Below are positions 1 through 64,000 of a stretch of DNA of 64,000 nucleotides, one piece after another. How positions within the stretch are numbered: the first letter of the stretch is position 1; each line of letters opens with the position of its first letter. The notes under the pieces were generated by a model. That model was not told where the DNA came from. It worked only from the letters and a program-made list of their open reading frames with translations, and did no database searches. This stretch comes from Nymphaea colorata (taxonomy: Eukaryota; Streptophyta; Magnoliopsida; Nymphaeales; Nymphaeaceae): positions 17,455,934 to 17,519,933 of the forward strand of contig NC_045138.2 of assembly GCF_008831285.2 (NCBI RefSeq), read 5' to 3'. A program made the translations under genes and the position numbers.

Positions 1-1016
1 TAGTACTAAAAAATAAGTTATTTTATAAAAAAATATAAAAAATACAGGAAAATGAAATGCCGTTTAAAAATTAAAAAAAACATGTCGCTTGAAAAAACAT
101 GAAAAAAGAAAAAAAATGCATTTTTAAGTTTTAACGCATTTTTTGTGTTTTTTTCACTTTTTAATGGCAAACAGTTTATTTTTTATTTGTTGCAAATGTA
201 CTCATATTATTTACTTGCTTATTTTATTTTTTATTATATATAGTTTTTTTATTTTAAAAAAATACATTCTTTTTGTTTTTTCTCATATATTTTTCAAGTC
301 AAACATATTATACCAAAGAAAAACCCAAATATATTATACGAAAGAAAAACGTTGCCGTTAAAATTCTGAGATGTTATCTATGACTATATATATATATATC
401 AAATGTGTCGAACCATGGCAGTAAGAAAAGTATATTAGTAAACACATGAAAAATGCATGCACTTTGAAATAGCATAAATGAGTTGCTTACTAGCTTCAAT
501 ATATAGCTTCAATATAGAAGAACAAAAAATTGCATCGAACTCCAACATCCATTTATAACCTTGTTCACATGGCTTCATGAGAAGGTTGAAAAAGAAGAAG
601 AAAAAAAAACCCACTCCAACATTCCTACAGAACATTATGTAAAGGGAGAGGCAGACCAAGGAAGGAATATCAATCCCCGAGAGAGCGAGATCGAAAGGGA
701 GAAAGAGGTTATGGCGCATGGAGTAGTGAAACCACATTGGAGAGCAATGGATGCAATCAGCAAATATTATCAGTTCCAGAAAGACAAGACGAAGAGAAGG
801 CTTGAAAGCGCACTCATTTTCATCTTCACCATTTTCCTTTTCTTCCATTTCATTTTGTTCATCATTGAGTATACTGTAATGTTTTTTGTTTTGAACTCAA
901 CCATCTTTGCGGAAGCAAAAAATGGAGAACACTTGATAAAGGTATCGGACAACGATCAGCTACAGATATGCGTGAGAATCCGTATGCTTTTATTTTTTTC
1001 TTACTAGTTTTCTTAG
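1..1016. other. A/T-rich flank without a confident gene
   Basis: Strongly A/T-rich DNA with poly-A and poly-T runs and a short TA tract near 383-400. A plus-strand frame from the ATG at 710 stays open to 1007. It starts with a basic stretch, then a run of Phe, Ile and Leu, and a GT that could be a splice donor lies near 971. It could be a first exon joined to the acceptor at about 1016, but I do not recognise the protein and the matching right-hand copy has no such upstream exon. I do not call it a gene. Confidence 0.4.
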
Positions 1017-1110
1017 GGATTTGGTATTTCGTTTGTGGATTCCTGCAAAGCTACAAGTTCTTAAACGAAGGGCTGAAGCAGCTGGTTTTAAAGTAGAGGT
1101 GGAGACTTAG
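1017..1110 (+). pseudogene. Last-exon fragment of an unidentified gene (left copy)
   Basis: After a pyrimidine-rich stretch ending in TTCTTAG, 94 bases read as one split-codon base, 30 codons and a TAG stop. The peptide ends in KRRAEAAGFKVEVET. A second copy of the same length, splice phase and C-terminus lies inverted at 4919-5012. Conservation of frame, stop and length suggests both derive from a real gene's last exon. I do not recognise the family. No convincing upstream exons are visible next to either copy, so this is treated as a gene fragment. Confidence 0.4.
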
Positions 1111-1800
1111 AAGAAATTTTAATGACGCTTTCTTCATTTTCTTAAGTTCAGTTCATGGTTTTCATGTACTACTGAAGACCAGACTATCTTTGCACTCTTG
1201 TATGCATATTTTACAACCTGTTTATATGGTTTTCCAGGAGTATGCTTTAGTGGCTCAAGCATGACTCACTATAATAATATCTGAGTCATATTATGCCATT
1301 CAATATTTTTCTCTGCTAGTTCTTCACCTCTTAAGTTAGTTCTTAATTTTTATTGCCTTATATTAGAGTCATACTGAATCCATGTATGAAATTTTGAAAA
1401 AAACAACCATTCCATGAGCCCGCGTTTACATGAAAATAGGTAAACAATCCGAATGCGAGTATGAATTGGATGTGCTTTTGAATGCTAGATCCAGATAAAT
1501 AGATCTGGATCATTTTCATGTGATCCAGAAGCGGATCTTGTTAGGGAAGAGTCTCCCTGGAATGTCGAAGGCAGAACTCAAACGGTTCTGCCTTAACCAA
1601 TGGTGCAAATTAATAAGTTGATCCCAGGGAAATTAATTTCACAAAAAAATGGTGCAAATTAATTAATTTGATTTGCCGGCCGATTCAAGAGTGGCGCTTG
1701 TCATTCATTATTCTTTTTTTTTTAACGTTTCTAAAGTTTTCTTCGTTTAAATTTTTTTTTATATTCTTTCTTTTATTTCTAAAAAACTTTTATTGCTGAT
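1041..1800 (+). repeat. Outer inverted-repeat arm, left
   Basis: Pairs with 4241-4988 in reverse complement. It contains an internal short hairpin near 1568-1594 (AAGGCAGAAC paired with GTTCTGCCTT), a second near 1490-1512 around an ATCTGGATC motif, and the short direct repeat AATGGTGCAAATTAAT near 1599 and 1649. All of these recur, reversed, in the right arm. Confidence 0.85.
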
Positions 1801-2015
1801 TTTTATGTAGCGTTTGATGGGCTGCTGTTGCGGGTCAGAAAAAAAATTTCAATTTTTTTTTATTTTTCTTGTTTATGGAGAATTTTTTTTTTTACCCTTA
1901 AAACTGAAAACAAAAATATACGTTCGAAAAACTTTTTCCATGGAGATGGATGCAAAAATTTTTCAAAAATTTCTTTTTTTACCGTTATCCCTCGCGACGA
2001 GCCGAAGACAGACGC

Positions 2016-2552
2016 AATTGCTTTCCACTTCAACAACCACTTGAAAAAATGAACCACTCAACCAAACAAAATGGAAACCCCGAAAAGAAAGAAGACTGTC
2101 TGATAAACAGACAGGTAGTAGAAACCTACTTACTCGTTGATGAGGATGCCAAAGTTGGAACGATACCCTCCTCCTTCATCGAACAATCCACATGTTCGAC
2201 GGCAAAAAACCTTGAAAGAAAATGCATAGAGAAGCAATCCGTAATACCAAAATAAGCAAGAGTTGCTGCTAAGCAAGAAATTGGCCAACGTTCCGCTTCT
2301 CCTGCCGCTCAGCAGAAACCGAAGCTCCTCCTGCTGCTCGGCAGAAACCGAAGGAAGAGAAGACCCAGAGGGAACCTCCAACGCTGGCGTCTCACCTGGT
2401 CGTTCAGCTCTCTCTTTGGCATCCTCATCAACGAGTAAGTAGGTTTCTACTAACTGTCTGTTTATCAGACAGTCTTCTTTCTTTTCGGGGTTTCCATTTT
2501 GTTTGGTTGAGTGGTTCATTCTTGTAAGTGGTTGTTGAAGTGGAAGGCAATT
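2016..2552. repeat. Inner hairpin 1: arms of 139 bp, 259-base loop
   Basis: 2016-2154 and 2414-2552 are near-perfect reverse complements with only a few mismatches. The loop at 2155-2413 is more G/C-rich than its surroundings and reads through without stops on the minus strand, as does most of the hairpin (2130-2603). The minus-strand peptide has a Ser/Pro/Glu-rich stretch but no domain I recognise, so it may be a captured gene fragment or chance. Confidence 0.85.
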
Positions 2553-2995
2553 ATAATACTTTTTAGGAAAATGACTGCAGATTAAGTGCACTTCCAAATA
2601 CACATATAATACTCACACAACACAACTTCATTAATATAGAAATTAGAAACTAACTCCAACATATCAATTCACCAAAAAAAAAAAAAATTGGTCATGCTTG
2701 AAAAATACAGTTGCATTAATATGAAAGCTACCTACCTTCAACAAATGACTACTTATTTTGTTTTTTCTAATGTTTTAACACAAAGCAATGACTAGATATA
2801 CTTTTCTTTTTAAGTGTAAGCAGCTTCACATGCTTGGTCAGTGTCAGTCACTTTTTCTCTTCTTTTAGGAGTACATCTATTGCTTTCTCAGGAATACAAC
2901 TAAGACATTTGGAGCACTGAAGTCTTGTTTAGTTGCCTAAATGACAAGTCTTGCTTAAAATATAATTTCAATTAAAGGCCAAAGTTCTTGGCAGA

Positions 2996-3462
2996 AAGAC
3001 TATGGCAACGAAAGCGGAAGCAAGGCAAAAAAACCGGTAGGTCCATGTTGATTAATTCTTGCATTTCCTTTGTTATCTTTCCACTACAGGCTTAACGACG
3101 CCCATAGTTGTTGGCAAAAAAAAGGCCAAACAAAGGAAAGAAGAAGGGAAAAGTGTACCAATATTCACCGTTGAATTAAAATCGCTTGTGAATATTGTCG
3201 AAAGAAGAAGGGAAAAGTGTGCGGTAGTTTTTCAATGCTCCTTTTTGACAATATTCACAAGCGATTCTCATTCAACGTTGAATATTGGTACACTTTTTCC
3301 TTCTTTTCTTTGTTTGGCCTTTTTTACTGCCAGCAACTATGGGCGTAGTTAAGCCTGTAGTGGAAAGATAACAAAGGAAATACAAGAATTAATCAACATG
3401 GACCTACCGTGGTAATTATTATTATTATTTTGCCTTGCTTCCGCTTTCGTTGCCATAGTCTC
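2996..3462. repeat. Inner hairpin 2: arms of about 205-215 bp, 47-base loop
   Basis: 2996-3199 pairs with 3247-3462 along almost its whole length, interrupted by a few mismatches and an ATT-repeat bulge near 3415-3430. The loop at 3200-3246 is short and itself repeats a GAAAGAAGAAGGGAAAAGTG motif also present in the left arm near 3147. Any transcript from either strand would fold into one long double-stranded stem. Confidence 0.85.
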
Positions 3463-3530
3463 TCTTTGTCTCTTCTTCTAGGTTTATTCCTCCCTTTGTC
3501 TGCTCCCCCTTTACATAATGTTTATTAAGC

Positions 3531-3930
3531 ATGGGCAACAGGCCGGGTACTTGATGCATAGTTGGCTATCTGACTCATGATGGACCGAGCTTGCGCTGGT
3601 TATTTGACACTTGGGCAACAGGCCGGGTACTTGATGCATAGTTGGGTACCTGACTCATGATGGACCGAGCTTGCGCTGGTTATTTGACACTTGGGCAACA
3701 GGCCGGGTACTTGATGCATAGTTGGGTACCTGACTCATGATGGACCGAGCTTGCGCTGGTTATTTGACACTTGGGCAACAGGCCGGGTACTTGATGCATA
3801 GTTGGGTACTTGACTCATGATGGACCGAGCTTGCGCTGGTTATTTGACACTTGGGCAACAGGCCGGGTACTTGATGCATAGTTGGGTACTTGACTCATGA
3901 TGGACCGAGCTTGCGCTGGTTATTTGACAC
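3531..3930. repeat. Tandem array, five copies of an 80-bp unit
   Basis: Units start at 3531, 3611, 3691, 3771 and 3851. Each carries GGCAACAGGCCGGGTACTTG and ends in GGTTATTTGACAC. The copies are nearly identical. Copy 1 differs at its first bases and at GGCTATC, and copies 4-5 have ACTTGAC where copies 2-3 have ACCTGAC. The next unit breaks down after TTGGGC. There are no variable spacers, so this is a satellite-like array rather than a CRISPR. It lies between inner hairpin 2 and the right outer arm and is not mirrored on the left. Confidence 0.95.
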
Positions 3931-4240
3931 TTGGGCTGGCCTGATTAAAGAAATTTGCCGAGCTAGGCTGGCTTCAATCAAATAATGGGGGCCCGACTCA
4001 AGCCAATGTGAGTTTTCCCGTTTTGTTTTCCTCTCTCAACGTCTGCATGGAACCAAGTTTATAAGTGAAGTTTGGACTTTGGGGCAGTTTTATTCAGTAA
4101 TGAAGATAGCGAATAGCCCATTTTTTGTGTTTGCTAATGTACCGCCTTAGTGCCTGACAGTGACCAAGCAATAGATGTACACCAGACGCTTCCTCACTGC
4201 TCAGACTCGGTTCTTCTTGTTGAAAATCGATTAAGAATTA

Positions 4241-4988
4241 GCAATAAAAGTTTTTTAGAAACAAAAGAGAAAAATATAAAAAAGAAGTTAAAACGAGAAA
4301 AACTCTAGAAACGTTAAAAAAAATGAATAATGAATGACAAGTTGAATCGGCCGGCAAATCAAACTAATTAATTTGCACCATTTTTTTTGGGAAATTAATT
4401 TCCCATGTGATCAGCTTATTAATTTGCACCATTGGTTTAAGGCAGAACCGTTTGAGTTCTGCCTTCGACATTCCAGGGAGACTCTTCCCTAACAAGATCC
4501 GCTTCTGGATCACATGAAAATGATCCAGATCTATTTATCTGGATCTAGTATCCAAAAGCACATCCAATTCGTACTCGCATTCGGATTGTTTACCTATTTT
4601 CCATGTAAACGCAGGCACATGGAATGGTTATTTTTTTCAAAATTTCATATATGGATTCAGTATGACTCTAATATAAGACAATAAAAATTAAGAACTAACT
4701 TAAGAGGTGAAGCACTAGCAGAGAAAAATATTGAATGGCATAATATGACTCAGATATTATTATAGTGAGTCATGCTTGAGCCATCATACTCCTGGAAAAC
4801 CATATAAACAGGTTGTAAAATAAGCATACAAGAGTGCAAAGATAATCTGGTCTTCAGGAGTACATGAAAACCATGAACTGAACTTAAGAAAATGAAGAAA
4901 GCGTCATTAAAATTTCTTCTAAGTCTCCACCTCTACTTTAAAACCAGCTGCTTCAGCCCTTCGTTTAAGATCTTCTAGGTTTGCAGGA
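4241..4988 (-). repeat. Outer inverted-repeat arm, right
   Basis: Reverse complement of 1041-1800. Small differences from the left arm include a four-base gap near 4783 (left has GCTTTAGTGG where this arm has GATGG) and single substitutions, so the arms have diverged slightly since duplication or last homogenisation. Confidence 0.85.
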
Positions 4989-5012
4989 ATGCGCAGGCAA
5001 AGCACCAAATTT
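4919..5012 (-). pseudogene. Last-exon fragment of an unidentified gene (right copy)
   Basis: Minus-strand counterpart of 1017-1110: acceptor TTCTTAG, 94 bases, 30 codons, TAG stop, same final 16 residues. Six of the first 14 residues differ from the left copy, while the C-terminal part and everything inward of it is nearly identical. No upstream exon is recognisable on the minus strand above 5012. Confidence 0.4.
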
Positions 5013-5124
5013 CTAAGAAGACAAGATCAAGCATCAAAAAAAGATTTGACAGACATAAACAAACATGCTGAGTATCAAATGTTGCGCAGAGTAGTAGATA
5101 CTAGAACCTCAACCTTCAAGGTAT

Positions 5125-5241
5125 ATTTGGCAATAGCAACAAATTGTTACTGTCCCATGAATCTGCCCCAAAGATTGATATGTTACGATAGTTTATGAAT
5201 GATCTGCCTCGATCTTTGGGATAGATACAATGGGCAACAAC
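5125..5241. mobile_element. MITE-like fragment
   Basis: Begins ATTTGGCAATAGCAAC and ends GGGCAACAACTT, with GTTACTGTCCCATGAATCTG inside. It is related in sequence and order to the element at 6953-7083. Boundaries are approximate and no clean target duplication was found. Confidence 0.45.
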
Positions 5242-6158
5242 TTGCTATTTTCTCATTGAATCATCCGATTCTTGTATGATTCGAAGGGTTTGCTTCAAAA
5301 TCGACAGATTTTCTTGAATCGAATCGGAAAGGGGACAATTCGATTCAAATCCACCTATTCAAGCCGATTCTCACTGATTTTACAACAATGAGAGTTTTAG
5401 TTGACTAGTGAGAACTCGAAACCCTCCTATCAACCCTCTGAATATCAACACGAATGTCAACAATAATATATAGGAATTTGATGGATTCCCCAAAAGAGAG
5501 GGACGTACCAATTACCTGAAACAGACTCTATGTAAATAAGGAAGAAGAGGATTATCCAATCTTCCTTATCATTTTTCTCCATATGTAATTTCATTTTGTT
5601 TCAAATACTTAATTATTATGGTCAACATTCCACGAAAAGTACCACCCACTTGCTTTCACATTGATGAGGGCCACATTTTACAATCTTCCTGATCATTTTT
5701 CTCTATATATAATTTCATGCTGTTTCTTTATTTAATTTCTACGCTCCATGAACACAAGCGTTCACTTGTTTTTACCAAAGTTATCAAAGTCTCTTTTTGA
5801 ATTGAATCGAAAGCTAAAAGATGCAATAAATCGGGGAATTGAATCGGAATCGGAATCGTTTGAGAATTAGATTTGATTAAAGATATATTTAAATTTTTAA
5901 AAAACATATAATTAAAAAATAGTCAGAAAAAATAAAGAAAAAATAAATTTTAAAAACAAACATAACACAATAAACCTTTTAATGGGGATTCTGCATGTGC
6001 TAGCAACATTTTTTTTTTAACTTGCATTTAGAACCAGTTATTATTTAAGGTCAAAATTGTTTCCACATTCTTAGGGGTTTTTTCCTGTTCTTGACAGAAA
6101 CCATTACTTTTGAACATATTGCGAGGACTTTGATTTCCCAGATTTCTCGACAAAATAC

Positions 6159-6210
<52 letters not shown>

Positions 6211-6952
6211 ATTTGGTATAGCCCGGGTTTTACAGTTGCTGATTTTTTCAGTAAAAAGTATGTCGTTTTCTATCGCTAAGGCTTCAAGAAGTCAATACAT
6301 CCGAACTGAATTTCAACGATTTTAATGTTTTTCTGTTCACCAAAGGGGATCATGCGGGATCCATTTTTTTGGGCAATTCTGGTCGAAACATTCTTGGTGA
6401 AAATTAGAGTCGCAAATGGTAGAAACAGACATCTGAACAATTTCTTCAGCACCTAGCCATCTTTTAACCTGATGCATCTCGTGTTCGAAGAAAGAAAAGG
6501 ATCAAGACGTTGCAAACATTGAGTTCAATATTGGGGAGCACTAAATCTGCCTCCGACTATGACGTATCATAGCTTGGAAAACACAAGTTACATGTATAAA
6601 GCGGACATCATAGCCTGACCCACGCATCTACCTTATATGATTTTTACATGTCTTTTTAGCCAAATATTACATTATCAATACGACCTTTATTTATTTAGTC
6701 GATAATATTTTTAATATTTAGGTGGCCTTTCAATCAGCAGAAAAAAATTTAACCAAACAAAAATTAGAGGGTTTTAACGTCAGAGCTTGTTAGCCAAAAT
6801 TAAGTTTTTTGGGGAAATTTATTTGTTTAGTTATCAATAATAAGCACATTTGCATGTTTAGACGAAGTGTCAAAAGTTTGTTGAACTGTTCCCTTTTGAG
6901 TGTTTCATGCTGCTTAGGGTAGCAGATACTAGAGATTCTATCTTTAGGGTCC
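5242..6952. other. Intergenic DNA with a GA microsatellite
   Basis: No gene is visible. There is a GA dinucleotide run at 6172-6209, several poly-A/T tracts, and a degenerate duplication of the phrase around TTCCTTATCATTTTTCTCC (near 5560 and again near 5685). The rest is unassigned A/T-rich sequence. Confidence 0.5.
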
Positions 6953-7083
6953 GCTTGGCAACAATAATAAGCTGTTACTGTCCCATAAATCTACCCTAAA
7001 AATTGAAGCATATTCATAGACACTGTTATTATAGTATATAAATCTGCCCCAATCTTTGTGTCAACTTGATACTGTTGCCAAAC
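6953..7083. mobile_element. MITE with imperfect terminal inverted repeats
   Basis: Left end GCTTGGCAACAATA and right end TATTGTTGCC-like (read here as TACTGTTGCCAAAC) form imperfect inverted repeats about 130 bp apart. It contains no coding capacity. The internal phrase CTGTCCCATAAATCTACCC resembles the copy at 5125-5241. Superfamily is not assigned because the target duplication is unclear. Confidence 0.5.
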
Positions 7084-7764
7084 ATGCTTCAATTCTGCTT
7101 GTACCATGAAAGCTCATGCTTCAATTCTGCTGGTACCATGCAAGCTCCAGCTACCAGACTTACCCGATCTGTTCCCGTCAGGCCTACTGAACTTTACGAC
7201 TGAGCCCAAACAATAAGAATCATTTGCTCACCCGCTGCCAGAGGCCAGTTTTCCTTTTCCACCACCATCAGCTGGGATGATCTACTGTAACTTCAGCAAT
7301 GCAGATCCATCGTACGCCAAACACACCCAGTGCTTGGATATACCAACTCGAGCAGCATTCTCTGATGCCTGCACAAACCAATACTCTTCCTGCCACTCCA
7401 ACCATATGGGCCAAAAAAATGGTAGAAACCTCTTTCGATTTTCACCGTGCATGCTCACAGGAATGTCTCTGTCACTGGAAGAAACTAGTATCTCTTACGA
7501 ACAAGCACATCAGACGAGTGGCACCACTGACCACAAGTTTGGTAAAGGTGCCTATAGACAGCAGGAATACCCTAGAGAACGGACATATACAGGAGATTGA
7601 CCGATTTCTATGATATTGCACAAAGAAAGTACTCATGAAGCTGTTGAATTCAACAGAAGATACAGAAACCTAGTTTTGTAACAGAATAAAGAATGAAAGT
7701 GCCCTTTTTTCATTATGCATCTGCACATGAAAACATATGCAGAATAAAAAAAAAAAAGAAGTCC
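7084..7764. other. Downstream flank of the bZIP gene
   Basis: A short tandem phrase (CATGCTTCAATTCTGCT) occurs twice near 7083 and 7111. The part adjoining 7764, with A-rich AATAAA-like motifs near 7680-7745 read on either strand, probably includes the bZIP 3' untranslated region. Open frames here have no recognisable product. Confidence 0.4.
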
Positions 7765-10700
7765 TCATATCACATTTCTTGATTCAGTCAGGTTTTGATT
7801 CTGCTTACTGTTGGTGTCTACTATGTTAGAGTTTTCTGGCTCCCATCCACCAGCCCAAGGAGCAGTAGGACCATCATTCGCACCACCGCGGATTCTTTTT
7901 TGCAAGTGCTCTAGGCTTGCAACTCGCTGCAAGGAAGGAGTGCGTCCGGTCTTGCCTATGGAACCATGAACTTCTTCACATCCATGATTGATATCTGAGA
8001 TGCCATTATTCAGTTCCTGCACATGAACAGGTTGGAAGTAGTGCTTTGAGTCATCCTGCACTGGGACTACAGAGTCTGCTGTGTTATCTGGTGGACTGCC
8101 GGAGAATTGCACGTGCACAGATGATATATCTGTCATTGTTGGGAAAAAGGGCCCTGCACCGGTCACTCTCTTGACAGTCTCTTCAGCCATCTTAACCTAG
8201 AGATATGCAATGGGCAGCTGCTGTCAGATCAAAACTACAAATAGAGCAAGCAAAAGAAGAAATGCCATATTTTAACAAATTCAGCATGCTGCTGAATTAA
8301 AGTTGTCCAGTTGTGAAATCTTTCAGTAACCAATAGAAAATAAGTCGTTCAACCTGGAGCATAATAGTGAACATATATTAATGCATTCAAAAGATGAAAG
8401 TAATCCACCAGAAACAAGACCATGAACCACTCTTCAACCAGCATCCAAATACAAAATTTACCTTTGCTCTAAGTGTTTCAACATCTGCCTTCAAGATTCT
8501 ATTGTCCACAGAAGCTTCATTGTACTTTTGGCTGATATCTGTAAGTCTCTTCAGTAATGATGAATTCTCGACTCTCAACTGTGCTACCTAATAATCATTA
8601 AAATTGGAAAGAAAAAGAAACTTCTCAGGAGTGAATCGTATTGAAAGGAAAACATAGGTAAGACGGAAATTGGAACCTGTGTCTCAAGCTCACTCAGATG
8701 TGCTTGTTTCCTTCTTCGTGAACGTCTTGCAGATTCTCGGTTTGAAAGCATCCTGAAACAATTCAGCAGATTACCATGAGTCTTGCACTATATAGAGTGA
8801 AATAAACAAGCCTTGATTGGACAGGAAATATTGCTAAACTTGTATAAGCACATGGTACAAAAGCAGGTGGCTTATAGCTTTTAGAAAATGGAAAGGATAA
8901 AGAAAGCCTATGAGATAGCCAAAAAGCACTGCAACATGAAGTACAATAAAAAAATGTATAAAAAGAGGGACCGAACAATGCCATTAAAGACTAATATATA
9001 GAACTTTTGAAAATGGTCTCACGCTTCCTCCCCTTCCAAAAAGTAAAATCTTTAGTCAATATGAATGGGAACCAGAGCTGGAGATTATCCATATCCAGCA
9101 GATCAGAAAATAAGACCAACATTATGCTACAATAGGAAGCTTTGAGCGTTTTTCTTTTTCTGGTTTTAAAACCATGAGGGCAGTCTAGTTATTAAGCAAT
9201 CAACTTCCACAATTCAGGAATCCATACACATTCAACAGGGTTTGTGTTTTAGAAAAAACTTCACAAATTATTGTGCTTATTCTTCTTTGAGCCCTTCATA
9301 TAGACTACAAGCTTAGGTGATATTACCACAAGCATGTGTTCCCACTCAGACAGGCACATTTCGGTAACACCATTTTGGTACTGTGATTACCTCCGCATTC
9401 GTTTTGCATCAGCAGGATCCATTTGCTCTGTCACCTCAGTCTCCCCTTCAACTTCATCATCCGATAGTTCTCTTGACGATCCACTTGTAGTCATTTTGAC
9501 TTGAGGGCCTTGATTTTTCTGCATGGCAGGCAAGGCTGGAATTCCAACTGGACCACCAACTGCATTGTCTGGTGTTCTGGAGAGGCCTGCAGAAGTCCTT
9601 GAAAGACAAAACTCAGAAACTACATTGATGTATATACATTATACAACAGTAAGAGCTTCAATACAAGAAAAGACAAAGCTGCCCCTAGCATGACAAAGAG
9701 AAGCTGAAGCCATGTGACAGGATGCAGTACGAAGCAGAACTGAAGCATTTGGACAGCTATGGGGGTTAATTGATTAGATTGTTTTCCCTTGAGATTGCAG
9801 CCAAATCTTAATCTTTACATTTTAACAATATGAACTACTATACAACTAGGACAAACTTTCTCCCTCTCTTTTCTTTATGTTCTCTACTTTCAAAGAACCA
9901 CAAGCTAACTAAATTGTGCAACTTTTGCTTGTTCATACGTAAATAACAAAAATAATAAAATCAGTAAACATAGGATATGTTTTATTTTCAAGGACTTGCC
10001 ACAATGTGTTATCGGTCAAAAGCTACAGCAACTAGGTTTTTGGGCATCCAAATGTAAGAAATTTTTTTTGCACTTGGTTTGTTGGTGACAAGTATTAACA
10101 AATTTTCAACAATAGTACTAATAGCAGTGTGATACCATCAATCAACCAGAACCTCAATACATTATGAAAAGCACTTTCTTGTTAACATATTTGATGCCTT
10201 ATGCCTTAGAACATATGAAGTGGAAATGCTTAACAGGGATTTCCACTTGTCATCAACTCATCCAATCACAGTTCACAACAGAGAAAAAGTACCCAAGTGT
10301 GTCCAAGTACCCACTTTGGGTATGGGTACAGTGACAGGCATGTGGACCTTATTGAAATACACATGTGACTTAGTCTATAAGTGAGAAAATACCAGGACTG
10401 CTCCCCAGATGTGGATAACTGACAATAATATGAAACTTATACCTTTAGTCGATGATTGAGAACATAGCTCAGATCTTTCTGAACCTTGATTCCCATTATC
10501 AGCCAGAGTAGCTTCATGTGATTTTACACCTGGTGCCTGCAAACATGTCAAAAGGCTTAAATCGGCCATGTTTACCATCACATAGATGACCATCAAGTAG
10601 ACACCAAGTTGCCAATGATGCATTTAAAATGCTCTAGTTCAGAATGTTGCATGACAATATGAAGGAAAAATGCTATATTGCTTTGACCAATAACTCTCTT

Positions 10701-13227
10701 TTGCTAGGACCCATTCACACACTCACAAAAATTCTATATATTTATATATAGGATATGCACAATTTTCTACCACACATGAATGAGTGGAGGTGGTTGCTTA
10801 AAGCATCAATTGGTTTACCACAATCTTGCAGCAAGAAATTTAGTGAAGATAGTTTCTAGTAATCTAGCATCACAAACCATTGGAAGAAAAACATTATTAT
10901 GTATATTAGAGATAAAGTATGACAAAGTTTAAAACACACCTATAAACCAATAACAGGTTTTAATTGATCCTTGTTTGAATCAACAATGAACTCATAATTA
11001 CAGAGCAATGATTCTGCATAAGTGTTCACTCATTCCAATATGCTGAATGGCGAGACATCATCAAACCATCAAAAGTAGGATAGATTAACTATCTTTAAAA
11101 AGTTTTCAGGATAAGAGACAAGAGGGAACCCAGAAAGAGTTAAACACATAAGAGCCAATCTAGGCCCTCAACCAAAGGAGGAAGGAACTCAAAGCAAGAC
11201 TTCTGAAGAGACTGCTGTTTACCAGTGATTACTTGGAGGGAACATATTCATGTTACTAAATAGTCGAGGTAGTTCAATATACTATTTTGGAGGTAAGGAC
11301 TTTCCTTAGGGTTTTCCCGTGGAGTTAACAATGAATAAACAATAGATATATTGGTCCATAAATCAATCCTTAAGTAGTTTATAATCTTGAAAACAATAGG
11401 GCAATCCTCTCTGGACAAACTCGTGTCCCTAGAATCCTCCATCTGCACGCAATCCATCTCTGTAGTCTTGACCAAGGAAGACATAGATGAAAATTTAATA
11501 GTCAATACTCAAAGGTTAAGCAGTCACTCAACAATTTCCACCCAACCTCAAAAGAACTCACTCACCTAGTAGTTGTCTAGATATGGAACAAATTTTCACC
11601 ATTAAGGTGAAAAGTGGGAAAAAAGTGACAAAGTCTAATCCTGGTCTATTATTTATCCAGCTTTGGCCAAAAATTTGTGGAAGAAAACATGAGTGAGAGA
11701 GGAGGAGAGAGAGAGACAGACAGACAGACAGAGATATTCGAACTTGTTCTTCCACAATTTTTTGGTCGAACAGGATAAATAACACACATATGGTTGTTTT
11801 CATAAATAAATAAAATAAAATAAATAAATAAAAAACTTTCTTTAGAGTGGAAGCAAAGTCTCTGTTCACATGTTTGAGCCTTTTAAAGAAGTAGCGCCTA
11901 TTTTATGATGCTCACGCGAATTCAGTTTCTCATATTTTACTCGTTCATAAGTTCTTAATAGAACCTGCATCTTACAGAAATAGGAAAAAGGAGAGATGAT
12001 TTGAACACATGCTTCAGCCGTCAGTGTCATCTGAAGGGTCCTTTCGTTGCATACTAACAGATCCAAAGACCATAACTTCATAGGACAGCCACGCCGCCGT
12101 CCAGCATGCCAGAATTGAAACGTGCAGAGGAATAGAAAACACAACAGAGAAGCATGTCTAGACCCCCTGGAAGTTAAAAGCTCAAAGAGGAAATAAATCT
12201 AAAGAGCCAAATTAACCCACTGAATTCATAACGAACATTGATTTGAGACCAGTATCACATAATCCCTCTTTGGTAGTTCTAACAAGGAGTATCCATTAGA
12301 AAAGCCTGCTAATCTGTTTATCTGCTGTGAAGTGGAGTGAAACACCTAGACCATACTGAGGTAAGATCCTGTAGTAGTCAGGAACTTAGGACACCAAGGA
12401 AATAATTTGACTAAAGATACAGTTTAATCTTTTTCTTTTTCCAGAATGTATAATCTGCACTGGAAATCCCATTTGTAAACAGAGTTCTACAGATGTGATT
12501 CCTTGCAATCGGATTTTTCAGTTCAACGATGAAATGAAGCAAACAATTCCATATAAAACACCCTAAAATAGCACGATCCATACGAACCCACGACCATTCA
12601 CTCCAAGCGAGTTTTCAAAAGCCCAAACAGTCAAAAAATTCAATTATTGGAACAAAGTTAGGAATGCCGGAACTTTCCATCTAGAGAAAGCAAAAACAGA
12701 TTAAATTGTCCCATTTAAACCAAGAGAACAATCGGTATTTCATGAAAAGAGCGTAACGGAATATAACATGCAGCCCGAAGACCTCAAAACACCACAAGAT
12801 TCAACAAACAGAAGCCAAGCTCCTCCACCCGAATATGAACTCATTTTGAAGCGACAAAAAAGACAAAAGCAGTAAACCAAAAAAAACGAGGGAGAAGATA
12901 AACCGTACCCGGGTCAAAGCAACCACTGCGCAGGCGAGATCCAGGCGCTTCTTCAGAATCGCCTGGTACTCCGGCGTGCCCATGGGAGGCACCGCGGCTG
13001 CCGGCTTCTCTAACTCGAGAACATCGTTCCGAGCGCCACCTCCGCCACCCGTATCCGCTGTTGCTTTCTTCTGGGAGGAAGAGGGAGAAGCGGAAGGAGA
13101 GGCTTCATGGATGAATCTATGAAGCGCCCACTCCGAAGCGTTTCGGTTCAAATTGCTAGGTTTTTCTCCATTGGAAGGAGAGGAACACCAGAAGGGATCG
13201 GTTATGTCCTCCCCAGGGTACACCCCA

Positions 13228-13232
<5 letters not shown>
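7765..13232 (-). CDS. Group C bZIP transcription factor (BZO2H/Opaque-2 class)
   Basis: A nuclear DNA-binding activator that dimerises on ACGT-core or C-box promoter sites, usually with group S partners, in seed storage, amino-acid and energy-stress gene control. Six coding exons on the minus strand: 12909-13232, 10443-10536, 9391-9586, 8677-8752, 8462-8587, 7765-8196. All have GT-AG borders and consistent phase, giving 415 aa, the usual size of the group. Start chosen as the first ATG in frame (13232), giving [15 protein letters not shown] with the DPFW motif typical of the group. Residues about 184-190 are the acidic SSRELSDDE stretch. The basic region starts near 206, with N209-x7-R217 invariant residues. 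Zipper heptads follow at L227, L234, L241, I248, A255, L262 and L269. The C-terminus has the [12 protein letters not shown] motif. No sucrose-control upstream peptide was sought or seen. Confidence 0.93.
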
Positions 13233-13263
<31 letters not shown>

Positions 13264-13301
13264 TCTTCTTCTTCTTCTTCTTCTTCTTCTTCTTCTTCTT
13301 C
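13233..13301 (-). repeat. CT and CTT microsatellites in the bZIP 5' leader
   Basis: On the plus strand a CT run at about 13232-13259 is followed by a TCT run to about 13301. On the gene's strand this is a purine-rich GAA/GA tract immediately before the start codon. The bZIP frame stays open through it (as Glu and Arg codons) back to about 13463 but has no ATG there, so it is leader, not protein. Confidence 0.85.
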
Positions 13302-13432
13302 TCTACTTTTTTTTTTTCCCTGTCCTTTTTCCTTCGCCGCCGTCACCGGCAGACTCTGAGTCAGAAAAATCCGGCCGCGGCGAAAATGGAGGGTCGGAAA
13401 ATCCGCAGAGGGACGCTTTAATACCCGGCCAT

Positions 13433-13443
13433 TTCTTATAAAT
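13433..13443 (-). promoter_or_regulatory. Possible TATA box of the bZIP gene
   Basis: On the minus strand ATTTATAAGAA lies about 200 bases upstream of the bZIP start codon, leaving room for a leader of about 170 bases. The position and sequence fit a plant TATA element, but no transcript evidence is available. Confidence 0.4.
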
Positions 13444-13694
13444 GTCCAAACATCTTTTCCCAATTGCTTCTCATATCCCCTTAAGACTTTTGAGAGAGGA
13501 TCGTGAGTGGGCCCACCGCACGCCTTGCTTCGTCATCGTGTCTAGGTCGGATCTGGTTTATCATATGTTTGCCCTCGTCCAATCCATACCCGGATCCAAT
13601 TTTGAAATCCTAAGTGCCTTCACTGAATCAATTTATTAATCAGCAAAGTTTTTTTTTATCGTATTATTTTGAAAAAAATAAACGAATGAGCACT

Positions 13695-13743
<49 letters not shown>

Positions 13744-16090
13744 ACAGAATTTTAAAGATAGTTTAAAAATAATAGCAAATTGATAATGATTGGTAGGAAG
13801 GTTAGGACCCACTTTGCTAAAGAATGAAAGTCCCTTGAAACTTGCTTTCTTTTCAAGGGTTTGCTTAATAAATTCTTCATGGTTCACTTATATTTTTAGT
13901 GCATTCTACCCCATAGCACTTTACCACAATGAGTGCTGTAGTTTGTAAAATGATCTGTATAAATATATGTAAATATTGAACATCATAAGACTAAGAAAAT
14001 CATACAAGTCAGATGTATAAACTAGATTTCATAAGGTTTTAAAAAATCCAGAAATCGAATTTATAATTTTTTTGGTTCATGTGTTTATTTATACGTTACA
14101 TCTATTGGTATTGTTAAATTTACAAGAAGAAAAGCTTGGAACGTTCAAAGGCACACATAAAAGCTATATATATATATATGTGGGTGTGACTATATATATA
14201 TATATATGGACATACACCTACAACAAATCCATTTGACTAATTCTTTCCCAGAAAAGTTAAGGAGAGTCATTCAAGAAAACTATGGTTCAGGATCAAGCTC
14301 ATTTGATTGGTCTCAATAAAAAATGTTGATAAGAACACTTTAGTCAAGTTCCAATCATTCATTATAACCAAGTTTAGATAGGTAATATAAAGTTTATATT
14401 CAATAGAAATTATTTTATTCTAAGGTGATGGAAGAAAGCAAATTGAAGACTTCCAAGGAAAAGTAAGAACCATTGCTAGTAGAAGACTGGATTTAAATTC
14501 GGTTAAACAACTGACTTTTCATTTTGACTGTCTTCTCTCAACTACCATGGATGCTTTCTTTTGTCACTTTCACCTTTAGTTTAGACTTCTGGTTCCACCT
14601 TGGATTTAATCTACTCAATACTTTCTAATGATCATGTGAACTCCTTAGAGGGTATTTGATAAGAAGAACTTTGTAGTATTGGATAAGAAGAACCTTGTAT
14701 TATTGGAACACTGTTCTATGAAGATTATGTTATTGTTGCAATAAGTATGAAATATTTATATATGAGATATGGATATCTCTAATCATGCATGTTTTTTTAA
14801 ACAAAAACATATCTGAGACCTGTGTTATATAAAGCAAGTGAAATTTTCTAAATTTACATGTAATTTAAAAAAAAAAATTGAGGTTGGGTCAGGGCTCATG
14901 TGGGCCCGCCCTTGGCTCTGCCCCTGCCGATAAGGTCGGACCCATCTGTGGGACAAGGCTCGGATCCGACTTGATCAGCAATTCGTGTTTCTTCTGTTGG
15001 TAATTTTTGCAGGAAGGATGATGGTTCAGATTTGGAGAAGATGTTCATGAGCACTTGAATTTGGAGCAATTAGAGTTTCACTGGAATCCATATTCATATT
15101 TATGCATTCAATCGGAATACGGATCCAAGATGAGTTCAAGTCAAACTTGAACGGCAATATAAACCAGTCAAATTAATATACTTTTGGTTGGGTAATGAGT
15201 TCCAGATTCAGCAGCAATTTTCTCCTGTCAAACTCGAGTTGAGGATCCAAACTCCATCCTGTATCCGACCCAGTCAAATTCAGTGGTGCATGGATCCAAA
15301 CAAAGTCAAACTCGGCCATCATGGATATGGATTTTGGATCTTCATCATACGTGTCCCCTCAAAACGCAGTGGGATCATACATCAGTTTATTTATTTTTGG
15401 TATCTGAATAATCGTGATAATTTCGTGATTTTTTTGGTGCTCAGCCAAACGCGACCTGCCTTTGTAGTGGATCCGTGGGGACTGCAAATATAAACCATAT
15501 TTCAATAAATGCTTTCTCGTAAAATGGATGGTGGAGATGACAAGTGGATAATGTTATTGTAAACTGAATTGGTTTGGATTGGACAATCGGTTTCAGTTCC
15601 GGATCCATTAAAGCCGTAGCTTGGCACTTAGGTCCGAATACATAGAGAACTGAATACTATTCCAAAATATACAGTATTATCACGCCAACGACCTTTATAT
15701 TATAAGAAAACTAAGCATAATACTTTCAAAACTCAGTTTTGATAGCATTTCACATTTTATATTAATATCTATATTCAGTAATTTTTTTCAAGATTAAAAT
15801 AAAAACTATAATAGCGTTAAAAAAAAAGAAGAAAATTTATCAAAAGAAAGAACAGTTTTTTTTTATTTTCACGCTATAGATTCTATCTTGTCTTATATCC
15901 TAGCCGTCCATCTCAGGGATCTTTTGTCAAGATTTAGCCACAGTTTGGGAGTCTAGACAACTCTTAATTGATGTTCTTTGTCCTAATGCATCTTCTCAAA
16001 CCTACCTGGACTTGAAGGAGATGGGTCTGAAGCTTTCCTGTATGAGAGTGTGTGAATAGGCCTCTCTGTGCTGGCAGATGGCGAAGTTTT
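13444..16090. other. Intergenic DNA, no gene seen
   Basis: Contains a TA microsatellite at about 13698-13741 and two short TA tracts near 14165-14210. Around 14880-15320 is a stretch with repeated GGATCC-centred phrases and GGGCCCGCC, probably decayed repeat sequence. A frame at 15188-15493 has no recognisable product. Confidence 0.45.
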
Positions 16091-16250
16091 CGGCCTCTAA
16101 TAACAAGAGTTCCATCCACCTGGCTAAGGTATTGACTCGAGATATTCGAGCCAAAAAAGGTAAGGAGTTTCGACGTCTAATAACAAGAGCTCCATCCACC
16201 TGGCTAAGGTTTTGACTCGAGATATTCGAGCCAAAAAAGATAAGGAGTTC
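16091..16250. repeat. Tandem duplication, two copies of an 80-bp unit
   Basis: 16091-16170 and 16171-16250 are nearly identical, each holding TAATAACAAGAG, CATCCACCTGGCTAAGG and GACTCGAGATATTCGAGCC. Within the unit, CTCGAGATATTCGAG is a near-palindrome. No coding function is evident. Confidence 0.85.
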
Positions 16251-19200
16251 AAGCCGGCTGCGGCGTACTCAATACATGACAAATCCATTGATGTCCAAAT
16301 TTGACGCGAAAAATGCCAAAGCAGGGATAGACCCGGGGGTCGAAAAACTAGCTTCAAGGTTTTATGCTGGCTAGTAACAAAATATTTCGGTTTATTGAAA
16401 GCTTCCACCCTTTCCCTCATCCCGAAGTGTGTCTCGGCCTATGTACAGTTTCCTTGAGTCATAGATGGAATGACAATGATCGTCTATTAAGATTCAATCA
16501 ATTAATGGGTTAACTATGGTCTTGAAAGCTTCATAAGTTCGGCAAAATTTTCAATATAAAAGTCTTTGAAGTTTTTTTTAAATGACATTTTCTTAGATAT
16601 CGACAGTGCTTGTTTTCATTTTTCCAAGTAGGAACTAGGGCGGTTGCCCCTAATAAGAAACCGCGTGAGGCACTGAGCTTAGACAAGCATTTTTGAATCC
16701 CGGCTCGAACTTGACTCGAGTTTGAGTCGCATGTGGAACGAGTTGAGCTCACAAGATCCGGGCATGGGCTTGGCTCGCGGCTACGAACATTTGGCCAATC
16801 AATCAATCATGCCAATAAGATCAGTTACTCAAATCTTATGTAGTTACATCATTCTCTCCCCATCCGCGTGTTTTCTAAAACGTTATCCACAATTCTTATA
16901 TTCCCATATGAAGATCTAAACAAAAGCTTATATATTTGTTTATAGTTACATCAATGTCACATCATCTTTAAAAGAAAAAGTTCAGTCACAAACCTACATA
17001 AGGGTTTTAATGAGGGAAACTCATGGTCCGCAAAAGTTGAAAATACCTAAATGAATGGCAACAAACATGTTGGCTAGGACCACTATAGATATAGTCTTGG
17101 CTTAAAGCGAATCGGTTAAGAGGTGGGTTGGGATCCAGTGAGCTACATACTAGAACTCGATAGAGGAGTCGATCGAGTGGTTATAGTGGTATTAAAGCGT
17201 GATTAAGAGTGGTTTCGACTTAAAATCTGCCAATTGAACAAGGTTTTGGATTGAATATCCAAGGTGCATCGCTTGGTAAAAATTGGTAACGATCGTGAGT
17301 ACTTCGGGTTGACTTGAATGCAAAAATCTTGGTCTCTTTTAGGGTCTTTCTTTTGTTTTTTTAATATTTGACTGAACCCAAGCGAAGAACGCAGACAACC
17401 AGGTGTTGAGGAATGTCACTGTCTTGGTCGAATCTTTCTGCGACACGCAACATCCACCTTATCAGGGATTTCACTTTTATGGGAATGAGCAGCCCTGGCC
17501 ATTAAATAAATTTTAAAGAAAAAAATTAACATAAACCACTTATCCGCCATTAAACGCCATACTTATTCTTATTTTAACTGTTCGAACTCAGTCTATCAAT
17601 ACCGATTGGATTCGGGGATCTACTGCTGAATTAATTATTCAATGGCCATTCTCATTATTTGAGGACGACGAGATTTTGAGTTGAGTTTCTGCAACTTTCC
17701 GCTATCAAAGCATCTTGAAACATGAAAGTGAAATGATATTCAATGAGTATGATACAAATCTAATACGACCCATCTTTTCAAAAGTTTTATATAGGATTGT
17801 TAGGTGCTACTTTTGGGCCTGCAATTTTATTCTCCCATGTTCTCTTTTTTGGTTTTCTGGCTCTTCACATTCACAGTGTCATGGATTTTGTGGCATGGTT
17901 TTCACTTGACTTCTTTGGCCACATTCTAGGACATTGGGATCCACCAAACTAATCAGTGTGGCAACACCTTTTTATTGACTGTTGTTTCTTTGGTCAGATG
18001 CATGCTGCCACCACTTGGCCTTTTCTCCCTCTGGTCTTTCCTCTCACCAAGGCAGCATATTAGCTTTTCATCTTCACCTTCTTCACCGTGATTGGTAATT
18101 TACTTGGTGGTTTTGACTCACTATCGAATTTTGGAAGAGTGGAACAATGGAATGCTGAGGAATACAACAGCGAGTGTTGTATTTTTTACGCCACGCATAA
18201 CTCATCGCCATTCATCTAAACACATGGTCTGCTGCCATGTTTTACGTGCAAAATTGTAAATAATCTTATATATACACATGTAGGTGCGTGAAAAGCAGAA
18301 AGGGGAGAAAAAGAAACGCTCGCACAAAATGGAATGCTTCAATGGCCGCTCAATATGTTCGGGCAATGGACGTCCGGCGATGGAGAATCCCAATTAGGTT
18401 TTCCAACCTCAATACAGAAGCCGGTTTTACAAGAGTGGGTGCTTAGCGATAGATGCCCGACGGTGAGAGAAGCAAGAAAGCAGGACTGTAGAAGGGCACG
18501 ATAACAATGGAGGACGGGAGGATATCGATGGCGGAACGCCGGCGGCGGATGGCACTGCCATGATATTGGATGAACTTGAAACAGAAGTTACCGGTGGGAG
18601 TCAAAAGCAACTGCTAAAATTCCAAGTTGAAAGCATGTGAATAACAGAACAAGTTCAGAAAAGAATGAATGGAGATGGAGCAGTAAAAGTGCGCTTAAAC
18701 ACTGCCAACCTGCTAGTTATGGTTGCGGAAATGCTGTTGCTTGGCCTCATAAATGGCCTTCGTGGTTATTTCTGGAGATACTGGTTGCTCACAGTCTGAA
18801 GTACCATGATTTGGCTTGTTTTTTGTTGTGTTAAGTCTTGCTTGTTATGAGGGTTCATGGTGTTTCTGCTTTATTTGAATTTGCCTTTTTGTCTCAATAC
18901 TTGGGTTTGTTTTGTTCTGAAATTTGAGCTAGAAAAATTTGGTTAAGAGGCATTAGATACTAAATTTTAAATTTTTAAGAGACACAATGAGAAGAATTGT
19001 TGAGGAATATCAACATAAAAACAATACATTTTTTGTGGTCAGTATAAGCAAAACTGCCCACAGGTAGCCCACACCTGCCTCTGCAGGCGCCTGATCGAGG
19101 GTGTTTTCAGTACTCCTTTGTTCATTTGGACTGAAGGTTTTTTCAGTCTTTAGATCTAATCCCCAACTTCTTGTATTGCTAGTAATGTTGAGCAATAATG

Positions 19201-19336
19201 TTCTCTCTTTTTCCTTCTCTTTGCTCTCACTCTTTTCTTTCATTTGTTTTTTTAGTTTTCTTCTTCTCTTGCTAACTTTTATAGAACTTACTGACAACTT
19301 GCCATCTAATTTTCTTGTCTTAATGCATTCCATTTG
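16251..19336. other. Intergenic DNA, no gene I can support
   Basis: 16690-16790 has CTCGA-rich wording (GGCTCGAACTTGACTCGAG) of a kind also present near 3940 and 30210, probably a dispersed decayed repeat. Around 18350-18650 the base composition rises in G/C and one plus-strand frame of about 55 codons is open (around 18471-18641), ending just before a TGA. It has no start codon in a good position and no family I recognise. Confidence 0.4.

Positions 19337-19372
<36 letters not shown>
19337..19372. repeat. CT microsatellite
   Basis: An uninterrupted CT dinucleotide run. The adjoining 19010-19333 is C/T-rich on the plus strand, which explains a Lys/Arg/Glu-rich minus-strand open frame there. 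Confidence 0.9.
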
Positions 19373-19378
<6 letters not shown>

Positions 19379-19773
19379 TGGCTATATATTCTCAAAGTGA
19401 AGGCAAGATGCATCCTCTCAAATTGTGTGGCCTTTCATTGCCTGGAAAGGATATCTCATTGAAATATCATGTGTGCATAGTGCTTTCAAGTTATCAGAAT
19501 CTTGTCATGTCCTCCGTTTCAATAATTGAAAACTCCCCCCACCCCTTTTTTTTCTTTTATGATTGATCTTGTCAGCTACCATCTTGCCTGCCTTGTAGGG
19601 CTCCATTCGACCTGTAGTTGATGGTTTCTGAACGTTATCAAGTAGATGAGACTTCACGAGTTACAAAACCGAAGCTACAGGAACCACTGGCTACCTTTGA
19701 ACTTGTTTGATATTGCGTCTTCTGGACCTGAGTTAGATGAGCCACTGGCTACCTTAAATGTCGTTTTAGAGGC

Positions 19774-19803
19774 AAATGCCATTTTGCCTCCAAAATGGCA
19801 TTT
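19774..19803. other. Perfect short hairpin (13-bp stem, 4-base loop)
   Basis: AAATGCCATTTTG at 19774-19786 pairs perfectly with CAAAATGGCATTT at 19791-19803 across a CCTC loop. There is no U-run after it and no gene next to it. It may be a chance palindrome or part of a small element; two copies of CCACTGGCTACCTT lie just upstream (about 19683 and 19742). Confidence 0.6.
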
Positions 19804-21254
19804 AAAGGTGTCATTCAAATACTCCCTCATAGTTTTGAGCTAATAATTTTTTGAGGATTGCATCATCTTCTGAAAATATTTAACAAGGTTGTTATTTCTT
19901 TTGAACCTAAGTTTCATTAGCAAACGTTAGGTCTTAATCAATGGTCACAAGTATGAAGAAATGTATGTAACTACGGGAACTTCAAGCTATCAAAATCTCA
20001 AAGAGTAGTAAATTTTCCCTCTTTGTAACTTCACCCGTTTCATATCATGTCATCTTTCCTTGTCTTTGCACTTCAATTTTTCATTGAAGTTGTTCACTTT
20101 TTATCTAACATGTTATTAAACTAACATTTATCCGATATTGCCCCAAAGAAAGAACATTTTTCCTCCTTAAGAACTCGATAAATGTGGCTTTACTCCTGAA
20201 AAAGGGCATAAAAAATAAATAAGCGACCGAGATCTTTAAAAATTGAGAACTAGAGTTACTCACCCAAACAGGGAAATTGGTTGCCCTTTCAACAGCTTCA
20301 AAAAGAAAAATCAAGCTGCTACCATTGGACCAACTTTTCTTTTTTATAAAGACAAACATCATGGTCTGATCATATCATGAACAAAATTGACAGATGCATA
20401 CACATTTTTTTAAATATTAAGGAAGAGTTCTTCCCTCTGTGAACAAAACAGTATGACTTAGGCATCAATACACATCATGATTCTGATAGCTTAAATTGTA
20501 TCCTAATTAGAAAGTCTGGGAATCCTAGGCTGTGGTGGGACCCACATGTCAAGCAGGAACCTGGGCCCACCAAAAAATTACATATCAAGATTCTTCTTCT
20601 TCTTCTTCATCGTCTTCTTCCTTCTTCTTCTTCATCTTCTTCTTCTTTTTTCTCAGTATCAAACCATTGCAGTTGACTGGTTTATATCAACTGCTGGTGC
20701 AATTTTGTGGCCCAAAATCTGACAATTGTGTGCACCCAGAGGAAGATCTCGAGGTGGGACCCACAGGCTTGCCTCAGAATGGGGCCCACAAAAAGCTTTG
20801 GATTCAGGGCACATTTGGAATGATGTAAAAAATGTGACCAAGTTCATGAATTTGAGAGCTCCTGCATGAATTTGGACCCTTTATTTTCAGACATGTCAAC
20901 AGGCACCAAGATCATGATTTACATCTCTTTCAATGTCAATTAACCAAAAAAGGAGGAAAGAAGAATATTGTGGACCCATTGGTGTTATTATTGTTGATTT
21001 TTTCTTTATTTTTGGCATGTTTTGTCTACCAGGATAAGCTTCCTGGTACAGAGCCCTAAATTGAAGCAGACTAGTCGTTGTCCTACATGGGGGCTCACCT
21101 AGTTTTATAAAAAATAGCAACAATTTGAGTGGCAAAAGGCGCTTTATTCTTTCAATATTTTTCAGATCAAACGTAAGCGAGATCATGAAACTCAACACCC
21201 CTAGGAGGTTATCTCTAGGGTCACAAACAGGTTCAATTTTCAGCAATTAGCGTC
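19804..21254. other. Intergenic DNA with a CTT microsatellite
   Basis: A degenerate CTT trinucleotide run spans about 20592-20655. 20535-20580 and 20755-20790 share GGTGGGACCCACA-like wording. No gene is recognised. Confidence 0.45.
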
Positions 21255-21412
21255 GGTTTAGCAAACGGAACAGTATGTAATTGTTTCATGAATATGTTCT
21301 AAAACTCGAAGCAGATTCATTGAACACCTTAAAAAAGTACTACATGAATATACCAATATACTTCAACATTTAGGGTAGATTCATGAAACAATTTTTATTT
21401 GTCAAACGAACC
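21255..21412. mobile_element. MITE-like element
   Basis: Left end GGTTTAGCAAAC..AACAGTATGTAATTG with TTTCATGAAT and right end ATTCATGAAACAA..GTCAAACGAACC form imperfect inverted repeats about 158 bp apart. No coding capacity. A related fragment lies inverted at about 59645-59722. Confidence 0.5.
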
Positions 21413-21954
21413 GGTCAGAACAGCTAAAACAAAGTGCTAAAACCCTTGTACTAGTTGTGACCCATTTGTCTTCTTAATTAGGTCAAGTGCAGCTAATAAA
21501 GCTAAAACCCTTGCGCCAGGTCCGATCCATTAGTAACCCTAGTCAGGCTAGGGTTGATCTTTTGTGCAGCTAAAAAAATGCTACCATCCTTTTAACTAAG
21601 CGGGAGCTAAGGTTTTTTTTTTTTTTTTCTTGGAGGGCTCAACTATATTTTTCAAAATTTTTATAAGGGCCAAACTATATTTTTTAAATTATTTACAAAG
21701 GCCAAATAAATTTTTTTGAAAACTACAGAGCATATTCCCGGAATCTCGCGGCGAAGGAGAGGAGAATGGTCCCTGCCAGCCCCCTTGGCTCCACCGCTGG
21801 TGGTGCTGGTGGTGGTTCAATTTTCATTCGTGTCCCCTCACATAGAAGAGAAAGCTATAGGTGTACAACTTCAACCCAGGAAGGCATATCTAAGGGGATT
21901 TGCTGCCTTTCCCAAGAGGTTGGGTTTTAGGTTTCCTTTCAAACAGGGGCCGAC
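21413..21954. other. Intergenic DNA, repeat-like
   Basis: Two phrases built on GCTAAAACCCTTG occur near 21437 and 21503. The 21640-21720 part has repeated GGCCAAA-CTATATTTTT-like wording typical of decayed element ends. The G/C-richer part at 21740-21930 has an open frame but no recognisable domain. Confidence 0.4.
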
Positions 21955-22080
21955 AACAGGTGTAAGCACTGTGTGGGCAATTGCCCACATAGATCTACAA
22001 AAAGTTTATTTTGATATTTCATTTTAAAATAATTTTTTATTTATATATTAGTGCTCCTTAACATTTAAAATTCTATAAAT
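21955..22080 (+). repeat. Dispersed repeat copy 1
   Basis: Contains CAGGTGTAAGCACTGTGTGG and GGCAATTGCCCACA, then a T-rich stretch and TATATATTAGTGCTCCTT. The same order of motifs occurs in reverse complement at 60640-60775, inside an intron of the DJ-1D gene. Probably the end of a retroelement, class unknown. Confidence 0.65.
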
Positions 22081-23724
22081 AGTACCGCTGTGCAGAACAT
22101 CACAAATGATGGACATGCATGTAAAATGCACTCATGCTACTCCGGAACATCATGGAATGGACAGTCTGTGCTGCTCTGGAACATCTTGTCCCGCTCTATG
22201 TGAGCATGGTCCCTTTCTAACGCTGTGTTTGTTCTTTTCATTTTTGAGTTGCCAGGAACAGGATCCCAATAATGGAATTCAATCTTTGTACTTAAAAGCT
22301 AGACATTTCAATGAGAGGGGCATTAATATGTAAACTTTTGGTTCAGGGAGGCATTAATATGCAAAACGCATGCACATGCATGTGTTTCTTTGGAAAGTTA
22401 GGTAAGAGCCAAATAGGGGAAACTGTTTGCAAAATATGGGAAAAGTAGGTATTTACTATTTAGTACTTCTGCAAAACTTGTGGCTCATTTTTCAAGTAGT
22501 GGGTTTTTTTTTTTAAAAATAAAGGGGAACACAGAATTCTTTCAATCTTTATGAAAATTTTATTAGGTCTTTCCACAAACCCAATCACGCAATTTACATT
22601 ATTTTTTGTACTCTTCAGAAAGATGAAAAATCCTCCATAGAATTTCTAATTTACCTAAGCAAATCTGGAGGTCTTGATTTTTTTTATGTTCCAACTTGTG
22701 AGGCAGCAGCCTCCAAGTCAAGCCCTATGACGTCTTCAACATTATTTTTTTGAAAACAAAAATATGAGAAATTATGAGATGTTTTATTTTAGAAGTCCTC
22801 CGAAGTTGGATCTATCCAATGGCCATAAAGAGAAGGATAAGAGTTTCAGGTTTGTGTGTGTGTGTGTGGATGGAGTTTCTCCCTGCCCACTCATGCACAT
22901 GCACACACACACGCCTCAAAGATTTACAAATTTTTGGGGACCCAATTTTAATATTTTAACAAAAATTATTAGAACTTAACATTAATGTCGAGTTAATTTT
23001 GCCCAAAAAAAAAAAACTAAAGATCAAAATTGAGAATCCAACACGAGTTCTGGCATTCTCATAAATTAGTAACTTGGAGATTTACCTTAATCAGGAAAAG
23101 AGAAAAAAAATCAAAATAAGATGCAAAGTCCCCAAAAGAGATCAATGCGACGGCAGCCACGATCCACTGGTATGTAGACATAGGACTATCATTTTATGGC
23201 ATTTTCTATGATTCGAATGTGGATAATCTAGCTTTCAGTCCCTTCACAAGGGCCCCATTTGATATTTTAGATGTGAAACGGATTGGACACCCTCCAAGTG
23301 GATACCAACTTTTTGGGTTTGTCTCCCACATTTTCATGTTTATCCAATAAGGAAAATATTTTTAAAAAATGAACATATAATAAAATAATATAAAAAGTGG
23401 AAACATTTATAGACAAGATCCTGGTTGGATAGGAATAGCAATTTATTATGGTTTGAATGAGGCAAACATGTGGCCCCTCTTTGGGGATCAAAATCCTTTT
23501 TGCATGCATGCATGTGAGCATCCCATGAAAAGATTAAGCACGAAAGAAGAGAGGAGACAACTGCATCACCTTAAAAAGTCTTCTTCCACAAATGATGCTG
23601 GAATTGGTTGGATAGCATTTGCATCTGACTGTTATTCTGTCAACATGTTACCTTTTTCCTTGTGCAACTTTTCCGGCGAAAGGCAGCTTGAAATGGATTT
23701 GCAGTCTCAGCCATTGCTCGTGGA
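22081..23724. other. Intergenic DNA, no gene seen
   Basis: Short GT (22855-22868) and AC (near 22903-22911) tracts, two copies of GGCATTAATATG (near 22319 and 22351), and repeat-like wording. No conserved coding sequence was recognised. Confidence 0.4.
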
Positions 23725-23815
23725 CTATGTTACACAGGTGTGGGGTGCGGGTGCAGATATGGGTGTGACAATTTTCAAAAAAAACATGGGTATGAGTGCC
23801 GATGCAGGTGCAACC
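23725..23815. mobile_element. Fragment of a hAT-like non-autonomous family
   Basis: Starts CTATGTTACACAGG and continues with GGGTGCGGGTGCAGATATGGG and then TTTTCAAAAAAAACATGGG. The order matches, in reverse complement, the right-hand end of the 961-bp element at 48714-49674 and of the fragment ending near 51330. Only one end is recognisable here. Confidence 0.55.
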
Positions 23816-25731
23816 AAAAAAAAAAAAAATTGAATGCAAGTCCGGTGAGAAATATGTATGAAATAGAAAAGTTATCTACAAACGATAAAATTAACAAGCT
23901 ACTATTGTGTAAGATTCAACGGTGAACAAAGCAAATTGGCAAGTTGATGAGTACATCATGGATATAAAACCTCACAAAATTTTTCCTCGCCTCACAGAAG
24001 ACTCGCCGGAGCTTTGGCCTTTTTGGCAAAGGATGCACGCCCTAGATATTGAACTGGCAACATCCAGCTCAAAGATTTCGAGCATAAGCATCTGTGGAGT
24101 GCAGGGTTCAGGTTGTCCTTTATCACAACCAACGCCACCAGTGGCAAAGCTGTGGTCATTGCAGCTCTGAGCATCTTTTAAGATCTCAAGTTCTAAATCT
24201 TTGATCTCAGCATATGGAAGTAAAAGTGTCTGCCAATTTATCAGATTTTAGCCCTACTAGTTTCAAGTGGTACATTTTTTAGCTTTTACTTAACGAATAT
24301 CAACAAATAAATGTATAAATAAATTTGTGCAAGGAATATCTAAATAGAAATTGGTTATAGTAAAATTGAGGTATATGTTTCATAAACAGAAAGCAATTCA
24401 AATTTACTGAGTTGCAGTGAGGAATAAACTGGTTCTGTTCCTCCTATTTCAGATTGTAATGTAACCTGGAAATAGAAAAAATTGTGAATAACATACTCCA
24501 GTTGACATTTCAGGTCCTCCATTTTGCTGTTATCCATTAATGCAACTCAGTGATACAGAGAGTTTGATGGACAATTCAAGCATACAAAAACGCGACAACT
24601 AATCAAGTAAAAACCATCACTTGTTTGGACAATCCATACCATTAGTTTTTTTTTTTTTTTTACTTCATTTTTTTTTGGAAACGACTTCAATACAAGCTAA
24701 AGAGCACATAACGAAAAAAATGCTAGTACAGAAAAGAACAAATTGCCCCATCTGCACTAGAATTTCAAACGAACTTTCATTCTTTCTGGGTGAAACAGTT
24801 GCACAAAGAGCAATAAATCCCTACAAGCTGCACAAAATGCAAAGCCATTTTTCCATCCAGGAGAGAAATTTGCAAAAAGGAATTCAGAAATCACCATTAA
24901 CCTCGCTTTTCATTAAAACAACAAGGTGTAACTCGGCAAGCTCTTGATAACTTATTCTGAAGAAAGATCTTGCAGAAAGCGGTTTTTGGAAGGGAACAGC
25001 AAGAAAACAGTGTTTTCCAGCAATCTAGGTGTCTTTTGCTCGAGAAGCAGGCAGTATCATGCAAATTCAACCAACTTTCACATTTTAAATTGTCACCTAC
25101 ATCAAGTATAGAAAGCTGGAGCTTGCAACAACCATGAGAGTTGGTTCTACAACCAAGAGACGAGCAGCCAAGAAAAAGTTAGTGAGACTCCAACTTGATG
25201 TTTCAGAGACATACATTAACTTTCTAGAATTTTCAACATAACCTGGAGTTGCGAATATGTGCAAGAAGCTAAATAATAAATCAGCCTAGTTGAACTCAAC
25301 TAATAGAAAGAACATTTAGTCAAAACTTTTAGGCTGGGCTAAGTCATACTTTGTTTAGTCACAGATAAGGTTTCGATCCTAGGTCTTATATTTTCACAAT
25401 GCAACCTAGCAAATCCACACGTCAGCTGTAACTGAAGCCTCTCCAATAATCTGCTACTGAAAACACAAGCCTGAAATGATTCGGCTTGCAGATGTGGTCT
25501 CCATAAAGTAGTAAGAAAACTTGATGTTGGCAAATGGAATATGCAAGCTAATGGTGCATAAATAATTGAAACCTACTATATCTCTAATAAAAATTTATTA
25601 AGTACCTGAATGGCACTACCCCAAACAGGCTTCTTGAACTTCGAAACCACTACACATTGTGGCGTCTTTCTATATATAATCTCAATTAAACCTACCTATA
25701 CATGCAACTTAACTTGGGTGTTTTAAAATGC
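23816..25731. other. Downstream flank of the PPR gene
   Basis: No gene is recognised. Short open frames at 23922-24174 on both strands carry no domain I know. The 25600-25731 part next to the PPR stop codon is probably 3' untranslated sequence. Confidence 0.4.
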
Positions 25732-28533
25732 TCACCCAGAACCACCCGTAGCTAATGACATACTTCGGGGAGCATCACCAGTTTCAGAAAACTGTCTCAT
25801 AGTAAAGCATGCCTGTTGAGCTTCATCGTGCATTCCCACCATAGCACAAAGAGTAGCCAACCATGCATGGGTGCCGCACAAGGCATTTTCCTTTTGTTTC
25901 TGTTTCAGCTGATTAACTGCCTCTTTTGAAACCCCTCCTTTGATCAAAATGGTACGAAGTGTTTTGTAAGTAGAACCATCTGGCAGTGTTCTAGATTCAA
26001 TCATTCTAGAAAATGTTTCAACAGCTTCTCTGTATCTTCCAGTTGAAGCATATAAGCAAATCACGTTGTTATAACTCAATGTCTTACTAAGAAGGCCAAG
26101 TGCTTGCATCTCTTGAGCAATACAAGACGCTTCACTGAATCTGCCAACCTTCTTGTATAGAAAAAGCATCATCGAATAAGAGAACTCGTTAGCTATTCCT
26201 TGGTCTTTTAGGTACTTGAAGATTTCTTCGGCATCATTAACCATAGAGTGTTGACTATACAAGTCAATCATACAATTGGAAGAGTACACATCAGGTCTAT
26301 CATCTGATGACTGATGCAACTTGTATATCTCCTCTGCTTCTCTTAAGCACCCAAGTTTGGTGTATAACTTAATTAAAGAATTAAAAATAACTGAGTTTCC
26401 AGAGAAACCTGCCTCATACATCAGAGAGAAATATCTTTTAACATGTCCGATGCTGCCAATTTCAGCAAATGCATTTATTAGTATACCAAACACAACAATA
26501 TCTGGCTTCACACCGGAAATAACCATATCTTGAAAAAGCTCCTCAGCTTTTTCCAACCGACCTAACTTAACGAAACTGGAAATAATGGCACAGTATGGGA
26601 CACAGTCATCTACAAATCCACCCTCCTGCATTTTGCTGATGTAACATCTTGCTTTATAAGGGAGTCCAGCACTTGAAAATATCTGTATCAGAGAATTATA
26701 TGTACATTTGTCTGGAAGGATGCCATAAGACTCCATAGTTTGGATCAACTGACAAGCCTTGTCATACATTTTGACTTTGCCATAAGCCTTAATCATCACG
26801 TTGAACTCCATAACACTTAATCTTTGCTTATCAGAACAACAATGAAATACCTTTTCAGCTTCCAGCAGGTAACCGCGCTCACCATAAGCATCAATAATTG
26901 CAGAATAGCATTCAGAACTCATCTCTTCTTTGCCAAGGTGAAACCTTTCGAACCAAGCCCATGATCTTTCAAGCATATTGACATCTATATACATCCTCAT
27001 GACTGTTGTTTGTATGAATTCATCGACATGGACACCCTCTTGGTCCATTTCTGCAATTACTGATTCAACTTCTTCCACCATGTTTCTATCTGAAAATGCA
27101 TACAAGAGGGTACGGTAGCTCACATGGTCAGGCTTGAGGCCAGACTCTTTCATTTTTGCGAAGTAACAAGAGACCATATTGATGTTCTGATTCTTCACGT
27201 GCAAGGACATGAGTATGTTGTATGTTCTTGCATCTGGAAGGCACCTAAGATCCTCCATCTTCAACAAAAGGGCATCTGCTTCTTCAATAAGCCCATGATT
27301 GCCACAAATATGGATCATTGTATTGAAAGTAATCGTGTTGGGAACTATTCCATCCTTAAGCATCTGGTTGAATAAATTTGATGCCTCTTGTAGTTGACCA
27401 GCTTTGCCATATGTATCAATTAGAGTGTTATATGTATACGAGCTGTAAAATTTCTGGGGCGATCGTGCAGAAAGAGAATTGACTTGTTGAAAATTCTGTT
27501 TTTGACTTGCATTTAAGCTATCGCAGGTATCACTAAGACTTGCATCTGAGGACCAATCCTTGAAAAATTGGTCTGCTTTTTCAAACTCTTTTGCTCTTTT
27601 GAACGTTTGTACAACAATTCCCATTGTGACTTCATCAGGTTTTATCCTGCGGCTCCTCATGTCATCTAGCCACATAAGAGCTTCATCTTTCAGTCCAGCT
27701 TTACTATAAGAATCAATTAGGGTACCATAGGTAGGGTTAGTGGGAATAATCCCCAAGACCTTCATTTCTTCCCAAAGTCTGCGAATATTATTCCACTGAT
27801 GTGATCTTCCAAGAATCCCAAACATAATATTGTAATGAATAACATTGAGTTCATAGGACCCCTTTTCCTTTAACCACCCAAAAATGTCGAGTGCACGTTC
27901 CCATCTCCATTGCTCCTTAAGTATTATGCTTATTTCTTTGCAATTTAAACTGGCTTCCCATGGCTTCAAGGCATTGTCCAAATCCTCAATGTCGTCTAAC
28001 GCTTGCAGCACGGAAGGAATTCGTCCTCCATAAGACAACCCCTTGCCTTTGGAAGGGTTTCTAAGAATATCTCTACCACCACGCCTGGATTTCTCCGATG
28101 CAGCAGGATGTAAAGATTCAACTTTTCCATTTCTCGAACTATTTCTGCCCCCTTTAGCACACTGAACAGATATGGAACGGTAACCAGAATCAAAACCTTT
28201 GTTTCTCAAAGACTTTACACACTTGGTGCCAGATTTAACACAACTAAACACACACCCGCTACTTAAATTTTCGTATTCTGACGGACTTCGACCTCTAGAA
28301 GAAGCATTTATCGGAAAACCAGGAAAGCCACGTCCCAATTTCCTGTTATTCTTAGAAATTATGCCATACCCGGAACACGAGCTCCCCAATAGATTACGTT
28401 CAACTCGCCTTCCCACAAAGTCTAACGATCCCCTTTTGGGATCTAAGTTCGCACAGCTTACTTCCATAGAGAACACAAAATTTGGGGCATTCCCATCATG
28501 ATAGCATGAACATCTCTGCACATATAGCATCAT
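25732..28533 (-). CDS. P-class pentatricopeptide repeat protein (At1g73710-like)
   Basis: Intronless, 933 aa. PPR proteins of this class bind organellar RNA, one base per repeat, and affect its processing, stability or translation; the exact target is unknown. The arrangement and many stretches match Arabidopsis At1g73710 as I remember it, for example YNTLIDTYGKAGQ, TFNTMIHICGNHG, SYRTLLYAFSDRNMVEE and PYCAIISSFVKLGRLEKAEE. Residues about 1-190 are Ser/Arg/Gly-rich and low in conserved motifs, consistent with a transit peptide plus linker. Degenerate 35-residue PPRs run from about 195 to 870. There is no E, DYW or SMR domain, so it is not an editing-type protein. Start is the first of two adjacent ATGs (28533). 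A shorter start giving MEVSCANLD, 22 residues later, is possible. Confidence 0.93.
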   Translation of the reverse strand: MMLYVQRCSCYHDGNAPNFVFSMEVSCANLDPKRGSLDFVGRRVERNLLGSSCSGYGIISKNNRKLGRGFPGFPINASSRGRSPSEYENLSSGCVFSCVKSGTKCVKSLRNKGFDSGYRSISVQCAKGGRNSSRNGKVESLHPAASEKSRRGGRDILRNPSKGKGLSYGGRIPSVLQALDDIEDLDNALKPWEASLNCKEISIILKEQWRWERALDIFGWLKEKGSYELNVIHYNIMFGILGRSHQWNNIRRLWEEMKVLGIIPTNPTYGTLIDSYSKAGLKDEALMWLDDMRSRRIKPDEVTMGIVVQTFKRAKEFEKADQFFKDWSSDASLSDTCDSLNASQKQNFQQVNSLSARSPQKFYSSYTYNTLIDTYGKAGQLQEASNLFNQMLKDGIVPNTITFNTMIHICGNHGLIEEADALLLKMEDLRCLPDARTYNILMSLHVKNQNINMVSCYFAKMKESGLKPDHVSYRTLLYAFSDRNMVEEVESVIAEMDQEGVHVDEFIQTTVMRMYIDVNMLERSWAWFERFHLGKEEMSSECYSAIIDAYGERGYLLEAEKVFHCCSDKQRLSVMEFNVMIKAYGKVKMYDKACQLIQTMESYGILPDKCTYNSLIQIFSSAGLPYKARCYISKMQEGGFVDDCVPYCAIISSFVKLGRLEKAEELFQDMVISGVKPDIVVFGILINAFAEIGSIGHVKRYFSLMYEAGFSGNSVIFNSLIKLYTKLGCLREAEEIYKLHQSSDDRPDVYSSNCMIDLYSQHSMVNDAEEIFKYLKDQGIANEFSYSMMLFLYKKVGRFSEASCIAQEMQALGLLSKTLSYNNVICLYASTGRYREAVETFSRMIESRTLPDGSTYKTLRTILIKGGVSKEAVNQLKQKQKENALCGTHAWLATLCAMVGMHDEAQQACFTMRQFSETGDAPRSMSLATGGSG

Positions 28534-29485
28534 CTAGTGGCTGAAAGAGTGGCAAAGATATGGTTTTCACAATCCAAATAACAAGAACAATCAGGTAGAG
28601 ACTACAGAACTATAAGAAATGGGATAAAGCTGAAGAAGAACAAGGGAAAGGAGTGAAGGAGACCTTACTCGCCCGCGGGGAGGATAAACCCTATACCCTT
28701 GAAGCCTCTTCACGCTCCCCACCAACCGATAACAAAGAGAATTGGACTTGCAAGTAACGACGGATTCCGTTGGTCCGTTTGGATCGATCTACGATCTATA
28801 TATTCAGTAAGAAAGATCACAAATCCAGTCTAATTGGATCGATTCAAGATCCACATCTCGATATGCTACTAGTTTCAACTGGTACAGTTAATATGACTTT
28901 GGACTTATTTGGATCAGGTCTGGACCCAATTTGGAATTCACAATTTAAAAACCCATTTCAGAATAACGTCCAAATCGCTAGGCAATGAACTATCAAATTA
29001 GACCAGATGCACTGGGATTTGTTTCGATTTCTGATCCAAAATTCTTACCTGAGACTTAGATTGTTCGGACCATGCCGACGGACGATACTCCTGGAAAATA
29101 ATCGGGTCGCGACACATGCTGCGCATAGCTAGAATCCAGGGTTCATAATAAAGAAAAAGCTCCGAACCAAATCTCTAACTAGACTTTCACTTTTCCAAAA
29201 TGAGTAGTTTTGTCACCAAGTCGAAGTACGTTTTTCTCCAAGTTTTTAATTAAGTGGAACTTGTCATATGTTCTTGAATATGGAACCCTTTTTTTTTTGT
29301 GCTTTATATGTGGGCAGCAGGGTGTTGCTTGCCCGTTCCTGCTGTGTACAGAATTGATGATGTTCATATGGTATGTGTTTTTTTGCTTTGTGCATATTAT
29401 TTTATTACAATAACAAGAAGGGGAGCGTAACTCTCGGCAGACTTTTGTTAGCATAGATTATTGAATGTAAATTAAAACATTTTAT

Positions 29486-29487
29486 GG

Positions 29488-29557
<70 letters not shown>
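29486..29557. repeat. TA microsatellite joined to poly-T
   Basis: A TA run of more than 30 bases is followed directly by a T run of more than 30 bases. Length here is prone to assembly error. Confidence 0.9.
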
Positions 29558-29559
<2 letters not shown>

Positions 29560-29671
29560 GATGACACTTACTTGGCCACAGTTGTAAAACGGCCATTTAT
29601 AGGAGTTTTTAACGACATAAAATAAAATAAAAAAATCACTGGCCACACAAGTAGCCTGTTGTTTTCACTTT

Positions 29672-29713
29672 TCACACACACACACACACACACACATATG
29701 TGTGTGTGTGTGA
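29672..29713. repeat. Palindromic CA/TG microsatellite
   Basis: A run of CA repeats meets a run of TG repeats at a central CATATG, forming a perfect self-complementary tract of about 42 bases able to form a hairpin or cruciform. Confidence 0.85.
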
Positions 29714-31769
29714 ATCTTGACCTAGACTTACTTTTCCAAAATCACTAGTATTGCCACCAACAAATGATACATCTTTCTCCAAGTTTTTTATTAAATGGCA
29801 CCTCCATCATATGTTGTTGAATATGAATATAAACATTTTTTGAGCATTTGTATATATGTAGTTTGAATTAAATGACAGCTTCATCAGATATTACTGAATG
29901 TGAATATAAACGTTTCTTTATATATACGCACACACAAATGCTCAAAGAATGTTTATATCCACAGAACTCGCAAAGCGAAGCTCTGACATATGATTGAGTG
30001 TCGTTTAAATAAAACTATATATAGCCAAAAAAAACCCAGTTTCGATATTTTCCTTTTCCAGCTGGGCAACAGATTCAATCGGGTATAGAGGGGGAGTGAG
30101 AAAGGAATAAATTATGCAAATGAGAGTTTGAACTTAGCAAGAGCAATGAATATTCTTTTACAAGGTCTCCATTGCTTCCCCTGCAGGTGTTCTAAACGAA
30201 TTAAACGAGTGGAGCTCGAACTCGGCACAGTTTGTCCAAGCCAAGCAACAAATAAATCAAGCCGAGCTAAGTCAGCGGACCAAGCTTGACTCGGCTCTTG
30301 TTCATCTCTATCTACAAGTCTTCACCCAGAAAGCATGGGACTCCACCTACAGTGCGGAGTGGTGCCCTCCTCCCACCGACGATCCGTCTGTGGAACAAAA
30401 CTGCGAGTGTTCAACGGCAGCTTACAACCTTTCCGTGTTCTCTGCAAAGTGGTGTTTGATCAATGGAATGGAAGCCTAACGCGACCCTTGAAAAAGAGAG
30501 CGAACTACCGGCAAAAGGTTTTGGTCGATGGATTGACTGTTATCTTTGTATAAGGGATCGATAAAATAAAACTATTGAGACTATAATGGTAATCAGTTGA
30601 TGAATAATTTATTTAAGCTAAAAAAAAGGTTGATTAGATGAAAAATAACAATTCTACGACAAAAAGGAATGATAAAAATTTGATAAGGCAGTCTGAGCAC
30701 TATGTGTCACGTCAAATGGTTAGACGTAAGACTCACAAACTGAAAAATATGAAGATCCTGACATTGGAAGGACACAAAGCTACTATAATTTAGTAACAAA
30801 CAATAAACATATAAGAGAATTAAATTACATTTTGCTGGGGTTTTATTCTGCTGTTTGTACCAATAGGTACATTTAGGATTAGCATTTTTCTCAATTAACA
30901 AAGGGGAGATAAATTTTCAATTTTTCAACGGTGTATCCGTATGATACTATTTAAGCATATACCTTTCTTCACTATATTGGTATACGGTATTAGTCACGGT
31001 TTATGGTGGCTTTAGCAACAATTTATGATTCCAAGGACTGCAAAGGACACCTTGGCGGACCCGTTTCATGACGAACAGAATTATAGATGAGCATACACGT
31101 CTAAACAAGTATCACCTTTCTTCATGCAGATACATGTATAGGAAACCAGCTATGAAGCTTCTTTTGCCCAAAAATAATCTACATCCACAAAAATTGGTGG
31201 AGGGTGATGCAAAAACTTGCTGGAAGAGATTGAGACACTCATAAGGCAGGGGGGTATATACAACAGCCATTACAAGCCAAATCATGAAATCCACCTGGAC
31301 TGTCACAAACATCAACTAACCCCTCCAAGCAAACACAGGACCAGACATATTCACAAGAAATAAATCGGAAAAAGAAAACCTTAATGCCACCTAAAATTGC
31401 CTTGGCAGGAAACTCAAGAAGGAAATTTCAGCCACTTTTCCTGCTCCAACTTGGAATTTGAACAGAAGCATAGGCGAACCTGGATAACAAACTTATACCA
31501 CTGGACCAACAAGCTCGAACATCTAGCTTGACGTGCCTTCTACATCCCCCAGTGTACAAGGATGAAAATCAGTGCAAACAGCGAACTGCCACTCAACAAG
31601 TAGATACCTCTTAGCAAAGATCTCTCTTCCAAAAAACAGCATGAATTGTGGTAGTATTGTGAACTGCAACTTACCTCATTCACTTGTAACTAGGCAGGTT
31701 GGATGATAGAACCAACAGCTACATCAGATTCACTAGTATCAAAAATTAATTTCACATAAATTACAGATT

Positions 31770-34700
31770 TCAAGCCATCTTCAGTGCCTGCTGCAACTGA
31801 GATAAGACTGATGGATGTATCCTGCCCATGGCTGAATTAAAGTTTGATTCACCATGAATGGCAGCACATGCATGAAGATTCTCTTTTAGTATGTTCTCCA
31901 ACGCTAACTGCTTTATTGGATCAGACTCTTTTATCTGAAGATAGAAAACATGAAGAATAAAATAAAGAAAAGAAATTATAATAAAGCTAGGTTGCATTTT
32001 TTTCTCCAACAAATGCACATTGACATAATAAAATAATAAGACGCCTCATGATTCAGTTTGCATGCAGGTGTAAAGGATATCAAACTTCTATAGGTTTATT
32101 TATGTTTCCCTATATACCTTTTTTCTCTTACAGGAGATGAAGTTTATTGGTTTGAACTTTGAAGGGTAATAAGGGATCACCACTAAGAATACACGATGCA
32201 CATATATGGTCTCCACAATCTGGAGACCATGCCTTGATAAGCAAGTGTTGAAAGTAGAAAGTTTGGCTTTAAATGTGGTAGTTAGTTGAATATTTAAAAG
32301 TTAGGGTTCTCTTATGTCATTTCAATATTTTATGTGTCCTCCGTTTGTAACTGTTACAGCCGTGCCCTAATCTCTCTTTTAGTAGAGATTAGTGTACGAG
32401 ATTGAGTAAGAAGTTTTACCGCCTCTCTCTCTCTCTTTCTTTCTCTCGTTCTCCCCTTCCCTATTACGCAACATGGTATCAGAGCGACGACTCAAGCTGC
32501 TGGCGTGATCGGCTCAAGCTGCAGGCGTGATCGACTCAAGCTGCTGGCGTCATCGACTCTGTGTTCTGGCGTGATCGTTTCTTGCCCATCTTGCATACGA
32601 GAATATCTCAGACTTACGAGAACACCTCAAGCTGTTGCTGGAGTAATCTCTAACTTATCTCATATTCTCTGCTGTGTAGAGGAGGACCTGATCTCGCCTA
32701 TGTGGAAGGCGTGATCAGATCCTCACGTGGAGTATTTGGATATTTTTTTATGTGCTGGTCATGGATACTGTTTAGAGTGTTGAACGTTTAAGTGTTGAAG
32801 AAACGTTGATATGCTGTCTGTAGTTGTGGTTTGAGGGATGATCAGAAATTCTGGTGAAGCAAAATAGATGCAGAATTTATCTACGCAAGATGTGGAATGT
32901 TAGAAGCAGCGGCAGACTTCATTTATAAGTTCTGTTTTCCAGCAAGTTTATTCCCTGTCGTTTCCTGTGTAGTTTCAGCAAATTTTCTTTCCATCAAGTT
33001 GTCTGTTTTTCCCCTTTTCCTTGCTGTTTTGGGGGTTGTTGAAAGAGGCTGCGTGACTGTTCTTTGTTCTGTTCCTGAAGGCTGCGTGAAATTGCTGCAT
33101 ATATATATATTCCATTTTGGTCGTCCCATTCTTGCTGTGATTTATGATGGCTGAGAACCAAAGATTGGAGGGTGGTAATGATCATAAAGGAGTTGGAAAT
33201 CCCTTTTCCTATGGATCTACAGTTAAATTAGATGGACACAACTATGAGTTGTGGTCTAGATCCTTTATGTTGTCAGTAAAAGGACATCGAAAGAGACACA
33301 TTATTGAAGAGGATGAACCTCTTAACAAGACAGGCAAGTACATAACCTGGGAAGAGGACGACAGCATGGTTATGTCTTGGATTATGAATAGTGTCCAACC
33401 CCAAATTGCTTCTACTATTACTTACTATACTACTGCGAAGGAGATGTGGGACTTCCTTAGACAGACATATTCTCAAGATAAGAATGTAAGTAAAATCCTT
33501 CAAATTGAAGAAGAGTTGCACAACCTCCGACAGGGAAATCAAGATTTATCTCAATACTTTGCAACAGTGAAAGCTACTTATGAACGTCTGAAATTTTTGC
33601 GTCCTCCTTGCAAATCGTGTTATAAGTCACATTTTGAACCTACTATGGTTGCGAAGTTTCTTGCTGGTCTCTCCCCTGAGTATGCTTCTGCTAAGGATCA
33701 GATGCTCACTGGAAGTGAAATTCCTGAGCTCTCTGATGCATACAACAGACTTAGCCGTCTTGCTGTTAGCCTGTCTCAACCAACTGGTGTGACGCCTACC
33801 TCTGCTTCTGCTCTTGCTGTGGGGGTGGTCGCGGTCATAGCTCCACCTATAGTGCCAGAGGAAGAGGTATAGGTCGTGGAACTGGGGGCCGTGGGAGGTT
33901 CCAATGTACCTATTGTGGAAAGATTGGACACTTAGAGGATCGCTGTTGGGATAAACATGGTCGCCCATCCTCTTTGTCGCAAGGAAGAAATATAGTCATC
34001 AAACAGGGCAAGAGTCCTACTCACTTATCTATGGGTTCTGCACAGACTGCCACTCCTACAGTGGAGGACGCTTCGTCTAGTATAGCGCCAGAGACAGTTA
34101 CAGTCAGCATTGACAGAGTTGAGTACGAGCAATTTTTAGCGCACAAAGCCTCACAGGCTTCAGCTTCTACAGCGTTGACCGATCGAGCCATCTCAGCGGG
34201 TCCTTCCACATCTGACTCAGGTACTTTGTGGATTATTGATTCAGGAGCATCGAGACATTTCTGTAGTAGCCCTGGGTGGTTTACTACTCTACATAAATTT
34301 CCTCAGCCACGTCATGTCAAAATTGCAGATGGTAGACTGTCACCCGTATTGGGCTATGGAAATGTGAAACTTTCTCAGTCTATGACTATTTCACATGTTT
34401 TATATGCTCCTGACTTTCCATCTCATTTACTCTCGGTTAAACAGTTGACTACTGATTTACACTGTCGTGTTATTTTTGACCCTGGTTCATGCTCATTTCA
34501 GGACTTGCAAACTGGGAAGACGATTGGTGGCGGCTATGAGAAAGGGGGAGTCTACATCCTGTCGGCTCCAATGGGTCTTGCAGCTACCGCGTCTACATCA
34601 GAGTCTACAATCTTCCAGTGGCATCTCCGGCTTGGTCACCCTTCAGCACCCAAGCTTCGTTCTCTCCTGCCTAAACTTTCAGTTCCAGAGTCTTTCCAGT

Positions 34701-37700
34701 GTGAGGCATGTCAACTTGGCAAGCACACACGTAGTAGTTTTCCTTCGAGTCTTAGTCCTTCAAGTCAAGGGTTATTTGATCTTCTTCATGTTGATGTGTG
34801 GGGGCCTAGCAGGGTTGCTAGCCGAGATAGGTTTAGGTACTTTCTTGTCGTTGTTGATGATTATTCTCGAGTCAGTTGGGTATTCCTGTTGAAGGAAAGG
34901 TCTGAAGTAATTTGTATTCTCAAAAACTTGATTATTGAAATAAAGACTCAATTTAGTTCTGTGGTTAAGTGTATTCGCACTGATAATGCTCTTGAGTTCA
35001 AATCATCTATCTTAATGACCTTTTATGCTGAAAATGGTATCTCTCCCCAATTTACATGTCCTCATACCTCACAACAGAATGGAGTTGCCGAACGAAAACA
35101 TCGGCAACTTCTAACTGTTGCTCGAACCCTAATGCTTCATAATCACGTACCTGCATACTTATGGGGTGATGCCATTCTCATGTCTTGTTACCTGACCAAT
35201 CGTTTGTCATCATCCTCCATTGACAACAAAATACCTATTAAACTTGTTTATCCCAATCGAAGCTTGTTTTCCGTTGCACCAAAAGTTTTTGGTTGTACCT
35301 GTTTTGTTCATATTCTTGGGCCTAAACGTGATAAACTTGCTGCTCAAGCCATTAAGTGTGTGTTCATTGGCTACCCCCGAAACCAAAAAGGGTACAAGTG
35401 CTTTGATCCGGTAACTCACAAAGAGTATATCAGTGCGGATGTCACTTTTTTCGAGGAGCGGTCTTACTTTAATCCTCTTACTTCTACATCATCTGAAATG
35501 CCATGTCCTATCCCTTTACCTATCCCACCTATCCCGTTGCAATCCTTTCCATCTCCTACGCTGACTATGAATAGGTTTCAGGATCCTCCATTGGTCTACA
35601 CTCGGCGACAGGACCCCTCTCATGGTCGACCATCAGACTCTTCTCAAGATGTGAGCTCCACTGAAGTAAGTATACCTGATGTTGTTCCTTCAAATGACTT
35701 GCCTATAGCCCTGCGCAAAGGCAAGAGACAGTGTACCATGCATCCTATCTCTCACTTTGTTTCCACTACCCATCTTGATGATAACTTACAACAGTTTCTT
35801 AAGGCTATGGCAGTTCATACAGTCCCAACTAGTCATCAACAGGCCTTACTCGATTGTAAATGGCGAACAGCTATGCAAGATGAGATGGATGCCCTCGTAC
35901 AGCGTGGTACCTGGGAGTTGGTCGATCCACCTGACGACTGTGACATTGTTGGCGCCAAATGGGTATTTACAGTCAAATATCATTCAGATGGATCATTAGA
36001 GCGATACAAGGCTCGATTAGTGGCTAAAGGTTACACTCAGACATACGGGGTTGACTTCTTTGAGACGTTCTCTCCAATGGCAAGATTGGGCACTATTCGT
36101 CTTATTATTTCAGTTGCGGTTCACTCGGATTGGCCTATGTATCAGCTTGATGTGAAGAATGCCTTTTTGTATGGTGATCTTGAGGAGACCGTGTATATGC
36201 AACAACCTCCAGGGTTCGAGAAACAGGGGGAGTGTAGTAAAGTGTGTCGGTTGAAGAAGGCTATCTATGGACTTAAACAAAGTCCCAGGGCATGGTTCCA
36301 CAAATTATCAGGGGTAGTTTCACAGTGTGGATTTGAACGATCTCCTTTGGATCATTCTCTATTCATCAAGAAAACCTCTACAGGTATTGTTGTCATGATA
36401 GTATATGTTGATGACATTATTCTGACAGGTGATTGTGGTCAAGAAATATCTGCTACTAAGGCCTTCCTTCAAAAACATTTTGTCACGAAGGATCTTGGTC
36501 ACTTGAGATATTTTCTTGGAATTGAAGTTGTGGAGAACAAAGAAGGTGTAGCATTGTCTCAAAGGAAGTATGTCCTTGATCTTCTGCAAGACACAGGGAT
36601 GCTAGGGACCAAGCCGGCTAATCTCCCGATGAATCCTCGTATTCATCTTCATGATGATCAATCAGAACTAGTAGATTCCCGATCTTATAGGTCTCTTATT
36701 GGAAAACTGCTTTATGTTACTGTAACAAGACCAGATATTAGCTTTGCTGTTGGAAAATTAAGTCAGTTTATGGAAAAACCTAGAAAAGTCCACTGGGATG
36801 CGGCGTTGATGGTGTTGAAATATCTAAAATCTTCCCCAGGCAGAGGTCTCTTCTTTAAGAAAGGTGAATATCTAGATGTTGTTGCTTACAGTGATGCTGA
36901 CTATGCAGGGTCTGTTGATGATAGAAGGTCAACAACTGGCTTCTGTGTCTTTGTTGGGGGTAATCTCATATCATGGAGAAGCAAGAAACAAAATGTGGTC
37001 TCTAGATCAAGTGCAGAATCTGAATATAGAGCAATGGCTCAAACAGCTACTGAGATGACGTGGATTAAATCTATGCTAACGAATATGAGTATTCATGTTC
37101 CTCTTCCTATGAGAATGTATTGTGATAACAAGGCTGCTACTTATATTGCAAACAATCCAGTATTTCATGAAAGAACTAAGCACATTGAGGTGGATTGTCA
37201 TTACATTCGTGATCTTATAAAAGAAGGTGTAGTGTCTACAGTTCATGTAGCTTCTGAAGACCAAGCCGCAGATATGTTTACGAAAGCTCTTCCGATTGGT
37301 GATTTCTCTAGATGTTGTGACAAGCTGAGCATGGTTGACATCTATGCTCCAGCTTGAGGGGGAGTGTTGAAAGTAGAAAGTTTGGCTTTAAATGTGGTAG
37401 TTAGTTGAATATTTAAAAGTTAGGGTTCTCTTATGTCATTTCAATATTTTATGTGTCCTCCGTTTGTAACTGTTACAGCCGTGCCCTAATCTCTCTTTTA
37501 GTAGAGATTAGTGTACGAGATTGAGTAAGAAGTTTTACCGCCTCTCTCTCTCTCTTTCTTTCTCTCGTTCTCCCCTTCCCTATTACGCAACAGCAAGCAC
37601 AACAAAATGACTACAAAGGAGAAATTTTCAATATCCAATTCACATATTGACCAATTACATCAATGATGACAAATAGCAACAGCTATTGAGGAGATCCACT

Positions 37701-40700
37701 AATAAAATAACAACCATGTACAAAATAAACACACAAGCTAAAAGGTACACATGCATTATCAGACATCTTCACGCACGTACATGCACATACATACAATGGG
37801 ACAAGAAAACCACAAGACCTTGAAAATTCTGAAGACACAAAAAGAAAAACAGTTAACTTCACAGTGCAATAACATCTAGCCAAAATTACCTGTCTCTTCC
37901 TCATCTCTATGGTTGATCTGGTACCAAATGAATCAAGGTCATTCTGGGCCCCAATAGAATCGGCTTCAGCAAAACTGCATGAAACAGATATAAAGATACA
38001 CGATTAGTGAGCAAACATGCTAAAGGCAAATGAGAATCAACAATCTGCAAGACTACCTTGTCAAAATTCAATAGCACACCAGCTGAGAGTTTGAAAATAT
38101 TCAACTAAAAAGCTTCCAGATTGAAATTTAGAAAAGACTAACAAGCAACAATACTAAAACACAGCGACAGGGTGAAGTATTACCTGGATTCATCCTTGGC
38201 TTCATCATCATCCACAATTACACTGGTACACACACTGCACGAGTTGATATTTGGAACATCAACTGCATATATTTATGAAGCCAGGCAGTAAACTCTATAC
38301 AATCATGAGATGTGTAACAATGATTACCTGACTATTTGTTCAAGCTTCTCAAGAATCTGGGATTCTCTAAAGTTCAAAGAAACTGCCAGAGCTAAGGCAC
38401 AAGTCTTCCTTTGGATGAATGGAATGTTATCAACCTAAGGAGGCAGGGAAACTTGAATTTAACTATTCAAAGTATTTGATAGTTACAAGAAAACTTGTAG
38501 AACTCTTCAGTAAAGACTAAAGAATGAAGGAGAAAAGGAAGAACCATGACAGTGAAGAGAAGTACTTTAAGAAAGAAATTGCCAAAAATGATGCACTATG
38601 TCAAAACCCAAAAAAAAAAAAAAAAAAGACTATCAGTTTGTTTGGATGGAGGGATAGGAATGGAATGGGCAGTCATTTCTGTGCTTGGTAAGCTAATTAA
38701 GGAGGAAGGAAAGGAGAGGACAAGAAGAAAATGTGTTTGGATGCAGGGGAAAGGAAAGGATTGCATAGTGTAATTTCAATCCCCCCAAAAATGGAGAGAT
38801 TCGGATGGAAAGGAATGACTCTTGACCAAAGTGACGGTTTTACCCTCCATTATTTCTCCCTAGTGACCTTTCCGTGCATTAGTCCACTGCTTCTCCTAAT
38901 CCATCAAATGCCGCTTTGTGCCTGTGAGGCAACTACTAATGCAGAAAAATGAACATCAGCCCTTCTGTTGACAGAGTTGATTTGATTACTCCTTGATGAA
39001 ACGTGCCTTATATTGTTTATTGCAAAAAAACTTATGCAATCACATAAACCTTTTTAGTTGTCAAAATAAGCTTCCAAGTTGGTCAAACATGATACAACCT
39101 TTTGAAATGGGACATATCAAGGCTCTAGACTTGAAAAGATGTACCAAAGATTACGTTAACCTTGATCAAGAAAATTATGGTAATAAAAATTAAAATATTT
39201 AAAAGTCATTCTCAAAAAAAATAAATAAATAATATGAAAATAATAATAATAAGAATTATGCTATATATGAAATAGTTTTTTTTTAAATACATGTGGCACT
39301 TTTGAATCCAGTCATATAATTGACTAATTAATATTTTTAAATATTTTAATTTGGATAATAAGTTCTAACTTCTAAAGTCTTTAGAGACATTATTATAAAC
39401 TAACTTAAATTCTTGTATTTCCTTTCCTTTATGTAGTTAAAACCATAGCAACAAATATTACAATATTTTCAATAAAAACAACGAAAACGAAAAAATGGCA
39501 AATTACCACGATATTTTCAAAATGTTGCCAAAAAATATATTTCGTGATTTTATCACGATAAAAATGCAATTTTATTGTGTTTTTTTCAGCACTGTTTAAA
39601 ACTGTGCACAAACAGGGGCATTGTTGGTAGTTTTTGAAAAAATTTAGAACTTTAAAGTTTAAACCACACCTGCCCCATTTCATTTTTAAAAGGAGTAGTT
39701 TTGTAATGAAAAAGTTTTAACAAGGCACTTTTGAACTCTTTTCTTCTTTTTAATGGCAAAAATGGGAAAGGAGGATTAGGCTTTTAAGCCCTTTTTCCCT
39801 CCAGGATAGGGTTTGGGGCTTGGGCATTGCTGATGTGAGAAGGAAGAAGACCTGCGGTCCAGCAGTGGGCCTTTGGGGCTTGGGGATTTGGGGCCTTTAG
39901 GGTCTGGCCATTCCTTCACTCCCACCTGGTGTCCTATCTTTTAAGTTTTAACTATTCAATAGATGAGCAGCAAGCTTTACGCCTTCAAGTTCTGTTTTTT
40001 TTTTTTTTTACATAATTTTTTGATTTTTTATTTAAATTACAAATTGCCGAGATTTTCCCAAGATTTTGCCTAGATTTCCCAAGATTTTACCGAGAAAAAT
40101 CTCGCCGATATTTTCTCAAGAATGATATTTGTGGCTATGGTCCAAACAAACATGATTTTAATAATTTCTTTCCTTTCCTTTACGTTCTACCAAACAAGCT
40201 TTTATAACTATCTCTTCCCTTTGCTCTCTTTTCTTCCCCTTTCCTTTTTCTTCCCTTTCCTTTGTTTTCCTTTTTGTCCATTCCTTTCCCTCCTTTTCCC
40301 TCCATCCAAACAGGGTGTTAAGACTCAGTGATACTTTTTAAGACTTGATTTCAGAGAGCACCATCCATCAGCAAAAGGAGATGAGAAGCTTTTCCTTCCT
40401 TTTCATGATGACAGTAACCTCCAACTATCAAGTCTTGCGATCACAATACCAAGGGAAAGCTTAAGCAATAAGGAAGCACAAATGGGACTTCATCCAGGGT
40501 CTGTAACTTGACACCGTTCACATTGGCTTCTTACACCTACTCAGCACTTGTGGTGGTAAAAGGAGATAAAAAGTTACAACCCAAAAGTGAACCTAGAACC
40601 TCTGAATAGTCCCTTCCCGCAAATAGATTGCATAAAATCAGGCTACCTTTTCGACCTGGTATTTCTAGCATGGATAACTTGATAAGAGTCATAAGACTGC

Positions 40701-43700
40701 TCACTTGATCTTCCAATGAAACGTGAATCTTAAAATATACCATTGCGTTCAACTTCTTAGAGATCTCCATCATCCGAAAAAAACAAGGGTTGCACAAGTG
40801 AGGATCAAAATGACATATTGATGTCAATTATATTAAGATACATTATGCCTAGGTGCCTAAACGAAAGAAGCCGATCCAATTTGTGACTTGATTAAAAGCA
40901 AGAATCAAGGCAACCTCAATACAAGGAGAACATGAAAAGCTTTCGAGGCAGGAGTATGTCCTTAACTCGTTAGTTGCATCGAAAACTTCTGACATGTAAT
41001 GGATGTTACTCAAGTCCTATGAGAATTGACCATGCAACTGACACAAGTCCTAATTTATATCCAATATATGCAACTTGTCATACATTAACTCCAGATGACA
41101 AGAAGATTCCAAAAATCAACAATAATACACTGTAAAAAGATTATTGAAAAGCAAGACATGAACTATAATATGTTACATCAACTGTAAACATAAACAACCA
41201 TTTCACAATAATTTATCCCAACAAGTTGATTAACTGACAAGTGACAAGGGAATAAAAATTAATCACGCCAGAAATGTAAAAGGAACATGTATGAGGAAAA
41301 ATATTGAGGAAACATCGGAAATAATGTTGATTATGCATAACATCATCCTCAATTTAAGCGAAGTTTTCATGAAAAGGAGCACTACTATGACACAGTTCAC
41401 TACAGTAAAGAAGAAGAATATATCAGAAACTCTGACCCAAGGGAAGAAAACAAACACAAGGAACAGATAAGTAGGTAAATAATTAAGCTAGAAAATATGA
41501 ATTCTTATTAACAAAGTAGAAAGCCAATAAATAAGTAATCTATCAAACAATTGGCCCTTAAGATGTAAATCATCACTATACCTTTTCGAGCCATACATCA
41601 ACCAAGGAAAGGAGTATATTCTGATCCAAGGAAACCCCAACTTGTTGAAGTACTGTAGAGAAAGATGGTTCTGACACCAAGTGTACAAGATAGTTGGTGT
41701 TCACAACCATTATCCTTGCAAGGATGGAGCCTGCAGATGCCTTTACTGCCGCCTTAGAAGGATTGGAATCATCAGCTCCACTCAAGCACATTAACATTAA
41801 ATTCTAGCAAAAAGAAACAAATGTCAAACAAATGTATACATGGAGACAGGGAGCAGCAGACCACGCATCAGATGTCTTGAGGAACAATACCTGAAGAACG
41901 CTGTTGATCAAAGGAGGTGCATCCTTGGGAAAACACTGCAATTGCAATTAAAACAATTAACATTTTACATAAGAATGTTTGAAAACTCAAGTTATGGAAG
42001 ACATCCATAAACTTTATGCTAACAAAAGCTTGTATAACTTTATGGAATCATGGTTTTACAGCAGATGGGAAAACTTACAGGTTGCCATCATTATTAAAGC
42101 AATCAAGAAGCAGTATTAGAGCATCAAATCAAGTCTCAAGAACTACTAGATGTGAACCTAGGATGTAACGCTACCAGCACAGAAAGATGTTAATTAGAAA
42201 TACAGCATACAGCATACAACCTTCAATTCACACTCTCCAGTGCTATTCCTAAGTCTTAGGAGAGATATGCTCCCACCAAATGAAAGCTTTGCAGAATTGA
42301 TGATCTTCAAGACATACAATGTACATGTCTTCATGTGCACAAGACATGTACACATACACAAGTACAAAGGCCATGCAACTACAAGGATGAGAGGTTAAAC
42401 AGAAGAAGCATTATCATGCAACCATAAGAATCACATACAAAAGAAGCTGTGGACCAAGGTAACTTTTATCTAAATCATTATCAATCCAAATCCACCCCAA
42501 TCAATTGACAAACATTTGCAGTCTGTGCAAGTTGAGATTAGCTTCAAACCATGTCTACATGCATCCATATAAACATGTACAAATGGCAGCTGAAAGGCAC
42601 TTGGTAAGACTCTGTCCATCAAAACGTCAGTTTGTTTTCGGGACAAAAAGGACTGCCCCATATGATACTTGCAATATTAGGTCTGGTTCAGTCCATTGAA
42701 CTTTCATGGGTTCTCGCTCTACTTTGCAACAGACCTTGTGGGAAGAGGAACCTTTTGTTAAAGTAAAAAACTGTTTTTGAATATATTGCTCAATACATGT
42801 CATGGAATTGAAAATAGAATGCCTTTTCATATAGTCAGAAACTGCAAAGTATTCAAATAATAACCATATCTACCAATCATCATCCTTCATGGATATGTTT
42901 GATTTTGTTTTTTTTTTTTTTTTACTTTTGTATATTGTAATCTAAATATACTATTAAATTTTAGTCCACAAAAAGCCATCGCTACATGCAAATTTCTTTT
43001 TTTTCAACAATCTACATATGCATACACATGTTGCACATACTAAGCATGCATGATTGCTTTAATTTACGTACTGAACCATCATAAGCTATGGTAGTAGCAT
43101 ACACCTATCCCCAGAAGTGGCTGGATCAGGTTGAGCATGTCTGGTTACCAGTGACCATTGTCATATGTTAAAGTTGACTCCAACATGATATTTCATGCAC
43201 GTTATGTACATGCACAATTGCATATGATAGGTTTATTATTGAGGACCCATAAAAAGTTAAACAACATCCAGATGACGGAAAGAGAAAGCTAACTGAATAT
43301 TGAAAACAGAACATGATAAGAGGTTCAGGTGAATACTGAAAACAAACCTTGATAAGGGTTTCAATGGTTTGTAGTACAGGTGGCATTCCCTTGTCATTGA
43401 CATTGTTGACAGTACCATGTAAAAGCTTAGCCAAGTTCTCGGCATGAACATTCAGAAACTCCAATCCACCCAAGACAAGGTAGCATTCAGTGATATTCAT
43501 AGCAACCTGAAAGTTAATTTCTGAAATCAGAATTCAGAACTATAATTGTGAATTACAAAAAGCAAAAAAAATAGCATTTTCCTTTGCAGTATCAACCAAC
43601 AGTGATTTACACAAATTTCCAGTTTAAGTAGATTGCAAGCATAAAAATTTTTGCCCAACACAATAAAATCTGCAGAAACTATATGATCAGAAAAAAAACA

Positions 43701-46700
43701 TGCAGACCAAACACATAGATGGCACAAACATTGCTCATAAAAGTACTAAAACAAAGTGCAGGTTAAGGACAACAAATAAACAGGAAAAAAGATCAAGAGA
43801 AACTAACTTGTAGGTGATCATAGCTCCTTTCCATGATTGCCACAAGATAAGGAAAGAGATCAAGAAGCTGAGGTACCATTGAGGGTGCTTGAGTCAATGT
43901 GGCTTCCCATAGCTACAAGCATTACAGCAATGAATGTGAAATACTTGGAAAACAAAAAACAAAGAATTCTCTTAAAGGAACTATAACTAGGCAAATCACT
44001 TATGGCATCATTACCAGCACACTGTCTTCCAGAAAGGAGAGTTCATCTGGATTTGCTATATCAATTCCAAATCTTAGAATGGGAAGCACAACGCTGTAAC
44101 ACATAGGTGAGCGGGAGCCAAGTGCAATCATAAGATTCTTCAGAGCAACCAATAGCTGAACCTGTAGTAGACTCTCACCAGCTGATTCATCCCATAACTG
44201 CCCAACAAAAAGATGCATTTCACCTGGTCAGACAAAGGCCACCTGTTGGTACCATAAGATGATCATAAAGAACTGCAAAGGCAACATTTATATTAAATAG
44301 ATAAAATTCCAATGATGCATGTACTGACAAAAATATCAAGTAGAGTCCCAGATTCCATAACATTATGATAATAGACAGTCGAAAAAAAAAGAACAGGTTT
44401 TTTGTATGACAAGGAACCCTCCTAAGACCAGACCACTTACCAGCTACTTGAAAAGACAAGCCAGGAGAGCCCTGATGACCATGCTATGAAAACAACACCA
44501 TATAGAAGCTCAGCACAGTGGTAAGATTGACACTTAACAACTAACCAATATTAATTGGATATTTTTTGTGACAAGTATATTAAAGGCAAACAGGTGTACA
44601 TACCAGCTCCATAATCGGCAAATGGCAAATTATAAACCAAGAAACAACCCATAAAACAAAATAAAATCCTTCACTTGAAATAGACATGCCTAAATTCACA
44701 AACAGTTATGGTGTGCCTATGATGACATAAAGTGTTCTCAAAAACACTATATTTTGGCTTTTCCATACAAACTGTCTTTTCAAAATCACTGCCATCTACT
44801 CAGTACCCCATACTCTTCTCTTCTCTCAAGCTTTAGAACAATCAGGTCACCAGATTGTGAAGAGGTAGTGGATGTCGATTATCTGGCTATCAAGCAGATA
44901 AATGACAGGATGTGTTATATCATCTGGATTGAGAGTCACTTTGAAGACTACATTTAGATTAGAAGGAACTTCCAAGTCTCAACCAGCTAGAAAATGGCTT
45001 TTCGGGGCAACTGACATTTGAGATAGACAAATACAAGAGTAGCTGATTCATCATATCAAACTTATATTAGGAGATAACTAGATATACAGGTGAATTCAAG
45101 TGCCACCAACCAGAACAACATTACTAAGTTAAGCTCAACAGCTTCTACTAGTGTAAGAAAGTAATAGTGTATTTAGCTTCCATTACGTGCATAAATAAAA
45201 AGTCAGACCACAAGTTATATTAAGTGTGTATGAATCCAAAACTAAGAATACTATGCCACCTAAAACTTTATCATAATAATTAAATCCACTGATCTCTTTA
45301 AATCAGACTCTACATAATTAATATGTCCCAACTATCACAACAGCTTAATTAGCTCCTTTGGGGATAAAAACATTAAAATCCAGTAATCTGCTTGTGAATC
45401 TTCTAGTAAGTATATTTCCATCAGATGATATTTTGCAGCAAACTAAAAGCAACCCATATAGGCTTGACGAAGAAAAACAATGTATTTGGCAACAGAGGAA
45501 TTATGTGTTTGGACAACTGACAACTCCATCAAGAAACCTTGTCCTTCTGTTACCAACTTCTTTCCATGCTTGTGAAACAAAGAACACAATAGAGTTGAAT
45601 GTTGACCAAGTCATGCGTTGTTCTAGTGATGATGTTTCATACAAATGAATAACTTCTTGTTAATGATGGCAATCTACCTTACTTTGGTGAAAGAACTATT
45701 CTCCAAACATAAAAGCTTACAACTGTTGTAGACATGTGTGCAAATATGGGAATCAAACTTGAAGAAAATTCATGAAATAGAAGTTACACTTAACCAAATT
45801 GATAATAAGAAACTAAGAAAGTGCCCATCGATTATAACATGAATTCACCGACTTCTTCTACCAAACTAGCCAAAGGTTCCTATTTCTTTGTTGCAACTTC
45901 TTAACCAATTAAGGTAATAAGTAATTGAACAAGTATGATTCCCATGTGTGGTGGAACAATGGAACAAAACAAAGAACAAGAGACTATAGATTTAGAGGTT
46001 TTCCAAATAACATTCAAGAAATTACCTTCTGAAAAAAGATAGCCAACTCATTTGCAAATGGAATTACTCGATCACCAAGCCGTTCAATGATCAATGATAT
46101 TAAGTTTAAAACTGCAACCTGCCTCATTTAAAAAAACAGTTACACTTTCATGAAAATGAACCTGCCAAGCATGTAAAATGGAATATTCAAACAAGACAAG
46201 GAGTAAATATAAGAATATTTGATGAAGATTTCCATCATGAGACCAACTTTTTGGTTGTAATGCCAAAACAGAGCATTGTTTTTATGAGTTTTTTTTATAC
46301 AGACTTCACGTTTGCAGACACTTGTCAAATAAGGGCCTATTTTAAAGTGGTGGAGCTAACATGTAACTTTTTAGTTGAGGAGGAGAACTAATATGCAAAT
46401 GTATGTTTTTGGAAGTTAAGGGTCGAATGTGCCCCCTGGCTTATATGAGGCTCCGCCACCTTTTCTATTGTCTCACTAGTCACTACATTAAAAAAGCAGA
46501 CATAATTGAATAAATTATAGTGAGACTACTTTTGTATAAAAGTGGAAAAATTTGAACTTGAGAAACATAGGAAAATATATATTTTTGCATATTCTAAAAA
46601 TGAGGCAATTAACTTGAGGAAACAGTTCGTGGCTGCTGGCAAAAGTGAGAAACATATCAGGAAAATCAGAACATGAGGCCCTTTTGTGGGTTTACGTCCA

Positions 46701-49700
46701 AAATAAAAGCCTTTGGATTCCAATATTTAACTGGTAAAAATTAATCTATTGCAGTTCAAAGAGAATATCAAGAAACTCATAGGTGTAAAAATGTCATCCC
46801 AAGCCACTAAATTATATGCACCTTAAAGTATCATGATGGAGAAAAACAAATCCAGCATGACTAAGAACCTGGGCAAGCGATATCTACAAAATGAAGTTAC
46901 TTAGGAAAGAAATAGATGGAATAGCGACACCATGTGAAGACCTAAAATGGTGCAGAGTATATTAGCAATACAAACCTTTGATTCAAATATTTGAACGTCT
47001 TCAAATAACTTGAAACACAGCTTCCAACATATTGGGAAACAGTCGGATGGATCTAACTCGTAAAAGTTGTCATCCTCAATAAGGCAATACAAAGCCCGAA
47101 CAGCTGCAAGCTAGGAACAGACAAGAAATTGTCAACTAAACAGCAATCACACCTATAAAATGAAAAAAATGCTAACTAAATTTTCTACTACTTTTTTATG
47201 TCTATTTTGTAAAATAAAAATCACAATGAAAGCCTGACATATATATTTACAAGGAGGGAGCATACTTTAACAGCCAAATCTCCACCCTGAAGCAAGTTCA
47301 TCAATGCATATGACACCGGTTTCCTTAAGCCATCTTTGATCTGCCAACAGGTGTGCAAAAAGAAAAGATGCAGAATAGGGATATTAATAATGAAACAAAG
47401 CAAAATGATAAACAAGCAAATCAGAAACAGGAAAGCACAAGGAGGAACTTCTCTAGGCCAAAAAAAAATTTATCTTCCAGAAAAGATAACTGCATATTTA
47501 CATTGTATGCCATGCTTCTGACAAGCATAAAATATTTTGAAATGCATGGGTTCTAACTGACTATACGAGAAGCTAAACAGTCAGCATTTTATAAAATAAG
47601 TAATGCTTTTGCCAGAAAATTAAACTAAAAGAACATTCAACTTGAGGTTCCAAACCCACTGATTTTGAAAGACACTACTTGTGCTTCATTGAGACCTAGG
47701 ACACAACCCAGTGGCTGCAGCTATGCATTAAGTTCTCTACTCTAGCTTGCTAGACAGGGCCTCGTTCAGCTCTATGGCAGGGCTTTTTTTTCACGTGTCA
47801 TGTACAACTTTCAGTTTGGTAGTCCAAGGCAGACTGGATACACCTCAGTTTGTTAATATCAGTGCTATTCCAACTGCCCAATCTTTGCTTTGTTGGTCCT
47901 TCTCAGTTCAACGAAAACAAGTAAGACTATGGCATCACAAAAGCACCTAAAGTTCAAACTTTAGCATGACAGGCAACCACATATGGAAGCATGAGTCTGG
48001 AGGACACATAGTGATGGTCAAATTTTAGTACACTACTGAAGAGAGTCAAAAACATTTAATACTAAAAACACAATTTTGTCAGTCCAGCCATGTAATAACT
48101 CCAAAAGAAATCCATGAAAAAAGAATTTGTAATGGATAAACAAACAAACCTCTGAAACCCATTTCCCCAAAATCCATGCAACCTTTCTATGTATAATACG
48201 CTGATTAGGATGGTTATTTGAAAGTTCAAGAGCCAAAGCCCCTTCATACCTACAGATACAGCCACCAAGAACATCAATGAGGCATGATTGTGAATATTTC
48301 AAACTGCAAACAAAAAATCACCCGGAATATACAAAAAGCTAGAGCCTCTGTAAAGATTCATGACACAGATAATTCTGTAAATAGAGTAGGATCCTGGCTC
48401 ATTGCTAATGTCCAAATGAACAAGGATGCAACCATTGGTTAGAAATTAGAATACAAACTTCTTCATGAACTAGTTGAGATAATAGTCCACAAAGTTGACA
48501 ACATCAACCAATCTATTCACCAATTTCTTTTTGGTTCTTCACCTCAATCGCATATGCATTTCTAGCATAACCTCCTGCAGAAGATATTCCTGAGTTTTCA
48601 AAATAAAGAAAAGGAACAAATTTACATGCTCAGGATGCTCTTATTTCAAATCCCCTTCCACCTTGTGTCTTGGTTACTTTCCATCATTCAACATGCTATT
48701 CATTCATTGCATAGCATGTAACATGGGTACATTAATTTTGGTGGAGTACCCGTACCGGTCAGGTGCGACACTGTTATGGGTACGCCGTCGGACACGGCGC
48801 AGGTACAGATCAACACGGACCAGGTATGGTCAACGTACCCGGGTCCATGTCTGTCCAAAAACAGACTCGATCAATGTTGACTGAGTCCATTTTCGTCCAA
48901 AAAATAGGGTTTTTTTTTTCTTATTTCCTTTATAAAACACAAGGCCCTTGACAGGTCTCCAGCGGGGGCTTTGCTTCACTCTTCTCCACTGCTGTTTGTT
49001 GAGGAAAAAGTCCAGCAACCTCTGGTGGAAACTATTTGGGCAAACGTTGGCTGATTTGGGTGATATTTCTTCAGTCGACCTCCAGCCACCTTCTTGCATC
49101 AATTTTATTTTTTTCTTTTTATTTTTGTTCTTAGTAGTATTTTTGTTTTTTTTTCTTCTACTGGTCTGTCATTTTTAATCTTCTTTGTCTTCTTTGAAAA
49201 TCATAATCTGCCCTTTCCCTTTATAATTTATATGCAACCATGCTCCACAATACTGAGCTGTTCTAATATTTTATGTATTTGATGCCTAAATCCTGTATTT
49301 TCTGTAACCAAGCCATTCCAGGTCAGCATTTAACACTTAGATTCCAGTTCTACAATGTTGAGCTGCGGTTTGGATGTGAGAATTTAACTGATGTTCATAA
49401 CTGACTGTCTAAGGGGCTTGCCAATTGTCTATATGTTTAAAGTTTTTCATAGGTTTCTCAAACACACTGCTGCAAGAGCCATGGATATATATTTTCTATG
49501 TTGTTTATTTGTTTATGTTGATACTTGATATATATATTTTATTTTGATATATATTTTCTAAGTATTTCTTTGTTGTTAATTTTATATATATATATACACA
49601 CTGTTGTACTGTCGCACCCAAGATTTTTTAAAATGGTCCATATCCACACCCATACCCGTACCTATGTGACATAGATTGCATACTTTCCTCTCCTTCATTA

Positions 49701-52700
49701 GTTTCTAAAGTTTGAAGTAGAACACATCTTTTTTCCTTTGGCATATCTGATGTACTAATTACTTCGCAGTTACATGTTTCTTTTTTCAGTTCTGTTACCT
49801 AAAAGCCTTCAGCTCTATGATCCACCATAGTTTGGAAAGTTGACGGGATCGGAATACAAAGTGCCTCAACACAAACCAACAGATATTAGGTGATATGGGA
49901 CTCTCGTCTAACCACAAGCTACAATAACATTTGAACTGGAAAACAAGAAACGTAAAGCATCTGTCATGCATTTGTTAACTACAAGACGAAGCAGAAAAGG
50001 AGAAAAAGAATACCAAGCCTTGAAGTTAAGGTATTTTGACAGCTCATAGTATGTGTATCCAGCAGAACCATATGCAGCTTCTTTAAGCAGCAATGCAGGT
50101 GATATTTCAGACTCCGTTGATGAGCAGCCAGACATAGCTTCATGAAGAATGGAGACCACAAAAGGGCCCAAGACCTGAAAAATGTGATACCACAAACAGC
50201 AAATCATTCAATCCACAAATATACCTTTCATCTCAAGAAATAATTACAACCAACAGATAACTACCTTAACAAACTAAATGAACAAAGACACAGGAAAAAT
50301 GGAAACATACATCAGCATGGTTTTCAAAGAAAGTGATGAACAGAGCCTCAGCACATGGCCTAAGTTTGTCAGTTGTCTGCATCAAATCCTGTTCATGATG
50401 AAAGACTTCTGGATCACGATTCCACTCTTCTAGGTCATTTGCTGACAGAAGGAAATACCTAATAAACAATTAACATAAATTATTATTACCTGATTCTTCC
50501 AACTGGGTACTCCATCATGCATGTTAGACGAAAATCAAAAGTAAACAAAAATTAATTATATACAATACCTAATTTGGCAGGATAATATGCTTTAAGTTAA
50601 AGCGGGAAGCACTAGGAATCTAGTGTATATTTAGAATCAAATTGGCTCAATGTTTCTGTTTGATAATCTACTAAGTTACAATTAACATCATATTTCAACA
50701 AAAGTATTATAAACACATGGAACTAGCCAGAACATTACTCCTAGGTTCCACAATAGACTGGATCCACTGATGCCTGAGCCTGAATCAAAAACGAAATTCT
50801 TTGATGGATGGCCATAACAACGACTAATCTATATTTAAGACAACAAGTTGTGTGTGAAGAAGTTTTTATAAAAGAAGAGGGCTTTCACTCATTTAGTGTG
50901 TGAAAATCCATTTTCACCATCAAAGGTATAAATCTTCCATTTTTCACTTTTTGTCATAATCTCTATCATTTTTTGAATGTGCGGCTTCAAATGACCATGC
51001 ATGCCAACAGTGCACATGATTACAAAGTGATAATCAGCTAAAACTTGTTTGCAACAATTGTAAGAAGGTGATTGCCATGAGGATCTCTTAGTCCATTTCC
51101 GTCCAAAAATTAAGGTTTTTTTTATTTTTAGCATGTTTGTTACTTTCATACTTTGTTCATTAATTTCTTCTTCATAATCTATACATTTTCAATCATGAAT
51201 GTATTGTTTTGTTTGCTAGAATTCTTTTATATATATATATATATATGGATGGTCGTACCCCTGTACCCAAGTTTTTTGAAAATGCTTTATACTCAACTGG
51301 CACATGTACCCGTACCTATGTGACATAGCTCTTCTATCTCTCCTCCCCCCCCCCCCCTTCAAAATTCTATTTAATAAAACTTTGAATTTTGTATGAGATT
51401 AAGGTAACCTTGATAAAAAATATATATATAGACAAATAAAATACTTATACAACAGATTATCTATGTGTGTGTGTGGAGGAGAACCCATACCCACGTCGAT
51501 GTAGGAGCAGATGTTGTTTTGCAGCACATGCATGACATAGCATTACATACATAACTAGTGGCTGAGCAATATGGGTTATGCAACGTTTTTACAACATTGA
51601 CAACTGTAGCATACCCCGATTCACAATGACCCTCAAATGGGAAGACTTTTAATCTGCAATAGACCAATTCTATTGCTGCTAAGGATAGACACACTGTTGG
51701 TCTCTTCACCTAATCTGCAATTAAGCATTTCCTGATGTGCAAAGACAAACTTTCATTGAACAAGACACAGACTGGCCTAACCAGAATCTTTTCAAATTAC
51801 GGAAACATAAGGAGGCTTGATCCCACAGCTAGTTATCAAACAGAAAAATAGAAGTTGACCTTGTATCTGACTTATGTAAGAACTTTATGAGAAATCAAAA
51901 CTGAGAAATGAGGATGATCAACAACTAATTGCTTCCATCTATGGTCCCCCATGCCTGATACCCAAAACACTTGAGATGGCCCATTAGTATGCCATTAGCA
52001 GATCCTTGAGGGAAAAAGGTGTACCTTCGTACCAAGATGTTGCACAAGAATACTATACGGTCGCCAGTTAAAACTGACTTAAGAATAACATCCACAACTT
52101 TAGCAAGATTTTTCTTTCTCTCCTCCACAGAAGCCACGCTCCCATTGATGACAGATCCGGTGATAATTGGTTTATAATGTATACAGTCCACAACAGACAT
52201 AACCATAACCATGCATTGAATCAAAAAATGCTCCGAAGCAAGAAGGACTGGTTCAGGATTTATAATTTTGTTCAAGCAGAACTCCAGTATGGGTGATAGA
52301 ACTTGCTCCTCACTAAATGAATAAGGATGAGTATTCTGAATCAAGACTAAAACCTTCATCATTTTATAGCAGGATGTCTTAATGAACTGCAAGTGTTCAT
52401 GATTTCCTTCCTGAAATGATGAATCTGCATAAAAAGAATGTTAGACAGACATAAATCTATACAGTATGTCAGAAAAATGAAGTTTGTCACAACATCTGCA
52501 TGATGAAAATATTTATCATGTTCAAAAAGTTAAACAAAAAACAAATGCAAGGAGATTGTAACACATAACTGAGCCTGTTGGAGTGAATCAAACATGAGTA
52601 CATTGCATGAACTTGCAATTTTATATACATTTAAAGTGACACAAAGTAACAGAAACATTTGGTTGCCAACATAAGCATCAAAAAGAAAAGTTAATGCTTT

Positions 52701-55689
52701 TTGTACAACTGAGAAAAAAAAAGCACCTTGAGAAAATTTGGCCAGGTTAGTCATGTTACAAGCAAATAATTAGCTGAAAGATCAAAGTACTGCTTGGAAG
52801 CTGTAGAACATTCAACAGCATAGAGCCACCAGCCCAACCAAGTCTGCAAGATTAATCCAGTGACACGCTCTTTAACATTCTAACAGCCCATGATATCAAC
52901 AGTATGCACTCTTAAGTTCTTAACCATAAGAATCAGCGGTCTCCTTCTCAAAGCCGTATGCTCTTGCTTGAGCCCGGAAGTACAGAAACCACAGAGGTGA
53001 GTTCCATATATGAAGGTATGGAAAATGGACAGGTTAGATATACATGAAATGAGCCCCCTTCCTCCTTCCTTCTGATTGCCAATCAACACTTGAAAAGCAA
53101 ATAGATAGAGTACGAGACATAACTAATAGGTTACAACTTACAAGCATGGAGTAGCGAAGGGGCTTTGAGGCTTTGCACACGAAACAAAGGTACATAGTGG
53201 ATGATCCACCTTGATGGTGAGAGCCAACAACCAACCTATGAAAATTGGCAATCACCGCTTAACATTCCCAACTGTATCTCATGTCGAGGTGGACTCAGCT
53301 AGTCCTACTAAAAATAGGAAAATTTTCTAAAGGCTTTTAACTTTTAAGCAAGACTATCCTAAAGCACATGCAGTACTGCTTCTCGAAATACGTCTGTTCT
53401 AAAACTTCCCTTTCCATCACTGACATGAAATCTTGCTTCCACAAACCGAGAAACATTGCATTCAGCCAGCTCCACTAGACATGACATGAATCCAGCTTTT
53501 TTTAGCCACCCTAATTTGTCAAATTTCAATTGAAGCCCATATTTTCACCAGTGCCATAGAAAATTAATCATGAATGCACTTAGAAAAGAAACACCAAACA
53601 AACTTTCAGAATTTAAAATTTTTAAAGACATTGGATCTTTTCCCTTCCAAAGAACAAAAGGTGAACAGTGAACACTTTTAACAAGTAATAGATACTTGAA
53701 GATTTTCATATATTCATAGATTACTCCAAAGCTCTAAAAATGTACCAATTTTGTTCTAATCATGCAAAATATGATAACAAAAAGAATCCACAATCTGGAA
53801 CATGCAATTATTTGGCTAAATAGATATGTTTCTGATTGGTCTCTTGGTGAATTTTCCGGCAAGCTTTGCCATGACAACTTTCATTACTTCTCTGATCTAA
53901 CACACTGCAACCCCAAGAAGCTAGGAGTACTTGCTATGCTCAAAAGAGTCAAAACAGATCAAAACTAATATATAAATCATCACAAATATAATATTGTGCA
54001 ATTCATGCCCGATGAAGAAAACATTGAAAGCATTTGGAATATGTTTAATACTACACAAAGAAATGCTTTTAATATAAACCAAAAACCAACAAACATAATA
54101 AATACACTAAATAATGGCAAAAAAAAGTTAGCTTCTCTCATACGTCTGACACAGTCCGAAGTGCTGTCATTTTCATCTATATGATATAAGATCCAAATCA
54201 CACTTACCAAGTGTTTTTTTGACCCATTCACAACCCTAGTCCACCTGTTGGGCACGAGAGAAAATATCCTAAATTGAAACCTATGCAGAATCATCTTGAG
54301 ATGTTGTCCTCATCGTGCTCTTCATTGGGTAGTATCCTTAATAATGATATTTAAAACCACTAAATGATATTGCACCACACATGCCAATGTCAAAGGATAT
54401 TCCTTTTGGATGGGAGGAGCCATTAATGAAATGAAATTGTGAGTATAAGAACTTTCAAACAGTTTTTGCATGCAGCATGGTGAGAAATGGCAGAAGAATC
54501 TAAGGTTAATCTAACAAAGCCAAAAACGAAGGAGCATTTCACCAAACAAGAAACAGCAAGATAGAGATATTATTTTAATATGTCAGGTCTACTACGGCAT
54601 GTTCATCTTGTGGATAAAAGTTAATGTGTTAGTTTTGGCATGACAACATGCAGCAAATCGCAAAATTACAAATGAAAAAAATGAATTAACACAGTAGACT
54701 TGACAAATGACAAACCATTAGATCTGGTTATGCACATGTAATATAATATAAACAACTACAATTGTCACCCTGATTTGATCACTTATTTTCTGTACCTTTC
54801 AACTGTTAGCAAAAAGGATAAACAAAAAAAATAAAAGAATTGGCAATTGAGAAGTTTCAGTAACCAAGAGATAATTTAACTTGATAAGTTCATAAAAGCT
54901 GTATGCTTGTTATATGCGAATTTGACTTAATATTCTAAGTTTTCCTCCAGAGGAACCTAACACCACTAATCAACTTCACCAACGCCACAAACGACTCATT
55001 TCTGTTGATAACAACCAAAGGGGAGCATAAACTAACAAAGATACAACTATACAAGCATATTTTAGAAACGATTATCATCTTACAGTATGGGAGAAAAGAT
55101 TGAATGGCCTTCAAGACAGCAGGACAGATTTCCTTGACTGGTGGAACAACCTAGAAGATAAGCAAGGGTGAATTGACATTACCAAGAGAGGACAAATAAA
55201 AGTAGTGGGATGTAATTACAAATCCTGCAAACTCAATTAGGAAAAGAAAAACTACCTGAATAGATTTAGCATCACTTGGGAATCCAAAAAGGATCATTTG
55301 ACGAATTATCTTTAAACACAGCAACCATCTTTCACAAATTAACTGAAGATCATCTTGGCCCTCAACTGCCGCTGCAACAAATGAAGATTGAGGAAGAGAA
55401 GAAAGCCTATGAAATATGGTTTGGAAATCCCTCTGCCAAAGACCCCAGCTATATTCCAAAAAGTGGGAGCATATCTGCAAAAAATGCATAAGAAACAGGT
55501 AAGTATTGCTACAATAGGAACTGCAAAGCAGCCAACTCCTCTAAGACGAAAGAGGCCCATGATATCTTTGACAGTTTGACTACAGCTAAGGATAGAAAAC
55601 ATAAATCAAGAAAACTCAATGTAAAACAAAGAATAAGTAAACGTTTATATGTCTGCCTGTACCCATGCATATATGTCAATGTGCAGGGC

Positions 55690-55723
<34 letters not shown>

Positions 55724-58520
55724 TTGAAATACTGAAAAAATGCTAAACATGCACCGAAGCAGTCAAATGCTTCAAAAGAATTAATGCAGAGAAGGCCTAC
55801 TAGCTGTGCACTTTCCGAACCCTGGTCTAAAAGGCAGAGTAAATATGACCGGGAATGTGCAAAGAGTTGAAACTAAATGACAATTTTCTTAGGAGCAAAA
55901 TCTAAAGAAGAATTACTGAACAGAATATTGGAAAGACCAACATGTACCTCGGAAAAACTCCGTTGATCAACACTGAGCCGCTTAGTTGATAACTCTTTCA
56001 GTGCACAAAACAAAACCATATAAACCCTATGGGATATAAGCACATCTGCAGACTGAAAATGTTGTGCCAAAGTAGAAAAGAGTTCTGGCCTGAAAAAGAA
56101 TTCATTACATGAAAAGATTAAATCATACAGCATGAAAGAAGCAAAGTATAACAGGCCTATGCCATTTGGTTATTTTAATTTTGCTGAAGCAAACAGTAGA
56201 AAACCACCGAGAAGACACAGATGAAATGGTAACATGGCAAGAAAGGAAAAACAGGCCTGTGCTATTTGGTTATTTTAATTTTGCTTAAGCAAACAGTAGA
56301 AAACCACAATGGAGAAGATGAGGATGAAATGGTGACATGGCAGGAAAGGGAAACATCCATCGGTACTTTCAGTTAAGGTTATTGAAATTAGTCAAACTAA
56401 GGTCCAAATTTTACTTTGGGAGAGGAAAACTAGGAAACTGGTACCAACATCAGTTAATAATAAATTACGCAGATAATCCATCTTGCCTCTCATTTTTATT
56501 CCCTTATATGTACATCATATTTGATACTTCATAAAATGCGCACATTTGTTATCTTCAGTCATACTATTCTAGCATATGTAAACATTTTCCCCTGAATAAA
56601 CTAAAGTGTTCCTTGAGAAAGCACTACCAGAAGAAAAGCTATGCAACCGTGTTGATGGAATTTTAATAAGTACAATCACAACACATAACATACTCAAATT
56701 TGCAGATAGAATTAAAATTTAAATATTATAAAAGACAAGTTATCTTGCAGATAACATAAAACCAAACTTGAACAGAAGCTATCTTGATTTATCTCTCACC
56801 AAACTATAAAGCAACAAAAAAATATGGGCTGAAGAAGTACCATTCTTTTGGATAATCAATCCGAGCAATTTTTGATATAAGGACAGCTCTTTGAAGTGCA
56901 ATCTGTTATTTCAGTAGAAGAAGTTAGCTAAGAGAATGCCCAAAACATCAACCCATGAAGAAATTACAGATGATAAATGCAAAATATGAATCTGAAACCA
57001 AACTCCCACAAGGATGAATCTCATGGAGTATTTAACGTTCATTACTACAATAAAGAGACAAGAAAAACGCATGTATTTTTTTATTCAACGGGATACTTTA
57101 AAACCTGCTAAGTGAATAAAATGTAATAACCAATTAAAGAACATATTTTGGTCATAAGCTGGTGCGGTGGCAGAAACTTGCACATTTTCTGCTACGTATG
57201 AAAAAACTCCATAAACAGGATAAACGATATTATTCTTGGACTCTATGAAATCCCATCTAAACCATATAATTTGCATGCAAGAACAAAAACAACACATTCA
57301 GCATTGTTAAGACAAGACTACGATCTTGCAACATCTGGGACAAAGATGTACACGGCACCCAAGGAGCCAGAAATTATGTTTGGAGACTTCAGCATGAGTA
57401 AATAGCCTGCATGTTACCATTACCGCCTTCATTTCCCAGGAAGCACACATTGCGTATTAAACTAAAGTTACTAAATAGTAACAAACCCAGCTAATCAGAT
57501 ATCCACCTGGTAATTTGTTTCCCTCAAGTCTGTAAGAAGCTTTTTCCGCAAGTAAGCCTTCTCCTCGTTGCTGATACCACTACAATAGAGTACAAACAGT
57601 TGTATGAAGTTAATGATCGCATCGCGAGCAAAACTGGACATTAACAAAACGGCATTTCAAATAGTGAACGCAGATCAAGAAGTAATATGTCAAATCCTAA
57701 ACTGATTACGGATACGGAACAGCTAACAGATAACGCTCCACCTCCGAAACTACTGTAATGATTGATAGAAGAAGGAGGCAGAACTCACTAAGAATCACGT
57801 CGGTGCCTCCAGTAACGATTGACGCTGTTCTTGAAATATACAGTCGCCAGAAGGCGAACTTCAGTGTGAGCAACAACGGTTTCCGATGTGATAATCTCCT
57901 GTTCAAACACTTCCCCGCATTACAACCATAAACAGAGAAATATACATCCAAATTCCAACCTTAGTTCGCAAATGGTTGGCAACTCAAAGAATTCAGACTC
58001 GGATACAATCCCCTGCGCCCATTACATTCGCAAAAAGATAACAAAGACGCGATCATCCAAAGAAACAGACCTCAACCAGAAGCAACCAGAAACACACGAA
58101 GACCAGCAAAAGTCCACCAACAACAAAAGAAAACTAAGTAAAATCATCCCGCCACATAAAAGAAACCGTTATTCGATGGGAAGAAAGCTCAACCAGAAAT
58201 AATCGGACCATGCAATTCCGAACCAGCGGTAAATAAGTCAAGGCACCCACCATATTCGGCCCGTGGTCAACCAAATCGAAACTACAGCAAAGTGAGAAAG
58301 CACGGGAAAATACATGCGCGGGCGGGGGAAACACGAGAAGAGATCGAATTGCAGGCGAACCAGAGAATGCGCGGCTTACCAAGAGAGAGGAGCAGAAACC
58401 GGGGCGGCTTTCGAACTCGGAGAGGGTAGCCTCGGCGGGCTTACGGACGTTGGGGTCGGCGCTGAGTGCATTGGAGAGGAGGGAGAAGACGGAGGGGAGA
58501 TCGGCCATTGACAGCGCCAT
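31770..58520 (-). CDS. KA120: KA120 / importin-11 type karyopherin-beta
   Basis: Nuclear import receptor of the importin-beta superfamily: HEAT-repeat solenoid that binds Ran-GTP and cargo. The Arabidopsis member KA120 (At3g08960) has been linked to nuclear import in immune control. 23 coding exons, 1015 aa, all GT-AG and in phase: 58380-58520, 57789-57898, 57507-57579, 56841-56902, 55948-56089, 55256-55474, 55084-55150, 52025-52424, 50311-50458, 50014-50174, 48150-48249, 47266-47340, 46976-47110, 46026-46118, 44015-44197, 43808-43912, 43348-43506, 41891-41935, 41582-41803, 38328-38434, 38184-38234, 37890-37974, 31770-31934. Start MALSMADLPSVFSLL; the importin-beta N-terminal region covers roughly residues 25-105 (KPAEATLSEFESRPGF, VRLLATVYFKNSVNRYW). 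The C-terminus FNSAMGRIHPSVLSQLQQAL matches the plant family. An acidic insert (VDDDEAKDESS) lies near residue 925. The last intron carries a copia element; other introns carry smaller elements. Confidence 0.94.
32246..32473 (+). repeat. 5' LTR of the copia element
   Basis: 228 bp, TGTTGAAAG to ACGCAACA, identical by eye to the 3' LTR. A CT-rich stretch near its 3' end (about 32421-32448) precedes the primer-binding site. Confidence 0.97.
32474..32485 (+). promoter_or_regulatory. Primer-binding site (initiator Met-tRNA)
   Basis: TGGTATCAGAGC directly abuts the 5' LTR. It is the usual plant copia site complementary to the 3' end of initiator methionine tRNA. Confidence 0.95.
32489..32554 (+). 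repeat. 22-bp triple repeat in the element leader
   Basis: Three imperfect copies of a 22-base unit containing CTCAAGCTGCTGGCGTGATC (at 32491, 32513, 32535) follow the primer site, well before gag starts. Similar wording trails on to about 32578. The role is unknown; packaging or folding of the genomic RNA is a possibility only. Confidence 0.7.
33144..33872 (+). CDS. copia Gag (frame-broken before the zinc knuckle)
   Basis: 242 codons from ATG ATG to TAG. It has the plant copia Gag N-terminus (LDGHNYELWSRSF) and the UBN2-like core (TAKEMWDFLRQTYSQDKN, LSQYFATVKATYERLKFL). It ends prematurely: from the G run at 33821-33825 the conserved Gly/Arg-rich stretch and the CCHC zinc knuckle (33905-33956, Cys-x2-Cys-x4-His-x4-Cys) are in the frame of the downstream pol region. 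The element therefore looks like one gag-pol frame divided by a single-base change. Confidence 0.9.
   Translation: MMAENQRLEGGNDHKGVGNPFSYGSTVKLDGHNYELWSRSFMLSVKGHRKRHIIEEDEPLNKTGKYITWEEDDSMVMSWIMNSVQPQIASTITYYTTAKEMWDFLRQTYSQDKNVSKILQIEEELHNLRQGNQDLSQYFATVKATYERLKFLRPPCKSCYKSHFEPTMVAKFLAGLSPEYASAKDQMLTGSEIPELSDAYNRLSRLAVSLSQPTGVTPTSASALAVGVVAVIAPPIVPEEEV
33821..37357 (+). CDS. copia Pol polyprotein (PR-IN-RT-RNase H)
   Basis: Frame open from the end of gag to TGA at 37355-37357 with no internal stops; it lacks its own good ATG and would be made as a Gag-Pol fusion. In order: zinc knuckle (33905-33956); aspartic protease with DSGAS (about 34238); integrase with the HHCC zinc site (LRLGHP, CEACQLGKH, about 34620-34730) and DDE residues in HVDVWG (about 34786), RTDNA (about 34978) and NGVAERKHR (about 35084); reverse transcriptase with LDVKNAFL and the YVDD box at 36404-36415; RNase H with YSDADYAG (about 36887), SSAESEYRA and DNKAA (about 37123). 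All the catalytic motifs I can identify are intact. Confidence 0.95.
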   Translation, partial: GGGRGHSSTYSARGRGIGRGTGGRGRFQCTYCGKIGHLEDRCWDKHGRPSSLSQGRNIVIKQGKSPTHLSMGSAQTATPTVEDASSSIAPETVTVSIDRVEYEQFLAHKASQASASTALTDRAISAGPSTSDSGTLWIIDSGASRHFCSSPGWFTTLHKFPQPRHVKIADGRLSPVLGYGNVKLSQSMTISHVLYAPDFPSHLLSVKQLTTDLHCRVIFDPGSCSFQDLQTGKTIGGGYEKGGVYILSAPMGLAATASTSESTIFQWHLRLGHPSAPKLRSLLPKLSVPESFQCEACQLGKHTRSSFPSSLSPSSQGLFDLLHVDVWGPSRVASRDRFRYFLVVVDDYSRVSWVFLLKERSEVICILKNLIIEIKTQFSSVVKCIRTDNALEFKSSILMTFYAENGISPQFTCPHTSQQNGVAERKHRQLLTVARTLMLHNHVPAYLWGDAILMSCYLTNRLSSSSIDNKIPIKLVYPNRSLFSVAPKVFGCTCFVHILGPKRDKLAAQAIKCVFIGYPRNQKGYKCFDPVTHKEYISADVTFFEERSYFNPLTSTSSEMPCPIPLPIPPIPLQSFPSPTLTMNRFQDPPLVYTRRQDPSHGRPSDSSQDVSSTEVSIPDVVPSNDLPIALRKGKRQCTMHPISHFVSTTHLDDNLQQFLKAMAVHTVPTSHQQALLDCKWRTAMQDEMDALVQRGTWELVDPPDDCDIVGAKWVFTVKYHSDGSLERYKARLVAKGYTQTYGVDFFETFSPMARLGTIRLIISVAVHSDWPMYQLDVKNAFLYGDLEETVYMQQPPGFEKQGECSKVCRLKKAIYGLKQSPRAWFHKLSGVVSQCGFERSPLDHSLFIKKTSTGIVVMIVYVDDIILTGDCGQEISATKAFLQKHFVTKDLGHLRYFLGIEVVENKEGVALSQRKYVLDLLQDTGMLGTKPANLPMNPRIHLHDDQSELVDSRSYRSLIGKLLYVTVTRPDISFAVGKLSQFMEKPRKVHWDAALMVLKYLKSSPGRGLFFKKGEYLDVVAYSDADYAGSVDDRRSTTGFCVFVGGNLISWRSKKQNVVSRSSAESEYRAMAQTATEMTWIKSMLTNMSIHVPLPMRMYCDNKAATYIANNPVFHERTKHIEVDCHYIRDLIKEGVVSTVHVASEDQAADMFTKALPIGDFSRCCDKLSMVDIYAPA
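37356..37364 (+). promoter_or_regulatory. Polypurine tract of the copia element
   Basis: GAGGGGGAG lies directly before the 3' LTR and primes plus-strand synthesis. It overlaps the pol stop codon. Confidence 0.9.
37365..37592 (+). repeat. 3' LTR of the copia element
   Basis: 228 bp, same sequence as 32246-32473, followed at once by the GCAAG target duplication. Confidence 0.97.
38632..40320. mobile_element. 1.7-kb TIR element in KA120 intron 19
   Basis: TGTTTGGATGGAGGGA near the left end (about 38639) and its reverse complement near the right end (about 40298-40313) are terminal inverted repeats at equal distance from the borders. AAGACT flanks both sides (38626-38631 and 40321-40326) as a candidate target duplication. 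No transposase is visible, so it is non-autonomous. It is interrupted by a second element (39432-40167). Confidence 0.6.
39432..40167. mobile_element. Nested element inside the 1.7-kb TIR element
   Basis: ACCATAGCAACAAATATT near 39442 and its imperfect reverse complement (ATATTTGTGGCTATGGT, 40125-40141) mark inverted ends. The phrase TTTCCTTTCCTTTA flanks it on both sides (about 39419-39431 and 40168-40181), as expected if it split that sequence. It holds AT-rich DNA with repeated GAGATTTTCCCAAGATTTT-like phrases. Boundaries are approximate. Confidence 0.45.
46290..46455. repeat. Decayed dispersed repeat in KA120 intron 13
   Basis: The wording GGTGGAGCTAACATGTAACT, GGAGGAGAACTAATATGCAAA and GAGGCTCCGCCACC resembles the 22290-22370 stretch (GGCATTAATATGTAAACTTT, GGCATTAATATGCAAA). 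Probably remnants of one common element family; ends are not defined. Confidence 0.4.
48714..49674. mobile_element. hAT-like non-autonomous element in KA120 intron 10
   Basis: A 961-bp insertion flanked by the exact 8-bp direct repeat ATTGCATA (48706-48713 and 49675-49682), the target size typical of hAT elements. The ends GCATGTAACATGGGTAC and, inverted, CTATGTCACATAGGTAC are imperfect terminal inverted repeats. Beyond each end are many GGTACGGGTA-like subrepeats. No transposase is seen. Related copies occur at 51080-51330 and 23725-23815. Confidence 0.7.
51080..51330. mobile_element. Truncated copy of the hAT-like family in KA120 intron 8
   Basis: Shares an internal phrase (AGTCCATTTCCGTCCAAAAA near 51089; the full element has the same phrase near 48885) and the right end (CGTACCTATGTGACATAG) with the element at 48714-49674. 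The left end is missing and much of the middle is gone. A short TA tract lies at about 51227-51246. Confidence 0.6.
51344..51357. repeat. Poly-C tract
   Basis: A run of about 13 C bases in KA120 intron 8, rare in this A/T-rich window and prone to sequencing error. Confidence 0.8.
52425..55083. other. Large KA120 intron 7 (2.66 kb)
   Basis: Between exons 7 and 8. The segment at about 52880-53260 is richer in G/C than the rest of the intron and has long minus-strand open frames on the gene's own strand, but I recognise no domain and no splice-compatible exon. No clear element ends were found. Confidence 0.4.
55692..55720. repeat. GA microsatellite in KA120 intron 5
   Basis: A run of GA dinucleotides of about 28 bases between exons 5 and 6. 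Confidence 0.9.
56151..56350. repeat. Tandem duplication in KA120 intron 4, two 100-bp copies
   Basis: 56151-56250 and 56251-56350 each start ACAGGCCT and share TTTGGTTATTTTAATTTTGC and AAGCAAACAGTAGAAAACCA. A small number of substitutions separates them. It does not touch the exons. Confidence 0.9.
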
Positions 58521-58864
58521 CGTCGATCGATGGCTGCGCCGAGAGAAGACGAAACAATGGAGGGGAGAGCGATCAGGATTCGTCGATCAACCGAAAAAAT
58601 CCAAACAGGAAAGGAGATGCAGGTAGAGCGAGCGGGAGAAGGGAAGGAGACGAAGATCGAAACCCAGCGTATAAACGAAAATGATTAAAGAAGAGTCATC
58701 CGGTGCAGCGCGCTCAGAAACTCAGAGGAAGCATGGGTGTAAACGGATCGGATACTAACAAGGACACAAACCCGAACAAGACAAAGTTACCGCAAAATCT
58801 GCTCATCAATTGGTTAATATATACAAACGGGATTGAACATTCAAGTTTCTGTATGATCGTGAAA

Positions 58865-58895
<31 letters not shown>

Positions 58896-60254
58896 TAAGG
58901 AAATTATGAAAGGCATATTGTTTTGTAGGGCTATCAATGAGTCACACACCACAATAATCAGGCTGCTGCCTCGAAATTAAATTAAATTCAATTAAATGCT
59001 TTCGGTAAAAGAAAATGTGAATGATAGTCGAACTCATAATTGGTATTCGACTTAATGTGCTTGAATCTCAGTTAGACTTCGGGGTCTTATTTAAGTATCT
59101 TGAAAGTTTTACAGAAATACTGTCAAGTTTGAATGGAATGAAAAAACATGCTTAATTTTTGACTTATTTCACATAACTACCTGCATTGCATATGAAATAA
59201 GCAGTTAAATTAAATAAATCAATACTTACGCATGACCTTTATGTTATTTAATCTTAATTTGAGCTTTTCTTTACTGAATGAAAACTCTCCATCTGTTACA
59301 GCTAACTTAAGATTAAGTTAGTGCTTAGGATATGAATGGTCGTGCTGATATTTCACATTGCTAAACTGCAACATTGGGCAGTTCCAGATGTATCAAACTC
59401 GAGAAATTGATGTTAATTTCCTAATGAATGACCGTGTTCGTCCCCTAGAAAGCAGGCTCAAATGCATTATGGAACAGATGTTTATGTAAGACTTTCCCTT
59501 TTGTTTCTTCCAATTAATGGGTAGTCATCTCCCAATGCATCTCTCATGAGTCCCACCCTCCATCAACCATCAACAAGGCAGAAGTTCTCATCGATACGAC
59601 AAGAAACTCGATTCTCTCCAAAATTTTGGAGCAGATTATAGAAATGTATTTCATGAATTTATCTCAATCTTTGGACCAACCGTATTTATGAAATAGTTAC
59701 ATACTGTTCTGCTTGCCAAACTGACCCAAAAAACACTATAGAGTTATGAGCCCATAAAACAGAAATCTAGTGGCTGCTAAATTGCTTCAATTGAGCTGGG
59801 GTTGCTTTAATCATGCTCAATCACATAAACAAGAACAGGGCTTTTTTTCAGTTTGTCTAATTCACTTAAACAGAATGAGATCTATGCAGGATATAACTGA
59901 ATCACATGTTAATTTTGCAAAATTATTGAATACAGTATCTGGGTCTTGCTTGCCATTTTTTACTGCAGCAGCTTGAAATCTGTTCCAACTTTCAGTCTAT
60001 CGCACATAAATGGCTGTTCCACTTTCCAAACTTTTGTAGCTCTATTGCACATAAAACACTTTGAAGGGTAGTGTTTGCAGAGGCACTCAAGAGGCATAAT
60101 TTACATTAAGTACTGTAATAAGTTATTTCACTGCAAAAGGAGAAGAGCAGCAGACAATCTCATCTCCATTATTTAGAGATACCCAAGAACAGAGTCAAAA
60201 ACTTTCCCTTTGCTTATATGACATACAAGAGAGAGAGAGCTGAGAGAGGGAGAT
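58521..60254. other. Intergenic DNA between KA120 and DJ-1D genes
   Basis: 58521-58690 is purine-rich on the plus strand and likely holds the KA120 leader and core promoter. A poly-A plus TA tract lies at 58861-58897. A MITE-like fragment (about 59645-59722) is related, inverted, to 21255-21412. 60100-60254 is probably the DJ-1D 3' untranslated region. No other gene was seen. Confidence 0.45.
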
Positions 60255-62367
60255 TCAAAATGTGACTGTGATTCCAAGAACACTGGCAAGGTCAGAAATG
60301 AAGTTCGGAAGAGAATTCCATCCCTTTGCGGTAACCATTTTCCCATGAGCCACTGATTCAGAAGTCTCATCTGCCTCCCCTCCTGCTAGCCCAACCACAA
60401 CTCTCATTCCACCACTACTGGCACATTTCTTCCCCTACAAAAACCGATTCAATTGAACTTCTTCAGCTTTTTTAAATCCACACACACACACATACATGCC
60501 CCTGCAAGCCTGTCGGGGTAACCCCTGATATATTAAATCAAAAGAATGGGAAATACACACATGTATAGAGCCAAGGAATGCTAACTCTAGGCCTCTGTGG
60601 GCAAAGACAGCCAGAACTTTCTGGTTAAGGGGCACTAGGTGTATAATTTTAAATTTGCAAGGAGCACCAATATATAAACGAGAAAAATTGTCCTGAAAGT
60701 TCAATATGAAAATAAGAATTTTTGGGGGGTTTGTGTGGGCAATTGCCCACACTTCGCCTACACCTGTCTTTTCCCCTGTCAGTGGGACAACATGGCTGGA
60801 GATAGCTTTTGGTTTATCTAAAGCAACATATGCACTCAATATGGTGTACTCAGCAAATTTCAATTCTTCGTTTGTAATAAGAGCAGTAAGACCAAGTAAA
60901 ACTGTAAAACTACTGGTTTGCACTAATTTAATTCAATTCATATGATTCAATGACTCAGAGAAAAGCACAGGCAAATTAGTTTTCGAAAAAACTAACAATC
61001 AATTACTTAATTACTTTATTGGAAAACAACTTCTCTTGAGTTAGTGAGAGAGAGAGAGAGAGACCTTAAGAAGCCCAGCAGCAGCCAAGACAAGCTGTCC
61101 CTCTCCAATTGCAGAAACAATCTTGTTCTCTTCTGAGAATTGCTTCACCAATGACACAACCCTTTCATCGACGGCCAAGTATTCAGGAGCCCTGCCTCCG
61201 GGGATCACAATGCAATCGTAATCTGCCACCTTCATCCTTTCGACGTCGTTGGTGATGATGAAGTAATGCCCAACCTTTTGTTCGCTGCATATTTCTGATC
61301 CTTTGATGCCAAAATCTTGAATGCACGTCACACACTTTTCCCCTGCACTCTTTCCGGGGCTTATTGCATCAACTCTGCATCCCAAACCTCCAAATGCCCT
61401 GAACACCACATTGATCTCGTAGTCTTCCGTGTAATCCTTCAACCACACACAACATTCAATATCATTATATTGGTGTATTATATATATATATAAAACATGC
61501 AACTTCTTTTCTTCACGGAGAAAGTAAATGGCCAATAAACATCTTATAGACTGATATTATTACATCATGAAATACATTTCAAATGTAATAACATCTATAA
61601 GAATTACTTTAGTCATTTGAAATCCAACATGAGACATCGGATCTTACCCCACAGACGAAGAGGACCGATTTACCATGAGCTCCTGTGATTCTTGCTCCCA
61701 TCGAGCCAAGAAGTTGGCTAAGTATCTCATTGTGGGCCGGCCAGCCAATTGCAGTTATGACATTGCCATCAGCAACGGCAGTGGTAACTGGGTCTGGTTC
61801 CACCCATGCACCGCCTGCAAGCTTGACCACATGCTTCAAGCTGGGAAATGCGGTGCACCTCTTGCCACTGATCAGGCCAGCTGAGACCAGGACCAGCTGG
61901 CTATGGCACGTAGTCAAGATCGGCCGGCCGAGCCCGGCGAACCGCGTCACCATGTTTACGACATCGTCATCGACACAGATAACTTCCGTGAACCGGCCGC
62001 CGGGGATGATCAGTGCATCATAATCCTCAAGATTAGCATCGCTGAAGCTGGCGTTTAACGTGAAGAAATGACCTTCTAGCTCCGTGTATATCTGTTTGAA
62101 ACAAGCAATTCACTGTTAAGCACTGTAGCTGCAGTCCTTGCGTTACGAAGTTTGAAAGAGGAGGGAGAGAGCGGGGTTTACCTCATATCCCATGTACTCG
62201 TGGACGGCCGTGACGCACTTCTGACCCGTTTTTTTGTTTGGCGATACGGCATCGACTCGGACGCCAACGGCTTGGAGCACCTGGAACGGCACCATGGCTT
62301 CGTAGTCCTCCATGTAATCTCCGCATATCATCAGCGCTCGCTTTGCTCTCTGACCGACCGATCCCAT
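60255..62367 (-). CDS. DJ1D: Tandem-domain DJ-1/PfpI protein, DJ-1D type
   Basis: Plant DJ-1D proteins carry two fused DJ-1 domains and act as glutathione-independent glyoxalases (methylglyoxal to lactate) in carbonyl and oxidative-stress protection. Four exons: 62182-62367, 61648-62091, 61065-61436, 60255-60434; all in phase, 393 aa, close to the Arabidopsis length. Domain 1 (about 9-200) starts ALMICGDYMEDYE with the conserved Glu at 23, and has the nucleophile elbow TTCHSQ with Cys124-His125. Domain 2 (about 204-393) repeats the plan (FVCGDYTEDYE, Glu217; PGGRAPEYLA) but reads SAIGEGQ where the family has CHGQ, so the catalytic Cys and His are replaced by Gly321 and Glu322. Domain 1 also has GGRFTE instead of GGRAPE. 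Start is the first ATG (62367). Likely only one active site, or a changed function. Confidence 0.93.
60640..60775 (-). repeat. Dispersed repeat copy 2, in DJ-1D intron 3
   Basis: Reverse complement matches 21955-22080 in motif order: CAGGTGTAGGCGAAGTGTGG, GGCAATTGCCCACA, a T-rich stretch, TATATATTGGTGCTCCTT. The wording GGGGCACTAGG just beyond it fits the end of a common plant retroelement type. Inserted in the intron between exons 3 and 4. Confidence 0.65.
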
Positions 62368-62503
62368 CTCTCTCTCTTTCTCTTTCAATCTCTAAGGCAG
62401 CTCCGGCCGGCCGGCGGGACGACCTGAGAACCGATCCGTTACACTCTTTTATGAAGATGGTCTCCCCCTCACTCTGCCTCTCTCTCATCGGTGTTCTTCC
62501 TTT

Positions 62504-62511
62504 CTTATAAG
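62504..62511 (-). promoter_or_regulatory. Possible TATA-like element of the DJ-1D gene
   Basis: CTTATAAG, a self-complementary TATA-like sequence, lies about 140 bases upstream of the DJ-1D start codon. CT runs (62371-62390 and 62537-62550) flank it. Position is plausible, strength is weak. Confidence 0.25.
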
Positions 62512-63282
62512 GAAGAAGAAGTTCTTCTCCTTCTCTCTCTCTCTCTCTCCCCCACGTGAAGCATGGAGTTCAGAGATCGATGAGGCGTTGATGGTTCGGT
62601 GGGACTCGGCTCGGGTCGTGGTTACCAACGAACTCCTCTTTATTTCGCCGAAATTCAAATGACGGCCTTCAAATTTGCTTTCGCGCACCTCAGATCTTAA
62701 ATCTTTGATATTCTCCAATTCAGGGTTTTTGATATAATAATGCTACGAAAGTGTTCGTCTTCTCGCATGCGAATCTCTTTTATCTATTGGCAAATAGCAC
62801 TTGAATTTAAGTGGCTTCCTTTTTGAAAGTGATCTTACAAGAACTACGTTATAGAAAATCTTAGACAACAAGATGGCAGGATCAAGAGCTTAGATTTAGT
62901 CCAAAGCCTTCAACTTGCCGCAATTTATACTCCTCGCCGGTGGTGGAGAAACACGGCAGCCCCAACATGTAACTTCAAGTAAATTTAAGCTACAGTATTT
63001 TATTATTTACTAGCATGAGCCAGGTTTACAGTGGACATGAAAATAAAGGTAAAAGAGGGGTGCTTTTATTTTTGAAGCATTCAAGGAATGTATTACGACC
63101 ACTTTTGGAGAATACTCCAGTGGCTGCTTTTCGTTGGTGGGTTCGAAATTAACTGTTTAAACTTTAATATGATTGTGAAAATTATTGTCGGTATATATAT
63201 ATAGATATGACTAAACTATATGAAATAAGAAAAACAGATAATATAAAATAATTAAAAAAGATAAAGGGTTCCTACCAATATG
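62512..63282. other. Upstream flank, no gene seen
   Basis: Beyond the DJ-1D promoter area the sequence becomes A/T-rich with no long conserved frame. A short TA tract occurs near 63192-63204. Confidence 0.4.
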
Positions 63283-64000
63283 CACTACAAGAAAAAAAAA
63301 TGAATGGCACTTGGTATTAAGGCGTGCGTGTGCCTAATTAGCTACTAGTCAAGGTGAAAAAATCATATAATTGTGACGCAGCCTAAGGTAATAACTTGTT
63401 TAGCTCAATTTTTTTTTAAAAAATTAAATTTTAATTGTTTTATATAAAAATTTTGAAAAATGATATTTTGACCCATGTCAAAATTTATAAACTTTAATTT
63501 GGCTTCCCTCATGAAAAATTTCTGGCTCCCTCTACTTATCATCAATGGCCTATTCTGAATGGATACCATATATTTAGTAACACTTCATTTAATAATGGAG
63601 TCATTAATAATAAAAGATCCTGATTGAGCAAAAGGAACGGTCTGAAAGTAACTTTTTTCATTCATATTTATACGGGGGTGTTAATAACATTCCTTAGATT
63701 AGGATATAAATGTCATTCTCCCACTTGTTTGATAAGTTCATCCAATTTTGTTGTGTTTGCAAAATATGTGGACTAAATAAATAAGGGTGGTACATGAACT
63801 AATTACAAACAATTAACCGATAACTCAGTTAATGATTTATAAGGTGTCGCATGTAAAATTTATTTTTTAGCTTTGAAGGAAAACAACGAATGATTTAATA
63901 CTGAAAAAGTAACTTTGCAAGTGGACAGGCTATATTGTGAACTATCAACTAAATTGTAGTGACAATTCATAGCAAGTCTACATAATAAATTATTTTTAAA
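63283..64000. mobile_element. Possible CACTA (En/Spm) transposon end
   Basis: CACTACAAGAAAAAAAA at 63283 matches the usual terminal sequence of plant CACTA elements, with ATG as the adjacent three bases. The element would extend rightward and out of the window. No transposase is visible in the 700 bases present, and a TTGTAGTG at about 63953 is flanked by ACA, which does not match as a target duplication. Weak call based on the terminal motif alone. Confidence 0.3.

Follow-up and report, generated by a model that had tools for sequence, protein, structure and literature searches.

A tandem gene cluster in Nymphaea colorata probably ends in an interrupted palindrome that includes an inverted copy of its last gene's 3' end

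Results

The 64,000-nucleotide stretch of Nymphaea colorata DNA analyzed here (the window; contig NC_045138.2, positions 17,455,934 to 17,519,933) contains the last gene of a small tandem cluster (gene 1) followed by an inverted copy of that gene's own 3' end, an arrangement that is fairly well supported. We consider it likely that the outer arms of this arrangement and an inner hairpin (hairpin B) belong to a single interrupted palindrome whose axis lies near position 3223, and that would have formed when the downstream end of the cluster underwent a fold-back inverted duplication. The locus is of a known type of DNA rearrangement. It offers a readable snapshot of inverted repeats arising at the edge of a tandem cluster and then collecting fragments of other genes, in an early-diverging flowering plant lineage.

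All four inverted or tandem features of the initial annotation were recovered, namely the outer arms, hairpin A, hairpin B, and an array of five 80-bp repeats (period 80, 99% matches) (Table 1). The three inverted repeats do exceed chance, as had been proposed, scoring 1160, 517, and 229 bits against a top self-inverted match of 33.7 bits among 20 shuffles of positions 901-5100 in two-base blocks. A search for close inverted repeats across 204 kb (C1:17316001-17519933, C1 being the chromosome of the window) returned 31 other rows, some nested or overlapping, all of them immediately upstream at C1:17395323-17441177, so the neighborhood is rich in inverted repeats; the same search found no further ones in the rest of the window.

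The outer arms come from a local gene family

The same last exon, ending in KRRAEAAGFKVEVET-stop, is present in both outer arms, and the two copies face each other. The arms (1004-1805 and 5025-4232) are 92.45% identical over 808 columns with gaps included; ungapped, 747 of 788 columns are identical, with 41 mismatches (28 transitions and 13 transversions) and nine gap blocks. Inverted copies of one gene segment adjoin here, as in a fold-back inverted duplication. Missed adapters in PacBio RSII reads can yield palindromes. A palindromic chimera of long reads is an extremely unlikely explanation of this locus: the likely source genome was built from PacBio RSII reads, per the description in PMC7015852, but artefactual arms would be near-identical or differ mostly by indels, whereas these arms differ by substitutions and a different sequence has been inserted into each half.

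Judging from sequence matches, the parent gene belongs to a local orphan family of six tandem copies (gene 1 and c2 to c6) within about 84 kb on the chromosome of the window. The genome search for the gene ending in KRRAEAAGFKVEVET led to this adjoining tandem family and not to a distant locus. The last exon and 3' flank matched only the cluster at C1:17373833-17460943 in the DNA search (9/9 rows), as did a composite protein query (9/9 rows), and neither search found family copies outside it. Pfam returned no match for family protein forms based on c5, and only two sub-cut-off matches, Sigma_reg_N and HlyD_2, for the guessed protein of gene 1. Gene 1 appears from its sequence to be probably decayed; it lacks an AG where c5 has one ahead of exon 2, and its apparent intron 2, read by eye, is only about 35 bp long (982-1016, GT...AG).

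By identity, the inverted 3' fragment in the right arm is closest to gene 1, its left neighbor (94.8%, compared to 82-87% ungapped for c2, c3, c5, and c6; c4 was not in this alignment, and its match values equal those of c3 in a separate search). No upstream exon was recognized by eye on the minus strand beyond the right arm. The next minus-strand gene past the right arm encodes a bZIP factor.

Table 1. Features of the locus, in window positions; the assignment of parts to palindrome halves follows the preferred reading
Feature	Position	Strand	Remarks
Gene 1, sixth family copy	440..1016	+	Homology to upstream/exon regions of c2-c6; upstream/5'UTR about 440-700, ATG 711, then exon 1/2 region
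Left outer arm	1004..1805	+	Gene 1 last exon (from 1017, stop 1108-1110), 3'UTR, downstream
Many-copy genomic repeat fragment	1807..1987	+	Left half only; 29/43 match rows
Hairpin A, left arm	2016..2154	-	ATP sulfurylase exon-1 end and intron 1 start, reverse-complemented
Hairpin A, loop fragment	2276..2403	+	Matches C2:114332-114462, C10:6464367-6464499, C10:6449709-6449795
18-bp exact patch	2397..2414	+	Source farther along in ATP sulfurylase intron 1 (L021:2131-2148)
Hairpin A, right arm	2414..2552	+	ATP sulfurylase exon-1 end and intron 1
Left half, distal upstream region of family unit	2553..2965	+	Matches about 1.2-1.7 kb upstream of ATG of c2 and c3/c4, and tandem units of 5.48 kb (C1:17329505-17346225)
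Left half, family-type gene start	2993..3033	+	ATG 3002; hairpin B outer end
Palindrome center, inner part of hairpin B	3037..3409	.	C10:5012163-5012285 matched by both arms; axis near 3223
Right half, family gene start and 5'UTR	3425..3529	-	3433-3529 75% to c2 17373355-17373457; 3485-3522 90% to gene 1 669-631
80-bp array, 5.1 copies	3532..3936	+	Within inserted repeat of about 3535-4044, right half
Right half, upstream region of family unit	4046..4170	-	c6: 77% over 4046-4123, 79% over 4121-4161
Right outer arm, inverted gene-end copy	4232..5053	-	By c6 match, extends into family intron 2 as far as about 5053

Hairpin B and the outer arms as a probable single palindrome

The arms of hairpin B (2993-3465) are identical at 204/221 or 207/221 columns in two alignments and at 205/227 when loop-adjacent sequence is forced in; 39 nt separate the innermost arms. 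The initial annotation counted two independent inner hairpins among three unrelated inverted repeats. Both hairpins exist, but hairpin B is probably not independent of the outer arms and looks like part of one palindrome with them, because its outer ends resemble a family-type gene start and the right one runs continuously into family 5'UTR, which an independent hairpin element would not be expected to do. The family pieces converge on one axis: on the left (plus strand) lie gene end, distal upstream region, and gene start, and on the right (minus strand) lie gene end, upstream region, and 5'UTR/start. These homologies were observed directly, as were the way in which they are ordered and oriented and the extent to which the arms have diverged. 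Divergence is 41/788 for the outer arms versus 14/221 or 17/221 for hairpin B (Fisher p 0.50 or 0.19), which is compatible with one age.

Several observations count against a single palindrome. The family matches include weak ones (75-79% over 40-105 columns), the proximal upstream region of the right half has no counterpart on the left, and collinearity is incomplete for the small pieces at 2831-2890 and 4149-4183. Additionally, the search links the 41-bp gene start to c2 on the right side only, and the left gene start was assigned to the family through its likeness to the right one. The stretches at about 1806-2830 on the left and 3466-4148 on the right cannot be aligned to each other except for one 22-bp match (4149-4170 with 2831-2852), which scored 34, a narrow margin over the best of 200 shuffles (31, or 30 in a second run). 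The single palindrome therefore rests on the family matches and their order. Three independent inverted repeats lying side by side, that is, a tail-to-tail gene-end duplication and two unrelated hairpins, would fit this largely unalignable sequence, the abundance of other hairpins nearby, and the greater divergence of hairpin B from which loop-side columns are not excluded (22/227, Fisher p 0.019). We nevertheless regard this as unlikely, as the outer end of hairpin B is a family gene start in the orientation expected of a palindrome, with a continuous 5'UTR on the right, and its arm divergence otherwise resembles that of the outer arms.

For the single palindrome, we infer a fold-back and template-switch mechanism and an order of events as follows. 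The copied-back segment would have begun in gene 1 intron 2, taken in the last exon with its 3' flank, and reached as far as the start of the family unit that follows. A turn around the axis would then have produced both the truncated tail-to-tail copy (the right arm) and the central stem (hairpin B), with template switching at the turning point into sequence like that at C10:5.012 Mb giving the palindrome center. Another patch in the center comes from C10:5011951-5011992. The axis shows pieces of the chromosome 10 sequence in both orientations, as well as two copies of one 21-bp piece, a pattern that template switching would leave. Afterwards, hairpin A (an ATP sulfurylase fold-back with an eIF3b-linked loop fragment) and a repeat fragment would have entered the left half, the repeat bearing the 80-bp array would have entered the right half, and each half would have lost different intergenic parts. 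The reading frame in hairpin B had no Pfam match.

Hairpin A and the inserted repeats

Scraps of other genes and repeats interrupt the inverted gene-end copy. By homology, hairpin A (2016-2552; arms identical at 134/139 positions) is a separate fold-back whose arms were copied from the end of exon 1 and from intron 1 of an ATP sulfurylase gene (C1:17835057-17835207). The left arm resembles this parent as far out as about 2005 and so takes in 11 bp of parent sequence past the end of the right arm. The displaced 18-bp intron patch shares about 7 bp with the loop-fragment match. Another ATP sulfurylase gene (C2:17203862-17204316) was rejected as a nearer parent, since its exon end and the sequence after it gave nothing better than E 1.6. 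The C2 match of the loop adjoins an eIF3b-like frame, a name that rests on structure search; the peptide retrieved no Pfam match.

With fragments of several genes inside, the outer or hairpin arms could be read as the terminal inverted repeats of a Pack-type element (Mutator-like or other) with captured gene fragments, and Pack-TYPE elements are described as capturing coding DNA (PMC8903248). We consider this highly improbable. The outer arms were found only in the local gene cluster, and for the hairpin A arms and the hairpin B arms one other place each was found, in a copy search that ignores very common words; a MITE or Pack-type element would be multi-copy with matching ends. The asymmetric similarity of the hairpin A ends to their parent and the displaced 18-bp patch are likewise not expected of transposon ends. 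By eye, no clear target-site duplications were seen at the outer or hairpin ends, nor a clean one at 1004/5053.

Among the length-filtered alignments listed between the left-half repeat fragment and its fetched copies, 7 of 11 stop at window positions 1983-1987. Hairpin A was rejected as part of this repeat, its arms being found at no repeat copy. The array-bearing repeat on the right is flanked by GCATGG at 3529-3534 and 4045-4050, a candidate target-site duplication.

Potential as a small-RNA locus

A reading of the locus that concerns function, and can hold alongside the fold-back reading of its structure, is that transcripts reading through from either gene 1 or the right side would form a long hairpin RNA, which Dicer-like cutting would turn into 21-24-nt siRNAs. 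By analogy to PAI, VIM4-VIM2, and the soybean I locus, these siRNAs would silence gene 1 or its paralogues, or methylate the locus. We consider this reading somewhat less likely than not. Effects on genes, if any, would come through such read-through transcription into long hairpin RNA.

If transcribed, the locus is predicted to form long double-stranded RNA. The predicted fold of hairpin A is -317.3 kcal/mol (shuffle mean -140.8, z -28.7) and that of hairpin B is -331.3 kcal/mol (shuffle mean -112.8, z -37.4), with 0/100 shuffles as stable in either case. The analysis supports the tail-to-tail gene-end duplication first described, together with this strong predicted potential for RNA fold-back. 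The upstream region of gene 1 is still of the family type, and the plus strand has no AATAAA between the gene 1 stop and the axis. Plant poly(A) signals are degenerate, so a missing AATAAA says little; within 1 kb it is also absent in c2 and present in c3-c6. In the right half, AATAAA is present on the minus strand, at 3483, 3521, and 4089, which counts against the small-RNA reading. The decayed appearance of gene 1 and the lack of any Rfam match in the window also speak against a small-RNA locus, and a MIRNA gene was rejected on the latter result (0 matches at the gathering threshold).

Perfect pairing was found for 294 of 782 outer-arm 21-mers, and gene 1 (294/774 exact 21-nt windows) is the main possible target of silencing. 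Exact matches to the five paralogues are few, at 0-24 of 774-782 windows (c6, 0; c2 and c5, 8-9; c3 and c4, 16-24), but when up to three mismatches are allowed, each paralogue is matched by 90-185 of the arm 21-mers, so silencing of the paralogues by the arms is possible but weakly favored. ATP sulfurylase has only 9 and 12 exact 21-mers of 119, and the hairpin A arm is nearly all intron. Since the sources of the arms have been identified, small-RNA data could directly separate silent debris from an active silencer.

It is very doubtful that the locus is a composite in which one transcript from the gene 1 end supplies siRNAs against several unrelated genes. The four sources of its hairpins in that reading would be the local orphan family, ATP sulfurylase, eIF3b-like-adjacent sequence, and chromosome 10 sequence, and the targets would include ATP sulfurylase pre-mRNA. 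The ATP sulfurylase enzyme family is a target of miR395. In a non-exhaustive literature search, no publication on this locus was recognized by title among those listed.

Comparison with known systems

Inverted gene configurations of this kind are reported to yield siRNAs at PAI, VIM4-VIM2, and soybean CHS (PMC13213937, PMC6710647), and these analogous loci favor the small-RNA reading. Similar to the present locus, Arabidopsis PAI1-PAI4 is described as a tail-to-tail inverted duplication beside its source gene (PMC13213937); here, however, the 3' end alone is duplicated, the arms differ by about 5%, and siRNA production is hypothetical. Arabidopsis Cvi-0 VIM4-VIM2 is likewise a palindrome of clustered paralogues, structurally variable and with transposable-element activity, but its genes are described as head-to-head, with siRNAs and trans-silencing demonstrated (PMC13213937). 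The soybean I locus, CHS1-3-4 / CHS4-3-1, shares a spacer-bearing inverted repeat within a gene cluster; in contrast, its 10.91-kb arms are reported as identical, with three genes each, and its siRNAs are demonstrated (PMC6710647).

Fold-backs of this kind are thought to be raw material for the birth of plant siRNA and microRNA genes (PMC1790633). As described there, the arms of young MIRNA/siRNA fold-backs such as MIR163 come from inverted duplication of gene sequences, as here, whereas the hairpin A arms are mostly intron and have no Rfam match. The arm source is a gene for hairpin A and another unique sequence for hairpin B. Human fold-back inverted duplications are also described with a short spacer at the turn, as with the 39 nt here, but they are large and found in patients' chromosomes (PMC3907307), while the present one is internal, about 4 kb, and in a plant.

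Architecture of the locus

The inverted-repeat locus at about 1-5 kb of the window (C1:17455934-17519933) is likely to be a genuine fold-back duplication that received insertions afterwards, and its parts are well resolved (see table). Self-alignment returned the outer arms with 41 mismatches per 788 ungapped columns, hairpin A with arms of 139 bp (134 matches), and hairpin B as an almost unbroken stem; the 80-bp array was recovered too. These elements of the initial annotation were all borne out by alignment and coordinates. The claimed excess of inverted repeats over chance also held, with real matches scoring 1160, 517 and 229 bits and the best match in 20 shuffles of two-base blocks scoring 33.7. 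No second copy of the whole unit, which the initial annotation had suggested looking for, was found in assembly searches, in which very common words are skipped and match counts are thus lower bounds.

Features of the inverted-repeat locus (window positions) and copies of the parent gene family (chromosome contig C1)
Feature	Position	Strand	Remark
Left half, gene end (left outer arm)	1004-1805	+	family match
Many-copy repeat	1807-1987
Hairpin A	2016-2552
Left half, distal upstream sequence of family unit	2553-2965	+	family match
Left half, gene start	2993-3033	+
Hairpin B	2993-3465
Right half, 5'UTR and start region	3529-3433	-	77/103 columns to c2
80-bp array	3532-3936
Inserted repeat	about 3535-4044
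Right half, family-unit upstream region	4161-4046	-	77-79% to c6, two blocks
Right outer arm	4232-5025
Right half, gene end	5053-4232	-	family match
Gene 1	left arm, in window	+	family copy
c2	C1:17373818	+	family copy
c3	C1:17393273	+	family copy
c4	C1:17421728	+	family copy
c5	C1:17444122	+	family copy
c6	C1:17447631	+	family copy

Outer arms and hairpin B

The description of the inverted repeats as three unrelated ones is probably wrong, as the outer arms and hairpin B are better read together, probably forming one palindrome. The right half runs from gene end through upstream region, inserted repeat and 5'UTR/start to the inner stem, and the left half from gene end through distal upstream sequence and gene start to the same stem; by this order, each half would span the interval between two successive family units, from the end of the first into the start of the second, and the halves would meet near 3223. 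The inner stem is 95% identical to C10:5012163-5012285 and 98% to C10:5011951-5011992, and patches of this C10 type occur in both orientations about the axis, with one 21-bp piece present twice. Template switching at the fold-back would produce both the oppositely oriented patches and the doubled piece.

Divergence does not differ between the outer arms (41/788) and hairpin B (14 or 17/221; Fisher p 0.50 and 0.19). If the columns next to the loop are included, however, hairpin B is the more diverged (22/227, p 0.019), which makes the structural reading slightly less certain. Also against a single palindrome, about 1 kb of the left half and 0.7 kb of the right fail to align with each other, and the one shared piece found, 22 bp long (20/22 bases), scores 34, just above the best of 200 shuffles (31).

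The 80-bp array sits within the inserted repeat, which is flanked on both sides by GCATGG and has relatives elsewhere (at least 38 of 43 match rows). The many-copy repeat beside the left arm accounts for at least 29 of the 43 match rows of a separate search.

Hairpin A

A separate fold-back, hairpin A has arms that are 84-86% identical to C1:17835057-17835207, where exon 1 of an ATP sulfurylase gene ends and its intron 1 begins (Pfam PUA_2, E 2.1e-28; PDB 4maf ATP sulfurylase, E 9.2e-50). Similarity to this parent extends further outward on the left arm than on the right, and an 18-bp exact patch from deeper in the same intron precedes the right arm. C2 carries another ATP sulfurylase gene, which was compared as a nearer parent and rejected. 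About 128 bp of the loop match C2:114332, C10:6464367 and C10:6449709; the C2 match adjoins a frame which resembles eIF3b structures (best E 1.7e-8) and retrieved no Pfam match.

Parent gene family

The parent gene of the arms, for which the initial annotation had proposed a genome search, was found on C1 as a family, but only as a local cluster: all outer-arm DNA matches (9/9 rows) and all rows of a composite protein query (9/9) fall within C1:17373833-17460943. It is a local orphan family, and a Pfam search of its protein returned no family at cut-off. All six copies lie on the forward strand, and the right arm, a 3' fragment which tracks the family into intron 2 to about 5053 (c6 match), is the sole inverted one. 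Gene 1, the copy carrying the left arm, looks decayed, since it lacks an AG before exon 2, where c5 has TTCCAG, and its second intron, read by eye, would span only about 35 bp. Copies c3 and c4 (C1:17391473-17393823 and 17419928-17422278; stretches L011 and L014) are separated by 28,455 bp and do not differ in their match values, which reflects either recent segmental duplication in the genome or a stretch duplicated in the assembly.

Silencing potential

A silencing role of the locus, as the initial annotation envisaged, is possible. The modelled RNA folds reach -317.3 kcal/mol for hairpin A (shuffle mean -140.8) and -331.3 kcal/mol for hairpin B (shuffle mean -112.8), with 0/100 shuffles as stable in each case. 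Perfectly paired 21-mers between arms number 294/782 (outer), 66/119 (A) and 35/204 (B). Exact 21-mers shared with the paralogues (of 782 in the left arm and 774 in the right) number 9 and 9 for c2, 24 and 16 for c3 and c4, 8 and 8 for c5, and 0 and 0 for c6, or 90 to 185 when up to 3 mismatches are allowed; the ATP sulfurylase gene shares 9/119 and 12/119 with the arms of hairpin A. Because these are few against the 294/774 that the right arm shares with gene 1, sequence identity makes effects in cis more plausible than those in trans. On the forward strand, AATAAA was found neither between the gene 1 stop and the axis nor within 1 kb of c2; the reverse strand of the right half has three. Plant poly(A) signals vary.

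Judged by its structure, the present locus is of an already known kind, the inverted duplication or fold-back. Rice Lgc1 is reportedly a tail-to-tail glutelin case. In Arabidopsis Cvi-0, the tail-to-tail PAI4-PAI1 repeat is described as yielding siRNAs, as is the head-to-head VIM4-VIM2 repeat following a deletion that permits read-through (PMC13213937). Further accounts describe siRNAs from the CHS inverted repeat of the soybean I locus (PMC6710647), new MIRNA loci seeded by inverted duplications of coding genes (PMC1790633), and fold-back formation with a spacer in human inverted duplications (PMC3907307).

Neighborhood

Upstream, C1:17395323-17441177 holds 31 further close inverted-repeat rows, and this local frequency makes the locus less surprising; no further close inverted repeats were found in the rest of the window. 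In that upstream region (L011-L016, outside the window), inverted repeats are dense between tandem gene copies, and include a palindrome at C1:17413256-17414201 (98% self-complementary) and repeats of about 740 bp at C1:17401683, 17411252 and 17431341, which may be a single hairpin-element family. Four places about 5.48 kb apart at C1:17329505-17346225 (L034-L036), apparently tandem units, share sequence with window 2701-2965.

Within the window, a bZIP transcription factor gene (7768-8787, reverse strand; bZIP_C 7768-8196, bZIP_1 8587-8787) adjoins the right arm, and 5079-5178 and 6907-7006 are 74% alike. Farther along are a pentatricopeptide-repeat protein frame of 933 aa (25732-28533, reverse strand), gag and pol frames of a Copia-type LTR retrotransposon (33141-37357, forward strand; RVT_2, rve and gag models), and DJ-1/PfpI domains in two frames (61041-62109, reverse strand).
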